Assembly: GCF_021044585.1 (NCBI RefSeq)
Contig: NZ_CP087998.1
Span: 2,294,001 to 2,358,000 of the forward strand
Origin: Sulfurimonas sp. HSL-3221
GTDB lineage: Bacteria; Campylobacterota; Campylobacteria; Campylobacterales; Sulfurimonadaceae
Reading direction: 5' to 3'
DNA length: 64,000 bases
The notes under the pieces were generated by a model. The model was not told the DNA's origin, did not search any database, and saw only the letters and a list, made by a program, of their open reading frames with translations. Of the stretch, positions 1-64,000 are shown piece after piece. The position numbers were made by a program, and so were the translations under genes. Position 1 is the stretch's first letter, and the number at the start of each line of letters is the position of its first letter.

Positions 1-898
1 TCACATACGCCCCGCCGTCAATTGTGATATCCACCTCCAGCGCATGGAGTTTCCCCGTCTCGTCGAAACGGCTTCTGTAGTGCAGCTGCGCGGGGTGGCG
101 CTTGGTCGTGTAGGCGATATCCTCTTCGCGCTCATAGACGATCTTGACATCCTGCCCCGCCTTCTTGCAAAGCAGGTAGGCATAGCCCGCGATCAGGGAG
201 GGGTAATCCTCCTTGCCACCGAATCCCCCGCCCGTCGGCGCCTGCTCCACCTCGATCTTTTCGCCGGCAAGTCCCTCCAGCGCCGCCTCGACAAAGAAGG
301 GGCACTGCATCGAGCCGATGATCTTGACGCGCCCGCCGTTGTAGCGCGCCAGCATACTCTGCGGTTCCAGGTAGGCCTGCTCCTGGTGCGGGGTCGTGTA
401 GGTCTTCTCCAGGCTGAACAGCCCCCTCCCCTCCGGAAGGCTACCTTTGAGCGTATGGATGGCTTTGAAGACATTATCCTCGCCGTAGAGCCGCTGTTTG
501 AGTGCCAGGGACTCCTCCATGCTCAGCACCGGCGCCTGCGCGTCGTAGTCAATCGTAATGTGGGCCGCCGCCTCGCGGAGCCGCCGTTTTGAACGGTGCG
601 CCAGCAGGAGGATCGGCTCCCCGATATGCCGGACCCTCGCCTCTGCGAGGAAGGGCTGGTCGTCAGTGAGGACGACATTGGCGTTGCGACCCTCGATGTC
701 TCTGTAGTCGACGATGACGATATCGGAAAAGTCGAAAGCGGGGTCAAAGGTGATCGCACGGATCTTTCCGTAGGCGATCTCGGAGCGGACAACCGCCCCG
801 TACAATCCGTCAAAAGGCAGATCATCCGTATAGCGCAGCGTCCCGTCCGCTTTTGACGCGGCATCGACACGAACGACACTCTCGCCTACGACTCCCAT
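1..898 (-). CDS. Xanthine dehydrogenase/aldehyde oxidase-family molybdopterin-binding subunit (partial)
   Basis: This frame stays open from an ATG at 898 to the left edge, giving about 299 N-terminal residues; the C-terminal part lies outside. The product begins MGVVGESVVRVDAASK and continues with RYTDDLP, the usual start of the a/b hammerhead domain of molybdenum hydroxylase large subunits. Further on it has HIGEPILLLAH, TPHQEQAYLEPQ and GGGFGGKEDYPS, which are typical of the Mo-cofactor domain. The start is set by GAGGAGG a few bases upstream, and a CATAAT -10-like hexamer lies at 945-950. These enzymes hydroxylate purines, aldehydes or related compounds with FAD and 2Fe-2S partners, which are not visible here. 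The substrate cannot be told. Confidence 0.88.
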   Translation of the reverse strand, partial: MGVVGESVVRVDAASKADGTLRYTDDLPFDGLYGAVVRSEIAYGKIRAITFDPAFDFSDIVIVDYRDIEGRNANVVLTDDQPFLAEARVRHIGEPILLLAHRSKRRLREAAAHITIDYDAQAPVLSMEESLALKQRLYGEDNVFKAIHTLKGSLPEGRGLFSLEKTYTTPHQEQAYLEPQSMLARYNGGRVKIIGSMQCPFFVEAALEGLAGEKIEVEQAPTGGGFGGKEDYPSLIAGYAYLLCKKAGQDVKIVYEREEDIAYTTKRHPAQLHYRSRFDETGKLHALEVDITIDGGAYV

Positions 899-1045
899 CG
901 CGTCCTCCTCGCACGAACGGCTCCCTCCGGAGCCACCTTAAACCATTATGCCCAAACATTCGCGAAAGCCCCATTAACGCAGCCTTAAACACCACTTGGA
1001 TAAAATATCCGACTTTCGTAGAATTACCGATAATTTGGAGAACCA

Positions 1046-1963
1046 ATGAACGAAGCCAAGTACATTTGGATGAACGGCGAATTCCTCCCCTGGCAGGAAT
1101 CAAAAGTCCACGTACTGTCACATACGCTGCACTACGGCAACGGCGTTATCGAAGGGACCAAGGCGTACAAAACCGACAAGGGGTACGCCATCTTCCGTCT
1201 CAACGACCATACCGAGCGTCTGATCCAGTCGGGCAAGATGGTCCTGCTCAACATCCCCTACAGCGTCGAGGAGCTCAACAATGCGCAGATCGAACTGATC
1301 CGCAAAAACGACTTTACCGGCGACAACGTCTACCTGCGCCCCTTCGCCTTCCTGGGTTACGGCGTCATGGGCCTCTACCACAAGGATGCCCCGGTCGAGA
1401 CGGCCGTCGCCGCATGGGAGTGGGGCGCCTACCTCGGCGAAGAGGGAATGCGCAAAGGGATCCGTCTCAAGATCTCCTCGTTCACCCGCCCGGCCAACAC
1501 CTCCAACATGGGCAAAGCCAAGGCGGTCGCGAACTACCTGAACTCGCAGATGGCCAAGTTCGAAGCGGTCGAATGCGGCTACGACGAAGCCCTGCTCCTT
1601 GACGACCAGGGGTACGTCGCCGAAGCGAGCGGCGCGGGCTTCTTCATGGTCCGCGACGGCAAGCTTATCTCGCCGCCTAATGACAACTCCCTCGAATCGA
1701 TCACCCAGAAGACGATCATCGAGCTGGCCCAGGATATGGGTTACGAGGTTGTTCGCCGCCGCGTTACCCGCGAAGAGGCCTACATCGCCGATGAAGCCTT
1801 CCTGACCGGTACGGCCGCGGAGATCACCCCGGTCCGCGAAATCGATGCCCGCATCCTCGGCAACGGCGCCCGCGGTCCGATCACGGAAAAACTGCAAAGC
1901 GCCTATTTCGATGTCGTCTTCGGACGCAACCCGAACTACACGCACTACCTGACCTACGTCTAA
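1046..1963 (+). CDS. ilvE: Branched-chain amino acid aminotransferase
   Basis: The 305-residue product is a full-length class IV PLP aminotransferase that makes or degrades leucine, isoleucine and valine in the cytosol. It shows HYGNGVIEGTKAY near residue 30, the PLP-lysine segment GKAKAVANYLNS with Lys159 as the likely Schiff-base lysine, and the late motif FLTGTAAEITPV. The ATG follows TTGGAG with 5-6 nt spacing. It is followed 13 nt later by the SPFH gene and may be cotranscribed with it. It diverges from the molybdoenzyme gene to its left. Confidence 0.95.
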   Translation: MNEAKYIWMNGEFLPWQESKVHVLSHTLHYGNGVIEGTKAYKTDKGYAIFRLNDHTERLIQSGKMVLLNIPYSVEELNNAQIELIRKNDFTGDNVYLRPFAFLGYGVMGLYHKDAPVETAVAAWEWGAYLGEEGMRKGIRLKISSFTRPANTSNMGKAKAVANYLNSQMAKFEAVECGYDEALLLDDQGYVAEASGAGFFMVRDGKLISPPNDNSLESITQKTIIELAQDMGYEVVRRRVTREEAYIADEAFLTGTAAEITPVREIDARILGNGARGPITEKLQSAYFDVVFGRNPNYTHYLTYV

Positions 1964-1976
1964 AAGGAAAGCAAGC

Positions 1977-3047
1977 ATGGCAACAGACATGAACGACTAC
2001 TTCAACAAGAAAAAAAGCAGCTCCGGCGGCAGCGGCGGCGGCGGTTTCACCCCACCCAAGCCCCCCAAGATGGAGTTCAACATGGGCAAAGGCAAATCGG
2101 CACTGCTCCTTCTCGGCGTCGTCATCGTTGTCTTCCTGCTGCTCGCCAAACCCTTCGTCATCATTACCGAAGGGGAGCGCGGTATTCTCGCGACCAACGG
2201 AAAGTATGAACCCAATGCCCTCCTGCCGGGCCTGCACTTCATCATCCCCGTGATCCAGAAGGTCTACCTCGTCGACACGAAGGTCAGAATCATCAACTAC
2301 GCCAGCCGCATCGAGCGTGCCGGGGCCGAAGGCGAAGGCCTTGAAGTCCGTCCGGCGATCACCGTCCTGGATAAACGCGGTCTGCCCGTCTCCATCGAAC
2401 TGACGGTCCAGTACCGCCTCAATGCGCAGTACGCGGCACAGACCATCTCCAATTGGGGCTTCAGCTGGGAAGAGAAGATCATCAACCCCGTCGTGCGCGA
2501 CATCGTCCGCAACGTCGTCGGCCAGTACGAGGCGGAATCCCTGCCGACGAACCGCAATACCATCGCGAACCAGATCGAACAGGGCATCCGCCAGAGTATC
2601 GAGGGGCAGGAGAACTCCCCGGCCATCTTCCAGTCGGTCCAGCTGCGTGAAATCGTCCTGCCGCAGAAGGTCAAGGACCAGATCGAAAGCGTTCAGATCG
2701 CCAAGCAGCAGGTCCAAAAAGCCGAGCAGGAGGTCCAGCGCGCGAAGCAGGAGGCCCTGAAACGTGCCGCGGAAGCCCAGGGTAAAGCGAATGCGATCAA
2801 GATCGAAGCCGAGGGTAAAGCGAATGCGATCAAGATCGAGGCCGACGCAACCGCACAGGCCAACCGGGCCATCAGTGCATCGCTCACCGACAAACTCCTC
2901 CAGATGGAGCAGATCAAGGTCCAGGGACAGTTCAACGACGCCCTGCGCGAGAACAAAGACGCGAAGATCTTCCTGACACCGGGCGGCTCCACGCCGAATA
3001 TCTGGGTTGATATGAAAGATCCGCAGAAACAGAGCGCGATCCGCTAA
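1977..3047 (+). CDS. SPFH/prohibitin-family membrane protein (HflK/C-like)
   Basis: The 356-residue protein has a Gly/Ser/Pro-rich cytosolic N-terminus (about 1-35), one membrane segment near 40-58, an SPFH domain (about 60-240) and an Ala/Glu/Lys/Gln-rich coiled coil (about 230-300). SPFH proteins of this form assemble into large membrane rings and influence FtsH-type proteases and membrane organisation; the specific role here is inference. AAAGGAAAGCA precedes the ATG. The coiled coil carries a near-perfect internal 11-residue duplication (KANAIKIEAEG). A strong terminator follows, so the ilvE-SPFH unit probably ends here. Confidence 0.88.
   Translation: MATDMNDYFNKKKSSSGGSGGGGFTPPKPPKMEFNMGKGKSALLLLGVVIVVFLLLAKPFVIITEGERGILATNGKYEPNALLPGLHFIIPVIQKVYLVDTKVRIINYASRIERAGAEGEGLEVRPAITVLDKRGLPVSIELTVQYRLNAQYAAQTISNWGFSWEEKIINPVVRDIVRNVVGQYEAESLPTNRNTIANQIEQGIRQSIEGQENSPAIFQSVQLREIVLPQKVKDQIESVQIAKQQVQKAEQEVQRAKQEALKRAAEAQGKANAIKIEAEGKANAIKIEADATAQANRAISASLTDKLLQMEQIKVQGQFNDALRENKDAKIFLTPGGSTPNIWVDMKDPQKQSAIR
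2780..2839 (+). repeat. 33-bp-period tandem duplication inside the SPFH coiled coil
   Basis: A 27-nt string starting GGGTAAAGCGAATGCG occurs at 2780-2806 and again without change at 2813-2839, a period of 33 nt or 11 codons. It duplicates the coiled-coil unit KANAIKIEA. Eleven residues is three heptad-like turns, so the reading frame and the coil register are kept. Confidence 0.9.
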
Positions 3048-3065
3048 GCGCTTCCCTCCCCCCGG

Positions 3066-3113
3066 AGGGTTGAATCAAGCCGGAGCACCTCCGTTTTGAT
3101 TCAATCCTTTTTT
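3066..3113 (+). terminator. Rho-independent terminator after the SPFH gene
   Basis: A long stem pairs AGGGTTGAATCAA (3066-3078) with TTGATTCAATCCT with one G-U pair. A second inner stem CGGAG/CTCCG lies in the loop. A run of six T follows at 3108-3113. This placement also shows that the upstream TTG at 3096, in frame with hisIE, lies inside a terminator and is not the hisIE start. Confidence 0.85.
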
Positions 3114-3125
3114 CCTGGAAAAAAC

Positions 3126-3806
3126 ATGCAAGAAATTCTCAATCGGGTCGACTGGCAAAAACAGGAACTGCTTCCCGTTATCGTGCAGGACGTCCATACG
3201 AACGAAGTCCTGATGATGGCCTACATGAACCGCGAAGCCCTCCAGCTCTCCCTGGAGACGAAACTCGCCCACTACTACTCCCGCTCAAAGCAGCGGCTGT
3301 GGAAAAAGGGCGAAAGCAGCGGCCACCTGCAGCACATCAAGCAGTTCCTCATCGACTGCGACGACGACACCCTGCTGCTCAAGGTCGAACAGGAGGGCGT
3401 TGCCTGCCACACCGGCCGCAAATCCTGTTTCTTCTCCGAGCTCGACAGCGGCAGCGAGACCATGGCAGTCGAAGTCGATATGACCGCGGCCTACGGCGTC
3501 ATCGACACCCTCTACCACACGATCCTCGAGCGCAAGAACGCCGACCCGGAAACCTCCTGGACGGCCAAGCTGCTGAGCAAAGGGGAAAACACGATCCTCA
3601 AAAAGGTCGTCGAAGAGGCCGGGGAGTTCAGTTTCGCCGTCAAAGATAACGACGAGGAAGAGATCGTCTACGAAGCGGCAGACCTCACCTACCACGTCCT
3701 CGTCGCCCTGGGCTACAAGAACATCTCCCCCGACCGCATCAAGCAGGAGCTCGCCCGCCGCTTCGGCATAAGCGGCATCGCGGAAAAGGCCTCACGCCCA
3801 TCCTAG
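3126..3806 (+). CDS. hisIE: Bifunctional phosphoribosyl-AMP cyclohydrolase / phosphoribosyl-ATP pyrophosphatase
   Basis: The 226-residue protein fuses two steps of histidine synthesis. The N-terminal HisI part (about 1-115) has the SRSKQRLWKKGESSGH substrate motif, acidic DCDDDT and the zinc Cys/His region GVACHTGRKSCFF. The C-terminal HisE part (about 125-226) has the Mg-binding helical region with EEAGEF and YEAADLTYH. The ATG at 3126 lies behind CCTGGAAAAAAC. A longer frame from TTG 3096 exists but begins within the preceding terminator. No other his gene is adjacent, as is common when his genes are dispersed. Confidence 0.95.
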   Translation: MQEILNRVDWQKQELLPVIVQDVHTNEVLMMAYMNREALQLSLETKLAHYYSRSKQRLWKKGESSGHLQHIKQFLIDCDDDTLLLKVEQEGVACHTGRKSCFFSELDSGSETMAVEVDMTAAYGVIDTLYHTILERKNADPETSWTAKLLSKGENTILKKVVEEAGEFSFAVKDNDEEEIVYEAADLTYHVLVALGYKNISPDRIKQELARRFGISGIAEKASRPS

Positions 3807-3967
3807 CCAAATGGCTATCCTTATCTAAAGTAGATACTGCAAAAATCTATGCCAGTATCTACTTCTTCTATCAAGTCTTGAATGATAATTAGCGTATCGA
3901 GAGGATTACCGGGGAATGGAATGCCCCGAAAGCGGCAGCCTTTCGCACTTTCTTCTTTCGGGTTCGG

Positions 3968-3995
3968 TTTCTTCTTTGTGCGAACAAAGAAGAAA
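3968..3995. terminator. Perfect 12-bp hairpin with GCGA loop, possible bidirectional terminator
   Basis: TTTCTTCTTTGT (3968-3979) pairs perfectly with ACAAAGAAGAAA (3984-3995) around a GCGA tetraloop. It lies between the convergent hisIE and radical SAM genes, just past the stop of the latter. The U-rich arm could serve as a termination tract for either strand. The rest of 3807-4009 shows nothing I recognise. Confidence 0.55.
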
Positions 3996-4009
3996 GGGAA
4001 CAAAAAAAC

Positions 4010-4975
4010 TCAGTACTTCAGCCCGATCTGTTTCAAAGCCGCATTGATATGCCGCACCTGCGTATTCCGGTCCCGGCACCACGCCGGCGCGATGAGGGTA
4101 TCGTTATCGATCCCGGCGGTAATACGCTGCACGGAGACATTCGCAGGCTTCATCTCGATCGCCTTGAGCAGCGTATCGAGGTACTCCTCCTCCGTAATCG
4201 GCGTAAACTCGCCCCGGGCATACTCGTTGGCCAGCGCCGTTCGCGTCACGACATAGAGGGGGTGGTACTTCACCGAGTCGATCCCCCACTCGTACGCCCT
4301 CATAGCCGTCTCAAGCATCATTGCCTGCGTTTCGCCCGGCAGGCCGAAGATGAGGTGGCCGCAGACATGCAGGCCCGCCGCCTTGCTCTTCTTAATCCAG
4401 TGCTCGACATTGGCGCTGTCGTGGCCGCGGTTGATCCGCTCGAGGGTCTCGTCGTAGACGGACTGGATACCGTACTCGACCCAGATCTCTTTCGTTTTGG
4501 CCAGCTCTGCGAGGTAGTCGAGGGTCTCGTCGGTGATGCTGTCCGAGCGCGTCCCGATACTGAGCCCCACGACGTCATCAAAGGAGAGCGCCTTGTCGTA
4601 GAGCGCCTTGAGCGTCGCGAAGGGGGCGTAGGTGTTCGTAAAGGACTGGAAATAGACGAGGAACTTCGTTGCCCCGTATTCGCGGCGCAGTCTCGCCGAA
4701 AGGACGTCGAACTGCTTTTCAAGCTGCTCGAGCTGCTTGGGGAGGTAGGGGTTCTCTTTGCTCTGCAGGTTCAGGTGGAAACCCTTGAGCGGCTGTACCT
4801 TGTCAAGACTCGGGCTGAAGGAGTCGTTCTCGCAGAAGGTACAGCCGCCCCGGGCGACGGTGCCGTCGATATTGGGGCAGGTGAAGCCGGAGATGGAGAT
4901 GGAGACCTTGAAGACCTTCTCCCCGAATTTCTCCTGGAGATAGGTCCCGAAAGTGTAGATCTGCTTCGGCTGCAA
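4010..4975 (-). CDS. Radical SAM protein, YhcC/TIGR01212 family
   Basis: The 321-residue protein has the atypical radical SAM cluster of this family: Cys33 in FTCPNIDG, then Cys45 and Cys48 in GGCTFC. It continues with SFTNTYAP and GLSIGTRSD, which fit the TIM-barrel core. The reaction of this conserved family is not established; some reports link it to tRNA modification, which is not shown by this sequence. The start is a TTG at 4975, eight nt past the purF stop, with AGGGA upstream; no earlier in-frame start exists. It is probably translated from the purF message. Confidence 0.85.
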   Translation of the reverse strand: MQPKQIYTFGTYLQEKFGEKVFKVSISISGFTCPNIDGTVARGGCTFCENDSFSPSLDKVQPLKGFHLNLQSKENPYLPKQLEQLEKQFDVLSARLRREYGATKFLVYFQSFTNTYAPFATLKALYDKALSFDDVVGLSIGTRSDSITDETLDYLAELAKTKEIWVEYGIQSVYDETLERINRGHDSANVEHWIKKSKAAGLHVCGHLIFGLPGETQAMMLETAMRAYEWGIDSVKYHPLYVVTRTALANEYARGEFTPITEEEYLDTLLKAIEMKPANVSVQRITAGIDNDTLIAPAWCRDRNTQVRHINAALKQIGLKY

Positions 4976-4983
4976 ATGTGTCC

Positions 4984-6336
4984 CTAGACGATGTACTCGC
5001 CGGTAAAGCAGGCGGTACAGTATTCGCTGCCCTCGGCCCGCACCGAACGCATCAGCGCCTCGGTACTGAGGAACGCCAGAGAGTCCGCCTCGATGTAGTG
5101 GCAGATTTCCTCGATGCTCATATTTGCCGCGATCAGCTTCTCTTTGTTCGGCGTATCAACGCCGTAGAAACAGGGGTCCGTCGTCGGCGGGCTGGAGATG
5201 CGCATATGCACCTCGGCCGCACCCGCCTCTTTGAGCATACGCACGATGCGGCGGCTCGTCGTCCCGCGAACGATGGAGTCGTCGATGACGATGAGGCGTT
5301 TGCCCTCGATCAGTTCGCGGATCGGGGAGAGCTTCATCTTGACCTTGAGATCGCGCATCTCCTGCGTCGGCTCGATGAAGGTACGGCCGATGTAGTGGTT
5401 GCGCATGATCCCCATCTCGTAGGGGATCCCGCTCTCCTGCGAATAGCCGATGGCCGCCGGCACGCCGCCGTCGGGGACGGGCACGACCATATCCGCCTCG
5501 ATCGGCTGCTCTTTGGCCAGCTGCACACCCATGTTCTTGCGCTTCTGGTAGACGTTTTTGCCGAAGACCTCGGAGTCGGGACGGGCGAAGTAGACGTACT
5601 CAAAGATACAGTGCTTCGGGGTTCCGTCAAAGATTTTGAGCGACTGCGGTGCCTTCCCTTTTTCAAAGATGAGCATTTCGCCCGGTTCGACGTCACGGAT
5701 ATAGGTCGCGCCTATCAGATCAAAAGCACAGGTCTCGGACGCGACGACGTAACCGTCGCCGATACGTCCCAGAGCCAGCGGACGGAAGCCGAAACGGTCG
5801 CGCACCGCGAACATCTTGGTACGGCTCAGAAAGACGAGCGAGAACGCCCCCTCGATCTGTTTGACGGCATCGATGATGCGGTCTTTGAGTTTGCTCTGCG
5901 TACTTCTGGCGATCAGGTGGATCAGGTTCTCCGTATCCATGGAGCTCTGGAAGATCGCCCCCTCTTTAATGAGCTTGTTGCGGACCTCCTGGGCATTGGT
6001 CAGGTTACCGTTGTGGACGATGGAGATCTGTCCCAGGTCGTAATTGGCATGGACCGGCTGGGCATCGAGGATGGAGTCGTCCCCCGCCGTAGAATAGCGG
6101 GTATGGCCGATGGCCATATGCCCTTTGAGCGTCGCCAGTTTCTGCTCGTCAAAGACCTGGGTAACGAGCCCGCGGTCTTTGATGGTGTGCAGACGTTCCC
6201 CGTCTCCGGAACTGATGCCCGCCGCCTCCTGGCCGCGGTGCTGCAGCGAATGCAGGGAGAAATAGGCGAGCTTGGAGGCTTCGACATGGTTGAAGATGCC
6301 GACGACGGCACATTTTTCATTCAATGATTGACGCAT
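4984..6336 (-). CDS. purF: Amidophosphoribosyltransferase
   Basis: The 450-residue enzyme commits PRPP to purine synthesis using glutamine. It starts MRQSLNEK followed by CAVVGIF; Cys9 would become the N-terminal nucleophile after propeptide removal. The glutaminase region shows LQHRGQEAAGI and HTRYST. The phosphoribosyl region shows VIDDSIVRGTTS, the PRPP loop. A longer frame starts at 6426, but AAAGGAG stands just before 6336, which gives the usual family start. It lies in a run dapB-purF-radical SAM on the minus strand; dapB ends only 13 nt upstream. Confidence 0.96.
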   Translation of the reverse strand: MRQSLNEKCAVVGIFNHVEASKLAYFSLHSLQHRGQEAAGISSGDGERLHTIKDRGLVTQVFDEQKLATLKGHMAIGHTRYSTAGDDSILDAQPVHANYDLGQISIVHNGNLTNAQEVRNKLIKEGAIFQSSMDTENLIHLIARSTQSKLKDRIIDAVKQIEGAFSLVFLSRTKMFAVRDRFGFRPLALGRIGDGYVVASETCAFDLIGATYIRDVEPGEMLIFEKGKAPQSLKIFDGTPKHCIFEYVYFARPDSEVFGKNVYQKRKNMGVQLAKEQPIEADMVVPVPDGGVPAAIGYSQESGIPYEMGIMRNHYIGRTFIEPTQEMRDLKVKMKLSPIRELIEGKRLIVIDDSIVRGTTSRRIVRMLKEAGAAEVHMRISSPPTTDPCFYGVDTPNKEKLIAANMSIEEICHYIEADSLAFLSTEALMRSVRAEGSEYCTACFTGEYIV

Positions 6337-6349
6337 ATGACTCCTTTTA

Positions 6350-7117
6350 TTATAGTCCGAGGCAGTCGGCGATGGAATAGAGGCCGCTGGGTTGCGTATG
6401 CAGCCACTTCGCCGCACGGATGGCACCCTTGGAGAAGGTGTTGCGGCTGGTGGCAGTGTGATTCAGTTCGATGAACTCGCCGTCGTTATAGAAACCGACG
6501 GTATGGCGTCCGACGATGTCGCCGCCGCGCAGCGCCATGACGGCGATCTCGTCACCGGTGCGTTCGCCGATATTGCCGTTGCGGCCGCTGACGCGGACCT
6601 TGTCAAGGTCGAGGTCGCGGCCCGCTGCCGCCGATTCGGCCAGGGTCAGCGCGGTACCGCTCGGAGCGTCTTTCTTGTGGCGGTGGTGCATCTCGACAAT
6701 CTCGATGTCGAACCCCTCCAGTGTCTTGGAAGCGAGGTTGACAAGCTTGTTCAGCAGCGCCACGCCCAGGGACATGTTCGTCGCGTACAGCACCGGCGCC
6801 ACGCCGCTGAGCTCTTTGAGCAGGTTGAGCTGGTGCACATTCAGCCCCGTGGTCCCGCTCACCAGGGGTTTGGGGGTTTTCAGCAGGGTTTCGAGCAGCG
6901 GTTGGGCCGCTTCGGGCAGGGAGAAATCGATTATGATGTCCGACGCTGCGACAAAGGCCTCCACGTCATTGGTCACCAGTGTCCCCTCCGGCAGGGAGGC
7001 CTCCAGGCTGTTGCGGACATAGACCGCGGAGAGCCTCAGCGTCTCCTCCGGGCCCAGATCCTCGATCAGCAGTTTGCCTACACGGCCGGTCGCCCCGTAA
7101 ATTCCGACGTTTACCAT
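6350..7117 (-). CDS. dapB: 4-Hydroxy-tetrahydrodipicolinate reductase
   Basis: The 255-residue protein reduces hydroxy-tetrahydrodipicolinate in lysine and meso-diaminopimelate synthesis. It shows the Rossmann motif [18 protein letters not shown], the catalytic [15 protein letters not shown] and a C-terminal AAKWL. Two ATGs are possible, at 7123 and 7117. AGAGG lies 6 nt before the second but abuts the first, so 7117 is preferred. The trxB stop lies just upstream, which suggests cotranscription. Confidence 0.95.
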
Positions 7118-7126
7118 TCTCATCCT

Positions 7127-8071
7127 CTAAGCGTTTTGTTTTTCATCAACGTACGTGATCACCTGAAGCGCTGCCGTTGCACCGTCGCCTGCGGCACAGA
7201 CAACCTGTTTCGGTGCCTCGATGCGCAGGTCGCCCGCGGCGAAAACGCCCGGCGTACTGGTACGCATACTGAGGTCCACGATCACCTGTCCCCAGTCGTT
7301 GACATCGCAGAGCCAGCTGCCGTCTTCCTGTTTCAGCACGGCGTTGTTGACGTTATGGCCGACGAAAACGAAGACCCCGGGGATCTCCAGGTCGCGGGTC
7401 GACCCATCCCGGAAAGCGACCCGCAGCCCGGTCACGCCCATCGCGTCACCGTAGACCTCGTCGGGTACGGCATCCAGCACCTGCTCGATATTGGCGGTGT
7501 TGTTGATACGTTCAATCGTACTCGGTGCGGCCCGGAAACGGTCCCGGCGGTGTACCAGGTAGACTTTGGAGCAGATCTTGGAGAGATAGAGCGCCTCTTC
7601 GAGCGCCGTGTCTCCGCCACCGATGACGGCGACCTCTTGGCCTTTGTAGAAGAAACCGTCGCAGGTGGCGCAGGTGCTGACGCCGCGGCCGAAGAGAAGA
7701 TCCTCGCCTTTGAAGCCGGCACGCTTCGGCGTCGAACCGGTACAGACGATGACGCTGAGCGCTTCATCGACCTTGCCGTCTTCGCGGGTAATGCGGAAAG
7801 TCCCCTCTTCCGTACGTGAAACGTTTGTTACTGCAACCATCTCATGCTTGAGCCCGAAACGCATGCACTGCTCCGGCCAGGGCATCATCAGGTCCATACC
7901 GGAGATCTCGCCGGTGACCCCTGGATAGTTCTCAATCTCGCTGCTGCCCGTGATCTGGCCCCCGGGCATGCCCTGTTCATACATCACGACGTTTTTCAAG
8001 CCGCCGCGCGTCGCATAAAGCCCCGCCGTCAGTCCGGCCGGACCGCCTCCGATAATGGCACAATCGAGCAT
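7127..8071 (-). CDS. trxB: Thioredoxin-disulfide reductase
   Basis: The 314-residue flavoprotein passes electrons from NADPH to thioredoxin. It has the FAD motif [14 protein letters not shown] at the N-terminus, the redox pair in CATCDG (about 134-137), the NADPH motif [11 protein letters not shown], and the late FAD motif GVFAAGD. Its length is normal. It lies downstream of trxA on the same strand, with about 125 nt between them that contain a GC-rich hairpin, so the pair may be coordinately expressed. Confidence 0.96.
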
Positions 8072-8174
8072 GGAAAACCCTTTATTCCCTTACGGTAATT
8101 AATGGAGAAATAATATCGCTAACATACTAAAGATGGACTTTGACACAGAAGCAGTGAGAAGTTTAAAGTTGGGG

Positions 8175-8190
8175 TGCAGGCGAGCGCCTG
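8175..8190 (-). terminator. GC-rich hairpin between trxA and trxB
   Basis: The sequence GCAGGCGAGCGCCTGC folds into a 6-bp GC stem with a four-base loop, eight nt past the trxA stop. There is no clear T run after it, so it may be an attenuator or an RNA-stabilising 3' end more than a full terminator. Confidence 0.4.
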
Positions 8191-8197
8191 CAAAGTA

Positions 8198-8515
8198 TTA
8201 GAGGTGTGCGTTGATTTTCTCTTCGAACGCCTGCTTGGAAGCGGCACCGATCATCTGATCAACGACTTCGCCGTTCTTGAAGATCATGACCGTCGGGATG
8301 GAGCGGATACCGAATTTTACGGCGATGTCCTGCTCTTCATCCGTGTTCACTTTCGCGATCGTGGCTTTGCCTTCGTAATCTTCAGCCAGCTCTTCGATCA
8401 CCGGCGCGATCATACGGCACGGTCCACACCACGGCGCCCAGAAGTCAACCAGTGTAACACCCTCTTTTACAGTTTCCTCAAATGTAGCAGCCGTCAGTTC
8501 AACATATTTTCCCAT
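8198..8515 (-). CDS. trxA: Thioredoxin
   Basis: The 105-residue protein has the classical active site WCGPC with Cys30 and Cys33, the preceding DFWAP, and the cis-proline segment SIPTVMIF. It serves as general cytosolic disulfide reductant and substrate of the neighbouring TrxB. A longer frame begins at 8548, but AAAGGAATTCAAA precedes the ATG at 8515 and the family starts there. A TATAAT -10 lies at 8547-8552. Confidence 0.97.
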   Translation of the reverse strand: MGKYVELTAATFEETVKEGVTLVDFWAPWCGPCRMIAPVIEELAEDYEGKATIAKVNTDEEQDIAVKFGIRSIPTVMIFKNGEVVDQMIGAASKQAFEEKINAHL

Positions 8516-8546
8516 TTTGAATTCCTTTCGTGAATATCGTGTCTTC

Positions 8547-8552
8547 ATTATA
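8547..8552 (-). promoter_or_regulatory. -10 element of trxA
   Basis: TATAAT on the minus strand, 31 nt before the trxA start, is a consensus -10 hexamer. No clear -35 is seen, which is usual in Campylobacterota. Confidence 0.6.
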
Positions 8553-8606
8553 CCTGCAAAATTTATAAAGTAAACTTCGCATGATAATTTTTATTAAGAA
8601 GCTTTG

Positions 8607-8631
8607 TCTCCGATATTTTTTAAATCGGAGA
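8607..8631 (-). terminator. Hairpin downstream of the formate dehydrogenase-yraN unit
   Basis: TCTCCGAT (8607-8614) pairs with ATCGGAGA (8624-8631) around an AT-rich loop, about 40 nt beyond the yraN stop. The 8-bp stem fits a terminator, but the T run is in the loop and not after the stem, so efficiency is doubtful. Confidence 0.45.
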
Positions 8632-8671
8632 AATATTATCCTATTTAAAATAAGTGCATTCTGAAACATCT

Positions 8672-9001
8672 CTACAAGGTGATATTTTCAAGCAATTCGC
8701 ACTCCCCGCCGCTGACAATCACGGCGTCAAGCACGTAGTCGAGCTCCAGGCGGTGCTTTTTCATATAGCTTTCCGCCGTCATCAGGATCTTGCGTATTTT
8801 CGCCGGTGTGACGTTATTTGCCGCCTGTTCAAAGGTCGGGGAACTTTTCACCTCGATGATGTGCAGCACCTCATCCCGCATCGCCAGGATATCAATCTCG
8901 CCGAAGCAGCTGCTGACGTTCCTGTCGATAATGCTGAACCCCCGTGCGCGCAGGAAATCGACGGCCTGCTGTTCGGCGACGTCCCCTGCAGCCCGGCTCA
9001 T
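8672..9001 (-). CDS. yraN: YraN-family (UPF0102) endonuclease-like protein
   Basis: The 109-residue protein has the conserved nuclease fold signature of the UPF0102 family: GEIDILA, then HIIEVKSS, giving the D...E-x-K active-site triad. It starts AAGDVAEQQAVDFLRARGF, as family members do. The cellular role is unsettled; a Holliday-junction or DNA-repair role has been suggested by fold only. Its ATG overlaps the formate dehydrogenase stop by 4 nt (ATGA), so translation is coupled. Confidence 0.85.
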   Translation of the reverse strand: MSRAAGDVAEQQAVDFLRARGFSIIDRNVSSCFGEIDILAMRDEVLHIIEVKSSPTFEQAANNVTPAKIRKILMTAESYMKKHRLELDYVLDAVIVSGGECELLENITL

Positions 9002-11070
9002 ACCGCTTCGGCCCGGACCTTGATCGATTTGAACGCCGCCGTCAGGATCAGTTCGTCCCGCTTGTCCCCGAAAAGCGCATTGATGCGCGAACCCGCATGG
9101 TGGAAAGTTGCAAAGAGCGTGCCAGGCTGTACCTTGTCGGTAATCTTGATCCGCAGCGGGGCCGAGGAGCCGTATTCGGTATGCAGGACCGCCTTTTCCG
9201 TCGGGAAGGCCGCCGCATCCGTTTCGCTCACCAGCAGAATATCTTCGTCATAACGCTTGTTCAGGCGCTCGGAAGCCTTCGTCTGGGCGGCGTTGTTGTA
9301 ATGGGCCAACGTACGACCCGTCGTCAGATAGTAGCCGTCTTCAACCCGTTTTTTCGCGATGAGCTCGGGGACCATGCCGCGGGGCGCGTACTGGTGGTAG
9401 TGGAACTGCCCCAGACCGTCGGGCGTCCGGAAGTCGAGCAGGTGCAGTACCGGGGTATCTTCGGTGTAGACCGGCCACTGGAGCCCCCGCTTTCGGTGGC
9501 GCTCTAGGCGCATGTAGGAGGCGCCGCTAAAGCGGCGGTGGGCGACTTCTCGAACCTCGTCCCACACCTCGGAACTCTCTTTGTAATCGTAGCTGCCGCC
9601 CATCTTGTTATCGAGCATCTGGATCACTTCCCAGTCATCAGGCAGGTCCGATTGCACCAGCGGCTGGGAGAGGTGCAGACGGCGCATCGCGTTGACGTAG
9701 ACCCCTGTCTTCTCGTAGGCGGACTTGACCCCGACGACGATATCGGCGCGGTTGGCGACGTCGTTCATCATGATCTCCTGGACCATCAGCAGCTCCAGCT
9801 GCTCGAACGCCCTGTCGATCTTGTTGAGGTTGGGGTGGATATGGGTGATATCCTCGCCCATGTTGAGCACCGCCTTGATCTTGCCCTCGAGCATCGCGTC
9901 GACGAGCTGCGGCGTCATGAGCCCCTCTTCCTTGGGCTTCTGGTAATCGGGGTCGTAGTAGGGCAGACACCCCATGTCACAGGCGCCCTGGACGTTGTTC
10001 TGGCCGCGCAGCGGCATCAGCCCCGCCCCGGTCTGGCCGATGTTCCCCGTCAACAGCGCGAGGTGGGTGATCGCCATGACCGCGTAAGAGCCGTCGAGGT
10101 GTTCGGTAATCCCCAGCCCCCAGAAGATCATCGACTTCTTCACCGCGTATTCGCGGGCGATGTTCGGGATCAGCTTGGCGAGGTGCTCGAAACCGCTGAC
10201 CTGCTTGAAATAGTCCGGGTCCGTATAGGGGTCACCCAGAATCTTCTCTTTGTACTCCTCGAACCACTTCGTGCGTGTTTCGATGAAGTCTCTGTTGTAG
10301 AGCTCCTCTTCGATAATGACCCGGGCCATCATATTGAGAATGAGCAGGTTCGCCTCGTGGGGGATAATCGCCTTGTGCTTGGCGAACTTCATCAGTTTGA
10401 TATCGCGCACGTCGATGACGGCGAGGTTGTGGTGCTTCTGCGCCGCCTCGACGATGCGGTTGGCGACGATGGGGTGCGCCTCGGTCGTATTTGAACCGAT
10501 GACGACCATGAACTCCGTTTCATAGATGTCGTTATAGGGGTTCGTCGCCGCCCCCTCGCCGATCGTCGTACGCATCCCTTTGAGGCTGGGGCTGTGGCAG
10601 ACGCGGGCACAGTTGTCGACATGGGGGGAGTTCATCGTATGGCGGGTGAACTTCTGGAAAAGGTAGGCGCTCTCGCAACTGGTACGCGCCCCGCCGATCG
10701 CGCAGAAGCTCTTTTCGCCGTGTTTCGACTGGATCTCGCGCAGCTTCATCGCCGCCGCACTCACTGCGGTATCGACGTCGCACTCGAACCAGGTCTCGTC
10801 GAAATCGCGCAGTTTTCCGCCGAACGCCTCGGCAATCGCCGGGTTCTTTGCCAGGAAGCTTTTGCGGATCCGCGGGGTGCGGAGACGGTTGGCGTCACTG
10901 ACGAAGTCAAAACCGTATTTGCCTTTGATGCAGAGCTTGCCCTGCGAAACATAGCCGTCCGCCGAGGCGCCGATCTTGACGATCTGGTTGTCCTCGACAT
11001 GCCCTTCGATGTCACAGCCGACGCCGCAGTAGGTACAGACGCTGTCGATCACTTTGACCGAATTGCCCAT
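8998..11070 (-). CDS. Molybdopterin formate dehydrogenase-like catalytic subunit, Cys form
   Basis: The 690-residue protein belongs to the bis-MGD oxidoreductases. It starts with a 4Fe-4S site, CTYCGVGC followed by LCIKGKYG. The active-site segment reads DNCARVCHSPS; in E. coli FdhF this position is selenocysteine, so this is a cysteine-type formate dehydrogenase-like enzyme. The region HTEYGSSAPLRIK near the C-terminus is part of the cofactor-binding domain. The start at 11070 is preferred over 11106 because AGGA stands 7 nt before it and the family starts at this point. There is no Tat signal, so it is cytosolic. No electron-transfer partner gene is adjacent. Confidence 0.85.
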   Translation of the reverse strand: MGNSVKVIDSVCTYCGVGCDIEGHVEDNQIVKIGASADGYVSQGKLCIKGKYGFDFVSDANRLRTPRIRKSFLAKNPAIAEAFGGKLRDFDETWFECDVDTAVSAAAMKLREIQSKHGEKSFCAIGGARTSCESAYLFQKFTRHTMNSPHVDNCARVCHSPSLKGMRTTIGEGAATNPYNDIYETEFMVVIGSNTTEAHPIVANRIVEAAQKHHNLAVIDVRDIKLMKFAKHKAIIPHEANLLILNMMARVIIEEELYNRDFIETRTKWFEEYKEKILGDPYTDPDYFKQVSGFEHLAKLIPNIAREYAVKKSMIFWGLGITEHLDGSYAVMAITHLALLTGNIGQTGAGLMPLRGQNNVQGACDMGCLPYYDPDYQKPKEEGLMTPQLVDAMLEGKIKAVLNMGEDITHIHPNLNKIDRAFEQLELLMVQEIMMNDVANRADIVVGVKSAYEKTGVYVNAMRRLHLSQPLVQSDLPDDWEVIQMLDNKMGGSYDYKESSEVWDEVREVAHRRFSGASYMRLERHRKRGLQWPVYTEDTPVLHLLDFRTPDGLGQFHYHQYAPRGMVPELIAKKRVEDGYYLTTGRTLAHYNNAAQTKASERLNKRYDEDILLVSETDAAAFPTEKAVLHTEYGSSAPLRIKITDKVQPGTLFATFHHAGSRINALFGDKRDELILTAAFKSIKVRAEAV

Positions 11071-11218
11071 GTTCAATCCTGGTAAGCACACGTCGCGGAC
11101 GTGCACCTGAAATTTTTAAAAAAGTCTAGCGGTTGGGGGCTTAATCTGCTGTACCCTGACCTCATATGACATATTGTTTCAACATAGTATAATAAATCCA
11201 AAAAGAGAGATACATTAG

Positions 11219-11932
11219 ATGAATAGCACTCTGCAGGAACGTCAAAAACTTCTGGAGATGGGGGCCTTCGCCTACGCCGTCGGTATCGCCAGCCTCGCCG
11301 TGATCCATCTCCCCCTGATACGCTACGGCGCACTGCCGCTTCTCGCCATTTCACTGCTGGGGATCGGGTACGCCATGCTCTTCGTCGCACGGCAGTCAAG
11401 CTCTCAGGCAACGCTCTTCCAGGGTATCGCCCTGGTCGCGCTGGTCGCCCTCAGCGGTATCCTCTACACCTTCGGAGCCGAATTCGCCCAATACAAGACG
11501 CTGAAATTGCATCACGCCCTGACCGAGGCGGACAAGGCGTCCCATATCAAAACAGTCTGGATGCTTGTCACACTGCACACCGCCGGCGCCCTGCTCTTCG
11601 TCGCGGCGCTCTGGGCGCGTACCCGTTCATTCACGCGGACGCTCATCCCGCTCTTCGCCATCGCCTGGCTGAGCCTCCCCGTCGTCTACCTGCTGATCCA
11701 GCTCTTTGAGCGCCTTCTGCCCCTGATGGAGAAGAGCAGTACCCTCTTCCTCTTTCTCGCCTGGCTCGCCCTCACCGCCGGCGTCGGTTACGGCAGCTAC
11801 CTGATGACGGGCGGCAAAAAGCTCTATACCGGGCTGCTGGCGCTGCTGACCTTCGTACTGCCGCCCGTCGGCGCAGTCGCCTTTGTACTTTTTCTATTCG
11901 TTCGGGGACTGATGCTGCTTAAAGAGTCGTAA
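11219..11932 (+). CDS. Polytopic membrane protein, unknown function
   Basis: The 237-residue product has about seven hydrophobic segments, for example near 14-33, 35-57, 65-85, 115-135, 142-162, 175-195 and 205-232. Cytosolic-type charged loops lie between them, including one with HHALTEADKASH. I do not recognise a family. AAAGAGAGATACATTAG precedes the ATG. It stands alone, divergent from the formate dehydrogenase gene and convergent with hom. A CATAGTATAATA promoter-like string lies about 30 nt upstream. Confidence 0.75.
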   Translation: MNSTLQERQKLLEMGAFAYAVGIASLAVIHLPLIRYGALPLLAISLLGIGYAMLFVARQSSSQATLFQGIALVALVALSGILYTFGAEFAQYKTLKLHHALTEADKASHIKTVWMLVTLHTAGALLFVAALWARTRSFTRTLIPLFAIAWLSLPVVYLLIQLFERLLPLMEKSSTLFLFLAWLALTAGVGYGSYLMTGGKKLYTGLLALLTFVLPPVGAVAFVLFLFVRGLMLLKES

Positions 11933-11997
11933 AGCGTACAAAGAGTGACAAGGGGCCGCTTCGTGTTGAAAGCGGCTGAAAAGCAGATGGTAAAGGT

Positions 11998-13260
11998 TTA
12001 AACGATCCGGATCATGACCGGCTTCGCCATGACGAAGGAGAGCCCTTCGATCTGGGAGAGGACCTCTTTCATATTGCCTTCGACCGCACTGTGCGTGGAG
12101 AAGAGCAGGTTCGCATAGCCGCCGGAAGCGGGACGCTGCAGCATCGTCTCGATGGAGATCTCAAACTCGCCGAAGAGCTGGGTGATCTTGGCCAGGACAC
12201 CCGGACGGTCCTCGACACGGATGCGCAGGTAGTACTTGGTCTCGATCTCGTCGCTCGGGCGCAGTCTCAGCCCATGTTCCAGCGGGGTGTTGTAGCCGAG
12301 CATCGGCGAACGTTTCCCCCCGGCCCGGGCGATGTCGATGATATTGGCGACAACGGCGCTCGCCGTCGCGTCTCCGCCGGCACCCGGTCCGTAATAGAGG
12401 GTTTCACCGACGCGGTCGCCGATAACGCTGACACCGTTCATTACGCCGTCGATCTTCGCGATCATCTGCTCTTTGCTGATCAGGGCCGCATGCACCCGCA
12501 GTTCGACGGCGTCGCCGTCGCGCTTGGCGATGCCCAGCAGTTTGACCGCGTATCCGAACTCCTTGGCAAAGGCGATGTCCTCCTGGGTGACGGACTCGAT
12601 CCCCTCGATCAGGATATCCTCGGGTTTGACATCGATCCCGTAGGCAATGGAGGCGAGGATCAGCAGTTTGTGCGCCGCATCGAAGCCGCCGATGTCGAAG
12701 GTCGGGTCCGCCTCGGCATAGCCGAGCTCCTGGGACTCTTTAAGGATGGCGTCGAAGGCGATACCCTCATCCGTCATTTTCGTGAGCATGTAGTTGCAGG
12801 TGCCGTTCATAATCCCCTTGATGCTCTCGATGTGGTTGGCCGAAAGGCCATCGCGCAGGGCGTTGATGATGGGGATACCGCCGGCAACGCTCGCTTCGTA
12901 CTCGAAGGCAAGATCCCCGGCCAGCTCCTGGAGCTCATAGCGGTGGTACGCCAACAGGGCCTTGTTCGCCGTAACGACCGCCTTGCCGTTCTCCAGCGCC
13001 TTTTTGACGACATCAAAGGGGCCTTCGACGCCCCCCATCAGTTCCACGACGATATCGATCTCCGGATCGTTCACGACCTCATAGGGGTCACTGGTGAGGG
13101 CGATATCGATCCCGCGCTCTTTGTTCAGGGTTCGGACGACACCGGTCTTGACGACCACTTCCGTCCCGGCCCGCGCCGTGATCATTTCCTTGTTGTCTTC
13201 GAGGATCTGAACCACCGCGGTGCCGACGGTCCCGACACCGATCACGCCGACTTTAAGCAT
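11998..13260 (-). CDS. hom: Homoserine dehydrogenase
   Basis: The 420-residue enzyme reduces aspartate semialdehyde to homoserine for threonine and methionine synthesis. It has the NAD(P) motif GVIGVGTVGTAVV, the catalytic-domain run NGTCNYMLTKM and EADPTFDIGGFDAAHKL, and a C-terminal ACT domain (about 345-420) that normally gives feedback control by threonine. Its start overlaps the stop of the upstream aminotransferase by 8 nt, so the two are cotranslated. Confidence 0.95.
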   Translation of the reverse strand: MLKVGVIGVGTVGTAVVQILEDNKEMITARAGTEVVVKTGVVRTLNKERGIDIALTSDPYEVVNDPEIDIVVELMGGVEGPFDVVKKALENGKAVVTANKALLAYHRYELQELAGDLAFEYEASVAGGIPIINALRDGLSANHIESIKGIMNGTCNYMLTKMTDEGIAFDAILKESQELGYAEADPTFDIGGFDAAHKLLILASIAYGIDVKPEDILIEGIESVTQEDIAFAKEFGYAVKLLGIAKRDGDAVELRVHAALISKEQMIAKIDGVMNGVSVIGDRVGETLYYGPGAGGDATASAVVANIIDIARAGGKRSPMLGYNTPLEHGLRLRPSDEIETKYYLRIRVEDRPGVLAKITQLFGEFEISIETMLQRPASGGYANLLFSTHSAVEGNMKEVLSQIEGLSFVMAKPVMIRIV

Positions 13261-14476
13261 CGGCGTTTTCCTCGAACTGCTTCAGGAACTGTTTGATGTT
13301 CTTCGCCGCCTGGCGGATACGCTTGTCGTTCTCGATCAGGGCGATACGGACATACCCTTCGCCGTATTCGCCGAAGCCGATGCCCGGGGCGACCGCGACC
13401 TGTGCCTCGACCAGGAGACGCTTGGCGAACTCGAGCGAGCCCAGGTGCGCCGCGCAGTCAGGGATCTTCGCCCAGACGAACATGGAGGCGCGGTTGCGGC
13501 GGATCGGCCAGCCGGCACGGGTAAAGGCGTCGATCAGGACGTCCTGGCGCACATCGTACTTGCGGACGATCTCGTCCACGCAGCTCTGATCACCGTTGAG
13601 CGCCACGGTCGCGGCGACCTGGATCGGGGTGAACATCCCGTAATCCAGCCAGCTTTTGATCTTCTGCAGTGCGCCGATGAGCTTCTTGTTCCCGACAAAG
13701 AAACCGACGCGCCATCCGGCCATGTTGTAGCTCTTTGAGAGCGTGAACGATTCGACGGCGACGTCCTTGGCCCCTTCGACGCTCATAATCGAGGGCGTCT
13801 GATAGCCGTCGAAAGTGATGTCACCGTAAGCGATGTCGGAGATGACGTAGAAACGCTCCCGCTTCGCCATCGCGACGATGCGCTCGTAGAACGCCGGTGT
13901 CACCGTTGCCGTCGAGGGGTTGTGCGGGAAGTTGACAACCACGTATTTCGGTTTCGGGAAGGCATCTTTGAAGGCCGTCTCGAGGTGTTCGAAGAAGGCA
14001 TCTTCGTCCACGTTGTAATCTTCGTCGAAGATCAGCGGCATCTTCTGCACGCTGCCGCCGGCAAGGATGAAGGCGTAGGAGTGGATCGGATAGGTCGGGT
14101 CCGGGACGACGGCGACGTCGCCGGGATTGGTGATGGCATAGGCCAGGTGGGCGTACCCCTCTTTGGAGCCCATCGTTGCGACCGCTTCGGTTTCCGGGTC
14201 GAGCTCGACGTCGTAGCGGCGCTTGTACCAGTCGCAGATCGCCAGGCGGAGTTTATAGATCCCTTTGGACTGGGAATAGCCCTGGGTTTTCGTCTTCATG
14301 ACTGATTCGACCATCTTGTCGCGGATATGTTCCGGGGTGTCGCCGTCAGGATTGCCCATACTGAAATCGATGACATCCGCCCCGGCACGGCGTTCGGCCA
14401 TTTTCAGGTCGTTCACTTCAGCAAAAACGTACTTCGGGAGACGGCGGATGCGGTCAAACTGGATTTCGTCAAACAT
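13253..14476 (-). CDS. Class I/II aminotransferase (aspartate or LL-diaminopimelate type)
   Basis: The 407-residue PLP enzyme shows FSMGNPDGDTPEHI, the NFPHNPSTATV cofactor segment, and the PLP-lysine motif SFTLSKSYNMAGWRVGF. Members of this clade are annotated variously as aspartate, alanine or LL-diaminopimelate aminotransferases; the sequence alone does not decide. Coupling to hom supports a role in aspartate-family amino acids. The start codon lies just behind AAAAAAC without a strong Shine-Dalgarno site. Confidence 0.85.
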   Translation of the reverse strand: MFDEIQFDRIRRLPKYVFAEVNDLKMAERRAGADVIDFSMGNPDGDTPEHIRDKMVESVMKTKTQGYSQSKGIYKLRLAICDWYKRRYDVELDPETEAVATMGSKEGYAHLAYAITNPGDVAVVPDPTYPIHSYAFILAGGSVQKMPLIFDEDYNVDEDAFFEHLETAFKDAFPKPKYVVVNFPHNPSTATVTPAFYERIVAMAKRERFYVISDIAYGDITFDGYQTPSIMSVEGAKDVAVESFTLSKSYNMAGWRVGFFVGNKKLIGALQKIKSWLDYGMFTPIQVAATVALNGDQSCVDEIVRKYDVRQDVLIDAFTRAGWPIRRNRASMFVWAKIPDCAAHLGSLEFAKRLLVEAQVAVAPGIGFGEYGEGYVRIALIENDKRIRQAAKNIKQFLKQFEENADA

Positions 14477-14498
14477 TGTTTTTTTATCCTAAATGCGA

Positions 14499-15311
14499 CT
14501 ATTGCGCTTTCACACTCAGGCCTGCATTCATGTTCTTCCGGCTGTAAAGATCCGCAATCTTCACGTAGGCGCAGCCGCGGGGAAGGTTGATGGTGATCTG
14601 CCGGGTTCGCTTGTCCCTTTTGTAGAGCTTGAGCAGGCGCAAATCGTCGTCGTAAAATGCAATGTAAGGATACCAGTTATTTCCTGACAGGCTCCAAAGG
14701 GTGAGGCTGCCCGCTTTGGAAACATCCAGCCAGCGCGGGTAGACCAGCCGCTTCATCCGGATCTTCTTTCCCACCTCCAGCGGTGTCAGTTCCAAATGCG
14801 CGGCACTCATATCGATAAAATAGCGCCACTGCGTATCACTGTTGCGCTCGATATCGAGGATGCCGCACCCTCTGCGCGACAGCGCCTGCTGCAGGGCGGT
14901 CGGATCGGTAGCGTATTCGGACTGCATCTTGATACGCCAGCTGTAGCCGGCGTTGGACAGCATCGCCGAATCCGTCAGGTAGTGGGTATACCCCATGCCC
15001 CGGAGCGTCTCATTCATCAGCATCATAAAGAACTGCGGGCTTCCGTTCGTTTCAAAGGTCAGCTCCAGCGTTTTGGGCCGCTTGTAAAAGAGCGAAAGCA
15101 GACCGTTCTCCTTGAGGGTCTCCACGACTTTGACGACATCAATCCGGTCCCCCTGCACAAAGCGGCTGCGGTCGGCGAAGATGATCTTGACAAAAGCCTC
15201 GTTCCGACTGTACGTCTGCTCTCCGATCAGTGAGCTCACCTTCTCAAGCAGCGGTGTCTGCGCCCACGCCGACAGGGCAATGCCCAGCAGAAAAACGATC
15301 TTTTTTACCAC
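14499..15311 (-). CDS. Exported protein of unknown function
   Basis: The 270-residue protein has a Sec signal peptide (MVKKIVFLLGIALSAWA, cut near residue 17). The mature part is rich in mixed beta pattern and basic residues and shows no motif I can name. Segments such as FVKIIFADRSRFVQGDRIDVVKVVETLKENG could bind a ligand or partner in the periplasm. It overlaps the RodZ-like gene by 7 nt, so it probably belongs to the same envelope unit, rlmB-rodZ-like-this gene. Function unknown. Confidence 0.8.
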   Translation of the reverse strand: MVKKIVFLLGIALSAWAQTPLLEKVSSLIGEQTYSRNEAFVKIIFADRSRFVQGDRIDVVKVVETLKENGLLSLFYKRPKTLELTFETNGSPQFFMMLMNETLRGMGYTHYLTDSAMLSNAGYSWRIKMQSEYATDPTALQQALSRRGCGILDIERNSDTQWRYFIDMSAAHLELTPLEVGKKIRMKRLVYPRWLDVSKAGSLTLWSLSGNNWYPYIAFYDDDLRLLKLYKRDKRTRQITINLPRGCAYVKIADLYSRKNMNAGLSVKAQ

Positions 15312-16168
15312 ACCTGTCCCTTGTTGCGCGCTCTGAATTCCGTTTCGTCAAGCTCACGGCATACACCCTCGTTATACTCCAGCAGGACCCGCTCACTTTG
15401 CTTAAAGTGCAGCTCTTTCCCTCCGCAGTCGAGGGAAAAATATCCGTGGCCCGTCACGATCAGCCACGCTTTCGTTCCGTCAAGCCGAACGGGCTCTTCG
15501 GTCGTATAAACGCTCCGCTTATGGGTTTTCGCGTCAATGACGCCGAGCCATATCGATGTACTTATAGGTCGAAGAATCACGTCTTCATAGACGCTGTTCT
15601 CAACCGGGACAGCCTCCGCCGCAGCCACTGAAGCGTTCTCCTCCGCAACGGTGGCATTCGGCTCGGCCGCGATGTTCTGGTGCGCTTCCTGGATCGCATC
15701 GGCTTCGGCGAGTGTACTCGGCGCCGTTGTCGTATTCATGGCGGCCATGGTCGCCCGCGCCTGATCAATCGCCGTATTGTTCAGTTCGAACTTTTCCGTT
15801 TTCCCGCCGGTGCCGAGAACAAGATAGGTCACGATGATCACGGCCAGCAGTGCCGCAACCAGTGCTGCGACCGTCAGACGCTGGCGTTTTTTGGACTTGG
15901 CCACATTGGCGAAAGGGTCCTCCTCGGATGCCGCCAAAGGCTCCAATGGGGCGGGGCCGGAGGCGGCGAACTGCTGCCGCCACTCGGTCAGGTCAACATC
16001 AAACTCCCGTTCGATGATTGTGACAAACCCGTTAAACTGAATGGCTGAAAAGGCGTCGAAATCCCCCGCCAACAGCTTTTGCATATTGTCGGTCGAAATG
16101 TGGGTCCGCATGCTGAGATCGGCGATACCGATCTGTTTTAGCGTTTCGATCACCGATACCGTATTCAT
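15305..16168 (-). CDS. RodZ-like bitopic membrane protein
   Basis: The 287-residue protein has an N-terminal helix-turn-helix-like segment (about 1-60, ADLSMRTHISTDNMQKLL), a basic KSKKRQR stretch, one membrane helix (near 112-133), an Ala/Glu/Asn-rich linker and a C-terminal beta domain (about 195-287, with STSIWLGVIDAKT and AWLIVTGHGYFSLDC). This layout matches RodZ, which links MreB to the envelope, but the helix-turn-helix match is weak and the equivalence is inference. It overlaps rlmB upstream by 4 nt. Confidence 0.65.
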   Translation of the reverse strand: MNTVSVIETLKQIGIADLSMRTHISTDNMQKLLAGDFDAFSAIQFNGFVTIIEREFDVDLTEWRQQFAASGPAPLEPLAASEEDPFANVAKSKKRQRLTVAALVAALLAVIIVTYLVLGTGGKTEKFELNNTAIDQARATMAAMNTTTAPSTLAEADAIQEAHQNIAAEPNATVAEENASVAAAEAVPVENSVYEDVILRPISTSIWLGVIDAKTHKRSVYTTEEPVRLDGTKAWLIVTGHGYFSLDCGGKELHFKQSERVLLEYNEGVCRELDETEFRARNKGQVW

Positions 16169-16848
16169 GCCGTACGCATCCTCTCCATTAAAATTGCACC
16201 CGCTGCGCTGACGTTGAGCGAATCGAACCCGTGCGCCATGGCGATGCGCACCCCCTGGTCCAGCCGGCGGACGGCCCGGGCCGGGATACCTTCGCCCTCG
16301 TTGCCAAGCAGGAGCGCCCTTTTGCCCTCAAAGGCAAGGGTGCGCACGTCTTCGCCCTCCATAACGGCGCCGTAAAGACGGTGCCCTCTGTTCTTGAGTT
16401 CGGTCAAAGCGTCATACAGGTTCGTGGTCACATTAAAGGGGAGGTCGAAAAGCGCACCGGTCGAACTGCGCACGACCGGTTCCAGGGCGAGGGATTTGAT
16501 CCCGGTGACGACGAGACCGTCCGCACCGAGGGCATAGGCACTGCGGGCGATGGCACCGATGTTGCCGACATCGGTGATGCCGCAGAGCACGACGACGAAC
16601 TCCTTCGCCGCCAGGGTGGCTAGCGGTGTCGGCTCCAGCGCGGCCGTTTCCGCCAGGAAGCCCTGATGGTTGCCGCTGCGGCTCATCTTCTGCGCCGCAT
16701 CCGGGGGGATGCGCTTCACCGCAAACCCCATACGCATCAGACGGTTATACTCTTTCGCCTCCAACTCTTTGGCGAGGTAAAGCGTCTCGATCTTCTCGGG
16801 GTGCCGGGAGATCAGATAGTAAACCGGTTGCTTTCCATATATCAACAT
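16165..16848 (-). CDS. rlmB: TrmH/SpoU-family 23S rRNA 2'-O-methyltransferase
   Basis: The 227-residue protein shows an N-terminal substrate-binding domain (LIYGKQPVYYLI to NHQGF) and the knotted SPOUT methyltransferase domain with GITDVGNIGAIARSA, LLLGNEGEGIPA and HGFDSLNVSAAGAIL. These motifs match RlmB, which methylates G2251 of 23S rRNA. It leads a tightly overlapping unit with the RodZ-like gene. Confidence 0.88.
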   Translation of the reverse strand: MLIYGKQPVYYLISRHPEKIETLYLAKELEAKEYNRLMRMGFAVKRIPPDAAQKMSRSGNHQGFLAETAALEPTPLATLAAKEFVVVLCGITDVGNIGAIARSAYALGADGLVVTGIKSLALEPVVRSSTGALFDLPFNVTTNLYDALTELKNRGHRLYGAVMEGEDVRTLAFEGKRALLLGNEGEGIPARAVRRLDQGVRIAMAHGFDSLNVSAAGAILMERMRTA

Positions 16849-16922
16849 GCTTGGATTGTAACCAATTTTCTGTTAGAAATGGATTGTTATCTGCGCAGAA
16901 ATTAGCTTCGAGAAAGTGTGTG

Positions 16923-17747
16923 TTATTTACCGGTATCCAGTAACCTTTGATAACAGCTTTTGGGAGTTTCACCCGTCAGTTTCGCGATCAGCTTCGCCGC
17001 TGCTTTCTTCGGAAGGTCAAGTGCAAGAATCTCTTTTTCCGTAAAGGTCGCATCGCGTAGTTCCCCCGCCTCGATCACGACGACCCACTCCCCTTTGTAA
17101 TTACCGCCAAGGGTTTCGAGGAGTTCCGCCGCCGTGCCGTGCAGGTAACGCTGATGCATTTTCGTCAACTCTTTGGCGGCAAAAATCCGACGCGATGGTT
17201 CAGTGTCTGCGATTTCGTTCAAAAGCTTTTCCAAACGGTGCGGGGATTCGTACAGGACCGTCGTATAGCCGTTGTAGAGCGCCCGCGTGAGCGCCCCGGA
17301 CCTGTCGCTGCCTTTGTGGGGGAGAAAGCCGAAAAAGAGCATCTGCGTTTCGGCAAAACCGCTGGCGGCGAATGCCGTCAAGACCGCATTGGCCCCCGGG
17401 AGCACATCATAGGCGATGCCGTGGTCGATGCAGTAGCGCACCAGCATCTGCCCCGGGTCACTCACCCCCGGCATCCCCGCATCGCTGGCATAAACAACGT
17501 TCTGTTCAAAAAACGACGGGTCGGTTTTCTCAAGAAAACGGTGCTCACTGTGGGAGTGGACGGATAGGAACGACTGTTCTTTTCCTGCCGCTTTGCCGTA
17601 ACGCTCTTTGAGCAGGTGCAGCAGCTTCTTCGTGACACGGGTATCTTCGCAGAGCAGGACGTCCGCATTGACCAGCGCATCCATCGCACGCAGTGAAATG
17701 TCGGCAATATTTCCGATCGGGGTGGGAACAAGGGTAAGCATATTCAA
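16923..17747 (-). CDS. rsmI: 16S rRNA (cytidine1402-2'-O)-methyltransferase
   Basis: The 274-residue protein has the tetrapyrrole-methylase fold used by RsmI: LVPTPIGNIADISLRA at the N-terminus, CEDTRVTKKLL, the loop SDAGMPGVSDPG, and LPGANAVLTAFAASG. It methylates the ribose of C1402 in the decoding centre. It lies downstream of rpmE. The nearby rlmB and rsmE are also rRNA methyltransferases, although the group is not one operon. Confidence 0.95.
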   Translation of the reverse strand: MNMLTLVPTPIGNIADISLRAMDALVNADVLLCEDTRVTKKLLHLLKERYGKAAGKEQSFLSVHSHSEHRFLEKTDPSFFEQNVVYASDAGMPGVSDPGQMLVRYCIDHGIAYDVLPGANAVLTAFAASGFAETQMLFFGFLPHKGSDRSGALTRALYNGYTTVLYESPHRLEKLLNEIADTEPSRRIFAAKELTKMHQRYLHGTAAELLETLGGNYKGEWVVVIEAGELRDATFTEKEILALDLPKKAAAKLIAKLTGETPKSCYQRLLDTGK

Positions 17748-17851
17748 GGACCTTTATCAGGTAAACAAAAGAGGGAAAAGCGCCAGGGGCGCGCGCCCGA
17801 AGGAAGTGCCCCTCGGGGTACGGGGCCTGCTGTGCCAGCGGACCCGCTGAC

Positions 17852-17876
17852 GTTGCAAGGCGTTGACGCCCGCAAC
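17852..17876 (-). terminator. Hairpin just after rpmE
   Basis: GTTGC-GGGCG pairs with CGCC-TTGCAAC across a small loop, starting a few nt past the rpmE stop. A run of A before the stem on the minus strand gives T after it on the plus strand. The rest of 17748-17851 is GC-rich and shows nothing I recognise. Confidence 0.45.
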
Positions 17877-17879
17877 GTT

Positions 17880-18080
17880 TTATTTCATATTGTAGCGCTG
17901 CTTGAACTTCTCGATACGTCCGGCAGTGTCTACCTGGCGCTCGGAACCGGTGAAGAACGGGTGGCACTCGTTACAGATGTCGATACGCATCGCATCTTTC
18001 GTGCTTTTTGTCTCAAATGTGTTGCCGCAGGCGCAAGTGACCGTGCAAGCCATGTATTCCGGGTGAATCCCTTTTTTCAT
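17880..18080 (-). CDS. rpmE: Ribosomal protein L31 (zinc-ribbon type)
   Basis: The 66-residue protein starts MKKGIHPEY and carries the zinc-binding cysteines in TCACGNTF and CNECHPF, so it is the Zn (C+) form. The C-terminal [15 protein letters not shown] is typical. Zn-type L31 can act as a zinc store and be replaced by a Cys-free paralogue; none is in this window. The leader holds a TATAAT at 18161-18166 and a 5' hairpin. Confidence 0.97.
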
Positions 18081-18128
18081 CTTTAAGCCTTTTGATACAC
18101 GCTCTGTACGTATATCGGTATATTTTTT

Positions 18129-18166
18129 AAATCCGTACGGGTGCGGATTTTAAGACCGCAATTATA
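18129..18166 (-). promoter_or_regulatory. rpmE promoter and 5' leader hairpin
   Basis: TATAAT on the minus strand at 18161-18166 is followed about 11 nt later by a 7-bp stem, AAATCCG/CGGATTT (18129-18150), at the start of the predicted mRNA. The leader then runs about 50 nt to the L31 start. A hairpin here could be a binding site for L31 autoregulation or protect the mRNA end; this is inference. Confidence 0.5.
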
Positions 18167-18298
18167 CCGAATAAAGCCGGACGCTTCAAGTCCCGGTCAA
18201 ATCGCGCTCCTTTACAATTGTAAAATATGTAGTTTTTGGTTAAAAAATAGTTTTATAAGGTATTATTGTGATAAAGATCATTCCATAGAGGTAACCAC

Positions 18299-19093
18299 GT
18301 GAAATTTGTCGCCTTTACATTGATGTTCCTCCTCTCCGTTATCCTGACAGGATGTTTTACCAAACCCGTCCCGCGTGAGAAACTCGTGAAGCAGACGCGT
18401 CTTGCCGTTATCCCCCTTTTCGAGGAAACGCTTGTGTCCGAGTATTTCGGGGTAACGGTTTTCGAGAACACCTCCTTTGAATATGACATTTCATCCTGGG
18501 ACCTCTATGACCTCGTCTATAAAAATGTCACAAAGAAAATCGACCTTTACTCTCCGATGACCGTTGTTGACCTGCATCTCTCCAAGGGCAAACTATTGGA
18601 CATGGCAAAGCGCAAATCGATCGTTGCCGAAAAAGGGTACTTCATCAACGCAGATATGCTCATGGAGAAGATTCAAAACACCCTGTTGAAAAAGAAGATT
18701 GATTACGTGCTAATCATCAAAGGCTGGATGAACCCAAATTTCAGAGTCAGACAGATTCTACGATTTAAAGAGAATGATCTGTTCCTGCTCGACGGGCTTA
18801 ACTTCGGGCTCTATGACACCAAAACACTGGAAGCGGTCAGGATCACCGATAACAATCAGGACCCCGATGCCATTTCAGGCTGTGTCAAATATTCGGAGGT
18901 CGCTTCTTCACCCTTGTGGAAAGACAAAAATCTTCCGCTGAGCTCCGGTGAACTCGGGCAGGTTCAAACGATATTGCAGGACTTTTTAACACAACTGATT
19001 CCGGTCATGCTGAGCAAAATGCATCTGCTTCAGGGGAGCGGATACAAGGAGCTTCCGCAAAAGTACAACTATATGGGGGCCTGTTACATCTAG
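18299..19093 (+). CDS. Lipoprotein of unknown function
   Basis: The 264-residue product has a lipoprotein signal ending in LTGC, with Cys19 as lipidation site. The mature protein is basic and mixed alpha/beta, with segments such as YEITSWDLYD-like aromatic runs and VVDLHLSKGKLLDMA. I recognise no family. The start is GTG at 18299 behind AGAGGT with 7-nt spacing. Its base composition is lower in GC than that of its neighbours, which hints at a different origin. It is monocistronic and convergent with rsmE. Confidence 0.75.
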   Translation: MKFVAFTLMFLLSVILTGCFTKPVPREKLVKQTRLAVIPLFEETLVSEYFGVTVFENTSFEYDISSWDLYDLVYKNVTKKIDLYSPMTVVDLHLSKGKLLDMAKRKSIVAEKGYFINADMLMEKIQNTLLKKKIDYVLIIKGWMNPNFRVRQILRFKENDLFLLDGLNFGLYDTKTLEAVRITDNNQDPDAISGCVKYSEVASSPLWKDKNLPLSSGELGQVQTILQDFLTQLIPVMLSKMHLLQGSGYKELPQKYNYMGACYI

Positions 19094-19104
19094 GGATTCC
19101 CCCC

Positions 19105-19776
19105 TTAAAGCAGGACCTTGGCCGCCACGGCGATGGCGGCGCTCTCGGAGCGGAGGATGAGCGGCGTATCGAAACGAAGCGTTCGGCATGACGCCAGCAG
19201 GGCCCGTTCCGCCTCGCTGAAGCCCCCTTCGCAGCCGATCAGCACCGTATCGATGCCCGCCGTATCCCCCAGCTTCTCTTCGGTGAAATCCATGACGACA
19301 GTCTGGGGGTTCGCCGCCATGAAACTTTCGAGCGAATCCGCCGTCTCCAACGCCATCCACTCGCTGCGTCCGCACTGCTGCATGGAGGCCTCAAGAATGC
19401 GGTTGAAGCGCTCGAAATCGGGCCGGAACTGCCGCTGGCTGCGGTCGCAGGCAATGAAGGAAATCTTCCCTACCCCCATCTCGTTGAGCTGCGGCAACAC
19501 CTTCTCGACGGATTTCGGGTCGATAATGCACCATCCGATATGCAGCGGGCGCGCCGCCGCAATCACGCGGGATTCTTCCGAGACCAGCAGCAGCTCCGCC
19601 CGCCGGCCGTCGCTGTGTTCGAGACGGTAGGTGTACAGTATCCCGCTCTTTTCGGGGTGGCGCAGGGCGACGCTGTCGCCGACGCCGTGGCGTCTGACTT
19701 TTACAATGTATTTGTAGGCCTCCCCCTTGAGGGTGAGCTGCCTCGCCCCCGCCTCGTCGTGGAAGAGGAATCTCAC
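19105..19776 (-). CDS. rsmE: 16S rRNA (uracil1498-N3)-methyltransferase
   Basis: The 223-residue protein has the RsmE layout: an N-terminal PUA-like barrel (MRFLFHDEAG to about 70) and a SPOUT domain with CDRSQRQFRPDFERFNRILEASMQQCGRS, then VLIGCEGGFSEAE and the C-terminal LILRSESAAIAV. It methylates U1498 in helix 44. Its ATG overlaps the stop of the small membrane-protein gene upstream by 4 nt. Confidence 0.93.
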   Translation of the reverse strand: MRFLFHDEAGARQLTLKGEAYKYIVKVRRHGVGDSVALRHPEKSGILYTYRLEHSDGRRAELLLVSEESRVIAAARPLHIGWCIIDPKSVEKVLPQLNEMGVGKISFIACDRSQRQFRPDFERFNRILEASMQQCGRSEWMALETADSLESFMAANPQTVVMDFTEEKLGDTAGIDTVLIGCEGGFSEAERALLASCRTLRFDTPLILRSESAAIAVAAKVLL

Positions 19777-20183
19777 AGAAGGGACATCCAGAGCGTCATC
19801 AGCATCGTCAGGACGAACTCCGCCCCCAGCAGCTTCAGGGCGAATGGGCGGTAGAGTAAGAGCGCCTCGGGCAGTTTCGTCCGCAGCCGCCGGACGGTTT
19901 TGTAACGGCGTGCTTCGAGCACGATCAGCACGACGGTGATCATGATCATTGCGATATTCTCAAGGCTGAACGAGAGGTGCTTTGCCGCCATCATGACGAC
20001 ACCGGTGAACGCCATCGCCGCGATCGCCATCACCGAAAAAGGCATGACGATCCGTGCACGCCGGACGTAATCGGGGGCCTGCACCGCGAACTGGAGCATG
20101 GCGGCGTTGAAGACGATTATGCCGAGCCACACCAGGACAAAGCCGAAATGCAGCTGCAGACTCATGCTGTACATTGTTTCCAT
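19773..20183 (-). CDS. Small membrane protein with four helices, unknown function
   Basis: The 136-residue protein has about four membrane segments (near 8-28, 48-70, 75-90 and 113-135). The pattern LHFGFVLVWLGIIVFNAAM is like that of CopD/DUF-type small membrane proteins with a helix-borne His, but I do not claim the family. Starts at 20183 or 20174 are both possible; GGAAAC stands before the second. It is translationally coupled to rsmE and divergent from moeA. Confidence 0.65.
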   Translation of the reverse strand: METMYSMSLQLHFGFVLVWLGIIVFNAAMLQFAVQAPDYVRRARIVMPFSVMAIAAMAFTGVVMMAAKHLSFSLENIAMIMITVVLIVLEARRYKTVRRLRTKLPEALLLYRPFALKLLGAEFVLTMLMTLWMSLL

Positions 20184-20236
20184 AATCCGGATTTTACCCC
20201 ACTTTATCTATAATCGAACCAAAAAAGAGTCTATCC

Positions 20237-21463
20237 ATGCCCGTTACCGTCGAAGAAGCCCTCGCGCGCATTCACGCTCACCGCCCGAAGCTGCGCCGCG
20301 AATTCATTCCCATCGAGGAGGCCATCGGTCGGGTGCTGGCCCAGGACATCACGGCCCGCTACAACCTTCCCCCCTTCGACAACTCCGCGATGGACGGGTA
20401 CGCCGTCATCTGCTCCGATGCGGGCAAACGTGTGCTCGCCGAGCATACGATCTTTGCGGGAGACCGGGAGCAGATCCGTATCGCGGAGGGTCAGGCCGCA
20501 CGGATTATGACCGGGGCGCGTATCCCTGAAGGGACCGAGTGCATCGTCCCCATCGAGGAGGTCACCGTGGAAGGTGACCATGTCGCCCTCCCCTCTCCTT
20601 TGAGAGCGGGCCAGCACATCCGGCTCTGCGGCGAGGATATCCAGACCGACGACACGCTGCTGACATCGGGCGATACCCTCTCGGCCTACCACATTACCCT
20701 GCTTGCGTCCCAGGGGATCACCCACGTCTGCGTCTACCACCGTCCGAGGGTCGCCATTTTCGCCTCGGGGAGCGAACTGAAGATGCACCACGAGCAGGTC
20801 GCCCCCTACCAGCTCTACAACACCAACTCCCCGACCTTTGCGGCCCGGGCGGCGGAGCTGGAGTGCGACGTCCATTTCGTCGGGACGGCGGCCGATACGC
20901 TCGACGCCCTGCTCGAACATATCGACAGTGCTTTGCAGAGCGACCTCATCATTACCAGCGGCGGCGTCAGTGTCGGGGACGCGGACTACACCAAGGAGGC
21001 TTTTGCCCACTTCAGCTTCACGCCGCTTTTTGAAAAGGTCGACCTCAAGCCGGGGAAACCGACGACGGTCGGTACCATCGGCGACACGCTGGTGCTCAAC
21101 CTGCCGGGCAACCCGATGGCGGCCGCCCTCTGTTTTGAACTGTTCGGACAGGCCCTGATTGCCTCGCTCAGCGGGACAAACACCCCCTTCCACAACAGCA
21201 TCACGGCCAGGATGAAACACGCCTACAACGTCCGCCCGGGCCGCCGGACGCTGCTGCCGGGCTATTATGACGGAAACCACTTCACCGTCTGCGAGAAGTT
21301 CGCGCCGGGGATGATCACGCCGCTGGCCCTCTCGAACGGCTTTATCATGCTTGACGAAGCCTGCAGTGCCGTCGCCCAAGAGGCCGAGGTACGCTTTATC
21401 CCGACACGCTTCGTCTGGCGGAGCGGCAGCGCCGTTTCCCTGGTGAGTGCACCGGAGGCGTAA
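20237..21463 (+). CDS. moeA: Molybdopterin molybdotransferase
   Basis: The 408-residue enzyme inserts molybdate into adenylated molybdopterin. It shows the domain III entry NLPPFDNSAMDGYAV, MTGARIPEGTECIV, the MPT-binding TSGGVSVGDADYTKE, KPGKPTTVG and LPGNPMAAALCF, and a C-terminal domain IV (about 335-408). Length and motifs are normal. It would serve the molybdoenzymes at both 1-0.9 kb and 9-11 kb of this window. Some Campylobacterota have two MoeA copies; whether this is the only one is unknown. Confidence 0.95.
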   Translation: MPVTVEEALARIHAHRPKLRREFIPIEEAIGRVLAQDITARYNLPPFDNSAMDGYAVICSDAGKRVLAEHTIFAGDREQIRIAEGQAARIMTGARIPEGTECIVPIEEVTVEGDHVALPSPLRAGQHIRLCGEDIQTDDTLLTSGDTLSAYHITLLASQGITHVCVYHRPRVAIFASGSELKMHHEQVAPYQLYNTNSPTFAARAAELECDVHFVGTAADTLDALLEHIDSALQSDLIITSGGVSVGDADYTKEAFAHFSFTPLFEKVDLKPGKPTTVGTIGDTLVLNLPGNPMAAALCFELFGQALIASLSGTNTPFHNSITARMKHAYNVRPGRRTLLPGYYDGNHFTVCEKFAPGMITPLALSNGFIMLDEACSAVAQEAEVRFIPTRFVWRSGSAVSLVSAPEA

Positions 21464-21468
21464 TCGCT

Positions 21469-22659
21469 TCAGCCCTCCGGCGTCTCCTCCTGTTTCGTCT
21501 TTTTCAAAACCGCCGAAAGGTAAAGCGCCCCCACGACGCCCGAAACCAGCGACCCCATCAAAATCCCGATCCGCTCGTCAACCAGCGAGAAACAGATCCC
21601 TTCGCTGCATTCAAAGGCCAGCGAACCGATAAAAAGACTCATCGTGAAACCGATCCCGCCGAGAATGGCGACCCCGAAAAGCTGCGCGTTCGTCACCCCC
21701 TCGGGGAGTTGGCCAAGCCGCAGCGCCACGGCCAGCCGGCTGAAGAGAAAGATACCGATGCTTTTGCCGAAAAAGAGCCCCGCCGCGATGCCGACGGTGA
21801 CGGAGTGCATGAAGTCGCTTGCGGAAACGCTGCCGAAGCTGACCCCCGTGTTGACGAACGCGAAAAGGGGGAGGATGATGTAATTGACTGGCGCATGCAG
21901 GGAGTGCTCCAGGTCGTGGAAGCTCTCCCGGTTGCCGCGCAGGGGGATCAGCAGCCCCAGAACGACCCCCGCGATGGTGGCGTGCACCCCCGATTTCAGC
22001 ACGGCGGCCCACATGATCAGCCCGATCAGAATGTAAAACGTATTGTTCGTCACACCGCGCAGGTTCATAAACAGCAGGATCAGCGCCATCGTCATCGCCG
22101 TGCCGAGTGCGGCCAGGGAGAGACCGTGCCCGTAAAAGAGAGCGATCACGATAATGGCCCCAAGGTCGTCGATGATCGCCAGGGCCAGCAGAAAGACCTT
22201 CAGCGCCGGCGGTACCCGGCTGCCCAGCAGTGACAAAATGCCCAGTGCGAACGCGATGTCCGTCGCCATCGGAATCGCCCACCCTTTCATCGCCCCTTCG
22301 TCTCCGGCATTCAACATGCCGTAGATCAGGGCCGGGACAAGCATCCCCCCGATGGCGGCGAAGGCCGGCAGCGCGACCTTGGAACGTTCCTGCAGACTCC
22401 CCTCCAGCACTTCGCGCTTGATCTCGAGGCCCACCATGAAAAAGAAGACCGCCATCAGGCCGTCGTTGATCCAGAGCAGCAGCGGCTTGGCGATCGCGAA
22501 TTCGTCGAAACTGATCACGACGGGGATACTGAGGAAATAGCTGTAAAAACTGTGCAGCGGGGAGTTGGCCATCGCCAGCGCCATCACCGTCGAAACGATC
22601 AGCAGCACGCCAATCGCGGATTCGCGCTTCAAAAACTGAAGCAGTGTCTCATTTCGCAT
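21469..22659 (-). CDS. nhaA: Na+/H+ antiporter NhaA
   Basis: The 396-residue protein has about twelve membrane helices and the NhaA signatures VGLEIKREVLEGSLQ, GGMLVPALIY, the ion-binding ALAIIDDLGAIIVIALFY with paired aspartates, and GGIGFTMSLFIGSLAF. It exchanges cytosolic Na+ for periplasmic H+ for pH and salt balance. AAAGGAGC precedes ATGATG; the second ATG (22659) is better spaced. A longer frame from 22707 lacks a ribosome site. It overlaps the sensor kinase gene end by 11 nt. Confidence 0.95.
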   Translation of the reverse strand: MRNETLLQFLKRESAIGVLLIVSTVMALAMANSPLHSFYSYFLSIPVVISFDEFAIAKPLLLWINDGLMAVFFFMVGLEIKREVLEGSLQERSKVALPAFAAIGGMLVPALIYGMLNAGDEGAMKGWAIPMATDIAFALGILSLLGSRVPPALKVFLLALAIIDDLGAIIVIALFYGHGLSLAALGTAMTMALILLFMNLRGVTNNTFYILIGLIMWAAVLKSGVHATIAGVVLGLLIPLRGNRESFHDLEHSLHAPVNYIILPLFAFVNTGVSFGSVSASDFMHSVTVGIAAGLFFGKSIGIFLFSRLAVALRLGQLPEGVTNAQLFGVAILGGIGFTMSLFIGSLAFECSEGICFSLVDERIGILMGSLVSGVVGALYLSAVLKKTKQEETPEG

Positions 22660-24601
22660 CATGCTCCTTTTGTGGCAGTTCGAGTATAAAGCAGGCGCCG
22701 GCACCACGGTTCTGGACGCTGACGCCCCCGTTCATGCTCTTCTCCATAATCGTCTTGACCATGTAGAGCCCTATCCCCGTTCCCTGGGACTTGAATTTTG
22801 TCGTGAAATAGGGGTCGAAGACCCGGTCGATGATGTCGTCGGCCACCCCGCCGCCGTTGTCACAGACGGCCACCATGATCATCGTCCCGCCTGTCTGTAC
22901 CCGGATGGTGACCTGCGGCTTTTTCGTCCCGTGTTCGAGCATGGCGTCTTTCGCATTGTTCAGAAGATTGAGCATCACCTGGGAAAATTCGTTCTCATGC
23001 CCCAATGCCCCCGGCCGTCCGTCGCATTTGAGATCGATGCCGATATTGTAGCGGTTCAGTGTCGGTCTGAAGAGCTCCAGCACCTTTTCGATGGCCCCGC
23101 AGATACAGAAATTTTCCCGCGCCCGGTTGGGCATGAAGAAAGTGCGAAAATCGTCAATCGTATGCGTCATGTACTCCATCAGCGTTTCCGACTGCTCCTG
23201 GTAGGTCTGCATCTTCTTCTCGTTGAGGTTCCCCAGCTGATATTCAAAGAAGATATTGCTCTGGATCAGGGAGAGCTGGTTGAGGGGCTGCCGCCACTGG
23301 TGGGCGATATTCTCGATCATCTCCCCCATGGCTGCCTGCCGCGACTGCAGGATCATGATCCGGTCCTTCTCGCGGAGTTCATCGACCTTGAGGGCGATCT
23401 TCGCCTGGAGCTGTTCGTTGAACTCCCGCAGTTTCGCCAGGTGCTCATGTTTCATCATATTGATGCGGTCCGCCAGGGCGAAGGAGAGCAAGATCATCTG
23501 GATCAGCGAACCGGCCTGCTGCGTATAGAGCATCACCGGGTGCGTCGGCACCACGCCGAGCTGGTTCAGCGCGACGAGAATGGTCGCCAGCAGAAACACG
23601 ATCCAGCCGGCGAGGTAGTAGCGGGCGGCGTGGTAGTTGGGCAGTACTTTGATCCCGGCGTAGATCAATACCCAGGGGATGATCGCACTCCACACCGCCG
23701 CCGCCGTGACCGCCGTGTGGTAATCAAGCAGCAATACGGAGAGCACCCCAAGGAAGGAGAGGAACTCCGCAAACGCGATGATGCGTTCCGCCTGCGGGGC
23801 ATAACGTTTCAGTACCAGAAAGTAGCGGGCAAATCGGAACCCGAACATCGCCGAGAAAAAGATGAAAAAGGCCAGGCCGCTGTTCGCCATCCAGACATTG
23901 CCCGGCCAGAACCACTCCGGCCCCAATCCGTCGAAATTGAGCTGGAAGAGCATGTAGCTGGCCAAAAAGGCGAGGTAGTTGAAATAGTGGATCTCGCGGA
24001 CGAAGATGTACAGCACCATGTTGTAAACGAGCAGCAGCAGCATGACCCCGTAAAAGAGTCCGAAAAGCAGGTTGGAAAAGGACTCGTCCCGATACGCTCC
24101 CGAAAGCTGCTCAACCGTCAGGGGAATCTGCAGGGCCCCCTGAGTTTTGACCTGAAGAAGATAGGAGGTCGTTCCCTCCGTCAGGGGCAGTTTTTCCCAG
24201 AACATACGGCTGGCATAGGCGCGCGGCGCATTCACCGTATCGCCGTCTCGGCTCAGCCGCGTCAAGCCGTCCGTATCAATGCGGTAGAGAGTATATTCGT
24301 CAATGTGGGAGTTCCCGATGCTGAGGATCCACTCGGTTTGGTCCCCCACGGGACGGGTGAGCGCGAACTGTATCCAGATGGGCTTCTCGACAAAACCAAA
24401 GTTGTAGATGGCGCTCTCTGCCGGTTGGAACCGCGCCGTCTGTTCCAGAATCATTGCGGGCGGAAACGAGGTGTTGGTTTCGATCAGGTACGTGCTGTGG
24501 GGGACAATATTGATCGCGCCGCTTTGCGAGGCATCTAGGACGATACCGCCTGCAACGGCATGCAGCGACAGCAGCAATGCGATGAAGATTGTACGGAGCA
24601 T
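22649..24601 (-). CDS. 7TMR-DISM sensor histidine kinase
   Basis: The 650-residue protein has a signal peptide, a periplasmic jelly-roll-like sensor (7TMR-DISMED2, about 25-175), seven membrane helices (about 180-385), a coiled coil (385-425), a HisKA-like segment GEMIENIAHQWRQPLNQLSL with the phospho-accepting His, and an ATPase domain with VAVCDNGGGV and GTGIGLYMVKTIME. The periplasmic fold suggests binding of a carbohydrate or other small ligand. No response regulator is adjacent, so it is an orphan. Its coupling to nhaA suggests, weakly, a link to ion or envelope stress. Confidence 0.88.
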   Translation of the reverse strand: MLRTIFIALLLSLHAVAGGIVLDASQSGAINIVPHSTYLIETNTSFPPAMILEQTARFQPAESAIYNFGFVEKPIWIQFALTRPVGDQTEWILSIGNSHIDEYTLYRIDTDGLTRLSRDGDTVNAPRAYASRMFWEKLPLTEGTTSYLLQVKTQGALQIPLTVEQLSGAYRDESFSNLLFGLFYGVMLLLLVYNMVLYIFVREIHYFNYLAFLASYMLFQLNFDGLGPEWFWPGNVWMANSGLAFFIFFSAMFGFRFARYFLVLKRYAPQAERIIAFAEFLSFLGVLSVLLLDYHTAVTAAAVWSAIIPWVLIYAGIKVLPNYHAARYYLAGWIVFLLATILVALNQLGVVPTHPVMLYTQQAGSLIQMILLSFALADRINMMKHEHLAKLREFNEQLQAKIALKVDELREKDRIMILQSRQAAMGEMIENIAHQWRQPLNQLSLIQSNIFFEYQLGNLNEKKMQTYQEQSETLMEYMTHTIDDFRTFFMPNRARENFCICGAIEKVLELFRPTLNRYNIGIDLKCDGRPGALGHENEFSQVMLNLLNNAKDAMLEHGTKKPQVTIRVQTGGTMIMVAVCDNGGGVADDIIDRVFDPYFTTKFKSQGTGIGLYMVKTIMEKSMNGGVSVQNRGAGACFILELPQKEHDAK

Positions 24602-24683
24602 GCGTCCCTTCCCACGTGATAATAGGGGTTATTATAGGACGAAATGTTAAAAAGGGGGGTAAAGCGCCCGCAGGCGCCGGAAG

Positions 24684-26606
24684 TTATGAGAGCTGCGCGG
24701 TGACAGCGTCTGCAGTAAAGCCGAACTTCTTGAAAAGTTCGCCGGCCGGTGCGCTGGCGCCGAAAGAGTCCATGCCGATCACCGTGTCGGCGAAGCGGTA
24801 CCACTCCATGCCCCGGGCCGCTTCGATGGCGACGGTCTTCGTTCCCGGCTTGATGATGCCGTCGATATAGGCAGCATCCTGTTCGAGGAAGAGGTCGAAA
24901 CACGGGACGCTGACCACATTGGCTTTGACACCCTTCGCCGCCAGTTGCGCTTTGACCTCGACGGCCAGCCCGACTTCCGAACCTGACGCCATCAGCGTCA
25001 TCGTCGCATCGGCCTCCTCGCTCAGCAGGTAACCGCCCTGCGCCGCGCTCCCCTTTGCCGGAGCGTCGAGCAGCGGGAGGTTCTGGCGGGAACAGACAAA
25101 CGCGGACGGCGCGTCGGTTTTTGCCAGTGCCCACTTCCAGGCCTCAACGTTCTCGTTGCCGTCCGCCGGACGCCAGACATAGAAGTTCGGCAGCGCGCGG
25201 AACTGTCCCAGGTGTTCGATCGGCTGGTGCGTCGGTCCGTCTTCGCCGACGCCGATGCTGTCGTGGGTCCAGATAAAGAAATGCTGGATGCCGCTCAACG
25301 CCGCGATACGCGCCGCCGGCTTCATGTAATCGCTGAAGACGAAGAAGGTCGCGCTAAAGGGCATCAGCGGGCCGTAAAGCGCCATCGCATTCGTGATCGC
25401 CCCCATCGCGTGTTCGCGGATACCGAAGTGGATGTTCTTGCCGCGGGGGAACTCGCCCAGATCTTTCAGTTCGGTTTTGTTGGACGGACCGAGGTCCGCC
25501 GAACCGCCGAGGAAACCGGGGATCGCCTTGGCGACAGCGTTGAGGATCTTCCCGTTCGTGCTGCGCGTCGCGTCGGCTTTGTCGAATTCCGGCCACTGGA
25601 TACGGGTAAAGTCAGGGTTGTTCAGGGCGCCCAGCGCTTCGTTCTGCTCAACGAGCGGCAGGGTGGCAAGGCGGTGTTTCCACTCGCGCTCGGCCAAGTC
25701 GCCCGCTTCGACGGCACAGCGGAAACGCGCCAGGACATCTTCGTCGACCTGGAATGCTTCATTGGGGTTAAACCCGCAGTTCGTCTTCGCCTCGCAGATG
25801 ATCTCCTCGCCCAGTGGTGCGCCGTGGGAGTGGTGGGAGCCTTCCATCTCGCACGCCCCTTTGGCGATCGTCGTATCGGCAATAACGAGCACAGGCTTCA
25901 TGCGCGTCTTCGCTTCGGTGATGACGGCATCGATCGCCTCGTAGTCGTGGCCGTCCACTTCAAGAACGTCCCACCCCTGCGATTCAAAGCGCTGGGCGAC
26001 GTTTTCGCTGAGGCTCAGATCCGTAGAACCCTCGATCGTGATACGGTTGGAGTCGTAGATCAGGATCAGGTTGTCGAGCTTGTTGTGTCCGGCGATGGAA
26101 CACGCCTCGTAGCTGATCCCCTCTTCCAGGTCCCCATCGCCGCAAAGGCAGTAGACGTGGTGGTCGATCACCTTGGCGGTCTCGGAGTTGACCTGGGCGC
26201 CGACGTATTTGGAGGCCATCGCGAAACCGACGGCGTTCGCGACACCCTGCCCCAGCGGGCCGGTCGTGATCTCGATCCCTTCGGTGTGACCGTACTCAGG
26301 GTGGCCCGGCGTCTTGGAATCAAGCTGGCGGAACTGTTTGAGGTCCTCGATCTCGAGCCCGTAGCCCCAAAGGTAGTAGAGCGAATAGATCAGGCCCGTC
26401 GCATGGCCGCCGGAGAAGACGAGGCGGTCGCGGTTGAGCCACTTCGGGTTCTTGGGGTTGTGGTTGAGGTGCTCGGAAAGCACGACGGCGATGTCCGCAA
26501 GACCCATCGGGGCACCCGGGTGGCCGGAGTTCGCCTTCTGGACCATGTCGGCCGCAAGGAAACGGATCGTATTCGCCATTTTGGCGCGCATCGTATTGTC
26601 GCTCAT
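24684..26606 (-). CDS. tkt: Transketolase
   Basis: The 640-residue ThDP enzyme of the pentose phosphate and Calvin-type pathways shows NSGHPGAPMG, the ThDP/Mg motif GDGDLEEGISYEA with NRITIEG, the substrate loop STNGKILNAVA, and HDSIGVGEDGPTHQPIEHL. The frame opens at 26627, but AAGG lies 6 nt before the ATG at 26606, which I take as the start. It is the last gene of the run ferredoxin-panD-ybaB-ispA-tkt, after a 170-nt gap holding a dispersed repeat. Confidence 0.95.
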   Translation of the reverse strand: MSDNTMRAKMANTIRFLAADMVQKANSGHPGAPMGLADIAVVLSEHLNHNPKNPKWLNRDRLVFSGGHATGLIYSLYYLWGYGLEIEDLKQFRQLDSKTPGHPEYGHTEGIEITTGPLGQGVANAVGFAMASKYVGAQVNSETAKVIDHHVYCLCGDGDLEEGISYEACSIAGHNKLDNLILIYDSNRITIEGSTDLSLSENVAQRFESQGWDVLEVDGHDYEAIDAVITEAKTRMKPVLVIADTTIAKGACEMEGSHHSHGAPLGEEIICEAKTNCGFNPNEAFQVDEDVLARFRCAVEAGDLAEREWKHRLATLPLVEQNEALGALNNPDFTRIQWPEFDKADATRSTNGKILNAVAKAIPGFLGGSADLGPSNKTELKDLGEFPRGKNIHFGIREHAMGAITNAMALYGPLMPFSATFFVFSDYMKPAARIAALSGIQHFFIWTHDSIGVGEDGPTHQPIEHLGQFRALPNFYVWRPADGNENVEAWKWALAKTDAPSAFVCSRQNLPLLDAPAKGSAAQGGYLLSEEADATMTLMASGSEVGLAVEVKAQLAAKGVKANVVSVPCFDLFLEQDAAYIDGIIKPGTKTVAIEAARGMEWYRFADTVIGMDSFGASAPAGELFKKFGFTADAVTAQLS

Positions 26607-26689
26607 TGTCATCCTTGTTGAATTCATTTATGTCGATTAATATAGCTCAACGTTTATCTACTTTACACGTCACCGGAGCTCGGCCCCGG

Positions 26690-26790
26690 CAACTACGCTG
26701 ACGCTGTGTCCGCTGTCCTCACTAGCGCTGCGAAATTCCGCTACGCTACATCGGCAGCGGGCCCTCGCGCAGATAAACCGCGCTGACTTT
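26690..26790. repeat. Intergenic dispersed repeat, copy A
   Basis: This GC-rich spacer between ispA and tkt shares two ordered blocks with 46720-46810. CTACGCTgACGCTGTGT starts at 26693 and at 46725 (one change), and GCGCAGATaAACCGCGCTG starts at 26767 and 46790 (one change). The spacing is 74 and 65 nt. It has no open reading frame. Confidence 0.55.
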
Positions 26791-26797
26791 GCATATG

Positions 26798-27643
26798 TCA
26801 CTTATGCCGATTGATGTAATGCAAAAGCATCGGTGAGAGTTCGTCATACAAACGCTCATCGAAACTTTTAAGCCGTTCGGTCAGATCGTCGGCCAGTTTG
26901 TCGGCCTCCGCCATGGCACCGTCGAGGCCCAGAAGGGTCACGAAGCTGTTCTTCGCCTCGTCGTTGTTCGTCGTTTTTCCCGCCTCTTCGCTTGTCTGGG
27001 TCACGTCGAGGATGTCGTCCTGGATCTGGAAGAGCAGCCCCAGGTCGATCCCGAAACCGTACAGCGGCGCTTCGAGGGCCTTCTGGCCGGCAATGACCGC
27101 TCCCATCTGCAGGGCGCACGCGATCAGCTTCGCCGTTTTGTTCGTGTGCAGGAACTTCACCTCGTCAAGGGCGAGCTTCGTATGCTCGAAGGTGCAGTCG
27201 ATCGCCTGCCCGAGCACCATCCCGTCGCTGCCGCCGTTCTTGGCGAGCAGGTTGATCAGTTTCACCCGTGTCCGGTCCGAAAAAGGCGCCTCGGAGAGCA
27301 CTTCGAACGCATGGGTGTTGAGGGCGTCGCCGACCAGGATCGCCGTCACCTCGTCGTAGCGGGTGTGCAGGGTCGGGAAGCCGCGGCGCAGGTCCGCGTC
27401 GTCCATCGCCGGCAGGTCGTCGTGGATCAGCGAATAGGTGTGCAGCATCTCGATGGCCAGCGCTGCATGGTTGGCCGCCTCGATCAGCAGCGGGTTGAAA
27501 GAGCGTACTACCCCCAGCAGCAGCGCCGGGCGGAAGCGCTTGCCTCCGGCGGTCAGCATCAGCGAGAGGGCGGTGTCATAGTGGGGGTGAAAACTCTCCG
27601 CACGGGGCAGATTGTCCTGTAAAAAGCGTTCAAACTCTTCCAT
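26798..27643 (-). CDS. ispA: Polyprenyl (farnesyl/geranylgeranyl) diphosphate synthase
   Basis: The 281-residue trans-prenyltransferase has both Asp-rich motifs: LIHDDLPAMDDADLRRG (first, DDxxD plus extension) and QIQDDILDVTQ (second). GGKRFRP near the N-terminus binds diphosphate. The two-residue insertion in the first motif and the length suggest the farnesyl type of bacteria. It supplies precursors for quinones, undecaprenyl phosphate and hopanoid-like lipids. It lies between ybaB and tkt. Confidence 0.9.
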   Translation of the reverse strand: MEEFERFLQDNLPRAESFHPHYDTALSLMLTAGGKRFRPALLLGVVRSFNPLLIEAANHAALAIEMLHTYSLIHDDLPAMDDADLRRGFPTLHTRYDEVTAILVGDALNTHAFEVLSEAPFSDRTRVKLINLLAKNGGSDGMVLGQAIDCTFEHTKLALDEVKFLHTNKTAKLIACALQMGAVIAGQKALEAPLYGFGIDLGLLFQIQDDILDVTQTSEEAGKTTNNDEAKNSFVTLLGLDGAMAEADKLADDLTERLKSFDERLYDELSPMLLHYINRHK

Positions 27644-27709
27644 ACGTCTTCCGTGCGGTTTAATAGCGAAATGGTAACATGATTTTATACAAAGGGAGGT
27701 TATGCCGGG

Positions 27710-28024
27710 TCAGTTGCCGGCGAAGGGGTTCATGCCGCCGAGCATCCCCATTGCGGAGTGTTTTTTATTGTCTTCGACCATCTTGACCGCGTCGTTGATG
27801 GCCGCGATCAGCAGGATCTGCAGCGAGGCTTTGTCCTCGAGCAGCGAATCGTCGATCTCAAGGTCGACGGCTTCCCCCTTGCCGTTCATCTCGAGCCGTA
27901 CCATGCCCCCGCCCGTTTTGACGGTGAAGGTCCGTTCGGCAAGTTCCGCTTCGAATTCGGCGGCCTTCGCCTGCATTTCTTCGAGCATTTTGCCCATCTC
28001 GCCGAAGTTCATTTTGTCAAACAT
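27710..28024 (-). CDS. ybaB: YbaB/EbfC family nucleoid-associated protein
   Basis: The 104-residue protein has the family pattern: N-terminal Met/Lys-rich helix MNFGEMGKMLEEMQAKAAEFEAELAERTF, the core VKTGGGMVRLEMNGKGEAVDLEIDDSLL and a C-terminal helix with AAINDAVKMVED. The family forms DNA-binding dimers. It is often found near dnaX and recR, but here it is coupled to panD: the panD TGA and this ATG share one base. Confidence 0.93.
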   Translation of the reverse strand: MFDKMNFGEMGKMLEEMQAKAAEFEAELAERTFTVKTGGGMVRLEMNGKGEAVDLEIDDSLLEDKASLQILLIAAINDAVKMVEDNKKHSAMGMLGGMNPFAGN

Positions 28025-28389
28025 CAGATCTCGTGCAGTACATCCGTGATGCCGTTGTCGTCGTCAACGAGGACGACAGTCGGCTTGTAGGTTTCCAACT
28101 CACGCTCTTCATACGTCGCATAGGCGACGATGATGACCTTATCCCCTTTGTGCACCTTGCGCGCCGCCGCCCCGTTGAGGCAGATGTCGCGTTTGCCGCG
28201 TTCACCGAGGATAATGTAGGTTGAGAAACGCTCACCGTTGTTGATATTGAGGATCTCCACTTTCTGGCCGACCCGCATGGCGGAGGCTTCGAGGAGTTCC
28301 TCGTCAATCGTGATGGAACCGACGTAGTTGAGGTTCGCATCCGTGACGGTGGCACGGTGAATTTTGCTGTAAAGCATTTCGATCGTCAT
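28024..28389 (-). CDS. panD: Aspartate 1-decarboxylase
   Basis: The 121-residue proenzyme makes beta-alanine for pantothenate and CoA. It shows [25 protein letters not shown]; self-cleavage between Gly24 and Ser25 would create the pyruvoyl group. Conserved NGERFSTY and [20 protein letters not shown] follow. A longer frame from 28503 is open but lies in the upstream gene; the family start at 28389 is preferred. Confidence 0.96.
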
Positions 28390-28396
28390 GTATGTT

Positions 28397-28771
28397 TTAT
28401 CTTCCCATCTGCTTCTGCATTGCTTCCGGCGAGATCGGTGCGTCCCACAGTTCGTCCGGAATAATGTATTCTGCGACCGGCGTCCCTCCGATGATGTGTT
28501 CATCGATGATGCGGTCGATCTTGTCTTTGGTCAAACCGTAATACATAAAGTGACCCGGTTCGACCAGCATGACCGGTCCGGCATTACAGCGGTTCAGACA
28601 CGCTGTACGTACCGGTTGTACAGTCGCAATTATACCCTTTTGCATCAAAGTCCCTGCTAAATGCTGGAAAAGGTCCTGTGTCTGCGGGTTCACGCATGAC
28701 GGTTTCGGCATTCCCGGGGGAGAGGATTGCTCGCATTTGAAAATATAAAAAGCCGGCTGTGGTACACCCAT
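28397..28771 (-). CDS. Thioredoxin-like [2Fe-2S] ferredoxin
   Basis: The 124-residue protein starts [26 protein letters not shown] and later has [18 protein letters not shown], giving the cysteine set of thioredoxin-fold 2Fe-2S ferredoxins (CooB/NuoE-like). It probably carries one electron in the cytosol; the partner is unknown. GGAGA precedes the ATG at 28771, so the longer frame from 28822 is rejected. It heads the operon with panD, ybaB, ispA and tkt. Confidence 0.88.
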
Positions 28772-28889
28772 GGTATTCTCCGTTTCGAATAGAATTTGAA
28801 AAAACTCGCGTATTATAGCCAACGGTCAAGCCGGCCGAATTTAGCGAAAAAGTTAGTGGGAAGGCTTAAGACAACGCCAATAGCGCTGC

Positions 28890-29516
28890 TTACGGCGTGA
28901 CGGAGACCGTCAGCGATGCGTTGACGTCGTAGCGCGTCACGTTGATATCGAGGGTGCCATTGGCATCCCCCGTGTAGAGGGTACCGTTCTGCTCCAGGGT
29001 CGCATTGCTCTCCCCGGCGTTGCCCAGGATCCATGTCATGCTCTCGGTCACATCCAGCGTCGTGTTATCATCAAAAGTTCCCAGCGCCTGGAGTTGCAAC
29101 GTCTGTTCCTGCGAAAGGTTTGTATCGTTATTCTCGATGGAGAGGGTAACCGACGTGAGAGCATGGACATGGACGACGGCCGTGTCGAAGAACTGCTTGT
29201 AACTGCCCGTGATCTCCACGTCTCCGCCGAATTCGCCGCCGCTCAGCAGCCCCGGACTGCTCGCCGCATCTGTTGTACTGAAAAAGGCGATGGAGCTGTT
29301 TGATTCGCTCCACTCGACGAACTCTGTCGCGTTGCTGTCCGGTACGCCGTTCGTATAGGACGCTACGGCGCTCATCTGCACTTTCTGGGTGGCATAGAAC
29401 GTCGTGGCATTCGCCTCCACGGCAAGCGAAGCGATGTCGCCGGCAAGCGGGGTGTTGCTGTTCTCCCCGCACCCCGACAGCAGCAGTAGCGTCCCCAAAA
29501 GAATCCCTCTATACAT
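28890..29516 (-). CDS. Lipoprotein with Ig-like (BIG2-type) domains
   Basis: The 208-residue protein has a lipobox ending in LLSGC (Cys16). The mature part has two beta-rich repeats of the bacterial Ig-like type: IASLAVEANATTFYATQKVQMSAVASYTNG (about 28-110) and VTLSIENNDTNLSQEQTLQLQALGTF (about 120-205). Asn/Thr-rich surfaces suggest an exposed adhesive or structural role. The N-terminal Ig-like half of the lipoprotein at 54207-55034 looks similar in style. It lies 8 nt after the outer-membrane protein gene, so both are likely one unit. Confidence 0.78.
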   Translation of the reverse strand: MYRGILLGTLLLLSGCGENSNTPLAGDIASLAVEANATTFYATQKVQMSAVASYTNGVPDSNATEFVEWSESNSSIAFFSTTDAASSPGLLSGGEFGGDVEITGSYKQFFDTAVVHVHALTSVTLSIENNDTNLSQEQTLQLQALGTFDDNTTLDVTESMTWILGNAGESNATLEQNGTLYTGDANGTLDINVTRYDVNASLTVSVTP

Positions 29517-29524
29517 GCCCTCTC

Positions 29525-30088
29525 CTAAAAACGGTAGTTGATGCCGATGTACGGCTCAAAGATCGACGACGTCGTCTCCGTCTGGTTGCTGATCATATCG
29601 AGGTCCTCCCAGCTTTTCGCCCGGTAGATCACGGAGGCTTCAAGGTCGAACCCGGCCCCCAGGGGAAGGTAGCCCCCCAGCCCGGCGAAGAAGCTGCCCG
29701 AACTCACCGACTTCGTCACCGTACGGCGCACCTCGAGCTCTCCGGTGCCAAACCCCAGTTTGAAGAAGGGGTAGACGCCCCACTCGAAATCGAAAGCCTT
29801 GATCAGGCTGATATCGAAATAGACGTAATCGCTGTCGCGCTCGGAGAAAATGTTCTTATCGTAACGGCCGTAGCCCAGGTCCAGTTCGATCGCGTAGGAG
29901 CTGATGCTTCCGTACCCGAGTTTGAACTGGGCACCCTGCAGCGTTGCCGACGTTTTACGGTCGGACGTTCCGGGGTTCTTGACACGGAAATTTTCGCTCC
30001 CCGCAATCCCTCCGAGGCCGACATGCAGCGTTGCTTCGGCATGCAGCACCCCGAGGCACAGCGCCATAATGACAATAAACCGTTTCAC
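29525..30088 (-). CDS. Outer-membrane beta-barrel protein (OmpA/OmpX-like barrel)
   Basis: The 187-residue protein has a signal peptide (MKRFIVIMALCLGVLHA) and alternating hydrophobic strands ending in PYIGINYRF, with the C-terminal Phe that marks outer-membrane barrels. The estimated size suits an eight-stranded barrel. The start is placed at GTG 30088, behind a GGCGGTAGG string, because the signal peptide begins there; the frame opens at 30121 and would add a charged extension. Function beyond barrel is unknown. Confidence 0.72.
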   Translation of the reverse strand: MKRFIVIMALCLGVLHAEATLHVGLGGIAGSENFRVKNPGTSDRKTSATLQGAQFKLGYGSISSYAIELDLGYGRYDKNIFSERDSDYVYFDISLIKAFDFEWGVYPFFKLGFGTGELEVRRTVTKSVSSGSFFAGLGGYLPLGAGFDLEASVIYRAKSWEDLDMISNQTETTSSIFEPYIGINYRF

Positions 30089-30117
30089 CCTACCGCCTTT
30101 TTTAACCGTAATGATAG

Positions 30118-31413
30118 TCAAACCTCACTTAACAGAGAACGAATGACCTCCCGATCGTCAAAAGGGAACTGCTTGTCGTAGATGATCTGATACTGTTCGT
30201 CGCCCTTGCCGAGCACGACGACAACCTCGTCGCCGCTGCGTGCACTCAGCGCCATGGCGATCGCCGCTTTGCGGTTCGGTTCGACCACGGCCTTCTCCGG
30301 ATAGGTCATGCCGCCCAGGATGTCTGCAATGATCGCATCGGGATCCTCGCTGCGGGGGTTGTCGCTGGTGACAAAGACCTTTTTGGCGAGGTTCTCCGCC
30401 ACCCGTCCCATCAGCGGACGTTTGGAGCGGTCGCGGTCGCCCCCCGCCCCGAAGACGACCAGCATCTCCTTCTCTTTGAGGGCATTGAGGACCTGCGCCA
30501 TACCGTCGGGGGTGTGGGCAAAATCGACGATGACCAAAGGAGATTCGCTCACCACTTCCATCCGCCCGCTCACCCCGGCAAAACCGCCGACCGCGTCGCA
30601 CACCGCTTCGAGATCGTCGCCGGTGACGAGATGGGCCGCCGCCACGGCTGCGGTGAGGTTGTAGACGTTGAAGAAGCCGTGCATCGGGCTGTGGAAGGTG
30701 TGGATCTTGCCGAAGTGCTGCACGACGGCGCTGATGCCGTCATTGAGCGAATAGGCCACCACTTTGTAGGTCGCCGGGTTCTCGGCCCCGTAGGTAAAGG
30801 TGTTCTTGATGTTGAAATCCGCTTTCGCCTCGTCCTTGTTGATCAGTTTCTTCCCTTCGTCGGCGAAAAAGCTGTTCTTGACGCGGACGTACTCCTCGAG
30901 CGTCTCATGGTAGTCGAGATGGTCCTGGGTGATATTGGTGAGGATCTTCAGGGCGAAGTCGATCCCCTCTGCCCGCGCCTGGACAATCGCATGGGAGCTC
31001 ACTTCCATGACGAAGTACTCGCATCCCGCCGCGACGGCCTGGTAGATGTGGCGATAGGTCTCCAGCAGCGTCGGTGTCGTCAGACTTTTGCCCTCCACGA
31101 CGGTGTCGTTCATGAAAAAACCGCGGGTCCCCTGCATCGCCGCTTTGTGACCCAGGTCCAGCAGGATGGAGTAGATGGCGCTCGCCGTCGTCGTCTTGCC
31201 GTTGGTGCCGGTAATCCCGATCACGTTGATACGGTCAAGTCCGAAGAGGGGAGCAACGTCGGCGGGGGAGATAATAGAGTGGGCGCCGCGCGCCTTGGCA
31301 TCGTCAAGGTAGCGGCGGTTGAGACCCGTAAGGACGAATGCTGTCTCACTGTCGCACTCCGAGGAGTTTTCCGTTACAAAACGGAACGGTTGATCAGGAA
31401 GCGCTATCTTCAA
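30118..31413 (-). CDS. murE: UDP-MurNAc-L-Ala-D-Glu:meso-diaminopimelate ligase
   Basis: The 431-residue Mur ligase shows the ATP loop GITGTNGKTTTASAIYS, the carbamoylated-Lys region, HTPDGMAQVL and the meso-DAP specificity motif DNPRSEDP. It adds DAP to the peptidoglycan stem in the cytosol. The start appears to be TTG 31413, inside the 3' end of the TPR gene, giving a 20-nt overlap and so translational coupling. Its substrate is made by the DapB pathway encoded at 6.4-7.1 kb. Confidence 0.93.
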   Translation of the reverse strand: MKIALPDQPFRFVTENSSECDSETAFVLTGLNRRYLDDAKARGAHSIISPADVAPLFGLDRINVIGITGTNGKTTTASAIYSILLDLGHKAAMQGTRGFFMNDTVVEGKSLTTPTLLETYRHIYQAVAAGCEYFVMEVSSHAIVQARAEGIDFALKILTNITQDHLDYHETLEEYVRVKNSFFADEGKKLINKDEAKADFNIKNTFTYGAENPATYKVVAYSLNDGISAVVQHFGKIHTFHSPMHGFFNVYNLTAAVAAAHLVTGDDLEAVCDAVGGFAGVSGRMEVVSESPLVIVDFAHTPDGMAQVLNALKEKEMLVVFGAGGDRDRSKRPLMGRVAENLAKKVFVTSDNPRSEDPDAIIADILGGMTYPEKAVVEPNRKAAIAMALSARSGDEVVVVLGKGDEQYQIIYDKQFPFDDREVIRSLLSEV

Positions 31414-31996
31414 CCGGTCGGCTCTTCAGAATGTCGCGCAGCAGGGCACGCAGTTGATCGTCGTTGGGGTACATGGAGAGGGCCGTCTCGATGTAATTCA
31501 TCGCCATTTTGTGGTATCCGTGGCGGTTGAGCTGGCTGAGGAAGTCGATGAACTCCTCTTTTTCGGTAATAAGCACCCGTGTGGAGAACATGATGTTCTC
31601 GAAAATCGTTTTAAAATCGCCCTGCTCTTTGACCAGCTGACGGAAATCGTCGTAGAGAATCCCGTCTTCGTAATCCAGGCGGTGGCGCAGCGGCTCGGAA
31701 AAGAGGGAGGTGAGCTGCTCCACCGTGCCGTCCATCGTCTGCAGGATCTCGGAGATGACCGTGTCGGCCTGTTCCGCATCCTCTTCGCGTAGCACTTCAT
31801 AGTAATCGAACAGCGCTTCTGCCGCCTCTTCGCCACTCATCGCCATTTCGGCGAGGATCGCTCCGTTAAAGGCCTCTTTGGACTCGGGATAATCCTGGAG
31901 CACCTGCGCATATTGACGCAATGCCTCCTCATAGTTTTCCTGATTGAAACTTTCGTTAGCAAGGGCAAGCGTTTTATATTTGTTGACTGGTTTCAT
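31394..31996 (-). CDS. Tetratricopeptide-repeat protein
   Basis: The 200-residue protein has an N-terminal helical-repeat segment, YKTLALANESFNQENYEEALRQY and VLQDYPESKEAFNGAILAEMA, that reads as TPR. A C-terminal helical pair MAMNYIETALSMYPNDDQLRALL is also TPR-like. The middle is acidic and helical. The longer frame to 32176 is unlikely; GGAAGAGC stands before the ATG at 31996. It is coupled to murE. Partners unknown. Confidence 0.78.
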   Translation of the reverse strand: MKPVNKYKTLALANESFNQENYEEALRQYAQVLQDYPESKEAFNGAILAEMAMSGEEAAEALFDYYEVLREEDAEQADTVISEILQTMDGTVEQLTSLFSEPLRHRLDYEDGILYDDFRQLVKEQGDFKTIFENIMFSTRVLITEKEEFIDFLSQLNRHGYHKMAMNYIETALSMYPNDDQLRALLRDILKSRPVEDSAS

Positions 31997-32084
31997 GCTC
32001 TTCCTTCTTTCAAAAATCGTATGCATTTCTCTCTCTAAGAGATAATCTATTATAACGTATTTTTTATTATCTCTCGGCGGACGC

Positions 32085-32360
32085 TCACATGGCGTCCATC
32101 TGGTTTTCCATACCCATCGGCAGATTGACGACAGAGAGCTCGGGATGGATATCCATGCGCAACTGGCGTTCGACACCGTATTTTAGGGTATTGCCCGAAC
32201 TGCCGCATCCGACGCAGGCTCCGCCGAGCTGTACGTAGACGACGCCGTTCTTAACGCCCAGCAGTTTGATATCACCGCCGTCCAGCGCCAAAGAGGGGCG
32301 GACCTTTTCGATGACGTTCTTTACCGGATCGTACAGTTCTTCATCTGTAAACGGAATCAT
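32085..32360 (-). CDS. NifU C-terminal domain protein (Fe-S scaffold)
   Basis: The 91-residue protein is a lone NifU C-terminal domain: VIEKVRPSLALDGGDIKLLGVKNGVVYVQL, then GACVGCGSSGNTLKYGVE, where the CxxC pair binds a labile cluster. It probably hands Fe-S clusters to targets, useful in a genome rich in Fe-S enzymes. The ATG at 32360 is the family start; the frame from 32384 is longer by eight residues. It stands just upstream of the TPR-murE unit. Confidence 0.92.
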   Translation of the reverse strand: MIPFTDEELYDPVKNVIEKVRPSLALDGGDIKLLGVKNGVVYVQLGGACVGCGSSGNTLKYGVERQLRMDIHPELSVVNLPMGMENQMDAM

Positions 32361-32462
32361 ATATGATTGTCCTTTTTTCGACACCTGTCGACATTTTGAT
32401 GATCATAAAATAGGAAAAATGCGCTTAACAAGTCATAAAGTTAACAAGGAGATGCCGATCCC

Positions 32463-33689
32463 TCAGCCTGCGGGAAAGGCCTCCAGTGCCTGGGCGACAT
32501 AGCGCGGTTTGCGCATCCCCAGCAACACGACGTCGATTTCCGGCCGCGCCAGCAAAAACGCCAGCGCACACTCCTGCAGCGGACGGTCACACGCCTCCAG
32601 CTGCGCACCGACCGCCTCGCGCACTTTCAGACTGCACTCATGGGCGACGGCGGCGGCGTAGGAGTCCAGGAAGAGCACCAGCTGCTGCGCCAATGCACCG
32701 CGTTCGGCCTCGCCGAGTTTTTCAAGCACCTGCCGGATGTGCGGCAACACCTGTCCATAGAGGAACGACTCGTATTCGCCGACCCAGCCGAATCGGTGTT
32801 TAACCCCGTCGAGCTGGTGGACCAGGTTCCGCAACGATGCCAGCGCCTCATGTTCACAGAGCTGTAGCAGTTCGTTGAGATGCGCTTCGTATGTCGGTGA
32901 CGGAGGATACTCCGCCAGCCGGAACATCTGCTGCCCGTGTTGGGCGTTCAGGGGACGGTTCGTCAATACCCGAAGCCCGTGTTCCCTGGCCCATGCCGCG
33001 CACTTAAGCCCCTCCGTCTCCAGCAGGTTGACCGGCAGCTGCACCGTTGTAAAGTGGTTCTGAGTATTGCCCGCGCTTTCCGCGGCATGGATTGCCAGGG
33101 CTACCAGATCCTCGTAGGGGAGGAACTCCGGGTCTGTCGCTGCCTTCGCGAAGCTGTTCGAACTGACGCCGTAACCGTCGATCTTTCCGGTGGCCGCGGC
33201 TTTTTCAAGCGCGACAAAGGCCCGGTAGATACGGTCGTTCATCTCATCGAGCACTTCGCTACGCTCCCGCCCTCTATTGAGGGCATCCAGCAGGAAATAT
33301 TCCGGATTGTGGATCAGATAGCACTCCAGCGAGGCGGCCTGCAGCCGTTCCAGCGAACGCTCCAGCTGGTCCCACATGAAATCGGGATGGATGCAGTGAA
33401 AAACGTGTGGGGCGTATTCGACGACCTCCTCGAACTGCTCCCCCGCTTCCAGCCGCGCCATCGTACTCCCCTGGATATAGCCGAATTTGCTGACGATCTG
33501 CACCTTCTCCCGCGCGTCGTCCTCCATAAAACGCAGCGCCTTTGCGATCGCGCGTTCCGCCCCGCCGTCCATGTAGTTGGTCGAGGTGTCGATGACCCTG
33601 ACGCCCGAAGTGACCGCCATCCGCAGCGCCTCGATATGTTCGGGGTTTTCGTCGCTGACACGGTAGGTGCCGAAACCGATCTCCGCCAT
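32463..33689 (-). CDS. Aldo/keto reductase family protein
   Basis: The 408-residue protein opens with GFGTYRVSDENPEHIEALRMAVTSGVRVIDTSTNYMDGGAE, the usual start with the catalytic Asp and Tyr, then YLIHNPEYFLLD and GYGVSSNSFA. The end LARPEIDVVLLGMRKPRYVAQALEA fits the NADP-binding end of the barrel. It is some 80-100 residues longer than most family members because of a helical region at about 235-350. The substrate is unknown. AGAAGAG precedes the ATG; a structured leader of about 100 nt separates it from the glutamate synthase gene. Confidence 0.85.
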   Translation of the reverse strand: MAEIGFGTYRVSDENPEHIEALRMAVTSGVRVIDTSTNYMDGGAERAIAKALRFMEDDAREKVQIVSKFGYIQGSTMARLEAGEQFEEVVEYAPHVFHCIHPDFMWDQLERSLERLQAASLECYLIHNPEYFLLDALNRGRERSEVLDEMNDRIYRAFVALEKAAATGKIDGYGVSSNSFAKAATDPEFLPYEDLVALAIHAAESAGNTQNHFTTVQLPVNLLETEGLKCAAWAREHGLRVLTNRPLNAQHGQQMFRLAEYPPSPTYEAHLNELLQLCEHEALASLRNLVHQLDGVKHRFGWVGEYESFLYGQVLPHIRQVLEKLGEAERGALAQQLVLFLDSYAAAVAHECSLKVREAVGAQLEACDRPLQECALAFLLARPEIDVVLLGMRKPRYVAQALEAFPAG

Positions 33690-33705
33690 CTCTTCTCCCT
33701 TAGCG

Positions 33706-33765
33706 GCATCCGACGCTCCCCATAACGGGAGAGGCGATGCCCATGCTTTTCATAACCGAAGCATG
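33706..33765 (-). promoter_or_regulatory. Two consecutive hairpins in the leader of the aldo/keto reductase gene
   Basis: GCATC...GATGC with an inner TCTCCC/GGGGAG-type stem lies at 33706-33740. A second stem, CATGCTT/AAGCATG, lies at 33742-33765. Both loops carry a similar CATAAC string. They may be a terminator, an attenuator or repeat-derived; no known riboswitch class was recognised. Confidence 0.4.
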
Positions 33766-33791
33766 CCATAGCCCCCTTTAGCCTTTCCTGC

Positions 33792-35540
33792 CTATCCGGT
33801 GACGGCCGCCTCAAAATAGGCATCGACGTTCCGATTCCGTCCGCCATCGCCGTCTCTCACGCTCAGCCGTGTATGGTCGAGCTCTTCGCGCGTTCGAACG
33901 CCCATCACGGCCATCAGCCCCCGGATCCCCTCGAGCATATGACGGTGGTAATTGGCCACCCGGTGCGCCTTCTGCTCGATGAGGAAGGAGGCCCGCTTTT
34001 TCCGGTCCTGGGTCGCCAGCCCCACCGGGCAGTGTCGCCCGTTGGCCCCCGAACACTCCCGGGCGCGGATGCAGCCTGCCGTCATCATAAAGGCCCGCGC
34101 AATGCCAACATAGTCCGCACCGAGGGCCAGCAGCAGGGTCGCGTCATCCGGCGTCAGCACCTTTTCGCTGGCAATGATCTTCACCTTCTCACGGGCACCG
34201 ATCCGTTTCAGGTCCCGATCGACGACGTAGAGCGCCTTGTGCAGGGTCATCCCGACGCTCATCATCATTGCCAGCGGCGCGGCGCCGCTGCCCCCGTCCG
34301 CGCCGTCAACGGTAATAAAATCGGGATAGGCATCGGAGCCCGCCGCGAGCCGCACCTCGATGAGTGCCGCATACGCTGCGAATGCCTCGGCCGAAGCCAA
34401 TACGATCTTGATCCCGACCGGTTTCTCAGACAGCCGCTTGAGTTCTCCGACGAAATCGAAGAGCTCCTCGAGCGTATGGGCATAGGGGAAACGGTTTGGG
34501 CTAAAGATGTCTTTATAGGGCTCTACCCCGCGGTAGTAGGCGATCGCATCGGTCACTTTTTCCGCCAGGAGCTTCCCTCCCGTCTGTTTCGCCCCCTGGG
34601 CGAGCTTGATCTCCGTCATCCGGCAAAAACGCATCACCTTGCAGTACCGTTCGGGATCGAATTCCCCCTCATCATCCCGCACTCCGTACAGGCCGCTCCC
34701 CATCTGGAAAATAATATCGGGCAGGTCCCCCGGCACGGTCTCGGGGAACGCCTCCATCGGTGCTTTCCAGTCGATACGGTAACAGTTCAGTGATACGGGG
34801 TCGAAAAGATAGGTCTCTTCCTCCTTCGGCGCAAGGATCATATGGCGGTAGACCCGCTCGGCAATGGCCGGATTGACGAGCAGGCGCATGATCCGGTAGA
34901 CGCTGCGGGCAAACAGCGTTCCCCTCTCCGCCTCCATGTAGCCGCAGTTTTTCGGATCAAAACGGTGCGTCATCAGAAAGTTCGACGTCAGCGATCCCTC
35001 TCCCGTATTGATAGGGAAATTGCCCAGAAACGCTCCCCAGGCGAACGCCTTCGTCCCCTCCGGTGAGATGGCGCCGTCGCTCATCGCCGAGCGCCCCACC
35101 ACCGACGCCGCGGTAAAGGGGAAACGAACACCGCTGCCGAAGGTCACGTTGAAGTGTTCCTCCACCTCCTCTTTGTTCAGGACCACATTGGCATTTTTGA
35201 GCGTCAGACGTGTACCGTGCAGCGGCTGCCCCGGTGAGAAGGAAGAGACGAGCCCCTTGTTCTCCGCCGCGTTATAGACCCATTTGACCTTATCGAAGGA
35301 ATCGAAAAAGTTTTCATCCCCGAAATATTGCCGCATGGGATCGCGCAGGGCATAGAAAACGTAACGCAGCCGTCCGACCAGGGGGTAGTTGATAAGCAGC
35401 TGGTTTTCGCGCTGGATATAGCGGTCATAGACCAGTGTCACCAGAGCCAGCAGCAGCAACACCGCACCGCTGCCCTGCAACAGGAAGGCCATGATGGGGA
35501 AGGAGTATTCACCGTGGATGAAATCAAGAAGCTGATCCAT
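33792..35540 (-). CDS. FMN-binding glutamate synthase-family membrane protein
   Basis: The 582-residue protein has an N-terminal membrane helix (about 18-38) and then the GltB-type FMN barrel: ADGGSGAAPLAMMMSVGMTLHKALYVVD, GADYVGIARAFMMTAGCIRARECSGANGRHCPVG with the Cys cluster of a 3Fe-4S site. It lacks the amidotransferase domain, so it is not a classical glutamate synthase; its electron donor and product are not known. It is immediately followed on the minus strand by the aldo/keto reductase gene and preceded without a gap by DoxX. Confidence 0.87.
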   Translation of the reverse strand: MDQLLDFIHGEYSFPIMAFLLQGSGAVLLLLALVTLVYDRYIQRENQLLINYPLVGRLRYVFYALRDPMRQYFGDENFFDSFDKVKWVYNAAENKGLVSSFSPGQPLHGTRLTLKNANVVLNKEEVEEHFNVTFGSGVRFPFTAASVVGRSAMSDGAISPEGTKAFAWGAFLGNFPINTGEGSLTSNFLMTHRFDPKNCGYMEAERGTLFARSVYRIMRLLVNPAIAERVYRHMILAPKEEETYLFDPVSLNCYRIDWKAPMEAFPETVPGDLPDIIFQMGSGLYGVRDDEGEFDPERYCKVMRFCRMTEIKLAQGAKQTGGKLLAEKVTDAIAYYRGVEPYKDIFSPNRFPYAHTLEELFDFVGELKRLSEKPVGIKIVLASAEAFAAYAALIEVRLAAGSDAYPDFITVDGADGGSGAAPLAMMMSVGMTLHKALYVVDRDLKRIGAREKVKIIASEKVLTPDDATLLLALGADYVGIARAFMMTAGCIRARECSGANGRHCPVGLATQDRKKRASFLIEQKAHRVANYHRHMLEGIRGLMAVMGVRTREELDHTRLSVRDGDGGRNRNVDAYFEAAVTG

Positions 35541-35978
35541 CTAATTTCCTTTGAAAATCAGGTGGTCCAGGCTGTATTTTCCAGGGCCATGGCTGAGAAA
35601 GAGACCGAGGAAGATGAAATAATAGAGCGGGATCTCGAACCCGTTTTTGCTGCACTCGAAACCGTTAGGAAGGTGCACCGTCAGGATCGCCGTCACCATG
35701 ATGATCATCAGCGGCACGGCAATGAGGCGGGTCAGCAGCCCCAAGGCCAGCAGGACGACACCCGCCACTTCGACGGAGGAGACGAGGTAGGCCGTAAAGA
35801 GCGGGAACGGGTACCCCAGTACCCCGAACCACTCCGCCGTCGCTTCGATCGCCTCCCATTTGAGGTGGGCCGCCTCCGTGAAACCGACTGCGACCGCCAG
35901 ACGGGCAGCGAGCAGAAAAAGGCTGCCGCCGTATTCGCCCAGCCGCGAAAACTCGCCATAGAACTTACCAAACCGCAT
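35541..35978 (-). CDS. DoxX-family membrane protein
   Basis: The 145-residue protein has four membrane helices and the DoxX pattern: RLGEYGGSLFLLAARLAVAVGF, then AYLVSSVEVAGVVLLALGLLTRLIAVPLMIIMV. Members of this family form quinone-linked or redox membrane complexes, but this one is unassigned. AAAGGAG lies 6 nt before the ATG at 35978; the frame from 36008 is longer by ten residues. Its TAG touches the next ATG (glutamate synthase), so both are one unit, placed 70 nt after cytochrome 1. Confidence 0.85.
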   Translation of the reverse strand: MRFGKFYGEFSRLGEYGGSLFLLAARLAVAVGFTEAAHLKWEAIEATAEWFGVLGYPFPLFTAYLVSSVEVAGVVLLALGLLTRLIAVPLMIIMVTAILTVHLPNGFECSKNGFEIPLYYFIFLGLFLSHGPGKYSLDHLIFKGN

Positions 35979-36049
35979 AAGCGCTCCTTTGATAGGCTGC
36001 TGGTTCATTGTAGCGCAAAGCGGGGAAAAGGCAAAGCAGACAGGGCGTA

Positions 36050-37747
36050 CTACCCTCCGGTCGGTCCATCATGGCAGTCGTAGCAACCGACCGCATCGCC
36101 TGCCTTGTAATAGACTTTATCCGATCCGAACGTCCGCTCGGAGAAAGCCCTGGAGAGGAAGCTTCCCCGGTAATCGCTGCCGTGGCAAGCCGTGCACTGC
36201 GTCGCATTGCTGTCGGCGACCGGCCCGTGCTGCATGATCCATTCGCGCCCGATATTATGCATGCCGTGGGGACCGCCGGCATCGGTCCGGGGCATCGTGT
36301 CATGGCAGGCCGTACATTCGGCGATGGTGCCCTCGTGCCCCTGGACCGTGAGGCTCTGGATGTTATCCTCCGTATGCGCACTCGGGTAGATGGCGTGGGT
36401 CGAACCGTGGCAGGCCGAACACTGCATGTCGCCGTGGCCCGCGCTGAAGCGGTAGAGGCTTACCCCCGACGCCGGCGTGTTCGGGTTCGTCGCAAAACGG
36501 GTATCGAGCGCCGCACGCAGCCTCCCCGTCTGCATATCCGTCACCGCCGTCTCATACCGCTTGCCGTCCTGGTGGCAGGCCTGGCAGTTGGGCTCTTCGA
36601 GCCAGCCGTTGCGGCCGTGTGTTCCGACGGCGCTCATGCTGCCGTGACAGCTCTGGCACTGGATATTGCTCTGCTTGCCCATCGCGCCGCGCAGACACTT
36701 CGTCGCCGCACCCGGGTGGCAGCGGTAGCAGGCGTCCCGGTTTGTCGAGCTGTCCAGCGTCATGCCGTTGGTCGGGTCCTTGACCCTTCCATGCAGACCA
36801 TGGATCACCTCCGTCAGCGGTTTGACACCGTCAACCCCCGTCCCCGGCAGGGCGTTGCTGCTATGGCAGGTGGCACAAAGAACGGGATTGCCGTTTTTCG
36901 CCGTCGTATAGAGCCCGGTGTCGTCATACCCTTTGTAACCGGCCGCCTGCAATGCCGACTGGTGCTCCGACACTGCCGTAGGGAACTTCTCGTCGTGCAG
37001 TCGCAGGATGTTCCATTTGAAATCCTTCTCCGCATCGGTGTCGAACTCCCACCCCCCTACGGGGCGCGCCGCCGATGTGCCACTCACTGATCCGTGACAG
37101 GCCCGGCAATCCATCTCGTCACTGACCGGCAGCACGACCGTCGTTGTTGCCAAAACAATGCCCGTACTATCTTTAGCCGCCACCTTGACCATCGGGTAGT
37201 AGTTCTTGCTGCCGTCGTCATTGTAGGGTGTCAGCGGCAACCCCGTCGCCTCCCACCACTGCATCGCACCGTTATAGCTGAGGTTGTGTGCTGCCAGCTC
37301 CGGGGTGTGGTTTCCCGTCAGACCTGTATCGGGGTCCGGATGGGCGTTGAACAGTACGCCGACGAAATCCCAGAAATTGGTTTTGGCTTGATTATGGCTG
37401 TTATAGAGACTGGTCGTATTGTATTTGCCGTCCAGCGACGCGATGGCGCTGTAGGTGATCGTAACCCCGGTTGTGACGTGTTTTCCCGACGTCCCCGCCT
37501 TTTGGATCAGTTGGGCGTTCAGGTTGTTATAGGGCGGCAGGATGGAAAAGACGGAAAAATCCTTCCCGTCCATACAGTGCATCCCCAGGTCGTTCCACGC
37601 CAGCAGTGTGTAATCACCGCTGTTCCCGACACCCGAGGCGGCGATCGCCGCTGCTGCATCCGCCTCGTTCGTGCTGCCGCTTCCCCCGCCGCAGCCGATC
37701 AATAGCAGTGCCATTCCCGCTGCAGCGATCTCTTTTGCGTATCGCAT
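36050..37747 (-). CDS. Nine-heme c-type cytochrome lipoprotein, paralogue 1
   Basis: The 565-residue product has a lipobox LLLIGC (Cys19) and nine CXXCH motifs: CRACH, CATCH, CYRCH, CQSCH, CQACH, CSACH, CTACH, CTACH and CYDCH. An N-terminal domain with LLAWNDLGMHCMDGKDFSVFS (about 46-68) and a beta-rich region precede the first heme, which lies at about residue 215. I do not know the function of that N-terminal domain. It is likely a periplasmic electron carrier held in a membrane. It is one of three paralogues, separated from the other two by the alpha operon. Its promoter has a -10 and a degenerate regulatory box. Confidence 0.9.
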   Translation of the reverse strand: MRYAKEIAAAGMALLLIGCGGGSGSTNEADAAAAIAASGVGNSGDYTLLAWNDLGMHCMDGKDFSVFSILPPYNNLNAQLIQKAGTSGKHVTTGVTITYSAIASLDGKYNTTSLYNSHNQAKTNFWDFVGVLFNAHPDPDTGLTGNHTPELAAHNLSYNGAMQWWEATGLPLTPYNDDGSKNYYPMVKVAAKDSTGIVLATTTVVLPVSDEMDCRACHGSVSGTSAARPVGGWEFDTDAEKDFKWNILRLHDEKFPTAVSEHQSALQAAGYKGYDDTGLYTTAKNGNPVLCATCHSSNALPGTGVDGVKPLTEVIHGLHGRVKDPTNGMTLDSSTNRDACYRCHPGAATKCLRGAMGKQSNIQCQSCHGSMSAVGTHGRNGWLEEPNCQACHQDGKRYETAVTDMQTGRLRAALDTRFATNPNTPASGVSLYRFSAGHGDMQCSACHGSTHAIYPSAHTEDNIQSLTVQGHEGTIAECTACHDTMPRTDAGGPHGMHNIGREWIMQHGPVADSNATQCTACHGSDYRGSFLSRAFSERTFGSDKVYYKAGDAVGCYDCHDGPTGG

Positions 37748-37775
37748 AGTTTCTCCTGCTCTCAGAAATGCGCTG

Positions 37776-37781
37776 ATTATA
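37776..37781 (-). promoter_or_regulatory. -10 element of cytochrome 1
   Basis: TATAAT on the minus strand, 28 nt before the start codon and exactly 10 nt from the proximal half of the regulatory box. Confidence 0.65.
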
Positions 37782-37791
37782 TGAGGGGTTC

Positions 37792-37808
37792 ATGAAGATT
37801 TGGCCTAT
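37792..37808 (-). promoter_or_regulatory. PhoB-like box upstream of cytochrome 1
   Basis: In gene direction this reads ATAGGC-CAAAT-CTTCAT. The proximal half is the CTTCAT repeat seen at cytochromes 2 and 3; the distal half is degenerate. Distance to the -10 is 10 nt. Confidence 0.55.
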
Positions 37809-37926
37809 GTTTTGAAACCGTTTTGTTACAGAACAGGCAATACAGGGCATGCCTGACAGGTATCTATGAAGTCAAATGGAGTTTGGATGCTTTATGTGTG
37901 GGAGGGTTCTTCCCGGGAGGGGAAGA

Positions 37927-38277
37927 TTATACGAGCTCGATGAAAGCCATCGGCGAAGCGTCGCCGCGGCGTGTACGAGTTTTGATGATGCGGGTGTAAC
38001 CGCCGTTGCGCTCTTTGTATTCCGGTGCAACTTCGTTCATCAGTTTTTTGACCGCTTCTTTGCTCTGCAGGGAAGCGAAGACGGCGCGGTGCGCGTTGGA
38101 GTCACCTTTGCGTGCCGTCGTGATCAGCTTCTCAACGTAAGAGCGGAGCTCTTTCGCTTTTGGCAGCGTCGTTTCGATTTTTCCGTTTTCGATCAACGCA
38201 ATGCTCATGTTTTTCAGCAGGGCGGCGCGGTGTGCGCTCGTACGACCGAGCTTGCGGTATCCGTGACGATGTCTCAT
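37927..38277 (-). CDS. rplQ: Ribosomal protein L17
   Basis: The 116-residue protein starts [25 protein letters not shown] and ends with the SPMAFIELV beta element, as L17 does. It is the last gene of the alpha operon, 9 nt after rpoA. The downstream 175 nt hold the promoter region of cytochrome 1. Confidence 0.97.
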
Positions 38278-38286
38278 GACAGTTCC

Positions 38287-39279
38287 TTATTCAGATTCAA
38301 TTTTCTTTTTCAGTACGCTGATCGTTTCATCGCTCATCTCCTGACCGACCTGGAAGCCGGCTTCTTCGAGCTTTTCAACGATCTCGTCATACGATTTTTT
38401 GCCAAGGTTCTTGACGTTTTTAAGGTCATTCTGGCTCATCAGGACGATTTCACCGATGTACTTCAGGTCGGCGCGATCCAGGCAGTTGAAGCTGCGTGCG
38501 GAGAGGCCGAGCTCTTCAATCGGTGCCGTCAGCTTGCCGATCTCTTCGGACGCTTCGGCGCGTTCGATCGTTGCCGGTGACTGGATGCTGATCTCGCTGC
38601 TGAAGACCGCCATCTGCGCATGCATGACGTTCAGGGCGTTGCGGAAAGCATCCAGCGGGCTGATCTGACCGTCGGTGACGATGTTCAGGACAACCTTCTC
38701 AAAGTTCGGGTTGTCTTCGACGAGGACATTCTGGATCGCGTAGGTCGCTTTGCGGACCGGCGTAAAGAACGCGTCGAGGGCGATGTAGCCCTCTTCGATT
38801 TCGTCGCGGATATCTTCGCTCGGGACGTAACCGATCCCCTGGAAGATCTTCAGCGAGAAGTTCAGCGTCGCATCTTCGTTGAGCGTCGCGAGGAAAGCGT
38901 CCGGTGTGACAACGTCAACGTCGTCATTGATCAGGTCGCTTCCTTTGATCTCGCACGGTCCGACGAAGCTGTAATCGATCGTCGCCTCTTTGGCATCGTT
39001 TTTCAGTTTGAAACGAATGCTTTTGAGGTTGATGATGAAGTCAGAAATATCTTCGAGCATACCGCGCACGGAGTCGAACTCGTGCTTGGCGCCCTCGATC
39101 TTGATCGCGATCGGCGCATAGCCTACCGAGCTGCTCAGCAGGAACCGGCGCAGCGGGTGCGCCAGTGAAACCGCATAGCCTGTCTCGAACGGATAGGCAA
39201 TGACATTCGCTTCGGTATCGCTGATCTGCTCGACGACGAACTCTTCGGGCAGAAGCGGAGCTGTTTTGATCTTTTTCAT
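38287..39279 (-). CDS. rpoA: RNA polymerase subunit alpha
   Basis: The 330-residue protein has the N-terminal assembly domain ([23 protein letters not shown]) and the C-terminal DNA- and activator-binding domain ([26 protein letters not shown], with [14 protein letters not shown]). The C-terminal domain would be the contact for an OmpR-type activator of the cytochromes. It sits between rpsD and rplQ as usual. Confidence 0.98.
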
Positions 39280-39300
39280 AAAGCGCCTTTCGATTAAAGA

Positions 39301-39927
39301 TTATTTCGAGTAAAGCTCGACGATGAAACGTTCTTCCACTGGAATAACAACTTCTTCACGCTCCGGCAGGCGGGTAAAGATCCCGAACTTCTTCTCGCCG
39401 TCGACGTCGACCCACGGAGCCATACCTGTCTGGTTGGTCAGTTCGATCGCGCGGACAACTTGAACGTTGTTCTTGCTCTTTTCGCGGATTTCAACCTTCT
39501 GGCCCGGTTTGACGCGGTAAGAAGGGATATCGACACGTTTGCCGTCAACCAGGATGTGACCATGGGTAACGAACTGGCGTGCGAAACGGCGTGTAGACGC
39601 GAATCCCATGCGGTAAACGACGTTGTCAAGACGCTGCTCGAGCAGGGTGACAAGGTTGTAACCTGTGTTGCCTTCACGACGCTTTGCTTCGGCGAAAAGT
39701 GAACGCATCTGCTTCTCGGAGATGCCGTACATGAATTTCGCTTTCTGCTTCTCGTTGAGCTGCGTACCATACTCGGATACTTTCTTGCGGCGCTGGCCGT
39801 GCTGACCCGGCGCGTAAGGACGTTTGTCGAGAGCGGATTTGCCTGCCAGGCGACGCTCGCCCTTCATGTTGAGGCTGACGCCGAATCTTCTTTCGATCTT
39901 TTCTACTGGACCTCTGTATCTTGCCAT
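39301..39927 (-). CDS. rpsD: Ribosomal protein S4
   Basis: The 208-residue protein has [16 protein letters not shown] at the N-terminus, the [15 protein letters not shown] linker and an S4 RNA-binding domain ([38 protein letters not shown]). The N-terminal zinc Cys residues of some S4 proteins are absent. S4 can repress the alpha operon through the mRNA leader in several bacteria; whether it does here is unknown. Confidence 0.98.
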
Positions 39928-39938
39928 CTATAGCCCCC

Positions 39939-40331
39939 TTACACTCTACGACGTTTCGGCGCGCGGCAACCGTTATGCGGCAGCGGAGTAACGTCTTTCA
40001 TGAACGTGACGCGAACACCTTCGATCGCACCAACGGATTTCACTGCTGTTTCACGGCCGGAACCCGGACCCTGAACCTTGATACCGACCTCTTTGATGCC
40101 GTGTACCATTGCTTTTTCCATAGCGGCTTCTACCGCCTGCTGCGCTGCGAACGGAGTGGACTTCTTGGAACCTTTGAAACCAAGGCTGCCAGCAGAACTC
40201 CAAGCGATCATGTTACCCATCTCATCGGTAACGGTAACGAGCGTGTTGTTGAAAGATGCAGAAATATGCACGATACCGCGTGCAATGTTCTTCTTGACAA
40301 CTTTTTTACGAGTTACTTTACGTTTAGCCAT
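39939..40331 (-). CDS. rpsK: Ribosomal protein S11
   Basis: The 130-residue protein shows [44 protein letters not shown] and the C-terminal [17 protein letters not shown]. It forms the platform of the 30S subunit. It lies between rpsM and rpsD. Confidence 0.98.
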
Positions 40332-40342
40332 TCAATCGCTCC

Positions 40343-40705
40343 TTACGCTGCGCCGACAGTACGACGCTTCCCTTTGCGGGTACGTGCGTTTGTCTTCGTT
40401 TTCTGACCGCGGCAAGGCAGTCCCTTACGGTGGCGGAGACCGCGGTAGTTACCGAGGTCCATCAGGCCTTTGATGTCCATTGCGACTTGTTTGCGCAGGT
40501 CACCCTCAACCATGTATTTTTCACGGATCTCTTTTGTGATGACCGCGACGTCGTCTTCGGAGAGCTCATAGACACGCTTGTTGTAATCGATGCCAGTCGC
40601 ATCGAGGATCAGGCGTGACGTGTGAAGGCCGATACCATAGATGTAGGTCAGGCCGTACTCGACGCGTTTTTTCTTAGGAAGGTCTACACCAGCAATACGT
40701 GCCAT
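40343..40705 (-). CDS. rpsM: Ribosomal protein S13
   Basis: The 120-residue protein starts [26 protein letters not shown] and ends with the basic tail [16 protein letters not shown]. It contacts the 30S head and P-site tRNA. The ATG lies 2 nt after the rpmJ stop. Confidence 0.98.
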
Positions 40706-40707
40706 GT

Positions 40708-40821
40708 TTATCCTTGTCTCTGTTTATGTTTAGGGTTCTTACAGATTACTCTGACGATCCCTTTGCGCTTGATGACTTTACAGTCATCACACATCTTCTT
40801 GACGGAAGAACGTACTTTCAT
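40708..40821 (-). CDS. rpmJ: Ribosomal protein L36
   Basis: The 37-residue protein [20 protein letters not shown] followed by [17 protein letters not shown] has the CDDC..CKNPKH zinc site of the C+ type. It is too short for most gene callers. It is the first gene of the alpha operon here. In related genomes it follows infA; here infA is about 18 kb away, at 58.9 kb. Confidence 0.95.
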
Positions 40822-40879
40822 TGTATGCCCTTGGTTGGTTTAATTGGAACACTCTCCCCACCCGGGGAAAATGGGTTCA

Positions 40880-40905
40880 GCCGCATTCCGCCGTGCGGAA
40901 ACGGC
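40880..40905 (-). promoter_or_regulatory. Hairpin in the leader of the alpha ribosomal operon
   Basis: TTCCG/CGGAA (40886-40900) stacked on GCCG/CGGC forms a hairpin about 60 nt before rpmJ. In many bacteria the S4 protein binds a leader structure in this operon; this is a candidate only. The rest of 40822-41100 contains AT-rich sequence near 41030 that could hold the promoter, and no gene. Confidence 0.35.
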
Positions 40906-41100
40906 CCACGATAACCAGCGATTCGCTTTACGCGTTTTAGGCGGGACTTTTACCCTGCCAATACTTGCAGCTGCCTTGTCAAAAAACAGATGTAAATACT
41001 CAACGCTTTGTGTTTAAAACGGTAAAGTGGACGCGTATATTACTTAAAAAAAGCTGAATGTATTATTAAGAATACCGGTAAATTCACTCCACAGGGACGG

Positions 41101-42099
41101 CTACTGTTCCCTGCCGTAGCGCAACGCCCTCTGCAGCGCGCGGTCATTTTTCGCCAACGTCTGGATCGACACCCCCTGCTTATCTCTAGCCCGCGTATCC
41201 GCACCTTTGAAGACCAGGACCTTGACCATCTCAACATGCTTCTGCTGCACAGCACAAAAAAGCGGTGTCCGCCCTTCATCATCCCTGGCGTTGACATCCG
41301 CTCCCCTCACGATCAGGCGCATCACTTTGTAATCGTCGTCTGTTGTCCCTTTGACCAGGGCAAAGAGCTGCTGCGTCACATCCGAACCATGTCCAGCGGA
41401 AGCACTTACCGGTACGGGCGCCGACTGTGCCCCGCTGAACTCCATATGCGATTCGTAACGGATACGGTATGTCACATTCGCGTCATGCATGTTCATTCCC
41501 CTGTGCATAGCTCCTGTCTGTAGCCTCCCAGATATATTCGGCTGCGACAACGAGACTATTTTTCCCATCTGCGACAACAGACTCCCTGCCGCACTGGCAA
41601 AAAAAAGCATGCCGCCTATACTGGAAAGAAGCGTCACGATGAAAAAGAGGGTTGCAATGTTCCTGGCGCTCCGGTAACTACCTGTGCTCTCGCTATCCAG
41701 ATCGAGTACGGAACTTCCGACCGCCATGTCATGCAATGCATGCCGCTTTTTCGAAAAGAATATAACAACAAGCGGCAGGACGAAGAGAAAGGAGAATCCT
41801 TTGATGATCTCGCGGATAAACGCCCTTAAAAAACCGATACGCCCACCGTCAGGGCCGACAATCCGCAGCCCCAGCGCCAGCTTTCCGACGGTCCCCTGAT
41901 AAGCCGAGGCATGCATCAGCGGCATATAAAGCAGCGCGGCGATCGAAAGGGTCACAGCGAGTACGATCGACATCCCGGAAGACTCGAACCCGAAGAGAAG
42001 AGGAAACGCAAAGAAAAGACCGAAAAAGGCGTTTAGAACGATCATATCGATCCAATACGCCAAAAACCGGTTCCAAACAGATACATAGCGCTGCTCCAT
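41101..42099 (-). CDS. RDD-family membrane protein with C-terminal ankyrin repeats
   Basis: The 332-residue protein has an N-terminal RDD domain (RFLAYWIDMIVLNAFFG, with the Asp; then GTVGKLALGLRIVGPDGGRIGFLRAFIRE) and about four to five membrane helices, a central periplasmic-type loop (about 190-235), and ankyrin repeats near the end (VMRLIVRGADVNARDDEGRTPLFCAVQQKHVEMVKVLVFKGADTRARD). RDD proteins are linked to ion or proton transport and ankyrin repeats to protein binding. The start at 42099 has GAGGGGAAATGC upstream. It lies between cytochrome 2 and rpmJ. This fusion is unusual to me. Confidence 0.78.
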   Translation of the reverse strand: MEQRYVSVWNRFLAYWIDMIVLNAFFGLFFAFPLLFGFESSGMSIVLAVTLSIAALLYMPLMHASAYQGTVGKLALGLRIVGPDGGRIGFLRAFIREIIKGFSFLFVLPLVVIFFSKKRHALHDMAVGSSVLDLDSESTGSYRSARNIATLFFIVTLLSSIGGMLFFASAAGSLLSQMGKIVSLSQPNISGRLQTGAMHRGMNMHDANVTYRIRYESHMEFSGAQSAPVPVSASAGHGSDVTQQLFALVKGTTDDDYKVMRLIVRGADVNARDDEGRTPLFCAVQQKHVEMVKVLVFKGADTRARDKQGVSIQTLAKNDRALQRALRYGREQ

Positions 42100-42293
42100 G
42101 CATTTCCCCTCCGCTAAAAATGTGTAGATTCTAACAAAAATAACTTCAATTTCTTTATGCCGAAACGGTATCTGTGATCTCTGCGAACCGGCACTATATC
42201 GCCTGACGGTCAAGCAGAATCCAGAACGTCATCTCCGGATGTCCTATCCGTCCGAATATTGTCAATGTGGGCTTGGTGATGGGGTGTTGTGAG

Positions 42294-42320
42294 AAAGGGG
42301 GTGCCGGTGAGGCACCCTTT
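42294..42320 (-). terminator. Terminator after cytochrome 2
   Basis: On the minus strand AAAGGGTGCC pairs with GGCACCCcCTTT around a five-base loop, just beyond the cytochrome 2 stop. It ends in a TTTCTC stretch, so it is a moderate rho-independent terminator. Confidence 0.6.
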
Positions 42321-42332
42321 GTCGCGGAGGGA

Positions 42333-44039
42333 TCAATCCCCGCCGGGACCGTTGTGGCAGTCGTAGCAGCTGACCGCGTGACCGGCGGGGAAGGTCTTCG
42401 TCCCACCCTCGGTGCTGAAGCTGCGCGCCGAGAAGGTCTTGGAGAGGAAACTGCCGCGGTAATCGCTGCCGTGGCAGACAGCGCACTGTGCGCGGTTGCC
42501 TTCGGCGGCATGCTCATGCGCACCCACCCAATACTGTCCGACGCTGTGCATGCCGTGCGGACCGCCGCTGGTCGTTGCCGGTACCGTCTCATGGCAGGCC
42601 GTACATTCGGCAATCGTCCCCGCATGCCCCTGTACGGCAATACTCTGAAGGTTATCCTCGGTATGCGAGCTCGGGTAGATGGCATGGGTCGAGCCGTGGC
42701 AGGCCGAACACTGCATCTCGCCGTGACCCGCGCTGAAACGGTAAAGGCTGATGCCCGCCGCCGGCGTATTGGCATTGGTCGCGAAACGGGTGTCGAGCGC
42801 TGCACGTAGCGTCCCCGTCTGCATATCCGTCACCGCCGTGTCGTAGCGCATGCCGTTTTGGTGGCACGCCTGGCAGTTAGGCTCTTCCAGCCAACCGACC
42901 CTGCCGTGCTGTCCGACGGCGTTCATACTGCCGTGACAGCTCTGGCACTGGATACTGCTGATCTTGCCCATGGCCCCGCGCAGACACTTCGTCGTCGCGC
43001 CCGGGTGGCAGCGGTAACAGGCGTCGCGGTTCGTCGAGCTGTTCAGCGGCTGGCCGTTCACCGGATCTTTGACCTCGGCATGCAGGGAGTGCAGCGCCTC
43101 GGTCAGCGGTTTCGTCCCGCTCACCCCTGCTGTCCCCAGGGCATTGGTACTGTGGCAGGTGGCGCAGAGCACCGGGTTGCCGTTCTTGGCCGTCGTATAG
43201 AGCCCCGCATCGTCATAAGACATGTAACCCGCAGCCTGTAGTTCCGCCTGGTGCGCGCTCACCGCCGTCGGATGCTCCTCATCGTGCAGCCGCAAAATAT
43301 TCCATTTGAAATCCTTTTCCGGATCGGCATCGTTCTCCCATCCGGATGAAGGCATCGCCTCGCTATAACCGCTAGCCGAACCGTGGCAGGCGCGGCAGTC
43401 CATCTCGTCGCTGACCGGCAGCACGACTCTTGTCGTCGCCAGGACGTTCCCCGATCCGTCCTTTGCGACCACGTCCACCATAGGATAGTAGTTCTTGCTG
43501 CCGTCATCGTTGTACGGTGTGATCGGTAGCCCCGTCGCTTCCCACCAATTTTCCCCTGCATTGTAATGCAGCGTATGCTCGGTCATCTCCGGCGTATGGT
43601 AGCCCGTCAGTCCGACATCCGGAGCAGGGTTCGCAAGAAAGAGTGTGCCCACGTAGTCCCAGAAGTTCGTCTTGAGATTGTTGCGATCGTCATAGACGCT
43701 CGTCGTATTGTATTGCCCGTCCAGCGACGGTGCTGCTGCATAGGTGATTGTGACCCCCGAGGTCACATGCTTTTCGCCGCCGTCAGCTTTCATGATCAAC
43801 TGCGCATTGAGCGTATTGTAGGGCGGCAGGATCGAAAAGACCGAAAAGTCCTTCCCGTCCATGCAGTGCATCCCCAGATCGTTCCAGGCCAGGAGCGTAT
43901 AAGCGGCCGTCTTCGTACCGCCACTTCCGCCTATGCCTTTTTTGCCTCTGTGCCCATCGCCTTTCGCATTGGCCCCCGTTGCCACAGCGCAGGCCAAAGC
44001 CACGCACACGACACCGGCAAGTACTCTTTTGCCTTTCAT
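42333..44039 (-). CDS. Nine-heme c-type cytochrome, soluble form, paralogue 2
   Basis: The 568-residue protein shares the nine CXXCH motifs with paralogues 1 and 3 (CRACH, CATCH, CYRCH, CQSCH, CQACH, CSACH, CTACH, CAVCH and CYDCH). Its signal peptide ends ATGANA followed by KGDGHRGKKG and no lipobox, so it is probably a soluble periplasmic form. The mature N-terminus is Gly/Lys-rich. The conserved domain LLAWNDLGMHCMDGKDFSVFS follows. AAGGAG with 7-nt spacing supports ATG 44039; the frame opens at 44057. It carries the best-spaced box and -10. Confidence 0.9.
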   Translation of the reverse strand: MKGKRVLAGVVCVALACAVATGANAKGDGHRGKKGIGGSGGTKTAAYTLLAWNDLGMHCMDGKDFSVFSILPPYNTLNAQLIMKADGGEKHVTSGVTITYAAAPSLDGQYNTTSVYDDRNNLKTNFWDYVGTLFLANPAPDVGLTGYHTPEMTEHTLHYNAGENWWEATGLPITPYNDDGSKNYYPMVDVVAKDGSGNVLATTRVVLPVSDEMDCRACHGSASGYSEAMPSSGWENDADPEKDFKWNILRLHDEEHPTAVSAHQAELQAAGYMSYDDAGLYTTAKNGNPVLCATCHSTNALGTAGVSGTKPLTEALHSLHAEVKDPVNGQPLNSSTNRDACYRCHPGATTKCLRGAMGKISSIQCQSCHGSMNAVGQHGRVGWLEEPNCQACHQNGMRYDTAVTDMQTGTLRAALDTRFATNANTPAAGISLYRFSAGHGEMQCSACHGSTHAIYPSSHTEDNLQSIAVQGHAGTIAECTACHETVPATTSGGPHGMHSVGQYWVGAHEHAAEGNRAQCAVCHGSDYRGSFLSKTFSARSFSTEGGTKTFPAGHAVSCYDCHNGPGGD

Positions 44040-44068
44040 ACTATACTCCTTATACAAAAGTGGGGAAT

Positions 44069-44074
44069 ATTATG
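44069..44074 (-). promoter_or_regulatory. -10 element of cytochrome 2
   Basis: CATAAT on the minus strand, 29 nt before the start codon and exactly 10 nt after the regulatory box. Confidence 0.6.
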
Positions 44075-44084
44075 AAAAAAAGTT

Positions 44085-44101
44085 ATGAAGATTGGATGAA
44101 G
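44085..44101 (-). promoter_or_regulatory. PhoB-like direct-repeat box upstream of cytochrome 2
   Basis: In gene direction CTTCAT-CCAAT-CTTCAT: two identical hexamers 11 nt apart, then 10 nt to the -10. The layout replaces the -35 region, as in OmpR/PhoB-class activation. Confidence 0.7.
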
Positions 44102-44182
44102 ATTTCTCAGAAAGGAGTGGCCAGAATGGTTACAAATCTATGAGAGGAGACCGACACGGGCGGCACCTCTCTGAGTGAAAGA

Positions 44183-45901
44183 TCAATCCCCTCCGGGACC
44201 GTTGTGGCAGTCGTAGCAGCTGACCTCGTGGCCGGCGGCGAATGTCTTCGTTCCCCGCTCGGTGCTGAAACTGCGGGCCGAGAAGGTCTTGGAAAGGAAA
44301 CTGCCGCGGTAGTCGCTGCCGTGGCAGACGGTACACTGGGCACGGTTCCTTTCGGCGACGCCTTCATGCGCGCTCACCCAATACTGGCCGACGCTGTGCA
44401 TACCGTGCGGCCCTTCAGCCGTTGTCTTCGGCATCGTGTCATGGCAAGCCGTACATTCGGCGATGGTGCCCTCGTGCCCCTGTACCGCGATGCTCTGAAG
44501 ATTATCCTCCGTATGCGCACTCGGATAGATGGCGTGGGTCGAACCGTGGCAGGCCGAACACTGCATGTCCCCGTGGCCCGCGCTGAAGCGGTAGAGGCTT
44601 ACCCCAGACGCCGGCGTGTTCTGGTTCGTCGCAAAACGGGTATCGAGCGCCGCACGCAGCGTCCCCGTCTGCATATCCGTCACCGCTGTTTCATACCGCT
44701 TCCCATCCTGGTGGCAGGCCTGGCAGTTTGGCTCTTCCAGCCAGCCGTTGCGGCCATGCGTTCCGACGGCGCTCATGCTGCCATGACAGCTCTGGCACTG
44801 AATGTTCGCCTGTTTGCCCATCGCACCGCGCAGACACTTCGTCGCCGCCCCCGGGTGGCAGCGGTAGCAGGCGTCCCGGTTCGTCGAGCTGTTCAGGCTC
44901 AACCCGTTCACCGGATCTTTGACCTCGGCATGCAGGGAGTGCAGCGCCTCGGTCAGCGGTTTCGTCCCGCTCACACCCGCCGTCCCCAGCGCGTTGGTGC
45001 TGTGGCAGGTGGCGCAGAGCACTGGGTTGTTGTTCTGCGCCGTCGCCTCCAGGCCGGCACTGTCATATCCGTTATAGCCGGCCGCTTGCAGTTCGGACTG
45101 ATGCGCGCTGACTGCCGTCGGATGCTCCTGGTCGTGCAGCCGCAGAATATTCCATTTGTAATCTTTCTCCGGGTCGGCGTCGTTGGCCCAGCCTGCATTC
45201 GGCATTGCCGCCGTATAACCGCTTGTCGAACCGTGGCAGGCGCGGCAGTCCATCTCGTCGCTGACCGGCAGCACGACCTTGGTCGTCGCCAACACGTTCC
45301 CCGACGCATCCTTCGCCGTCACATCCACCATCGGATAGTAGTTCTTGCTCCCGTCGTCGTTATAGGGGGTAATAGGGAGGCCCGTCGCCTCCCACCACTG
45401 CTCCGCCGCGTTATAACTCAGTGTATGTCCGGTCAATTCAGGGGTATGATTGCCCGTTACTCCCGTGTCCGGTGCGGGTGTCGCGTTGAAAAGTGCTCCC
45501 ACATAATCCCAGAAGTTCGTCTTCAGGTCATTACTGTCGGTATAGACGCTCGTCGTATTGTACTTCCCGTCCAGCGACGGGGCGGCGGTATAGGTAATCG
45601 TCACCCCGCCTGTCACATGCTTATCGGATGTCCCCGCCCGCTTGATCAGCTGGGCGTTCAGATTGTTATAAGGCGGCAGGATGGAGAAGACGGAAAAATC
45701 CTTTCCGTCCATGCAGTGCATCCCCAGATCGTTCCAGGCCAGTAGCGTGTAATCGGCCACCGTACCGTTCCAGGTCGTTCCTCCTCCGCTGATATCACCG
45801 ACGACCTCACTATCGCCCTCGGTTGTCGCCATCTGGCATCCTCCCAGCCAAACGGCTGCGATAACTACACTCGCTGTCTTCCGCCAAAGTTGCGTTTCCA
45901 T
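44183..45901 (-). CDS. Nine-heme c-type cytochrome lipoprotein, paralogue 3
   Basis: The 572-residue product has the lipobox VWLGGC and the nine motifs CRACH, CATCH, CYRCH, CQSCH, CQACH, CSACH, CTACH, CTVCH and CYDCH. Its middle section (around CQSCH to CSACH) is nearly identical to paralogue 1, whereas its C-terminal end follows paralogue 2, so it looks like a mosaic. The ATG at 45901 has GAGGAG with 6-nt spacing; the first ATG at 45907 would touch the ribosome site. It lies divergent from the response-regulator gene. Confidence 0.9.
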   Translation of the reverse strand: METQLWRKTASVVIAAVWLGGCQMATTEGDSEVVGDISGGGTTWNGTVADYTLLAWNDLGMHCMDGKDFSVFSILPPYNNLNAQLIKRAGTSDKHVTGGVTITYTAAPSLDGKYNTTSVYTDSNDLKTNFWDYVGALFNATPAPDTGVTGNHTPELTGHTLSYNAAEQWWEATGLPITPYNDDGSKNYYPMVDVTAKDASGNVLATTKVVLPVSDEMDCRACHGSTSGYTAAMPNAGWANDADPEKDYKWNILRLHDQEHPTAVSAHQSELQAAGYNGYDSAGLEATAQNNNPVLCATCHSTNALGTAGVSGTKPLTEALHSLHAEVKDPVNGLSLNSSTNRDACYRCHPGAATKCLRGAMGKQANIQCQSCHGSMSAVGTHGRNGWLEEPNCQACHQDGKRYETAVTDMQTGTLRAALDTRFATNQNTPASGVSLYRFSAGHGDMQCSACHGSTHAIYPSAHTEDNLQSIAVQGHEGTIAECTACHDTMPKTTAEGPHGMHSVGQYWVSAHEGVAERNRAQCTVCHGSDYRGSFLSKTFSARSFSTERGTKTFAAGHEVSCYDCHNGPGGD

Positions 45902-45954
45902 CTTCATCTCCTCTCATCACTGGGGGAAGCCCCCCGACATTTTTCTCCACTGCC

Positions 45955-45960
45955 AGTATG
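45955..45960 (-). promoter_or_regulatory. -10 element of cytochrome 3
   Basis: CATACT on the minus strand, exactly 10 nt beyond the box. It is a weaker match than the other two, which fits dependence on an activator. Confidence 0.5.
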
Positions 45961-45970
45961 GAACAACTGT

Positions 45971-45987
45971 ATGAAGATTTGATGAAG
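45971..45987 (-). promoter_or_regulatory. PhoB-like box between cytochrome 3 and the response regulator
   Basis: In the cytochrome 3 direction it reads CTTCAT-CAAAT-CTTCAT, the perfect 11-nt direct repeat. It lies between two divergent genes, so it could also affect the response regulator's own promoter. Confidence 0.72.
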
Positions 45988-46003
45988 GGTTACCAACCCC
46001 TTG

Positions 46004-46009
46004 TATAAT
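46004..46009 (+). promoter_or_regulatory. -10 element of the response-regulator gene
   Basis: TATAAT, 27 nt before the GTG start. It lies 16 nt from the box at 45971-45987, so the box could also influence this promoter. Confidence 0.6.
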
Positions 46010-46036
46010 ACGGATAAATACAAAGAAGGAGGCAAA

Positions 46037-46699
46037 GTGGATATCTTGATTGTCGAAGACGAACCCGTTGTGGCCCGGCAGCTTGAGGAGACCCTGCACC
46101 AAGAGGCGTACAAAACCGTTGCCGCCGGCAGCGTCGCCGCAGCCAAACACGCCATGCAGGAGCAGAACTTCGACCTTATCCTTCTGGACTGGAACCTCCC
46201 CGACGGCGACGGCATCACACTGCTGCACGACTGGCGGTCGCAGAAAATCTGCATTCCCGTCCTCGTCCTTTCAGCCAATATCACCGTCGATGACCGGGTG
46301 CATGCCCTCAATGCCGGCGCCGACGACTACCTGTGCAAACCCCACTCGAGCATCGAACTGCTTGCACGTGTCCGCGCCCTGCTGCGCCGGGACGCCCCGC
46401 TCAAAAGCTCCAAGCTGAGTGCCGAGGATGTCATCGTCGATATTATTGCAAGGGAGGTGGGCGTCGCCGGTGCTCCTGTCAAACTCAGTCTGGCCGAGTT
46501 CGACCTGCTGACGCTGCTGATGCAGCACCAGGGCATCGTCCTGACGCGCTTCCAGCTCAACGAACACATCAGCAAGGATTTCGACCGGATCTCGGTCAGC
46601 AACCTGATCGATGTCCACATCCGAAATATCCGCAAAAAGCTTGACCGCCCGGAACTGATCCAGACCGTCCGCGGCGTCGGCTATACCATTAAAACATAA
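46037..46699 (+). CDS. OmpR/PhoB-family response regulator
   Basis: The 220-residue protein has a receiver domain with DILIVEDEP, phospho-accepting Asp51 (LLDWNLPDG) and KP near residue 101, then a winged-helix DNA-binding domain (about 125-220: LSLAEFDLLTLLMQHQGIVLTR, SVSNLIDVHIRNIRKKL, TVRGVGYTIKT). OmpR-class proteins bind 11-nt direct repeats like those found upstream of the cytochromes. The GTG start at 46037 has AAGGAGG; the TTG at 46001 is inside the promoter. The partner kinase is at 46892-48928, convergent. Confidence 0.9.
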   Translation: MDILIVEDEPVVARQLEETLHQEAYKTVAAGSVAAAKHAMQEQNFDLILLDWNLPDGDGITLLHDWRSQKICIPVLVLSANITVDDRVHALNAGADDYLCKPHSSIELLARVRALLRRDAPLKSSKLSAEDVIVDIIAREVGVAGAPVKLSLAEFDLLTLLMQHQGIVLTRFQLNEHISKDFDRISVSNLIDVHIRNIRKKLDRPELIQTVRGVGYTIKT

Positions 46700-46705
46700 C
46701 GGCAT

Positions 46706-46720
46706 CCGGGCAAAGCCCGG
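46706..46720 (+). terminator. Short GC hairpin after the response regulator
   Basis: CCGGGC-AAA-GCCCGG forms a 6-bp stem 7 nt past the stop. There is no T run, so it may only stabilise the 3' end. Confidence 0.35.
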
Positions 46721-46810
46721 CTCCCTACGCTAACGCTGTGTTCCCCTCGGTGGTGGGCCCACACTCCAAGAGCACTTCTGTCAGGGCGTGCGCAGATGAA
46801 CCGCGCTGTT
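46720..46810. repeat. Intergenic dispersed repeat, copy B
   Basis: This spacer repeats, in the same order, two blocks seen at 26690-26790 (CTACGCTaACGCTGTGT at 46725 and GCGCAGATgAACCGCGCTG at 46790). It has no coding frame. The remaining 46811-46891 shows nothing I recognise. Confidence 0.55.
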
Positions 46811-46891
46811 TCCATGACAATGCGGTATCCGGGCAAAACAAGGGTACCGTTCGCATAGCGATGTTTCCCGAAAACAGCCGAAAATCGTACG

Positions 46892-48928
46892 CTACAGCGT
46901 CGTCAAACAGAGCCGCGCCGTACTTCCCATACCCACTCCGTCGCTGGAGAGCGTCAGTTCCGCACCGATATGCTGGGCATAGCGCCGGCTCAGGGCCAGT
47001 CCCAGGCCGCTGCCGCCGCGTACCCGATCCGTCTCCTCCGACTGTACAAAAGGTTCAAAGACATGCTTCAGCGTCTCGGCCGTCATCCCCCGTCCGGTGT
47101 CCTGTACCCGGAGGCAGAGGACCGACTCCGTCGTATCGAACCGGCAAGAGACGCTGCCGCTGTCGGTGAATTTCACGGCATTGGAGAGCAGATTGAGGAT
47201 GATCTGCCGCAGGAAACGGCGGTCGGCGACCACGGTCGCGTCCGGCACGGACGCCGGCAGCAGGAGTGCCACCCCTTTTTGCTCCGCCAGGGGGGCGAGC
47301 AGTGTGCCCACCTCATCGAACATCTCGCCGATCTCCGCCGTCTGGAGGGTTTCGAGCTCCGGCTCGTACTTTCCGGCATCCAGCCGCGCCAGGTCCAGCA
47401 GATCGTTTACCATCCCCAGCAGCTGCTGGGCGGCATGCTCAATCCCCCCGATGCGTTCAAGCGCGCCCGCTTCCAGTTTTCCGTAGCCGACCAGGAACTG
47501 GGTCTGGGACAAGATGGCATGCAGCGGAGTCCGCAGGTCGTGGGAGAGATGGGAGATGAACGCCGTTTTCGCCGCCGAGTCTCGGCGCAACCGGTTATAG
47601 GCGCGGATCTGCCCGATCCGTGCCGCGATCATCGAAGCGACGGCACGGAAAAACGCCTGCTCCTCCTCCGCCAACCCTTCGGGCAGGATAAGCGAACCGT
47701 AGTATTTGAGCGTTTCATGCTCGAAGTCGTACACAAAGAGCGTCGGCATCGCTTTTGCCGCCCCGGCACGGGCGAACCGCACATTGTACTCGGGGGCAAG
47801 CATTTTCAGTTCGGAGAGGGCCGTTTTCAGGCAGGCGCTCTCCTCTTCAGTCTCCATCAGGCGGTGGAAAAGGGCGATCATCTGCGTCAGACGCTGCAGA
47901 CGGAAAACGTTCTCCCGTTCCAGCGCTTCGAAGGCGCGGCGGATATCCTCCGCCATCGCGTTGAACGCCTGCGCCAGCTGCCCGATCTCATCCGTGCGGC
48001 CGCTGTCGACCGGGAGACTGTACTGGCGGGTCCGCACCATATCCGATGCCTGGCGCTGCAGCGCCCCGAGCGGTGCGACGATACGGCGGGAGAACCAGAA
48101 AGCCGCCGCGGCGATCACCCCGACGCCGAAGATCAGCATCAGGCTCAATAGACGGTTCAGGTCACCGATCAGCGAGCGCTGAAGCGCCCGGTCCAGGTGG
48201 TAGACCACGTACCAGCCCGCCAATTGCGGCGCCAGCGAGCGGTAGAGCCAAAGTGTGCGCTTCTTCTCCACCACGCCCTTGAGCCCTTCCGCCTTGAAGG
48301 GGGGCATCGTCCCCCCGATGGTGCTGCCTGTTTCCGTATTGATAAAGAAGCTCGATGCCGGGGCGCCCTCAAGATTGAAACGCTGCAGGTTCGCGGTTTT
48401 GTACTCCATCACCAGGTAGCCGATCACCCGCTCCGCCCCCAAAGCCGCGTGCACCGGGACCTCCAGCAGCAGAAGTCCGTCATCCGCCTGGACGGGTGCA
48501 CTCTGTCCCACGGCACGCTCGAAGGCGCGATAGCGGGCGTAGGGCTTCCCCGTCAGCGCCACATCGGTCGCGGCGACAACACGGCCGTTGAGCCCCAGCG
48601 CCAACAGAGTGATGTCCAGATCATATACCCCCTTGTAACGCTCCAGCAGGGATGCCACCCGTCGGTCGAGGTCGCTGATCAGCAGGTCGTCCATCACGAC
48701 CGAACCGGCCAGAAAGTGCAACTCCCGGTAGAGCTGCTCGATATGATGCTCGACATCCGAGACGACCTGCGCCATTCTCCCCTGATGCTCATCGTAGAAA
48801 TGCTCCGTATAGAGCTTCTCCTCACTCACGAGCGTATAGGCGAGGATCGCCGCATACGGCACCACGCCGATCAGAAAGATCAGCAGCAGCAGCTTCGCAG
48901 CCATATGCCGCCGGATCCAGCCGATCAC
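46892..48928 (-). CDS. Sensor histidine kinase
   Basis: The 678-residue protein has two membrane helices (about 12-32 and 258-281) around a periplasmic sensor of about 225 residues, a HAMP linker (about 282-335), a coiled coil and GAF-like segment (about 350-450), a HisKA domain with LSHDLRTPLHAI (His463), and an ATPase with LLSNAVKFTDSG and GSGLGLALSRRYA. It has no receiver. It is coupled by 4 nt to the PstS-like gene upstream, which suggests that the periplasmic protein feeds it a signal. It probably phosphorylates the OmpR-type regulator at 46037-46699; they are convergent neighbours. Confidence 0.88.
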   Translation of the reverse strand: MIGWIRRHMAAKLLLLIFLIGVVPYAAILAYTLVSEEKLYTEHFYDEHQGRMAQVVSDVEHHIEQLYRELHFLAGSVVMDDLLISDLDRRVASLLERYKGVYDLDITLLALGLNGRVVAATDVALTGKPYARYRAFERAVGQSAPVQADDGLLLLEVPVHAALGAERVIGYLVMEYKTANLQRFNLEGAPASSFFINTETGSTIGGTMPPFKAEGLKGVVEKKRTLWLYRSLAPQLAGWYVVYHLDRALQRSLIGDLNRLLSLMLIFGVGVIAAAAFWFSRRIVAPLGALQRQASDMVRTRQYSLPVDSGRTDEIGQLAQAFNAMAEDIRRAFEALERENVFRLQRLTQMIALFHRLMETEEESACLKTALSELKMLAPEYNVRFARAGAAKAMPTLFVYDFEHETLKYYGSLILPEGLAEEEQAFFRAVASMIAARIGQIRAYNRLRRDSAAKTAFISHLSHDLRTPLHAILSQTQFLVGYGKLEAGALERIGGIEHAAQQLLGMVNDLLDLARLDAGKYEPELETLQTAEIGEMFDEVGTLLAPLAEQKGVALLLPASVPDATVVADRRFLRQIILNLLSNAVKFTDSGSVSCRFDTTESVLCLRVQDTGRGMTAETLKHVFEPFVQSEETDRVRGGSGLGLALSRRYAQHIGAELTLSSDGVGMGSTARLCLTTL

Positions 48929-49344
48929 TGCGATGTCCCCGCTTCATAATGCAGTACGGTGACATTCGCATCCACCGCCATGGCGTAGGGGATGTAGCCC
49001 ACGGCGCCCTCCACCTGCTGTACGTAGGCCAGGACCGCTTCGGCGGAACCCACGACCTTCGGCGGCCGCTGACCGAGGTAGTGGCGCCGGATCCACCACT
49101 CCCGCAGCGCCGCACGGGAAAGCTTCAGTGTCTCCCCTTCGAACTGTTGGCGCAGCGGATCCTCCGCCCCCAGCTGCAGCGGGAAAAGCCGTACGTCTCT
49201 GACGTAACGAATTTTACCGAGGTAGACATCCCGTATCTGTGCCGCGCTCAACGAATCAAGGGGGGAATCGGCACGGATAACCAGGGCCCACTCCTCGGCG
49301 TTAAGCGCTAGGGAGAGGAGCAGCATCAGTACCGGTTTCACCAT
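48925..49344 (-). CDS. PstS-like periplasmic substrate-binding protein, short form
   Basis: The 139-residue protein has a signal peptide (MVKPVLMLLLSLALNAEE) and a short type-2 periplasmic-binding fold: SAAQIRDVYLGKIRYVRDVRLFPLQ, then FEGETLKLSRAALREWWIRRHYLGQRPPKVVGSAEAVLAYVQQVEGAVGYI. This pattern matches PstS/phosphate-binding proteins but is half the length of a transport protein and has no ABC partners nearby. It is coupled to the kinase and to the porin. A sensory adaptor for an oxyanion is likely, by inference. ATG 49344 has AGGA upstream at 8 nt. Confidence 0.78.
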   Translation of the reverse strand: MVKPVLMLLLSLALNAEEWALVIRADSPLDSLSAAQIRDVYLGKIRYVRDVRLFPLQLGAEDPLRQQFEGETLKLSRAALREWWIRRHYLGQRPPKVVGSAEAVLAYVQQVEGAVGYIPYAMAVDANVTVLHYEAGTSQ

Positions 49345-49354
49345 CGTACGCATC

Positions 49355-50365
49355 CTAGAAGAGCATCGAGAACGACACAATCATGACGTCCTCGTTCTCC
49401 CGGGTATGAAACTGGTACTCCCCTTTGAACGCCACGGGGAAAAGCGGACGGTAGGTATACCCCACAACAGTGACCATGTCGTCGGAATTGGCGATATAGT
49501 CCGTTGTGTACTCCAGACGCAGTACCGCGTAATGGTGTTCGCGGATCTGCCGGGTTCCCTGGAGATACCCACCCGCATTGCTGCGCGTATTGTCATCGTT
49601 GCGCCGGTAGCCGGCTTCGGCCATGATCCTGGTCAGCGCCGTACGGTACTGGCCCGATACATACAGGTAGCCCCACGCCTCCTCTTCGACCCGTTCCTCG
49701 TAACGCCCGGCGTTTACACCGCACGACCAGGCCCCCCGTTCGCCGATGACACCGATCCCGCTCTGGCGCTCGATATCGAAGTTGTTATAGAGGTTGTCGC
49801 CGTTAAACGCCGCGTCCAGGTCCTTCGTGACCTGCATCAGGACATTGACGCTGACCGCTCCCGCCGTGATCTTGGCATCGATCCCCGTCGTAAAGCGGGG
49901 GAAGATCTTCTCGGTGATGCTGGGACTGGAGGTCGTATCGCGCAGGACATTGATCGGCATCCGGTTCCAGTAGCCGACCGGCGTATTGAACTTCCCGACC
50001 GTCACCTGCAGCCGTTCGGAAGGTTCGTACTGGAGGTAGACGCGCTCCGTATGGGGGGTGCCGTCGAAATCGGTCTGGGCATCGTACCCGTAGCGCCTCC
50101 GGTACAGATCGCCCCACTCGATCTCCGCCAGGCCGCTCCACGCTCCCTTTGTACCGTACAACATGACGGCCAGATCATCGAGACTGATCTCGCTTGATCC
50201 TTTGAAGTTGTTCCAGTAGGCCAGGGAGGAGTACCCGCCGAGATAGAGCGGCGTTTTGCCGACCTGTACCCCTTCGCCGAGACGGTATTCGTCCGCTGCC
50301 GCCCCCGACAGTGTCATTAATGCCAGAAGCCCCGCGGTCCAAACCCGTCTCATCATCTTCATCAT
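49355..50365 (-). CDS. Outer-membrane porin-like protein
   Basis: The 336-residue protein has a signal peptide (cut near AAA-DEY), alternating aromatic beta strands and a C-terminal Phe (VSFSMLF), fitting an outer-membrane barrel of about 16 strands. Segments like QVTVGKFNTPVGYWNRMPINVLRD resemble OprO/P- or DcaP-like anion porins but I do not assign one. It heads the unit porin-PstS-like-kinase. A TATAAT stands only 5 nt before the start, which would give an almost leaderless message. Confidence 0.75.
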   Translation of the reverse strand: MMKMMRRVWTAGLLALMTLSGAAADEYRLGEGVQVGKTPLYLGGYSSLAYWNNFKGSSEISLDDLAVMLYGTKGAWSGLAEIEWGDLYRRRYGYDAQTDFDGTPHTERVYLQYEPSERLQVTVGKFNTPVGYWNRMPINVLRDTTSSPSITEKIFPRFTTGIDAKITAGAVSVNVLMQVTKDLDAAFNGDNLYNNFDIERQSGIGVIGERGAWSCGVNAGRYEERVEEEAWGYLYVSGQYRTALTRIMAEAGYRRNDDNTRSNAGGYLQGTRQIREHHYAVLRLEYTTDYIANSDDMVTVVGYTYRPLFPVAFKGEYQFHTRENEDVMIVSFSMLF

Positions 50366-50373
50366 GCCCCATT

Positions 50374-50416
50374 ATACAATGACTCCTCCCAACAACGGTG
50401 GCTTTGGGCTATAATG
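50374..50416. promoter_or_regulatory. Divergent -10 elements close to both start codons
   Basis: On the minus strand TATAAT stands 5 nt before the porin ATG at 50365. On the plus strand TATAAT at 50411-50416 stands 5 nt before the ATG at 50422. Each would start transcription at or next to the start codon. No clear Shine-Dalgarno site is seen for either. Confidence 0.45.
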
Positions 50417-50421
50417 TCGGT

Positions 50422-51276
50422 ATGAATAGTCCCCTCACCCCTACCCTTGATTTCGGCCGTGTCAACAGACTCCGGATCGACCGTTTCGCCGTGCCGGGCG
50501 TCTACCTGATGGCCGAGGACGGCAGCGACGTCCTGCTGCCCAACCAGTACGTGACCGATGAGATGGCCATAGACGATCTTCTCGAGGTCTTCGTCTATAC
50601 CGACTCCGAGGACCGCCCCGTCGCGACCACCGACCGGCCGACGGCGATGCGCGACGAGTTCGGCTTTTTCACCGTCGTCGACGTCGCCAAATTCGGCGCC
50701 TTTGTCGACTGGGGACTTCCCAAGGACCTGCTGGTACCGAAAAACCGGCAGAAAACGCCCTTCAAAGTCGGGGAAAAGCGCTTTTTGCGGGTCGTCAAAG
50801 ATGAGCAGTCCGAACGCCTGGTCGGGGTGGAGCGCATCAGCAAATACCTTTCGCATTCGCCCCACGGGTACCACCCCAACAAAGAGGTAAAGCTCCTCTT
50901 TATCGCCAAAACGCCCATGGGCTTCAAGGTGATCGTCGACGACGCCTTCGAGGGCCTGGTCTTCGACAACGAGATCTTCGAACCGGTCGCGGTCGGCGAC
51001 AGCAGAACCGGCTACGTGAAGCAGGTCCGTGCCGACGGCAACTTCGACGTCAGCCTTCAGCCCGTCGGCAAAGCGGCCCGCGCCGACAGCGACCAGGCGA
51101 AGGTCCTCGTCCCCCTCGAAGCGGCGGGCGGCATGCTGCCGTACAACTCAAAAAGCGATGCGGACCTCATCACCAAAACCTTCGGCCTGAGCAAGAAAGC
51201 GTTCAAAAGAGCCCTTGTCCAGCTGCAGGAGAGCGGCGATATCGAGGTCAAAGAGACCGGGATCTACCGCAAATAG
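50422..51276 (+). CDS. CvfB/YitL-family S1-domain RNA-binding protein
   Basis: The 284-residue protein has S1-like domains with GVYLMAEDGSDVLLPNQYV (about 20-60), FFTVVDVAKFGAFVDWGLPKDLLVPKNRQ (about 70-120) and the third near residue 160-215, then a winged-helix end (KTFGLSKKAFKRALVQLQESGDIEVKETGIYRK). CvfB-like proteins bind RNA and affect gene expression. The start at 50422 has TATAAT 5 nt upstream. The downstream 65-aa gene is nearly adjacent. Confidence 0.9.
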   Translation: MNSPLTPTLDFGRVNRLRIDRFAVPGVYLMAEDGSDVLLPNQYVTDEMAIDDLLEVFVYTDSEDRPVATTDRPTAMRDEFGFFTVVDVAKFGAFVDWGLPKDLLVPKNRQKTPFKVGEKRFLRVVKDEQSERLVGVERISKYLSHSPHGYHPNKEVKLLFIAKTPMGFKVIVDDAFEGLVFDNEIFEPVAVGDSRTGYVKQVRADGNFDVSLQPVGKAARADSDQAKVLVPLEAAGGMLPYNSKSDADLITKTFGLSKKAFKRALVQLQESGDIEVKETGIYRK

Positions 51277-51280
51277 CGCG

Positions 51281-51478
51281 ATGGCGAAGAAGAAAGCGGC
51301 CGAGTCCTATGCCGATGCGAAGATCGTGTTCGAACATGAACAGGAGCAGTGGCAGCTGCTGCGGCTCGACCCCAACAGTATGAACGTCGTCCTGCGCGCG
51401 CAAGAAAGCGGCGAAGAGCGCACCCTCCCGTTCGCCCACCTCCCGAAGAGCGTCAAGAAAAAGATCCGCCCCCTTTAA
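51281..51478 (+). CDS. Small conserved-looking protein, unknown function
   Basis: The 65-residue product MAKKKAAESYADAKIVFEHE...KSVKKKIRPL is basic at both ends and acidic in the middle. It lies 5 nt after the CvfB-like gene and ends before a 105-nt gap to the radical SAM gene. The longer frame from 51215 overlaps CvfB. I do not recognise it; coding is supported by codon use and by a start next to the upstream stop. Confidence 0.6.
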   Translation: MAKKKAAESYADAKIVFEHEQEQWQLLRLDPNSMNVVLRAQESGEERTLPFAHLPKSVKKKIRPL

Positions 51479-51582
51479 CAACAACGCTTCCCCCTCTTTT
51501 CGCAAACAGTGTATAATGGAATATAAGTAGTTTCTATTCAGGCGACCCGTTTTCTCACCCGACACCGTTGAAAGGAGAGCAC

Positions 51583-52608
51583 ATGTCAGCCCCTGCATGG
51601 TTATCAAAAAAACTCGATGACGGCCGCATCCTCTGCGAGGCGTGCCATCAGCACTGCAAACTCTCGGAAGGCGAATACGGCGTCTGCGGCATCCGCAAGG
51701 TCGAAGGGGGGCAGCTGCAGCTGCTCACTTACGGCCTGGCCGCCGCCGTCAACGTCGACCCCGTCGAAAAGAAACCGATGTTCCACTTCCTGCCCGACAC
51801 CAAGGCCTTCTCCTTCGGAACGGTCGGCTGCAACTTCGCGTGCAAATTCTGCCAGAATGCGGACATCTCCCAGTATCCCAAGGAGCACGGTCACGCCATC
51901 GCCGGACAGCCGCTCAGCCCCGAACAGATCGTGGCCCTGGCCAAAGAGTACGGCTGCGATTCGATCGCCTATACCTACAACGAGCCGGTCGTTTTCTTCG
52001 AATACACCTACGATACCGCCAAGCTGGCCCACGAGGCGGGGTTGAAGAACATCTACGTCACCAGCGGCTTCGAGACCCACAAGGCCATCGACACCCTGCT
52101 GCCCTACCTCGACGGGATGAACATCGATATCAAAGGCTACACCGAGGAGTTTTACGAAGATATCTGCGGCGCCAAGCTCAAGCCCGTGCTCGATACGGTC
52201 AAATACGCCCACGACAAGGGGATCTGGATCGAAGTGACGACCCTGCTTATTCCCGGCAAGAATGACAGCGATGAGGAGATCAGAAAGATCGCACGTTTCG
52301 TGGCCGACCTCGATGTGAACATCCCCTGGCACGTCAGCGGTTTCTACCCCATGTACAAAATGCTCGACGTCCCACCGACCCCGCCAACCACCCTGATCCG
52401 CGCCTACGAGATCGGCAAGGAGGAGGGGCTCAACTTCGTCTACATCGGCAACTACGACGACGAGGACCGCGAATCGACCTACTGCCCCAACTGCGGCTTC
52501 AAGGTCATCAACCGCAGCGGCCATATCGGCCAGTACGTGCAGAACCACCTCACCGACGAAGGCAACTGCCCGCAGTGCGGGACGCATATCCCGGGGGTGT
52601 GGGAGTAA
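51583..52608 (+). CDS. amrS: AmmeMemoRadiSam-system radical SAM enzyme (AmrS)
   Basis: The 341-residue protein has the radical SAM triad Cys83, Cys87, Cys90 (GCNFACKFCQN), an N-terminal Cys pair (CEACHQHC) and a C-terminal zinc-ribbon-like end (CPNCGFKV, CPQCGTHIPGVWE). This layout is that of AmrS, which is usually found with AmrA and AmrB proteins. No such genes are adjacent, so here it stands alone. AAAGGAGAGCAC precedes the ATG. Its product is unknown; members are linked to modification chemistry. Confidence 0.87.
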   Translation: MSAPAWLSKKLDDGRILCEACHQHCKLSEGEYGVCGIRKVEGGQLQLLTYGLAAAVNVDPVEKKPMFHFLPDTKAFSFGTVGCNFACKFCQNADISQYPKEHGHAIAGQPLSPEQIVALAKEYGCDSIAYTYNEPVVFFEYTYDTAKLAHEAGLKNIYVTSGFETHKAIDTLLPYLDGMNIDIKGYTEEFYEDICGAKLKPVLDTVKYAHDKGIWIEVTTLLIPGKNDSDEEIRKIARFVADLDVNIPWHVSGFYPMYKMLDVPPTPPTTLIRAYEIGKEEGLNFVYIGNYDDEDRESTYCPNCGFKVINRSGHIGQYVQNHLTDEGNCPQCGTHIPGVWE

Positions 52609-52707
52609 GGGCGCTTGCCTATCTCATAGGTGCTCCCATTGTCCCAATGAAAGTGCATACTTTCCGATCTCAAACAATTATAAAATGATCTACAATTTCC
52701 AATAAGC

Positions 52708-52713
52708 TATAAT
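52708..52713 (+). promoter_or_regulatory. -10 element of the AT-rich gene
   Basis: TATAAT, 30 nt before the start at 52744. Upstream the sequence turns AT-rich from about 52620, marking the island edge. Confidence 0.5.
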
Positions 52714-52743
52714 ATTTCAAAAACCGCTGATTTTGGAAAAAGT

Positions 52744-53514
52744 ATGAGACAATTAATTGTTATTTTTATGATTTCAATTTCTTTTTTTTGTTTGTCTGTA
52801 CAAGCAAAGAATGAGTTAAATAGTTCACTGAAGTCGAGCAGTGAAATAAATTTCACCAAGAGCAATCAACCTAACACTCTTAAACTCCTGAAAAATGATA
52901 AAGAGAGGATAAAAAGAGAAGAAATATTTCGGGAAGAAGTCAGGAAAGAAATAGAAAAATCTCGTAAACCAACGACATGGTATGCCAGAATATTGAAATT
53001 TTTCAATACTCCGCTGGGTATCTGGTTGCTTTCTACCGTTGTTGTTGGTGTTCTCGGTTGGCTTATATCTCGGTGGCAGAGTAGATTAACTGAAGAACGA
53101 AAAAATAAAGCAAAAATGGAGGAAATCGATCTCCAAATAGCTCTTCGTTTAAAACACCTACATATAAGTTTAAAAAAACCTTCTCCGTGGAGTGAATATA
53201 AACATTACAGCATACAAGTAAAAGCTTTCCTAACTGGCATACCTTACACTGCTTTGTCTCCTGATTTAAAAGATAGAACTACTATATCATTACTCTTTGA
53301 ACTAGGAAAAACTATACGTTCAATAGATGAGAAAAATAAAATTCAAAATTCAATCGATGCCTCAATGGCTTTGTACAATATTATGACTGAAGGATGGGGA
53401 GATAATACGGAAAAAAGCATGGAAGAAAACCGAAAAAAAGAACTTGTTGGAGCGTATAAAAAACATATTGCAAGTTTACAGCTTGATAGGTGGAGTTTTT
53501 CAGTCAACAAGTGA
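52744..53514 (+). CDS. Membrane-anchored protein in AT-rich island, unknown function
   Basis: The 256-residue product has a signal sequence (about 1-21), a long Lys/Glu-rich helical stretch (about 40-78), one membrane helix near 90-111 (GIWLLSTVVVGVLGWLI), and a helical cytosolic C-terminus. Its base composition is far lower in GC than that of the window, with AAA/AAT-rich codons, so it is likely acquired. GGAAAAAGT precedes the ATG. I recognise no family. Confidence 0.7.
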   Translation: MRQLIVIFMISISFFCLSVQAKNELNSSLKSSSEINFTKSNQPNTLKLLKNDKERIKREEIFREEVRKEIEKSRKPTTWYARILKFFNTPLGIWLLSTVVVGVLGWLISRWQSRLTEERKNKAKMEEIDLQIALRLKHLHISLKKPSPWSEYKHYSIQVKAFLTGIPYTALSPDLKDRTTISLLFELGKTIRSIDEKNKIQNSIDASMALYNIMTEGWGDNTEKSMEENRKKELVGAYKKHIASLQLDRWSFSVNK

Positions 53515-53548
53515 AGTGATAGGTTTTTTCGTTCTTTCTTCTTTCTCT

Positions 53549-53579
53549 CGTTCCCACCGTCTCGGTGGGAATGCATATG
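53549..53579 (+). repeat. REP palindrome, left copy
   Basis: 31 nt with palindrome TTCCCACCG-TCT-CGGTGGGAA, then TGCATATG. It is perfectly inverted relative to the copy at 53871-53901. It lies 35 nt past the stop of the preceding gene. This is the terminal structure of a REP-associated tyrosine transposase element. Confidence 0.85.
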
Positions 53580-53587
53580 TTATGAAA

Positions 53588-53840
53588 TCACCAGGCCGGA
53601 TCGACGCTCAACAGTCCGGGTATGCCTTCATAATCCCTCGCGCTGGAGTACCGTCAGTGTGAAGCAGTATCAACATAGCCCCTTTTAACAGGATTGTTAT
53701 GGATATACTCTATGCACTCTCTCATCATTGCATCACTAAGTAACTGTTTCGGGGCGGGTGAATATCGGTATCCAATGCAGTATCGTGCAGGTCACGAAGT
53801 GCGGGGCTGTCGGTTCATAAACCTTGTAGCGGCTTCTGCC
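53588..53840 (-). pseudogene. Decayed REP-associated tyrosine transposase (RAYT)
   Basis: The N-terminal 30 or so residues, MGRSRYKVYEPTAPHFVTCT followed by ILHWIPIFTRPETV, are typical of Y1-type RAYT proteins. After a stop the sequence jumps directly to the C-terminal part, ECIEYIHNNPVKRGYVD, RYSSARDYEGIPGLLSVDPAW. The central catalytic portion is deleted. Where other members have a Trp before RYSS there is a TGA stop. The relic lies between two inverted REP copies. It is inactive. Confidence 0.85.
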
Positions 53841-53859
53841 CATTAAGGCTTCTTTTCCT

Positions 53860-54201
53860 CTATTCGATCTCATATGCATTCCCACCGAGACGGTGGGAAC
53901 GAGGGAATGTCTCGAGTACATCGGTCATTTTCCCCTGGCTCCAGTTGTATTGTAGTTTTACTTCGCCGTATTTTGCTTGGAGAACAGGATCATTTTTTAT
54001 GATTTCTCTTGCAATTAATTCATTCAATTTATATTGACTGCAATTAGCTGCACTATTTTGTAAGCAATCTCTAGAATATTCATCATTCCATACTCCATTC
54101 CCAAAATATATGTCAGTTTTTCGTTCGTCAATTATTCCAGCAAATAAAGACATGTATCCACAAATAATTAGAGTATAAAAACCTAGATGAAGCTTTTTCA
54201 T
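53860..54201 (-). pseudogene. Exported protein truncated by a REP element
   Basis: The open frame encodes a signal peptide (MKKLHLGFYTLIICGYMSLFA) and a mature start KTDIYFGNGVWNDEYSRDCL. The last 15 or so residues, FPRSHRLGGNAYEIE, are read from the REP palindrome, so the element has replaced the original 3' end. The natural protein was probably longer. It lies 5 nt after the lipoprotein gene upstream, suggesting one former unit. Function unknown. Confidence 0.6.
53871..53901 (-). repeat. REP palindrome, right copy
   Basis: Perfect 31-nt inverted copy of 53549-53579; it forms the 3' end of the truncated frame at 53860-54201. Confidence 0.85.
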
Positions 54202-54206
54202 AATAA

Positions 54207-55034
54207 CTATTCACTTAGTTCATCTATGTTTATTTGACAAGCAGTCAGGTCTGCTGGTGGTAAATCAAAAAGATTGCCACTGCATATTTTATTAAACTCA
54301 AATCTTTGTTCTATTCTTGCTCTAGTATTAAAAATTTGATCTTCAAGTTTAATTCCGAGTATTGTGCTTGCATTTTCTTTGGCCCATGCCATATACTCGG
54401 TAAAAGTCATCTCTTTTGTGTACTTTTTTTCAAAGTATCTTTGACAGCTAGTATATTTTTCTAAATAAATTCTGTTTTTTAAAATAGGAGCTTCTATGAT
54501 TTTCTGCCAAGCCCATGCATACTGGAGAGATAAAGCTGTTTGTGTCTTTGGGAAATGAAGATTTTTAGCTTCTTCGACAATAATAAGCCGTTCAACATCA
54601 TCTCTTATACCATTATTGTTATCATCAATCCCAAGTAATGTGGCATTATTCTTTTCTTTATCCGGTTCCGGCGGTAGGCGGTGGCCGTGGATAATCTTGT
54701 AGACCGTCACGTTCTGCTCCTGCGAATATTCCCCATCGACTTCTGCCCTAATAGTCGCCGTCCCTTCCGCTTTGGCAAACAGCTTCGTGCCGTTGATCTC
54801 GGTCACGTTTGTATCGCTGATAAGCCAGACGATATTTTTATTGGAAGTGATATCTTGCCCGTCGTCCGTCTTGAGTGTCACTGTCGTATCGTTGTTCTCC
54901 GGAAGCTCAACGGTTTCAATCTGCAGCTCCAGTGTCTGCAGGGCGGGGTCGATGGTTTGCGTCGTATTCGTTTCAGTGCGTTGGTCCCGCTCGGTGCATC
55001 CCTGGAAAAGCACGACTGCCAGCAAGAGCATCAT
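54207..55034 (-). CDS. Chimeric lipoprotein: Ig-like N-terminal half, AT-rich C-terminal half
   Basis: The 275-residue protein has the lipobox LFQGC and an Ig-like N-terminal half (about 20-115, with GTATIRAEVDGEYSQEQNVTVY) of high GC. At about 54665 composition drops sharply and the rest is AT-rich, with LLGIDDNNNGIRDDVERLI (a motif seen in small secreted proteins of other bacteria) and several Cys. No stop separates the halves. This suggests a fusion of an anchoring module and an acquired variable module. No clear Shine-Dalgarno site. Confidence 0.65.
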   Translation of the reverse strand: MMLLLAVVLFQGCTERDQRTETNTTQTIDPALQTLELQIETVELPENNDTTVTLKTDDGQDITSNKNIVWLISDTNVTEINGTKLFAKAEGTATIRAEVDGEYSQEQNVTVYKIIHGHRLPPEPDKEKNNATLLGIDDNNNGIRDDVERLIIVEEAKNLHFPKTQTALSLQYAWAWQKIIEAPILKNRIYLEKYTSCQRYFEKKYTKEMTFTEYMAWAKENASTILGIKLEDQIFNTRARIEQRFEFNKICSGNLFDLPPADLTACQINIDELSE

Positions 55035-55152
55035 GAAAATATAGTAACGTATTTTTAAACCTTTTTAAACATATTTAGTTATATTATTGCTTTTCAAATA
55101 AACAAGCGCTGAAATTGATGCAGGTGGAATCAGCCGGACGGCTATCTTATTT

Positions 55153-55177
55153 GCATTCCTATCGAAACGGTGGGAAC
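55153..55177. repeat. Degenerate REP palindrome
   Basis: GCATTCCTATCGAAACGGTGGGAAC differs from the 53.9-kb REP at three positions and has lost perfect pairing. It is an older copy, upstream of the outer-membrane gene. Confidence 0.6.
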
Positions 55178-55245
55178 AAGGGAGCATCCCGCCTCAAGGT
55201 CGCCCGTAACCCATCCGCAACCCATCCTCTATACAATCCCTGCCC

Positions 55246-56526
55246 ATGATAAGGGTGGCGATACTGTTGCTGGTGCTGCTGTTCTGTGCCCGGGGGGCCG
55301 AGGAGCATGCAAACGCATCGTGGGGCATGGCCTCGGTACTGCGCAGCGCCACCATTCCCTATGCGACGACACAAAACGACTCCCTGCTGAACAGCTATGT
55401 GCTGCTGCTCTACCTCGATACGCCTTATCTTTTTTTAAACGGCACCGAAGCAGGCATTCCCTTCTGCGGCAGAGGCCGCTGGAGCGTTGCCGCCTACGGC
55501 GCTATACACTTCGTCGACATGCCGCGGCACGACCCGAACACCTTCAGCGACGATACTGCCGACCTCGGCGTAATGGCGCGTTACCGTACAGGAAAGTGGC
55601 ACGCCGATCTGCTGCTGCTCAGCGACCCGGCATGGCGCTCTCATGCGAAACTGCGTGTCGGCACCGTGCTGGAACGGGGCGCCTGGTCGTGGCGCCCCTA
55701 CGCCGCTGCAGAGATCAAAAGTGCGGAGTACAACAGCGCCTACTACGGGCAGAAGCTTGTCCGTGTCGGCGCGGACGCGGCGGCCGAAGCGGGCATCAAC
55801 ACGCGCTGGTACCTGACCGACGACATCGCCCTGATCGCCGACGCGAAGCTGCGTTACCTCGGCGGCGAAGCGGCCGAAGCCCCGACGACCGATTCCGCGT
55901 GGCAGAGCGAACTTACCCTCGGTGCGGGGATCTTTCAGAACACGCAGCGGACACGACACGGATTCGACCCCAAAGGCTACCTGCGCGTCGCCTTCGGCGA
56001 GGCGACCCCCTCCTCTTTCAGTGAAAACCTCCTGGGCGAAGGAGTCCGGGACAAACACGGGCTCTACCTGCTCTCCCTCTTTTACGGCCTGCCGCTCTCG
56101 AAGCGCCTCTTCGGTGCGCCGATCCGCACCTACTTTGCACCGGGGTTCGTCCACCATTTCGCCAACGACCTCCAGCCCCCCGCCCAGGAGTATGTCGGCG
56201 CCTTCAAGTTCTACTACCGGCCGCCGCACTGGTGGCTCCGGTTCGGGTTCGGCACCGGGCTCTCCTACATCACCCGAACAACCTACATCGAACGCTCCAT
56301 CAATGCCAAGGACGGCTACGACCACACCTCACACCTGCTGCAGTACCTCGACTTCTCATTCGATTTTGAGCTGTGCCGTCTCTTTGGAAGCGGGTGGAAA
56401 GCCCTCTGGTTCGGCTACGCGCTGCACCACCGCTCCGGCGTCTTCGAATCCGCCCATCAATACGGCCAGATCAAAGGGGGCAGCAACTACAACACTTTCT
56501 ACCTGCAGCTGCATTTCGGCGAATAA
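55246..56526 (+). CDS. Outer-membrane beta-barrel protein, MipA/OmpV-like
   Basis: The 426-residue protein has a signal peptide (MIRVAILLLVLLFCARG), then TPYLFLNGTEAGIPFC, GRWSVAAYGAIHFVDM and DLGVMARYRTG, which match the MipA/OmpV strand pattern. The second half ends with GYALHHRSGVFESAHQYGQIKGGSNYNTFYLQLHFGE, a strand-rich region with an HH pair like some lipid A-modifying barrels. Length is larger than OmpV alone, so it may be a fused or extended barrel. It lies convergent with the diguanylate cyclase. Confidence 0.7.
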   Translation: MIRVAILLLVLLFCARGAEEHANASWGMASVLRSATIPYATTQNDSLLNSYVLLLYLDTPYLFLNGTEAGIPFCGRGRWSVAAYGAIHFVDMPRHDPNTFSDDTADLGVMARYRTGKWHADLLLLSDPAWRSHAKLRVGTVLERGAWSWRPYAAAEIKSAEYNSAYYGQKLVRVGADAAAEAGINTRWYLTDDIALIADAKLRYLGGEAAEAPTTDSAWQSELTLGAGIFQNTQRTRHGFDPKGYLRVAFGEATPSSFSENLLGEGVRDKHGLYLLSLFYGLPLSKRLFGAPIRTYFAPGFVHHFANDLQPPAQEYVGAFKFYYRPPHWWLRFGFGTGLSYITRTTYIERSINAKDGYDHTSHLLQYLDFSFDFELCRLFGSGWKALWFGYALHHRSGVFESAHQYGQIKGGSNYNTFYLQLHFGE

Positions 56527-56531
56527 CGGCG

Positions 56532-57800
56532 CTACATCACCGTCCGGTTGCGGCCGAGCTGTTTGGCCCGGTAGAGATTCATATCCGCCTCGAAAACGAG
56601 GTGGCGGGGATTGTCGCGCAGGCGTTCGCTGTATTCGGCGATGCCGCTGCTGACCGTGACGGGGGTCGTGATAACGCACCCTTCCCACGTCCGGTTTTCA
56701 AAACAGGTTCGGATCTTTTCGCAGATGGCAAACGCCTCTGCGGCCGACGTTCCCGGCAGAATCGCCAGGAACTCCTCTCCCCCGTAGCGGAAAATATGAT
56801 CAGTTTTGCGTAGATGTTTTGAGAGCGTCTCCGCCATCCCGACTATCACCACGTCGCCGTCCTGGTGGCCGCAGGTGTCATTGATCTTCTTGAAGTGGTC
56901 GAGGTCGAACATCACGACGCAAAAAACCGTGCCGATCAGGCTGTGCAGCCGGATCTCGCTGCTGAGGATCTCCATGAGGTCGCGCCGGTTCAACAGACCC
57001 GTCAGTGCATCCTTGGAGACGTCATCGATCAGCGTCTGCTGGGTAACGTTGATATTGAGTTCGTTGTAAAGGTACATGGATTGACGGACCAGCATGACGT
57101 AGTCGATGAAGATCTTGTGATAATCCTCCCGCTTGATGGACCGGTAGATGTTCATCGTGATCAGATGGATATCACGGTGCGTGTCCAGCATATCCTGCCG
57201 CACCATGGGATCGGGGATGAACTTCACGAGTTCCGCGCTGTGCAGCCAGCTGCCGCACATGCAGCGGTGTTCGTCAAACTCGATCCGCGCGTTGGGGTTC
57301 ATCAGGCGGATATCTTTGATCACCTCGAGGATCCACTCCAGGTGCTCCTTGACCGCAGGAATACCGATCTGCTGCTTGATCTGGCGCTCAAGGGTCTTCT
57401 GATCGCTGTCAAGGTTGGGCGCCAGGTAGCCGGCGGCACTGGCGTTGATCGCCCGGCGGATATAGAGCTCGATCGCGTCGGGCAGGCCCGTAATATCATT
57501 CACCTCTTCGAGTTCATCGATCAGAAAGGTATAGAGTGTATCGAAGGCGCCTCGGTACTCGACATAGGGAAGTCCCATCTTGAAATGGAAGAGGCCCAAC
57601 TGTTTGAAGCGTGCAAAAAAAGCCTCATCCTCATCATACACGGCCTCGAGGAAACTGGCAAGCTGAGCCTGCTTGAGATGAGCAAGATCGACCCCTTTTA
57701 AGAACTCCTCAACATAGGTATTCTTGATCAGATCTTCATAAAAACGGTCAAAGGCGCGGTGCAGTATCCCTTCGAAAAGGGTGATATTCGATTTAATCAT
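56532..57800 (-). CDS. Globin-coupled, CZB-containing diguanylate cyclase
   Basis: The 422-residue protein has an N-terminal globin-like sensor (about 1-150, with His72 in GLFHFKMGLPYVEY), a CZB-like zinc-binding segment (about 170-250; CMCGSW and HRDIHLIT), and a C-terminal GGDEF domain (about 260-422; DALTGLLNRRDLMEIL, FDLDHFKKIND, YGGEEFLAIL), where GGEEF is an active form. Heme-bound O2 and zinc/redox state may set c-di-GMP levels. ATG 57800 has GAAGGAGAGGCG; the frame from 57818 is longer by six. No phosphodiesterase is adjacent. Confidence 0.85.
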   Translation of the reverse strand: MIKSNITLFEGILHRAFDRFYEDLIKNTYVEEFLKGVDLAHLKQAQLASFLEAVYDEDEAFFARFKQLGLFHFKMGLPYVEYRGAFDTLYTFLIDELEEVNDITGLPDAIELYIRRAINASAAGYLAPNLDSDQKTLERQIKQQIGIPAVKEHLEWILEVIKDIRLMNPNARIEFDEHRCMCGSWLHSAELVKFIPDPMVRQDMLDTHRDIHLITMNIYRSIKREDYHKIFIDYVMLVRQSMYLYNELNINVTQQTLIDDVSKDALTGLLNRRDLMEILSSEIRLHSLIGTVFCVVMFDLDHFKKINDTCGHQDGDVVIVGMAETLSKHLRKTDHIFRYGGEEFLAILPGTSAAEAFAICEKIRTCFENRTWEGCVITTPVTVSSGIAEYSERLRDNPRHLVFEADMNLYRAKQLGRNRTVM

Positions 57801-57918
57801 CGCCTCTCCTTCAACCAATGTTTTATTTCATTGAACTGTGAGAAATTATTACATCATAGAGTTATTATACTGCATTTTATTTCGCGCGTTTCTGTCTCCT
57901 GCTCCTACCTCAATTCTT

Positions 57919-58638
57919 TCAGCTGATGATGGCATCGTGCCACTGCACGAGGGTCAGGCGGTATCCGCCGGTGACGGGCAGGACTTCATGGCTGTAGATC
58001 GGGTTGCTCGGGAAGATGACCATATCCCCGGCTTTGGGGCGTATACACACCGGCACCCCGTCGGCACCGCTGAGATAGTTAAAGCGCAGCTCCCCTCCGG
58101 AGAAGTGCATCCCCTCCCCCTCTTCATCCCGATGCGTCGTCGCGAAAAGCACCGTCGTGATCTTGCGTTCCGGGGCGACCTGTGCAAAACCGACCGTTTC
58201 CCCGTCGCCGCTCACCAATTCGTTCGAATCATCGGCATGCTTGATATAAAACCCCCCTGCAGTGTACTCCAGTGCCTGCACCTCCGTAGCAGTCGTCAGG
58301 GCCACTTTAAAATAATCTTCAATCTGTTGCTGGTGATAGGCGAAACTGAGGTTATACCCTTCAAGCAGGGCTTCGGGCAGCTGATGGATCGCCGTCTTAC
58401 GGATATCTTCTTCCAGTTCGGGTACGATCACACCGAGCTGGCTGTGCTTGACCAGGGCCCGCTCTCCTTCGCTCTTTTCAGAGGTATACGCTGCGATCTC
58501 AGCACAGGCTTCGGTGGAGAGGAAGTTCTCGATGATAAGATAGGGGTAGTCGTAATAGGGGTTGGCCATCAGGCGGGTCTCATATCGGAGGTCGGCGATG
58601 AAGTCATCGCAGTAGACAAAATTGCTGATTTGCCGCAA
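57919..58638 (-). CDS. 2-Oxoglutarate/Fe(II) oxygenase, prolyl-hydroxylase type
   Basis: The 239-residue protein has the iron triad of this fold: His134 and Asp136 (YIKHADD) and the distal His217 (YSHEVLPV), with Arg227 ten residues later to bind 2-oxoglutarate. The region SGGELRFNYL is the usual strand. It may hydroxylate a prolyl or other residue of a protein, or a small substrate; the sequence does not decide. A start at TTG 58638 or ATG 58569 is possible. It lies between tRNA-Pro and the cyclase. Confidence 0.8.
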   Translation of the reverse strand: MRQISNFVYCDDFIADLRYETRLMANPYYDYPYLIIENFLSTEACAEIAAYTSEKSEGERALVKHSQLGVIVPELEEDIRKTAIHQLPEALLEGYNLSFAYHQQQIEDYFKVALTTATEVQALEYTAGGFYIKHADDSNELVSGDGETVGFAQVAPERKITTVLFATTHRDEEGEGMHFSGGELRFNYLSGADGVPVCIRPKAGDMVIFPSNPIYSHEVLPVTGGYRLTLVQWHDAIIS

Positions 58639-58716
58639 GCAGTTCTCCGTGCCCGTAAAGGCGAAAGTGGAATCTGAAATAGTAACCTAAGTTTTGAAAA
58701 AAAGTGTGGTGGAAAA

Positions 58717-58793
58717 TGGTCGGGATGACAGGGCTCGAACCTGCGACCCCCAAGCCCCCAGCTTGGTGCGCTACCAGACTGCGCTACATCCCG
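58717..58793 (-). tRNA. tRNA-Pro (anticodon GGG)
   Basis: The 77-nt gene folds as a clover leaf: acceptor CGGGATG/CATCCCG, anticodon arm CCAAG-CTGGGGG-CTTGG with GGG at 34-36, T-arm GCAGG-TTCGAGC-CCTGT, encoded ACCA at the end. A TATAAT lies 13 nt upstream on the minus strand (58806-58811). A protein frame on the other strand across this gene is spurious. Confidence 0.97.
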
Positions 58794-58805
58794 ACGAGGA
58801 GGAAA

Positions 58806-58811
58806 ATTATA
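58806..58811 (-). promoter_or_regulatory. -10 element of tRNA-Pro
   Basis: TATAAT on the minus strand 12-13 nt from the first base of the tRNA, in an AT-rich segment. Confidence 0.6.
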
Positions 58812-58881
58812 TCCAAAAAGTTTAAAATTTCATGCTGGAACCGCACTGAAAAACAGTACGAATTCCATGGGGAAGCATGTA

Positions 58882-59100
58882 TTATTTATAGCGGTACGTA
58901 ATGCGGCCCTTGTCCAGGCTGTACGGCGTCAGTTCGATCTTGACGCGGTCGCCCGGAAGGATCTTGATGTAGTGCATCCGCATCTTGCCGGCAATGTGGC
59001 ACAGGATCACGTGGCCGTTCTCAAGCTCTACACGAAAAGTCGCGTTCGGCAGCGCTTCAACTACTGTACCGTCAACCTCAATGACATCATCTTTTGCCAT
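58882..59100 (-). CDS. infA: Translation initiation factor IF-1
   Basis: The 72-residue S1-type protein starts [20 protein letters not shown] and has [32 protein letters not shown]. It binds the ribosomal A site. It follows map directly. In related genomes the next gene would be rpmJ, which here is at 40.7 kb. Confidence 0.97.
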
Positions 59101-59868
59101 TTATGCTCCTTGGGGTAATGATAAGATTTCCGCTTTGCCGCCGATGACAGCAACCGTATGTTCGTAATGCGATCCGCGCAGGCCGTCGCTGCTGACAACG
59201 TCCCAGCCGTTTTCCAGGATCACCGCCTTGGCTTCTTTCTGGCAGATCATCGGCTCGATGCAGAACACCATGCCGTTCTTGATCTTCGGACCCGCCTTGG
59301 GGTTCGAACCTTCCAGATAGTTCGGGATCTCCGGCTCCTCATGGGGACGCTTGCCGATACCGTGGCCGCAGAACCCGCGCAGCGGCACGAAGCCGCGCTC
59401 GAGAATGAACTGCTCTATGGCCATGGAGAGCTCTTTGAACCGCATCCCCTCTTCAATGATATCGATGGCGTAGTAGAGCGAATCTTTGGCACAAGCGATC
59501 AACGCGTTGTCCTGCTCGGTCACCGTTCCGACCGGGACGGTAATGGCCGAATCGCCGTAATAGCCTTCGAGTTCCGTCCCGATGTCATAACCGATGATAT
59601 CGCCTTCTTGCAGACGGTAATCATTGGGAATGCCGTGGATGATAACTTCATTGAGAGAGGTACAGACAGCATTGGGAAATCCGTAGAGCCCTTTGAAAGA
59701 GGGACGCGCACCGTGGCTGCGGATGTAATCCTCGGCCATGGCGTCGAGCTCTTTGAGGCTCAACCCCGGACGGGTCTCTTTACGGAGAAGGTCAAGGGTA
59801 CCGCCGACGATAGCGTTGGCGGCACGGAGTTTTTCGATTTCTTCAGGTTTGCGCAGCGCGATGGCCAT
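59101..59868 (-). CDS. map: Methionine aminopeptidase, type I
   Basis: The 255-residue enzyme removes N-terminal Met. It shows GYDIGTELEGYYGDSAITVPVG (metal Asp residues), GFCGHGIGKRPHEEPEIPN with metal His, and the C-terminal EHTVAVIGGKAEIL. It is placed between secY and infA as usual for this group; the infA ATG follows the map stop by one codon or less. Confidence 0.96.
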   Translation of the reverse strand: MAIALRKPEEIEKLRAANAIVGGTLDLLRKETRPGLSLKELDAMAEDYIRSHGARPSFKGLYGFPNAVCTSLNEVIIHGIPNDYRLQEGDIIGYDIGTELEGYYGDSAITVPVGTVTEQDNALIACAKDSLYYAIDIIEEGMRFKELSMAIEQFILERGFVPLRGFCGHGIGKRPHEEPEIPNYLEGSNPKAGPKIKNGMVFCIEPMICQKEAKAVILENGWDVVSSDGLRGSHYEHTVAVIGGKAEILSLPQGA

Positions 59869-59873
59869 GGGAG

Positions 59874-61136
59874 TTACAGACCGACCGCGCTGAGGGTTTC
59901 GTACTTGCTCATGTAGATCTGCGCTTCGATCTTGCGCATCGTATCAAGAGCAACCTGGACGACGATAAGTACGGCCGTACCGCCGAAGTAGAACGGTACA
60001 CCCATCCCCTTGACGATGATCCACGGCAGTGTCGCAACCAGGCCGAGGTAGATCGCCCCTGTAAACGTCAGGCGGGATGCCGTTTCGTTCAGGAACTCCT
60101 TCGTTGCTTCACCCGGGCGTACACCCGGGATGAAACCGCCCTGGCGCTTGAGGTTATCGGAGATATCCTTCGCGTTGAAGACGATCGACGCATAGAAATA
60201 CGCGAAGAAGACAACGAACAGGAAGGTCAGGAAGTTAAAGAAGTAGCCGCTCGGATTGAGCAGGTCCGCTACCGCCTGAACATACGGGTTCGTACTGCTG
60301 GAGAGTACCGTCATCGGGAACATCAGGATCGCCGAAGCGAAGATGACCGGGATGACGCCCGAAAGGTTGACCTTGATCGGGATGTAGTTCATCACGCGCT
60401 TGTTCTGGTTCGCCATCATCGTTTTCTTGGCATACGTCACCGGGATGCGGCGTTCGCCGAGTTCCACGTAGATGATGATACCGACGGTGACGAGGATCAG
60501 CAGCAGGATCGCAATAACCGTGATGAAGCTGATCGCACCCGTATTGAGCATCGTGACCGTCTGACCGATCGCAGAGGGGATCGCAGAGACGATCCCGGCG
60601 AAGATGATCAGAGAGATACCGTTGCCGACGCCGCTTTGCGTAATCTGCTCACCGATCCACATCAACAGCATTGTACCGGCGAGCATGGAGATCGCCGCGA
60701 CCATGACAAAAGTGCCGTGGTCCATCAGGATCGCGCTGCTGCCGTCTTTTCCTGTCATGCTCTGCAGACCGATGCTGACGCCGACCGCCTGTACGAGGGT
60801 AATGGCAATCGTGGAGTAGCGGATAATCTGCATATATTTGACCATGCCGTCGCGCTCTTTTTTCATCTGTCCGAGGTTCGGGAAGGTCGCTGCAAGCAAT
60901 TCCATAATGATCGACGCGGTAATGTAAGGCATGATACCGAGTGAAATAATGGAGAGGCGTTCGACGGCGTTTCCGCTGAACATGTTAAACAGGCCGAGAG
61001 CATCGGAGGAGTGTGAATCGAAGAAAGAGGCGATGACGGCAGTGTCTACGCCCGGTACCGGCACGTAGGCCAGTAGCCGGTAGAGGAACAGAAACCCGAT
61101 CGTAATGAGGATCTTGTTGATGAGCTGCTGGTTCAT
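59874..61136 (-). CDS. secY: Protein translocase subunit SecY
   Basis: The 420-residue protein has ten membrane helices with LYRLLAYVPVPGVDTAVI, GIMPYITASIIMELL, TQSGVGNGISLIIFAGI and GGFIPGVRPGEATKEFL. It forms the Sec channel. Its ATG and the rplO stop share one base. Confidence 0.98.
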   Translation of the reverse strand: MNQQLINKILITIGFLFLYRLLAYVPVPGVDTAVIASFFDSHSSDALGLFNMFSGNAVERLSIISLGIMPYITASIIMELLAATFPNLGQMKKERDGMVKYMQIIRYSTIAITLVQAVGVSIGLQSMTGKDGSSAILMDHGTFVMVAAISMLAGTMLLMWIGEQITQSGVGNGISLIIFAGIVSAIPSAIGQTVTMLNTGAISFITVIAILLLILVTVGIIIYVELGERRIPVTYAKKTMMANQNKRVMNYIPIKVNLSGVIPVIFASAILMFPMTVLSSSTNPYVQAVADLLNPSGYFFNFLTFLFVVFFAYFYASIVFNAKDISDNLKRQGGFIPGVRPGEATKEFLNETASRLTFTGAIYLGLVATLPWIIVKGMGVPFYFGGTAVLIVVQVALDTMRKIEAQIYMSKYETLSAVGL

Positions 61137-61534
61137 TACTTGCCGGTTGTTGTAACGTTTTCGTCTTTGATCTTGGAAGCGAGGTCTTTCGCAGATGCGC
61201 CGACCAGTTTGACCTTAGTCACGGCCTTGCTCATCTTGTGAACACCGCGGATCGCTTCGACTGTGATCTCGTCGAGTGCCGCAACCGCTTTCATGCGGTC
61301 GACGTTGATAACGTACGGTTTAACAACACGTGACGTGAACCCGATCTTCGGCAGACGGCGTGCCAGCGGCTGCTGACCACCCTCGAAGTTACGCTTTGCA
61401 TTGTAACCTGAACGTGCCTTCTGACCTTTGTTACCTTTACCTGCGGTTTTACCGTTACCGCTACCCTGACCGCGGCCCAGACGCTTCGTAGAATGCGTGG
61501 AGCCAGCGGACGGTGTCAAGTTTTCGAGTGCCAT
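61136..61534 (-). CDS. rplO: Ribosomal protein L15
   Basis: The 132-residue protein starts [22 protein letters not shown] and has [19 protein letters not shown] and [11 protein letters not shown]. It is between rpsE and secY as expected. The end of the spc operon keeps standard order here. Confidence 0.97.
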
Positions 61535-61538
61535 ATGC

Positions 61539-61982
61539 TTATCCTTTCATACGCGCAAGCGCTTCGATCGTCGCGCGGACAACCGAATTCGGATTGTTCG
61601 AACCGATGGATTTCGTCAGGATGTCCTGGATACCCGCGAGTTCGAGAACCGGACGCATCGCACCACCGGCGATAACACCGGTACCTTCGGAGGCCGGTTT
61701 CATCAGGATGCGGCTTGCGTTGAACTTGTGCTCGATATCGTGCGCAATTGTAGTCCCTTTAATCTTAACATCCGTCAAGTTTTTGAACGCTTCGTCTACC
61801 GCTTTGCGGATTGCGTCGGGAACCTCTTTGGCTTTGCCGTAACCGAAACCGACGATGCCGTTCTTGTTACCGACGACGACCAGCGCAGTGAAACGGAAAC
61901 GACGACCACCTTTGACAACTTTTGTGACCCGACCGATGTGTACGATCGATTCTTCGAATTCTTCTCTGTTGACAGTTTTCAT
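61539..61982 (-). CDS. rpsE: Ribosomal protein S5
   Basis: The 147-residue protein shows [43 protein letters not shown] and the C-terminal region [25 protein letters not shown]. Length is short for the family but complete. The ATG lies 10 nt after the rplR stop. Confidence 0.97.
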
Positions 61983-61992
61983 CGATCAGTCC

Positions 61993-62349
61993 TTAAAACT
62001 TAATTTCGTTCGCGCGAAGTGCATCGGCAAATGCCGCAACGACGCCGTGGTAGACGTAACCGTTACGGTCAAAGAAGATCTCACTGACGCCAGCTGCTTT
62101 GAGCTTGCCTGCGAAATCTGCTGCCAGTGCAGCCGCACCCTCTTTGTTCGCTTTCGCACCCAGCGGCTTCGTGTTGGAAGCTGCCAGTGTGACCGCGCTC
62201 GCGTCGTCGATTGCCTGGACGCTGAGGTAGCGGTTAGAGCGGAAGATGCTAACGCGCGGCTTCGCTGCCGTACCGTTGATGTTTGCACGGATGCGGCGCT
62301 TGCGCTGAACACGTTTTGAAACTTTTGCTTTCAATACTTTTGCATTCAT
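61993..62349 (-). CDS. rplR: Ribosomal protein L18
   Basis: The 118-residue 5S rRNA-binding protein has [34 protein letters not shown] and the C-terminal [21 protein letters not shown]. It is between rplF and rpsE. Confidence 0.97.
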
Positions 62350-62360
62350 CTGCTCACCCC

Positions 62361-62897
62361 TTATTTCTTAGCTGTTTTACCGGCTTTGCGGACAATATGT
62401 TCTTCAACATATTTGACACCTTTGCCTTTGTAAGGCTCCGGCGGACGGAAAGCGCGGATCTCGGCAGCCATCTGGCCGAGTTGCTGGTTGTCAACACCCT
62501 TGAGTGTGATAACGTTCTTGTCGACAGAAACGTCAACACCCGCAGGGATGTCGTAGTTGATGTCGTGGGAGAAGCCGAGCTGCATGTTCAGGACTTTGCC
62601 CTGGACCGCGGCGCGGTAACCGACACCGTTGATCTCGAGCTTGCGTTCGAAACCTTCAGTGAGGCCCTTGACGATGTTCGCGGCGAGGGCACGGTATGTC
62701 CCCCAGAATGCGCGGTGCTCGCGTGCATCGGATTTGGATGCAAACGTCAGGGTGTTGCCTTCGATCGTGAAGTCAACGTTGCCTTTCGTGTCGAGGGTAC
62801 GCGTGTTGTTGCCTTTTTTGAAAGTGATAACTTCACCGTCAGCCGTTACGTTCACATCGGCCGGGAATGCGACCGGAGCTTTACCAATACGTGACAT
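62361..62897 (-). CDS. rplF: Ribosomal protein L6
   Basis: The 178-residue protein starts [17 protein letters not shown] and ends with [24 protein letters not shown], the conserved L6 end. It lies between rpsH and rplR. Confidence 0.98.
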
Positions 62898-62908
62898 GCG
62901 TTATCTCC

Positions 62909-63304
62909 TTACCAAACTGTACAAAGTACTTCACCGCCGACGCCGAGCTCGTAAGCTTTATCGTTCGGGATGACACCTTTGGAAGTACTGACGATGATCG
63001 TACCGTAGCCGTTTTTGAAACGCTTGATATCGTCACGGCCCTTGTACACGCGGCGTCCCGGTTTGGAAACGCGCTTCATCTCGTTGATGACGGTTTTACC
63101 CGCTTCATCATACTTCAACACAACGTTGATGCTCTTCTTGTTGCCGTCTTCGACAACGTTAAAGCTATCAATGTAACCCTTCTCTGCGAGAATACCAACG
63201 ACTGCTTCGACGGACTTGGAGTGCATCAGCGTTGTCACGTCGAGGCGACGCATTGCTGCATTCCGGATACGGGTCAAAGAGTCTGCAATAAGATCATTTA
63301 CCAT
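62909..63304 (-). CDS. rpsH: Ribosomal protein S8
   Basis: The 131-residue protein has [18 protein letters not shown] and the end [29 protein letters not shown]8 is a known repressor of the spc operon in E. coli. Order is rpsN-rpsH-rplF. Confidence 0.98.
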
Positions 63305-63340
63305 TTTATTTTTCCTTGCTAACAGTCAGGAGTTTCAAGC

Positions 63341-63526
63341 TTACCAGCTTGACTTTCTGACGCCTGGGATCAATCCCTCATTTGCCATTTTTCTGAAGCA
63401 AACACGACAAATACCGAAGTCACGGAGCACAGAGTGCGGGCGGCCGCAGATCTGGCAACGTGTATAAGCACGAACCGCGAATTTCGGTTTGCGCTGCTGT
63501 TTTGCGATCATGGACTTCTTAGCCAT
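63341..63526 (-). CDS. rpsN: Ribosomal protein S14 (zinc type)
   Basis: The 61-residue protein has the zinc-binding CQICGRPH and CRVC motifs, so it is the short S14Z form. The ATG overlaps the rplE stop by one base. Confidence 0.97.
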
Positions 63527-64000
63527 TACTCTCTTCCTTTCGCGAACGGCATACCCATTGCTTCGAGCAGGGTAAATGCCTCTTTGTCACTCTGCGTCGT
63601 TGTGACGATCGTGATGTTCATCCCGTGGATCTGCATGATGGAATCATAGTTGACTTCCGGGAAGATCAGCTGCTCGTTCAGACCGAAGTTGTAGTTACCG
63701 CGACCGTCGAAACCGTTGCGCGGGATACCACGGAAGTCTTTCACGCGCGGCAGAGCGACAGCGATCAGTTTGTCCAGGAAGGTGTACATGTTCTCACCGC
63801 GCAGGGTGACTTTGACACCGACCGGCATCCCTTCGCGGACTTTGAAGCCTGCAACGGATTTACGAGCATCGACGACAGTCGCATGCTGACCGGCGATCAG
63901 GCTGATCGTGTCCTGGATGTTCTGGATCAGTTTGTTGTCTTTCATCGCGAAGCCGGTACCGACAGAGATGATGATCTTCTCGACCGCAGGGATCTGCATC
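63526..64000 (-). CDS. rplE: Ribosomal protein L5 (partial)
   Basis: The open frame gives about 157 C-terminal residues, from [16 protein letters not shown] to the stop; the usual protein has about 180, so the true N-terminus lies beyond the right edge. Motifs [28 protein letters not shown] and [19 protein letters not shown] are those of L5. Confidence 0.96.

Follow-up and report, generated by a model that had tools for sequence, protein, structure and literature searches.

Gene Organization of the Locus

The DNA analyzed here, a stretch of 64,000 nucleotides referred to as the window, belongs to a Campylobacterales genome of 2.52 Mb on a single contig. As shown in Table 1, a response regulator, a sensor histidine kinase, a short secreted protein resembling PstS and a porin are encoded next to a 9-heme cytochrome, cytochrome A, and two paralogous cytochromes, B and C, are encoded nearby. 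The four genes named in the first-pass annotation are thus borne out by the open reading frames and the domain searches. The gene coordinates also agree with its statement that the regulator is convergent with the kinase unit and adjoins a cytochrome: the regulator gene and the porin/PstS-like/kinase unit lie tail to tail on opposite strands, and the regulator gene is divergent from the gene of cytochrome A.

The genes of the unit had further been described as coupled by short overlaps. This is true of the kinase and PstS-like genes, where the GTG start of the former overlaps the stop codon of the latter by 4 bp. At the porin/PstS-like junction it depends on the start codon, with a 1-bp gap for the likely ATG at 49353 and a 26-bp overlap for the TTG at 49380. 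As had been remarked, no ABC-transporter gene, including pstCAB, occurs among the module neighbours annotated with Pfam, and no oxyanion reductase gene was found beside the module.

Table 1. Positions of the genes and putative control elements of the module and of the 9-heme cytochromes in the window.
Feature	Position	Strand	Evidence and remarks
Response regulator	46037..46699	+	OmpR/PhoB-type; PF00072 (receiver), E 5e-27; PF00486 (Trans_reg_C winged helix), E 4e-20
Sensor histidine kinase	46892..48928	-	Periplasmic dCache-like domain (predicted), HAMP, HisKA, HATPase
One-lobed PstS-like secreted protein, ~142 aa with signal peptide	48925..49353	-	Profile match, AF2 model, Foldseek
Outer-membrane beta-barrel porin, 336 aa, ends in F	49355..50365	-	Heads the three-gene unit
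Cytochrome A, 9-heme lipoprotein	44183..45907	-	9 CXXCH, lipobox; PF22113 MtrC/MtrF, E 2.5e-13
Cytochrome B, 9-heme paralogue	42333..44039	-	9 CXXCH; PF22113, E 1.9e-14
Cytochrome C, 9-heme paralogue, lipoprotein	36050..37747	-	9 CXXCH; 76% identical to cytochrome A
Putative operator of cytochrome A, CTTCATCAAATCTTCAT	45971..45987	-	Conserved in other genera
-10 hexamer of cytochrome A, CATACT	45955..45960	-	10 bp after operator
Putative operator of cytochrome B, CTTCATCCAATCTTCAT	44085..44101	-	
-10 hexamer of cytochrome B, CATAAT	44069..44074	-	10 bp after operator
Degenerate operator of cytochrome C, CTTCATGAACCCCTCAT	37781..37797	-	3 mismatches, poor -10

One-Lobed Relative of PstS

No Pfam or NCBIfam family was found for the PstS-like protein of the window, and 32 relatives were likewise without a Pfam family. 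The match of the single protein to TIGR02136 was below the threshold (E = 0.001), and the profile of its family finds a PstS of known structure, 4exl, with E = 5e-6. The AlphaFold (AF2) model (pLDDT 93) has the alpha/beta lobe fold of PstS, and its best Foldseek matches are all PstS, with E values down to 7e-7 (4exl) and TM scores of 0.62-0.65 over the query. Judged from the profile and the model, the kinship to PstS is real but remote. The protein had been described as about half of the normal length; it is in fact under half as long as the genome's own full-length PstS, which is encoded elsewhere in a frame of 344-349 aa, beside a cluster of PhoU-, PhoB- and kinase-like genes that was assigned by inspection of the sequences and by gene order.

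The match spans one lobe of PstS, and the second lobe, with which a two-lobed pocket would be formed, is absent. In the profile alignment, residues 60, 64, 65 and 66 of the window protein are aligned with Arg135, Ser139, Gly140 and Thr141 of PstS, which we take to be the phosphate ligands of the E. coli protein. Across the family, these columns hold mostly Leu, Asp/Asn, Pro or variable residues, and Leu, respectively, so that the phosphate ligands are not kept.

These results bear on the proposal of the first-pass annotation that an oxyanion may induce the cytochromes. In such a mechanism, the PstS-like protein would bind phosphate, arsenate, selenate or another anion and report it to the kinase, as AioX/ArrX do, or TorT in the case of TMAO, and there is a precedent for the control of a redox enzyme by anion-sensing binding proteins (PMC5908839). 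The fold relationship to PstS would fit, as would the porin family, whose members match the profiles of phosphate-selective porins (PF07396 Porin_O_P and PF07642 BBP2) weakly, and to whose profile no related solved structure was found. However, in type II binding proteins the ligand sits between the two lobes, and because the ligand positions are replaced and the other lobe is missing here, the similarity to PstS provides no argument for anion sensing. The absence of an oxyanion reductase gene beside the module and the separate Pho locus, which is without the operator described below, also stand against it. Oxyanion sensing is thus unlikely, and this part of the earlier reading is not supported; the PstS-like protein is probably a periplasmic adaptor or sensor.

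Close relatives of the PstS-like protein were found at two loci in the collection scan, the named relatives being a Campylobacterales MAG and a Sulfuricurvum MAG, and the comparison therefore rests on whole-genome searches, which covered Campylobacterota and were centred on the relatives of the window. In a phylum-wide sample, the PstS-like family was present in 26 of 298 genomes, which belong to the family of the window and to four other families of the order.

Sensor Cassette and Exchange of Outputs

Within the family of the window, 76 of the 121 genomes contain the PstS-like gene. A porin of the same type is encoded directly upstream of it at almost every locus examined, and a membrane transducer is encoded downstream, sometimes after a stand-alone receiver or a receiver-HD-GYP protein. 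For the 62 loci with labelled outputs, examples of which were verified by Pfam, the output is a histidine kinase (39 loci), an HD-GYP domain (16), an adenylate/guanylate cyclase (3), a GGDEF domain (3) or a chemoreceptor (1), and the tree of the PstS-like proteins requires at least six changes of output type. The kinase, HD-GYP and cyclase transducers have a periplasmic domain in common, with the near-invariant stretch FLxxxxxMDDxxxxDxDxR. The GGDEF and chemoreceptor versions are distant and have different porins and different sensor domains.

The modelled residues 1-340 of the window kinase (pLDDT 86) have dCache sensor domains among their best Foldseek matches; the Pfam match to dCache_1 is weak for this kinase (E 0.013) and clearer for its relatives. 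The best-conserved residues of the sensor are confined to a single stretch of the kinase, residues 72-95, which is predicted to be helical. The kinase-type sensor domain occurs 89 times in the genomes of the family, 76 times at no more than 2.5 kb from a PstS-like gene, in line with the earlier view of the four genes as a sensory module.

It is conceivable that the kinase senses a small molecule by its dCache domain alone and that the porin and the PstS-like protein only aid ligand entry or are structural companions. Direct binding of ligands is usual for dCache domains, and this fold is predicted here. In addition, the cytochrome, regulator and kinase genes lie together without adjoining porin and PstS-like genes at four loci (L088, L089, L094 and L095), an arrangement which means either that there is no strict need for the porin and the PstS-like protein or that they act in trans. 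The genomes in question carry another PstS-like gene elsewhere, and the partner may act from another locus. Against the kinase acting alone, the porin and PstS-like genes accompany the sensor domain even where the output is an HD-GYP domain or an adenylate cyclase, and the confinement of the conserved residues to one helical stretch would suit a docking site more than a ligand pocket. We regard sensing by the kinase alone as rather doubtful, and a role of the porin, the PstS-like protein or both in signalling is preferred.

Two further observations concern the arrangement of the cassette. The sensors of the four loci mentioned above retain the conserved stretch in the form FLS..EVMNDM...DMDRR. 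At seven loci (L036, L042, L070, L076, L098, L106 and L114), the gene of a receiver-HD-GYP protein stands between those of the PstS-like protein and the kinase; here, a single module seems to act both on a DNA-binding regulator and on the turnover of cyclic-di-GMP.

Linkage of the Module to 9-Heme Cytochromes

Of the 121 genomes in the family, 37 encode a 9-heme cytochrome. In 21 of these 37 genomes, the distance from the cytochrome to the sensor domain or the PstS-like gene is at most 7 kb, compared to 0.34 expected by chance, where kinship is ignored in the expectation and the linkage spans several families. In the other 16 genomes, module and cytochrome are unlinked; the operator is nevertheless kept at some of these cytochromes. 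The block of the porin-PstS-like-kinase unit, the convergent regulator and the divergent 9-heme cytochrome occurs in many Campylobacterales genera of four families, three of which are represented outside the family of the window by loci L117, L118 and L121. As for the cytochromes themselves, the lipobox is clear in A and C and uncertain in B, and no close relative of the 9-heme cytochrome has been found among solved structures.

Wide occurrence of the gene set without cytochromes had been named in advance as an observation that would speak against the earlier reading. The porin-PstS-like-transducer cassette is indeed common without them, the outputs then being HD-GYP or cyclase domains, but the loci that have a kinase and a regulator are the ones tied to cytochromes and other extracytoplasmic redox genes.

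As a separate observation, prepilin-like (GFTLIEL) and GspE/GspF-like genes were seen by inspection of the sequences near the cytochrome or the kinase/regulator pair at loci L041, L049, L050, L078, L090 and L100. They possibly represent a type II secretion route for the cytochromes.

Putative Operator and Promoter Geometry

The upstream regions of the cytochrome genes have the sequence TTCAT-N6-TTCAT in common, which is an 11-bp direct repeat. Its strict form, TTCATNNAATCTTCAT, occurs twice in the window, before cytochromes A and B, compared to 0.06 expected. With at most one mismatch and within 200 bp upstream, the operator was found for 24 of 26 regulator-linked cytochromes versus 44 of 955 other genes (5%). 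Each of four complete genomes of the genus contains exactly three copies of the strict form, two before cytochromes and one before a lipoprotein gene, and the reversed control pattern was never found in these four genomes.

At a distance of 10 bp after the repeat, a -10-like hexamer is recognized by A at +12 and T at +16 in 38 of 41 operators before heme-protein genes, compared to 0-14 at other offsets. Because the -10 element was not used in the selection of sites, this geometry independently supports a promoter with the operator in the position of the -35 box. The cytochrome-linked regulators of other genera belong to the same clade as the window regulator, with the receiver motif LLDW[NM]LxDG and the recognition helix SNxxDVHxKNxRKKL as its signature. 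On these sequence patterns, the TTCAT repeat is probably the operator of the regulator.

PhoB sites are likewise 11-bp direct repeats that replace the -35 box. The layout of the TTCAT repeats matches this style, and they could in principle belong to PhoB or another regulator, while the neighbouring two-component system controls something else. This explanation is very improbable, as the TTCAT site follows the present regulator clade into other families, and G044, a genome without cytochromes, has no strict site. The identification of the operator as a Pho box was rejected, since the pst/pho locus of the genome contains no site with fewer than two mismatches.

The synteny in four families, the linkage far above chance, and the operator and promoter upstream of the cytochromes make the link of the module to cytochromes, which had been proposed from the window alone, much stronger than the earlier reader could know.

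Between the operator of cytochrome A and the TATAAT of the regulator gene, an inverted repeat, GGGTTACCAACCCC, lies at 45985-46000 of the window and is retained in the closest relatives (L054-L056) as GGTTGGTAACCC/GGTTGGCAACCC. This repeat may serve the control of the regulator itself.

Other Candidate Targets

The third strict site of the present genome lies 48 bp before the likely start of the gene of an Asp-rich repeat lipoprotein (G000:C1:288976-289945; L128:1501-2469). The lipoprotein and the site are kept in the other complete genomes of the genus, and an apparent homologue, recognized by eye from the shared stretch GTVPGTLIEA, adjoins the regulator at L108 and also has the operator. The Asp-rich lipoprotein is a probable member of the regulon.

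The operator was also found before a thioredoxin-DUF4266-DUF3570-ApbE cluster, upstream of the thioredoxin gene, at L061:9770-12442, where the cluster was confirmed by Pfam, and at L105:10288-12967, where it was identified by inspection of the sequence. Both clusters adjoin the porin-PstS-like-kinase unit. This gene cluster is an extracytosolic flavinylation system (PMC8238504). Lipoproteins with 3 to 4 hemes are preceded by the operator at L066, L067 and L110. At L066, L105 and L110, a regulator of the same clade is encoded upstream of the target genes, and the porin-PstS-like-kinase unit is present as well.

Outside these loci, a gene of the di-haem cytochrome c peroxidase family (PF03150) at G000:C1:2380.5-2381.9 kb (L133:237-1516) is preceded at a distance of about 44 bp by a looser TTCAT repeat, TTCATTATTTTTTCAT, and is a possible further target.

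Proposed Mechanism

In our judgment, the four genes probably form an envelope-spanning two-component system that activates the 9-heme cytochromes through the TTCAT operator. The porin, the one-lobed PstS-like protein or both would register a cue that arises in or close to the outer membrane or periplasm, and the signal would then be handed to the kinase at its periplasmic domain of the dCache type, where contact between the PstS-like protein, the porin and the kinase is assumed. The kinase would phosphorylate the OmpR/PhoB-type regulator. We infer that the regulator binds the TTCAT operator and acts as an activator: it would bind the pair of 11-bp direct repeats, YTTCAT-N5-YTTCAT, which substitute for the -35 box and are followed after 10 bp by the -10 hexamer, and would activate the 9-heme cytochromes A and B of the outer-membrane type, possibly also C, and the distant lipoprotein gene. 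This reading draws on what can be recognized at the level of the sequence, namely the genes, their synteny and linkage, the operator with its promoter spacing, the predicted sensor folds and the exchange of outputs.

The porin-PstS-like-sensor part would be a reusable front end, with other outputs, such as HD-GYP domains and adenylate cyclase, in related genomes. Because the same front end serves HD-GYP and cyclase outputs, its cue is probably of general value at the cell surface, electron transfer being one use. The cassette is best regarded as a general front end for sensing at the envelope, with one branch devoted to the control of extracytoplasmic electron-transfer genes; the kinase form most likely controls such proteins through the TTCAT operator.

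With less assurance, we lean towards the broader view that this is a new sensory cassette of Campylobacterota, in which a porin and a one-lobed relative of PstS relay an outer-membrane or periplasmic cue to a dCache-type transducer, and the output has been swapped repeatedly among histidine kinase, HD-GYP phosphodiesterase and adenylate cyclase, and distantly GGDEF and chemoreceptor. Its kinase form would then be the master switch, with its own operator, for extracytoplasmic electron transfer in these bacteria, the genes concerned being those of 9-heme cytochromes, small multi-heme lipoproteins and ApbE/DUF3570 flavinylation clusters.

With the operator defined and the promoter geometry fixed, members of the regulon can be predicted in related genomes. 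The shared operator gives the Asp-rich lipoprotein and the DUF3570/DUF4266 clusters a common context, and its presence at the flavinylation clusters links this regulator clade to extracytosolic flavinylation. The cassette also suggests that half of a binding protein can be a signalling part without classical ligand binding.

Comparison with Known Systems

Nothing direct was found in the literature on the module, on the combination of a PstS-like protein, diguanylate cyclase and porin, or on cytochrome control in Campylobacterota, nor was a paper found on the control of extracellular or extracytoplasmic electron-transfer proteins in chemolithotrophic members of the phylum. A sulfur transcriptome of Sulfurovum mentions two-component genes and OprD-like porins, and the present set is not named there (PMC10045233). 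Three-component systems with a binding protein are already known as AioXSR, TorTSR and LuxPQ (PMC5908839); a one-lobed member, an accompanying porin or an exchange of outputs was not found described in the open-access literature.

The present locus resembles such systems in that a secreted binding-protein-like gene lies beside a regulator gene and a kinase gene with a periplasmic sensor domain, and it has a single lobe in place of the two-lobed binding protein. In the arsenic three-component systems AioX-AioS-AioR and ArxXSR/ArrXSR, too, the genes of a periplasmic protein of the PstS/PhnD structural class, a sensor kinase and a regulator adjoin that of the redox enzyme under their control, whereas such control is a prediction for the present module. 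AioX is bilobed, with 304 aa and a defined anion pocket (PMC5908839). By contrast, the PstS-like protein of the module is a single lobe in which the PstS ligands are replaced, the unit includes a porin, the regulator is of OmpR type and the predicted targets are multi-heme cytochromes. TorT-TorS-TorR and LuxP-LuxQ likewise use a binding-protein-like adaptor for the kinase, the former controlling anaerobic respiration and the latter other genes. As binding proteins, TorT and LuxP are of full length and differ from the AioX class in both structure and phylogeny (PMC5908839), and their units, in contrast to the module, include no porin.

PstS itself has the fold of one lobe in common with the module's protein, which is without the second lobe, the phosphate ligands and an adjoining ABC transporter. 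The cytochromes A-C resemble the OmcA/MtrC type in their multiple hemes, in the match to PF22113 above the cut-off (A and B) and in the lipoprotein signal (A and C), and differ in having 9 hemes and no close solved relative; the porin of 336 aa is presumably too short for an MtrB-type barrel. In its general layout, the module is comparable to YfiB-YfiR-YfiN, where an outer-membrane part and a small periplasmic protein act with an inner-membrane transducer, although the families are unrelated, YfiB being no porin and YfiR not PstS-like.
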